From NCBI GenBank assembly GCA_030614305.1, contig JAUWKH010000080.1, positions 1 to 7,322 on the forward strand: 7,322 nucleotides of DNA, read 5' to 3'. Made by a program: the position numbers and the translations under genes. This DNA is from Bacteroidota bacterium. Its GTDB lineage: Bacteria; Bacteroidota; Bacteroidia; Bacteroidales; JADFUO01. Shown piece after piece: positions 1 through 7,322 of this stretch. The notes below the pieces were generated by a model. That model was not told the origin of the DNA. It did not search any database and worked only from the letters and a program-made list of their open reading frames with translations. Positions within the stretch are counted from its first letter, which is position 1. Every line of letters starts with the position of its first letter.

Positions 1-2255
1 CCATTATAATTATGTTTAATGGCACGTGGGATTTCTTTATAGGCAATTTTATTTTTGCTATTCATCTTTTTTACCCATTGGCAATTATTGTTATGCAGTT
101 CTTTTGTGTTTTTATTTGCTATAAATGGATGATCTCCCACAGCGAGTAATTGAGTAATACGACCCATTTCGAGGTTATCAACTAATTGTGCTACTGATAT
201 CTCATATCCTCCATCCGGTATTGAATCAGGCAAGATAAATTCCAGTTTGGCAATACAATTATCGTTTGATTTCAATTTGATATTACGCAAAAAAGATTTT
301 CTTCCGGATAAGACACTATATTCAAAGTAAAGAGTTGATTCGTTAGTTTTTGATAAACCATCAGTTGAAGCCTCAATACATAATCTTTTTAATATCTTCA
401 AATTCACTTCCATACCTGCTGGTAAAGAACTCAGATCAATTTGAAGGTCTGAGTAAATACTATTACCTGACCATCCTTGTATATGGAAATCAAGACGGTT
501 AACTGAGCCTGCAAACATATCTATTACATCAAAGTTTTTCCATGTTGCATTATTATTTCCCCTAATGAAGTTGTAAAAATCATTTATCGAAAGAATAGTG
601 GCAGGGTCTGGTGCAGGATCATTACCGCTGTTTACCAATGCAATAAAACAATAATGTCCCTGAGCAGGAATATCACCTGAAGGCCAAACCATAGGACCAA
701 CAACTTTAACACTATTTGAAGGAACAGATGGGATAGTTATTTGATCAACAAGATTCCATGAAGCTGGAGTTGGAAAAGTTGAAGGGGGTGACCAATATAC
801 GCTGGCTGTTCCTCCGGTAGCATTATTTCCTCTGTTATGAACTCTGAGATAGATGTAATTGTTTTGTCCGAATTCCACCGGTTCACCAAGATTCGCCTGG
901 CCAAGTGCTGAAGAAGTTCCCAAAACAGCTTCGGGATCAAGTAATTCCTGATTAAAAATTATTACATCAGGGCTGCATGAAATACCACCATCAATAAGAG
1001 GTTCACGGCCATGATCTTCAAGGTTATCTCGTAAATATAAGTCATGAGCAGGATAACCAAGAAAAATATTATCTCCTGCCCCGGCAGGTGATTCAGCTTC
1101 TACCGGTGTATCCAAATAACCCCAATGCGCAACTACAACATCATCAGCGTAAGTATGTGCTTCAGCTGCAGAAATCCTTCCGTCAGTATTTGTATCAACC
1201 ACCTGTGAAAGAGCGCCACCATCTGCATATTGACCGGTTACTGCAGCAATCCAATCCAATGCAAACGGGTCAAAATCTGCCCCTCCGTTAGAATTTCTGT
1301 CTTCTTCGCATGCTGCTGAAAAATGAGTCCATTTTGCAGTGCTGTTATCAATTACTGCATCTTCAAATCCACCGGAATGACATTGTTCCATCATCACCAT
1401 TAATACAGCAAATTCAGGTAACTCAGCAAGTTTATTCCCAAAAGCAGTGGAAGAATATTCAACCCAACCTATATTTTTATAGGCACATAAACCACTTATA
1501 GGGTATAATGGATCTGGTGGGCCATATCCATGATTATTAGAATGTATGAACAGAAAATCATCTTTTTTTAATTCTGTTTTCAGATCATCTAAGGCATTTT
1601 CAAGAGCAACACCTGTTCCTTCATCATCAACAGGCATCTGGTAAGCCGTATTATCTCCAGGCCAATTATTGACCGGTTTTGGGCCACCATTATAATTTAG
1701 TGTGCCATCATGATTTAAAACCGTGATCTTATTAGCATCAAAGCCGTAAATATCAATAAGGGTCCGGTAAAGAAATTCCATATCATTAACATGTCTGTTG
1801 TCTGACTCACCGGAAAACAATATAGCATACCTGTCGCCCCTGGCATTATTTAATGCATTTGTTATTGCCGGAATAGGTGAAGTAGAAAGTTTCCTGTCTT
1901 TTAACACATTTTTTCTTTTGACAGGAGTGTGAATATCCTCAAAACTTTCCGGATTTCTCATAAATTCTGACGGAGGGAAGCTTGCTTTTATTCTATTATA
2001 TATTTCTCCGGTTTCAGAATCACATAAAATATGTTCACAGGGATGTGCCCAGTTTAAAGTTGGAGCCTCATCAATAAGAACAAAGGCTGTTTTTTTGGGG
2101 ATGTCAATTTTTTGTAAACCTGCATTCATTTTAACTCCAGTATCTATTATATCATTTTTTAAATAAATATTGAAATCTTTCTGACAGTTCATTCTTTTCA
2201 AGCCACTAAGAACTTCTTTCTTAATTTTACTTTTAATTTCATTTTTAATTTTCAT
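1..2255 (-). CDS. C13 (legumain/GPI8-like) caspase-fold cysteine peptidase, multidomain, 3' end outside window
   Basis: The frame is open from ATG at 2255-2253 to the left edge (751 codons, no stop). An in-frame TAA (2280-2282) and an AGGAGG site bound the start. Residues 1-139 form an N-terminal module with an NWAHPC motif (68-73). The peptidase core starts near 140: DNRHVND (152-158) resembles the NYRHQAD motif of legumain, HG is at H242-G243, and EQCHSGG puts the likely nucleophile at C292, preceded by E290. AACEEDRNS (314-322) and a following D-W pair also fit C13. Residues 354-365 form an EF-hand-like loop, about 429-575 an Ig-like beta-sandwich, and H721-x3-C725-x-W727 begins a probable metal-binding tail. 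There is no signal peptide or membrane helix, so it is probably cytosolic. By homology to legumain it may cleave after Asn or Asp; the true substrate is unknown. The gene lies 304 bp downstream of a same-strand gene for a related short protein. Peptidase assignment is fairly secure; biological role is not. Confidence 0.85.
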   Translation of the reverse strand, partial: MKIKNEIKSKIKKEVLSGLKRMNCQKDFNIYLKNDIIDTGVKMNAGLQKIDIPKKTAFVLIDEAPTLNWAHPCEHILCDSETGEIYNRIKASFPPSEFMRNPESFEDIHTPVKRKNVLKDRKLSTSPIPAITNALNNARGDRYAILFSGESDNRHVNDMEFLYRTLIDIYGFDANKITVLNHDGTLNYNGGPKPVNNWPGDNTAYQMPVDDEGTGVALENALDDLKTELKKDDFLFIHSNNHGYGPPDPLYPISGLCAYKNIGWVEYSSTAFGNKLAELPEFAVLMVMMEQCHSGGFEDAVIDNSTAKWTHFSAACEEDRNSNGGADFDPFALDWIAAVTGQYADGGALSQVVDTNTDGRISAAEAHTYADDVVVAHWGYLDTPVEAESPAGAGDNIFLGYPAHDLYLRDNLEDHGREPLIDGGISCSPDVIIFNQELLDPEAVLGTSSALGQANLGEPVEFGQNNYIYLRVHNRGNNATGGTASVYWSPPSTFPTPASWNLVDQITIPSVPSNSVKVVGPMVWPSGDIPAQGHYCFIALVNSGNDPAPDPATILSINDFYNFIRGNNNATWKNFDVIDMFAGSVNRLDFHIQGWSGNSIYSDLQIDLSSLPAGMEVNLKILKRLCIEASTDGLSKTNESTLYFEYSVLSGRKSFLRNIKLKSNDNCIAKLEFILPDSIPDGGYEISVAQLVDNLEMGRITQLLAVGDHPFIANKNTKELHNNNCQWVKKMNSKNKIAYKEIPRAIKHNYN

Positions 2256-2260
2256 TATTA

Positions 2261-2266
2261 CCTCCT
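2261..2266 (-). promoter_or_regulatory. Strong Shine-Dalgarno site of the C13 peptidase gene
   Basis: The minus strand reads AGGAGG, then five bases, then ATG. This is a full consensus site at good spacing and it fixes the start at 2255. The other genes here have weaker sites or none, as is usual in Bacteroidota, so this gene stands out. I found no clean TAnnTTTG promoter in the 200 bases upstream. Confidence 0.75.
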
Positions 2267-2473
2267 GTTTTAAGTTTGTTTAAATATTAATATACTTTTA
2301 TTTTTAATAAATTCAGTATAAGTCTACTATTATTAGTTCCGAAAATTGATAAAAAGTAACCCCATACGAAGAAAATAAATTGAATTTAAAATCAATCTAA
2401 ATAAAAAGAAGAGACCTTTGCAATGCGAAAGATTTTATTTCAGATTGAGGAAAAATTCGATGAAAAACCGCAG

Positions 2474-2483
2474 TCCGTACGGA
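2474..2483. repeat. Perfect palindrome TCCGTACGGA, also found in near-identical form at 3207-3216
   Basis: TCCGTACGGA is its own reverse complement. With its left flank it reads CAGTCCGTACGGA, and the same 13 bases occur at 3204-3216 with one change (CAGTCCATACGGA). The two copies flank the small module gene, about 730 bases apart. They could be copies of a dispersed intergenic repeat or binding sites for a dimeric protein. A 13-base match with one difference in 7 kb suggests a shared origin but does not prove it. Confidence 0.5.
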
Positions 2484-2559
2484 TGAGGATTTAATATAAA
2501 AGGAATTATTTATAAAAAATATTTTTCGTAGAAAGTATTATTAGGGAATGTTAAGTTCA

Positions 2560-2922
2560 CTAATCGTAAACATTAAAATGCCTGTCATTAGAAGGTTTTG
2601 ATCCATATCTTAATAGCACTCTGTAGCTTTCCGGATAATTTTCATAAAAAACAGGAAACTGCTCATGAAACAGTTCGGTTTCAAATGTCTTAGAATCAAT
2701 CAGAAAATATATGCATGAATGCCCCCAGTTTAAGCGAGGTTGGAGATCTACAAATGCCAAATAGCTGTGTTTTTTTACTTCAATACTCCTTTTGCCAATA
2801 TTGATAATATCTCCACTTTTGTATGGTTCATAATTTAAATAAATAATTGATTGATTTTTTTGCTCTTTTGTCAAATGATTCAGGATTATTTTAAGTATTT
2901 CTTCTTTATTAAGATTTTCCAT
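2560..2922 (-). CDS. Small protein homologous to the N-terminal module of the adjacent C13 peptidase
   Basis: This encodes 120 residues from ATG (2922-2920) to TAG (2562-2560); an in-frame TAA at 2932-2934 bounds the start. I know no named family for it. Residues 28-81 align without a gap to residues 31-84 of the neighbouring peptidase, with 19 of 54 identical, including L64-N65-W66, H68, C70, L74, D76-S77, T79 and E81. A later FP (89-90) and PES (97-99) also match after a one-residue shift. Its end, GSKPSNDRHFN (107-117), resembles the NxRH motif that opens the C13 core, but the catalytic His and Cys regions are absent, so it cannot be a peptidase. There is no signal peptide or membrane segment; residues 5-24 probably form a helix. 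It could be a trans-acting inhibitor, adaptor or substrate of the peptidase, or a truncated paralogue. The good promoter and intact frame favour a working gene. No Shine-Dalgarno site is visible. Confidence 0.8.
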   Translation of the reverse strand: MENLNKEEILKIILNHLTKEQKNQSIIYLNYEPYKSGDIINIGKRSIEVKKHSYLAFVDLQPRLNWGHSCIYFLIDSKTFETELFHEQFPVFYENYPESYRVLLRYGSKPSNDRHFNVYD

Positions 2923-2947
2923 TTTAAATGATTATTATTGATTTATG

Positions 2948-2979
2948 CAAATATAGTAAATTGATTGTTGAAAAGCAAA
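2948..2979 (-). promoter_or_regulatory. Bacteroidota-type promoter of the small module gene
   Basis: On the minus strand TTTG (2979-2976) is followed after exactly 20 bases by TATATTTG (2955-2948). This matches the known Bacteroidota consensus of a TTG/TTTG -33 box, 19-21 bases, and a TAnnTTTG -7 box. It would start transcription about 20 bases before the ATG at 2922. It serves the small gene and, if no terminator intervenes, possibly the C13 peptidase gene downstream. Confidence 0.65.
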
Positions 2980-3152
2980 CATATAATATTTAACATTCTA
3001 TACTTAATTGCGCGCATTGGCGTTTCATTGAGTCGTTGTCCGATTATATCCAAATATGTATAATGTTAATAACTTAAACATTCAGGAAAAATATTTATAA
3101 TTAATTTTGCTTTTCCATAGCTTGTTATAGCTGAAATTGGTTAAAACATAGC

Positions 3153-3165
3153 GTAGCGAAGCTAC
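3153..3165. repeat. Small hairpin GTAGC-GAA-GCTAC
   Basis: A perfect 5-bp stem closes a GAA loop. It has no T-run on either strand that would make it a convincing terminator. It may be a fragment of a dispersed repeat, given the repeat-rich surroundings. Confidence 0.4.
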
Positions 3166-3203
3166 AAACAAATTAGCTTAAGTGATAGTTAATAAAAAGT
3201 CAG

Positions 3204-3290
3204 CAGTCCATACGGACTCCTTTCAGTCGTCGGCAGTCAGCAGTCAGCGATTAATAGACTGAAAACTAAGGACTGGGGACTGAGGGACTG
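3204..3290. repeat. Cluster of four CAGTC then four GACTG pentamers (imperfect inverted repeat)
   Basis: CAGTC occurs at 3204, 3224, 3234 and 3241, and its reverse complement GACTG at 3258, 3271, 3278 and 3286. The left arm includes a tandem CAGTCAG heptamer (3234-3247). Because all direct copies precede all inverted copies, several alternative hairpins can form around the loop at 3246-3257. The first copy lies in the near-palindrome AGTCCATACGGACT (3205-3218). It resembles simple intergenic repeats of Bacteroidota genomes; function is unknown. Confidence 0.65.
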
Positions 3291-3307
3291 ATAATCAAAA
3301 AACCAAT

Positions 3308-3328
3308 ACTTTGCTAAAAAAACAAAGT
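3308..3328. repeat. Weak hairpin ACTTTG / CAAAGT
   Basis: Six perfectly paired bases flank a 9-base A-rich loop and are followed by three more T residues. It has the outline of a weak intrinsic terminator in the plus direction, but no gene ends just upstream and the stem is AT-rich, so it is more likely incidental or part of the BatA-type gene leader. Confidence 0.25.
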
Positions 3329-3365
3329 TTTACAGGATAATAATATCAAAATAGTATAAAAATTT

Positions 3366-3369
3366 GGAG
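3366..3369 (+). promoter_or_regulatory. GGAG ribosome binding site of the BatA-type gene
   Basis: GGAG lies 11 bases before the ATG at 3381. The spacing is a little long, but it supports this start, which also gives the usual N-terminus of the family. Confidence 0.45.
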
Positions 3370-3380
3370 TAGTATTTATT

Positions 3381-5447
3381 ATGGAATTTGTGAATCCTTA
3401 TTTTTTATTCGGACTTTTTGCGGTGTCTATTCCGGTGATTATTCATTTATTTAATTTCAGAAAGTTTAAAAAGGTCTATTTTACAAATGTTAAATTTCTC
3501 AGGGAATTAAAGCAGGAAACCAAAAAGAAATCCCAACTGAAACATTTGATTATTCTTATTTTGCGTATACTCGCCATTATTTGTCTTGTTCTGGCATTTG
3601 CCCGACCTTATATTCCATTATCAAAAAATATTATTAGTCAGGATGAAAAAAGTGCAGTAAGTATTTATATTGATAATTCGTTTAGTATGGAAGCAAGGTC
3701 AACTGATGGATTTTTGATTGATGAGGCGAAAAATATAGCTGCTGAAATTGCACAGGCTTATAATTCTTCCGACCTTTTTCAAATACTTACAAATGATTTT
3801 GAAGGCAGGCATCAGCGTTTTGTAAGCAGGGATGAATTTATTGAAATGCTTGATGAGATTCAGGTTTCACCTTCGGTAAAAAATATCTCAGACGTTGTAA
3901 AACGTCAAAATGATAGGTTTTCTACTTATCAAACTGAAAATAAAATATCTTATCTTATATCTGATCTTCAGATAAGTATTTCCGATATTGACCGGATTGA
4001 TGAGGACACAACCATAATCAATTATTTTGTTCCGGTTTATCCCGGCAACACCGGCAATCTGTATATTGACAGTTGCTGGTTTGAATCGCCTGTTCATCAT
4101 ATTAATCAAAATGAAAAACTAAGTGTTAGAATAAAAAATACTTATGATAATGATATGGAAAAGATACCTGTAAAATTAAAGATAAACGGCAATCAAAAAG
4201 CTATAGCAAGCGTTGATGTTAAAGCAGGTTCTGAAACGGAAATAATTCTGCGGTTTACTAATTATGAAACAGGTATTCAAAACGGTTTTATCGAAATTAC
4301 CGATTATCCGGTTGTTTATGATGACATTTTTTATTTTTCATATTTTGTATCTGACAAAATACCTGTTTTATGTATTAATGGCACAGAAGAAAATATTTAT
4401 CTGAAAGCACTTTTCGGAGGGGATACATCCTTTGTATTTGATAATTCATACAGGAGTTATCTTGATTATTCGTCGCTAAAAAACTATAAATTGGTAATTA
4501 TCAACAAGCTGGATGAGCTTTCATCGGGTTTAGGACAGGAATTAAAACGATTTGTTGAAAATGGCGGGTCACTGGTTGTTCTTCCTTCCGGAAAAATGGA
4601 TTTTGATTCGTATAAAAACTTTTTATTAACAATGAATGCTGCCTGGTATTCAGGTTTGGATACTTTTAATACCAAGGTTGATTATATAAATTATGATAAC
4701 GAAATATTTAATGATGTTTTTGAAGATGATCCAACAACTAACAGGAAAGATAACAGGATCATAGATTTACCTGTAGTTTTAAAACATTTTAAATTTACCA
4801 GCTTAAGCCGGTCTGAAATTGAACCATTATTGAGAATTCAAAATGGAGATGAGTTTTTAAGTGTTGTACCATTCGGATATGGGAAATTATATCTTTTTGC
4901 TGTGCCTTTTGAAACCTCTTTCAGTAATTTCACAAAACATGCGATATTTGTGCCTGTTATGTATAAAATTGCTTTGTTAAGCGATATTGGAAATAAATTA
5001 TTTTATACAATTGGGAGCAATGAATATATTGAGCTTAATCAGGCGCAACTTAAAAAGGATGATGTTTATAAGCTTAAAAAGGAGAATGCTGACTTTGAGA
5101 TAATCCCCGGACAGAAATATATTAATAACAGATTACGCCTGAACATGTATGATCAGATTAAACAAGCAGGTAACTACGTGTTAATGAATGGTGAAAAAAA
5201 TATTATCGGTATTTCATTTAATTACGATCGCAGGGAATCAAATCTCGGCTCATATAAGATTGATGATTTAAATAATATTATCAGCAGTAATAATTTAAAA
5301 AATTTTTTAGTTCTTGATGTTGGCGACAGGACATTATCACAGGCGTTGATAGATTTGCACAAAGGAATACAACTTTGGAAGTTATTTATTATTTTAGCGC
5401 TGATTTTTTTAGCAGCAGAAGTGTTAATTATAAGAATCTGGAAATAG
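3381..5447 (+). CDS. BatA-type membrane protein with von Willebrand A-like domain
   Basis: This 688-residue protein begins with the characteristic BatA N-terminal domain: FVNPYFLFGLFAVSIPVIIH (residues 3-22) carries the first membrane helix, a basic KFKKVYFTN stretch follows, and a second helix lies at about 56-74 ending in AFARPYIP. A von Willebrand A-like domain follows with a metal-site motif D98-N-S100-F-S102 and a second acidic position at D195 in ISDLQ. Residues 327-405 (IPVLCING to GGSLVVLPSG) look like a glutamine-amidotransferase-like fold without visible catalytic residues. A third membrane helix lies at about 667-685. The middle should therefore face the periplasm. Proteins of this kind are common in Bacteroidota and named after the Bacteroides aerotolerance (bat) genes, but their role is poorly known. 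No MoxR or other bat gene is in the window. The downstream neighbour, 100 bases away, is parC, probably only a chance neighbour. Family assignment is firm; function is not. Confidence 0.9.
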   Translation: MEFVNPYFLFGLFAVSIPVIIHLFNFRKFKKVYFTNVKFLRELKQETKKKSQLKHLIILILRILAIICLVLAFARPYIPLSKNIISQDEKSAVSIYIDNSFSMEARSTDGFLIDEAKNIAAEIAQAYNSSDLFQILTNDFEGRHQRFVSRDEFIEMLDEIQVSPSVKNISDVVKRQNDRFSTYQTENKISYLISDLQISISDIDRIDEDTTIINYFVPVYPGNTGNLYIDSCWFESPVHHINQNEKLSVRIKNTYDNDMEKIPVKLKINGNQKAIASVDVKAGSETEIILRFTNYETGIQNGFIEITDYPVVYDDIFYFSYFVSDKIPVLCINGTEENIYLKALFGGDTSFVFDNSYRSYLDYSSLKNYKLVIINKLDELSSGLGQELKRFVENGGSLVVLPSGKMDFDSYKNFLLTMNAAWYSGLDTFNTKVDYINYDNEIFNDVFEDDPTTNRKDNRIIDLPVVLKHFKFTSLSRSEIEPLLRIQNGDEFLSVVPFGYGKLYLFAVPFETSFSNFTKHAIFVPVMYKIALLSDIGNKLFYTIGSNEYIELNQAQLKKDDVYKLKKENADFEIIPGQKYINNRLRLNMYDQIKQAGNYVLMNGEKNIIGISFNYDRRESNLGSYKIDDLNNIISSNNLKNFLVLDVGDRTLSQALIDLHKGIQLWKLFIILALIFLAAEVLIIRIWK

Positions 5448-5509
5448 GGGAATTTAATAAGTTATTTATTCATTATAAAATTTATTGAACGTATGCGTGT
5501 GTAAAATTA

Positions 5510-5535
5510 CAAATATCAAATCCCAAATAACAAAT
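5510..5535. repeat. Four CAAAT units with exact 7-bp period
   Basis: CAAAT occurs at 5510, 5517, 5524 and 5531, always seven bases apart with variable bases between. It ends 12 bases before the parC start. Similar degenerate heptamer runs occur in Bacteroidota intergenic DNA. It may affect parC expression or may be a neutral simple repeat. Confidence 0.65.
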
Positions 5536-5547
5536 ACTTTTTGATTA

Positions 5548-7322
5548 ATGGATATTAAAGAAGAAAATAAAGACCTGGAACAAAATTTTGAGGAAGGCAA
5601 GAATAGCTCCGGCGAGTTGCACAAAACCATTCATCTTTCGGGGATGTATAAAAGCTGGTTTCTGGATTATGCTTCGTATGTGATTCTCGAAAGGGCGGTT
5701 CCTGATATATATGATGGTTTAAAACCTGTTCACCGGCGAATTTTGCATTCAATGAAAGAGCTTGATGATGGAAGATATAATAAGGTTGCAAACATTATTG
5801 GTCATACCATGAAATATCATCCGCATGGTGATGCTTCAATAGGTGATGCACTGGTACAATTAGGACAAAAAGACCTGGTGATCGATACACAAGGGAACTG
5901 GGGAAATGTCCTGACCGGTGATGGTGCCGCAGCTCCGCGTTATATTGAGGCACGTTTATCAAAATTTGCACTTGATGTTTTATTTAATCCCAAAACAACC
6001 TCATGGAAGGTGTCTTACGACGGAAGAAATAAAGAACCTGTTTCATTGCCTGTTAAATTTCCTTTGTTGCTTGCTCAGGGTGTGGAAGGTATTGCAGTTG
6101 GACTGGCATCAAAAATTTTACCTCATAATTTTAATGAACTGATTGATGCTTCTATAAATGTTTTACAAGAAAAAGATTTTGATATCTACCCTGATTTTCA
6201 AACCGGATGTATGGCAGATTTTTCAAGGTATAACGATGGAATCAGGGGAGGAAAGGTTAGAGTAAGAGCAAAAATTAATCAACAGGATAAAAAAACATTG
6301 GTTATTACTGAAATTCCTTTCGGGATAAATACAACTAATTTAATAGATACAATTGTTTCAGCTAATGACAAGGGTAAGATAAAGATCAAAAAAATTGATG
6401 ATAATACAGCCAGGGATGTTGAAATAATTATCCATCTTGCACCCGGTGTTTCACCCGATCAAACCATTGATGCTTTATATGCATTTACTAATTGCGAAAT
6501 TTCAATTTCTCCTAATTCATGTGTAATTGAAAAGGGTAAGCCTAAATTTGCCGGAGTTAAAGAAATACTAAGAACTTCAGTAAATAATACTGTGTCGCTT
6601 CTTAAAATGGAATTGGAGATCAGAAAAAATGAACTTCAGGAACAATGGCACTTTTCCTCTCTGGAAAAGATTTTTATTGAAGAAAGAATATATCGTAATA
6701 TTGAAGAATGTAAAACCTGGGAATCGGTTTTAGAGACTATTGATAAGGGATTGAAGCCGTTTAAAAGCAAATTCTTCAGGGAAATTACTAAAGAAGATAT
6801 TATCAGGTTAACTGAAATAAAAATCAAAAGAATATCAAAATACAGCTCATTCAAAGCCGATGAAATTATTAAAGGTATTGAATTTGAGATTGATGAAGTA
6901 AATAATCATCTTGAGCATTTGATTGATTATGCAATAAATTTTTATAAACAAATTAAAAAGAAATACGGTAAAGGCAGGGAAAGAAAAACCGAAATACGAA
7001 ATTTTGATACTATACAGGCAACTATGGTTGCAGCCGCTTCACAAAAACTTTATGTTAACCGTGAAGAAGGTTTTGCTGGTTCTTCCCTTAAAAAAGATGA
7101 ATATGTTTGTGATTGCTCTGATATTGATGATGTTATCGTGTTTCGTTCGGATGGTATTTTTTTGGTGACCAAAATTTCAACAAAAACATTTGTTGGAAAA
7201 AGTATTATTCATATTGATGTTTTTAAGAAAAATGATGACAGAACAATTTATAATATGATCTATCGCGATGGCAGAAGAGGAAAAATTATGGTAAAACGTT
7301 TTCCTGTAAAAGGAATAACTCG
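5548..7322 (+). CDS. parC: DNA topoisomerase IV subunit A, 3' end outside window
   Basis: The frame starts at ATG 5548, with an in-frame TGA directly upstream (5542-5544), and runs to the right edge (591 codons). The product is the DNA cleavage subunit of a type IIA topoisomerase, which with ParE unlinks replicated chromosomes. The start region SWFLDYASYVILERAVPD and GLKPVHRRIL are typical. The catalytic tyrosine is Y132 in AAAPRYIEARLS, next to R131. The quinolone-determining region reads HPHGDASIGDALVQLGQKD, the form found in Bacteroidota ParC rather than GyrA. A coiled-coil arm lies at about 350-470, and the first strands of the C-terminal pinwheel begin at about 510. Full-length relatives have roughly 850-900 residues, so about a third is missing here. 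parE, often adjacent upstream, is not there; the BatA-type gene is. No Shine-Dalgarno site is evident. Naming it parC rather than gyrA rests on the motif form. Confidence 0.9.
   Translation, partial: MDIKEENKDLEQNFEEGKNSSGELHKTIHLSGMYKSWFLDYASYVILERAVPDIYDGLKPVHRRILHSMKELDDGRYNKVANIIGHTMKYHPHGDASIGDALVQLGQKDLVIDTQGNWGNVLTGDGAAAPRYIEARLSKFALDVLFNPKTTSWKVSYDGRNKEPVSLPVKFPLLLAQGVEGIAVGLASKILPHNFNELIDASINVLQEKDFDIYPDFQTGCMADFSRYNDGIRGGKVRVRAKINQQDKKTLVITEIPFGINTTNLIDTIVSANDKGKIKIKKIDDNTARDVEIIIHLAPGVSPDQTIDALYAFTNCEISISPNSCVIEKGKPKFAGVKEILRTSVNNTVSLLKMELEIRKNELQEQWHFSSLEKIFIEERIYRNIEECKTWESVLETIDKGLKPFKSKFFREITKEDIIRLTEIKIKRISKYSSFKADEIIKGIEFEIDEVNNHLEHLIDYAINFYKQIKKKYGKGRERKTEIRNFDTIQATMVAAASQKLYVNREEGFAGSSLKKDEYVCDCSDIDDVIVFRSDGIFLVTKISTKTFVGKSIIHIDVFKKNDDRTIYNMIYRDGRRGKIMVKRFPVKGIT

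Follow-up and report, generated by a model that had tools for sequence, protein, structure and literature searches.

A free-standing homologue of a peptidase N-terminal module encoded beside C13 peptidases, a candidate inhibitor in trans

Results

The window, the whole stretch of 7,322 nucleotides of Bacteroidota DNA analysed here, carries on its minus strand a small gene for a free-standing protein, hereafter the solo, and downstream of it on the same strand the gene of a large peptidase. Both open reading frames lie where the sequence-only reading of this DNA had placed them, and the pair comprises the following features:

2560..2922, minus strand: solo gene, 120 aa, a free-standing copy of the N-terminal module (open reading frame; homology to the peptidase N-terminus)
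2713..2748, minus strand: solo core motif D59..P62..N65-W66-x-H68-x-C70 (D..P..NW and NWxH in 60/60 database solos)
3..2255, minus strand: C13 (legumain-type) peptidase, 751 of 763 residues, an open reading frame with its C-terminus cut by the window edge
1941..2234, minus strand: peptidase N-terminal module, residues 8-105, with NWAHPC at 2037-2054 (BLASTP against the solo; conserved in 10 aligned proteins)
1056..1832, minus strand: C13 catalytic domain, about residues 142-400, far border approximate (alignment of 10 relatives, motifs, profile match to plant legumains)
3..1055, minus strand: peptidase C-terminal part, residues 401-751, with a Cys-rich segment at its end (common to the Methanomethylovorans hollandica peptidase over its length)
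2256..2559, no strand: spacer of 304 bp between the solo and peptidase genes, in which a hairpin resembling a terminator lies at 2482-2468, minus strand

Counterparts of the window peptidase in three relatives of the genus are 763 aa long. Pairwise BLASTP aligns the solo with peptidase residues 8-105 at 32 identities in 99 columns (32%), with 5 gaps and E=4e-11. The sequence-only reading had described an ungapped core of 54 columns with 19 identities (peptidase residues 31-84 against solo residues 28-81); the translations confirm this core, and the true span of homology is wider, at about peptidase residues 8-105. Queried with the solo at E up to 10, the whole assembly returned just the solo itself and the peptidase N-terminus (E=2.2e-8), and the likeness of the two proteins is therefore beyond chance. 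The solo gene had also been credited with a good promoter, a claim that did not hold up against shuffled sequence: both strands of 2200-3400 contain 9 promoter-like matches versus 6.8 (s.d. 2.9) in shuffles. The same interval contains three terminator-like hairpins, all on the strand of the genes, versus 0.3 expected (s.d. 0.6), with one between the genes and two upstream of the solo. As read from sequence, the 304-bp spacer and its hairpin would argue against a tight operon in the window. Two short, similar palindromic segments at 2466-2484 and 3205-3218 flank the solo gene. In three relatives (L018, L019 and L020) a metallo-beta-lactamase-like gene lies between the solo and a BatA-like gene; it is 279 aa long in relatives, appears as a 111-aa open reading frame in L018, and is missing from the window (2923-3380).

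We next assigned the peptidase to family C13. The window protein retains catalytic residues His242 (NNHG, codon 1530-1532) and Cys292 (EQCHSGG, codon 1380-1382), and H242-G243 and C292 stand in the expected C13 order and are invariant in all ten aligned relatives. A profile built from ten relatives matches solved plant legumains, including 5obt (E=2.3e-8) and 5nij (1.2e-7), over profile positions of about 123-316; a single-sequence search of solved structures with the window peptidase found no legumain. In Pfam, neither the window peptidase nor its 763-aa sister has any match up to E=1, and eight of the 13 module-bearing proteins scanned exceed the 22.8-bit cut-off of PF01650 (Peptidase_C13), namely L040, L042, L043, L044, L045, L021, L022 and L059. 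L041 falls below it at 20.6 bits, and the window peptidase, L018, L092 and L058 have no match, so that L092, the G759 protein, is assigned to the C13 type by motifs judged by eye only. The M. hollandica peptidase (L059) scores 32 bits to Pfam C13 and is 48% identical to the window peptidase over 795 columns. Behind the catalytic domain the C-termini are variable, with a long tail common to the window and archaeal type whose Cys-rich segment weakly resembles the Ada metal-binding domain (Ada_Zn_binding, E=0.15 in the M. hollandica peptidase, below the cut-off). The paired peptidase L041 (6303-8459) ends in a propeller that matches the Photorhabdus lectin PLL2 (E=1.3e-135), and L043 and L044 carry other repeats, for which a search with L043 found no solved relative. 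PADLOC models at E<=0.01 returned no family for six proteins (the window solo and peptidase and four paired peptidases).

The pair recurs across genomes. At all ten cellular loci with a solo that were read, nine of them found via the solo and the archaeal one via the peptidase, the solo adjoins a module-bearing C13 peptidase. Both genes occur on the same strand in 4/4 genomes examined from the window's genus, with gaps of 234-393 bp (304 bp in the window). In a family of another class, centred on G557, five of 86 genomes carry solo and peptidase side by side on the same strand, and at E<=0.01 neither gene was found in these 86 genomes without the other. Gene order varies: in L040, L042 and L041 the peptidase comes first, overlapping the solo by 4 bp in the former two and separated from it by 116 bp in L041, and in L043 and L044 the solo comes first, 12 bp ahead of the peptidase. 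In searches that could miss a divergent module, the class sample gave a module match in one of 395 genomes, the window's own, and the phylum sample gave the module in eight of 395, comprising six with the pair and two (G538 and G759) with a long secreted protein only and no solo elsewhere in the genome either. The sequence-only reading had looked for solos conserved beside C13 genes, and adjacency indeed extends over two bacterial classes and an archaeon; of its concern that solos might be rare or stand without a peptidase, the rarity is real (6/395 genomes in the phylum sample), and no solo without a peptidase was seen in that sample. Several candidates were rejected. A phylum search with alignment A1 matched 9/296 genomes, two of which were judged chance: G528, also the sixth, weak match in the family survey, which lacks the D..P motif, and G667, where the match falls in a GxxExxY-like open reading frame with an ending frame. 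Of 11 genomes matched in the search behind the genus result, seven (E 0.004-0.09) had their matches in frames judged unrelated by eye, for example FtsX-like permeases and ribosomal protein genes.

Of 449 candidates from a profile search for further relatives, 60 were solos with E<=0.1. D..P..NW and NWxH are present in every one of these database solos and NWxHxC in 52 of 60 (alignment A6 omits six of them: P0001, P0022, P0033, P0057, P0059 and P0060); where the source gives a name, it is 'hypothetical protein', and none of 55 solos scanned matched Pfam above chance level. One database solo, P0048, has a signal-peptide-like N-terminus, and at least one solo thus seems exported. We constructed a phylogenetic tree from 34 solos (27 of 60 database and seven of ten paired), 11 modules and three viral copies, so that the G759 module, the pairs G001-G003 and the other 33 of the 60 database solos are not represented. 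In this tree all sampled solos group into a single clade (94/63; 92% of bootstrap trees; 0/500 shuffles), and the modules make up another, weakly supported one (69/35; 70%). In no case is the module of its own peptidase alone the closest to a solo, and the window solo ties (30%) with the G655 module. Because this solo clade is separate from the modules, the solo is a long-standing partner and no recent local duplicate, and the tree and the solo-module identities together weigh against recent local duplication.

Selection on the solo, which the sequence-only reading had wished to see checked for relaxation, is purifying, with NG86 omega of 0.16-0.34 in the genus compared to 0.08-0.32 for the peptidases. 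Constraint on the solo is weaker than on the peptidase in the two other pairs compared (0.29 versus 0.09-0.11). The window peptidase hardly differs from that of G003 (dS 0.028), whereas the solos of these two genomes are less alike (dS 0.126), and the two genes have therefore not always moved together. Over five lineages, solo and catalytic-domain distances correlate (r=0.84; 5/120 permutations), a result that is suggestive only.

Among plasmid records, the sole match was pMETHO01 of the archaeon Methanomethylovorans hollandica DSM 15978 (NC_019972.1). Its solo is a 111-aa open reading frame with an ATG start (L059:7579-7914), located 50 bp upstream of the C13 peptidase on the same strand, at a position where the collection's incomplete table lists no gene. 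The archaeal and window solos are 29% identical over 109 columns (E=5e-21), the archaeal sequence having been one codon too long in part of the comparisons, among them the solo-module identities and the tree. With a broad alignment, a solo-like module was also detected in four contigs of a viral collection (L074:9839-10174, L077:9830-10150 and L075/L076:9554-10162, the last two carrying the same open reading frame), whose HMM E-values are not unbiased because the contigs were fetched by the motif itself. In the fetched DNA of these four contigs, tblastn with C13 cores gave only weak matches (E 0.04 or worse). An earlier scan of viral contigs with close solos found none, a tblastn search of GenBank phages with the paired peptidase L040 found no relatives, and of six proteins compared with PHROGs two viral ones had one weak match each (E 0.02 and 0.08). 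In L074 and L077 the solo-like module adjoins a zinc-finger gene that is DksA-like by eye.

We then compared paired peptidases with module-bearing proteins that have no solo. No signal peptide is visible by eye in the paired peptidases, whereas secretion looks likely for four module-bearing relatives from cellular genomes in which no solo adjoins the gene. Both a signal peptide and a type IX tail are present in L045 and L092, with the module between the signal peptide and the catalytic part; L021 has a type IX tail and a start at the contig edge; and in L022 (9400-12909) a signal peptide lies upstream in a frame that contains a stop, the frame of this C13 relative being interrupted by stops. 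L058, on a viral-collection contig, is a module protein with no visible signal peptide, no solo in the fetched DNA, and catalytic residues that look lost by eye. The absence of a signal peptide in paired forms and the secreted appearance of unpaired relatives suggest that a cell which retains an active peptidase would need the solo.

An AF2 model of the solo is confident (mean pLDDT 89.9, pTM 0.84) and predicts two short helices followed by seven strands. Fold searches with this model gave no good match among solved or viral structures, including no known inhibitor fold, so the predicted structure appears to lend no support to an inhibitor fold of a known kind or to a helical, death-like one; the absent match is no evidence for a new fold. 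AF2 modelling of the full peptidase, with a pLDDT of 31 from six sequences, is uninformative on module placement.

Discussion

Together, these data identify the solo as an anciently separated, stand-alone relative of the peptidase module that lies beside a C13 peptidase at ten loci. We propose, with a probability of about one half, that it is a prodomain-like inhibitor acting in trans that silences the peptidase in the producer's cytoplasm. In this mechanism, the cis module would cover the catalytic domain like a prodomain, the solo would bind the same site on a freed or leaky catalytic domain, and the producer would thereby be protected from a peptidase destined to work once it is released or triggered. 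The missing signal peptide in paired forms, set against the secreted look of the unpaired relatives, points to an inhibitor that keeps the peptidase inactive in the cytoplasm, and the PLL-type lectin propeller of L041 would fit an enzyme released onto glycans. By analogy, inhibition in trans is also favoured because the module occupies the place of a prodomain in the secreted relatives, and because a free homologue encoded by an adjoining gene would follow the logic of the streptococcal inhibitor Spi, discussed below. Against it count the peptidase's own cis module, which makes a second copy in trans not obviously necessary, the 304-bp spacing with its hairpin, the discordant dS values of the window and G003, the lack of both signal peptide and solo in L058, and the absence of a known inhibitor fold.

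We favour this inhibitor over two other functional roles, of which a homotypic adaptor or activator is the stronger, though a tentative one. The solo and the cis module might bind each other and thereby recruit or cluster the peptidase, or block its clustering, as a signalling switch like the death-fold prodomains of caspases. Such a role would suit two homologous copies that are both kept and a sporadic distribution (5/86 genomes in one family), and in the available text of one report effector-associated domains of bacterial conflict systems are repeatedly encoded as additional copies close to effectors, with homotypic interaction as their presumed mode (PMC8195603). A glance at neighbouring genes also showed a TIR-domain and Sel1-repeat gene (TIR_2, E=1e-22; L041:11713-12417) about 3 kb from the L041 pair. 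The same text gives nine of 12 known effector-associated domains as alpha-helical (PMC8195603), whereas the module is predicted to be mostly beta, and in the small sample of loci read it is fused only to C13-type proteins and not to a range of effectors. Less probable still, and in our view unlikely, is a solo that serves as a chaperone or sensor subunit of the peptidase, with the D..P..NWxH core binding a small ligand, metal or peptide or aiding folding. The D, P, N, W and H residues invariant in all 60 database solos could indeed reflect ligand binding rather than protease contact, which also weighs against the inhibitor, and the module stands alone in four viral contigs where C13 cores match weakly (E 0.04 or worse). 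Such invariance can equally be structural, however, and the motif cysteine is absent from eight of 60 solos, so a His-Cys metal site is not universal.

That the solo is a functionless, decaying local duplicate of the peptidase 5' end we regard as very improbable. Such a leftover would fit the neighbouring position of the genes and, in the window, their looser spacing of 304 bp and the terminator-like hairpin, but it is opposed by omega values of 0.16-0.34, by a solo clade distinct from the modules, with no sampled solo having the module of its own peptidase as its single closest relative, by the 4-bp overlap in L040 and L042, and by the 60 database relatives. Returning to the solo as an inhibitor, a bolder extension would make cis prodomain and trans immunity protein a general arrangement for cytoplasmic C13 peptidases, acting as released toxins or death effectors in bacteria and archaea, with large phages carrying solos to switch the peptidases off; we consider this improbable.

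If the inhibitor reading is correct, a module family without a meaningful Pfam or structural match would gain a role, and solos now labelled 'hypothetical protein' would become part of a testable enzyme-regulator pair, of which the named archaeal strain M. hollandica DSM 15978 carries a workable copy. Plant and animal legumains share the catalytic domain, by profile, and the His/Cys motifs with the window peptidase; legumains carry a C-terminal prodomain, whereas window-type peptidases have an N-terminal module of another kind. In an open-access library searched for bacterial C13/legumain pairs, prodomains and adaptors, the matches listed contain no description of a solo/C13 pair.

SpeB is a secreted protease. 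The sequence-only reading knew of no described bacterial system with such an arrangement, which is too strong, since SpeB and Spi, in the accessible parts of the source, are a cysteine protease of family C10 and an adjacent propeptide analogue (PMC2873492). As far as those parts describe it, Spi is encoded beside SpeB and is considered to block protease that becomes active too early, while still in the cytoplasm, and the two genes are said to be co-transcribed (PMC2873492, PMC3462683). The likeness lies in a cysteine peptidase gene whose small neighbour encodes a protein analogous to the N-terminal propeptide of that peptidase. SpeB belongs to family C10 and has a papain fold, whereas the window peptidase belongs to family C13 in clan CD, the paired C13 form has no signal peptide by eye, and its module has no meaningful Pfam match. 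Because its catalytic domain is C13 and not C10, the window pair is no member of the SpeB-Spi family and is alike in logic only.

Staphopain-staphostatin (C47) and the Bacteroides Bfp/Bfi and Btp/Bti systems (C10) likewise place a gene for an inhibitor or predicted inhibitor immediately upstream or downstream of the peptidase gene, with few-base spacing and variable order, according to the portions available (PMC2873492, PMC3462683). A small gene adjoining a peptidase gene in variable order is common to these systems and ours. As those portions have it, staphostatins are lipocalin-like and Bfi proteins have no significant identity to protease propeptides (PMC2873492, PMC3462683), whereas the solo is homologous to the module of its own peptidase. 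Effector-associated domains, in the text available, resemble the pair in having a terminal module on an effector and extra copies encoded nearby, and differ in being mostly helical and joined to many effector types (PMC8195603), whereas the solo module is predicted to be mostly beta and, in the loci read, is fused only to C13-type proteins. The solo and its peptidase would thus form a prodomain-analogue gene pair of a type known from papain-like proteases, here with a peptidase of clan CD and in both bacteria and an archaeon; if inhibition holds, the prodomain-as-inhibitor pair known for papain-like bacterial proteases would extend to legumain-type peptidases, which belong to clan CD, and beyond bacteria to an archaeon.
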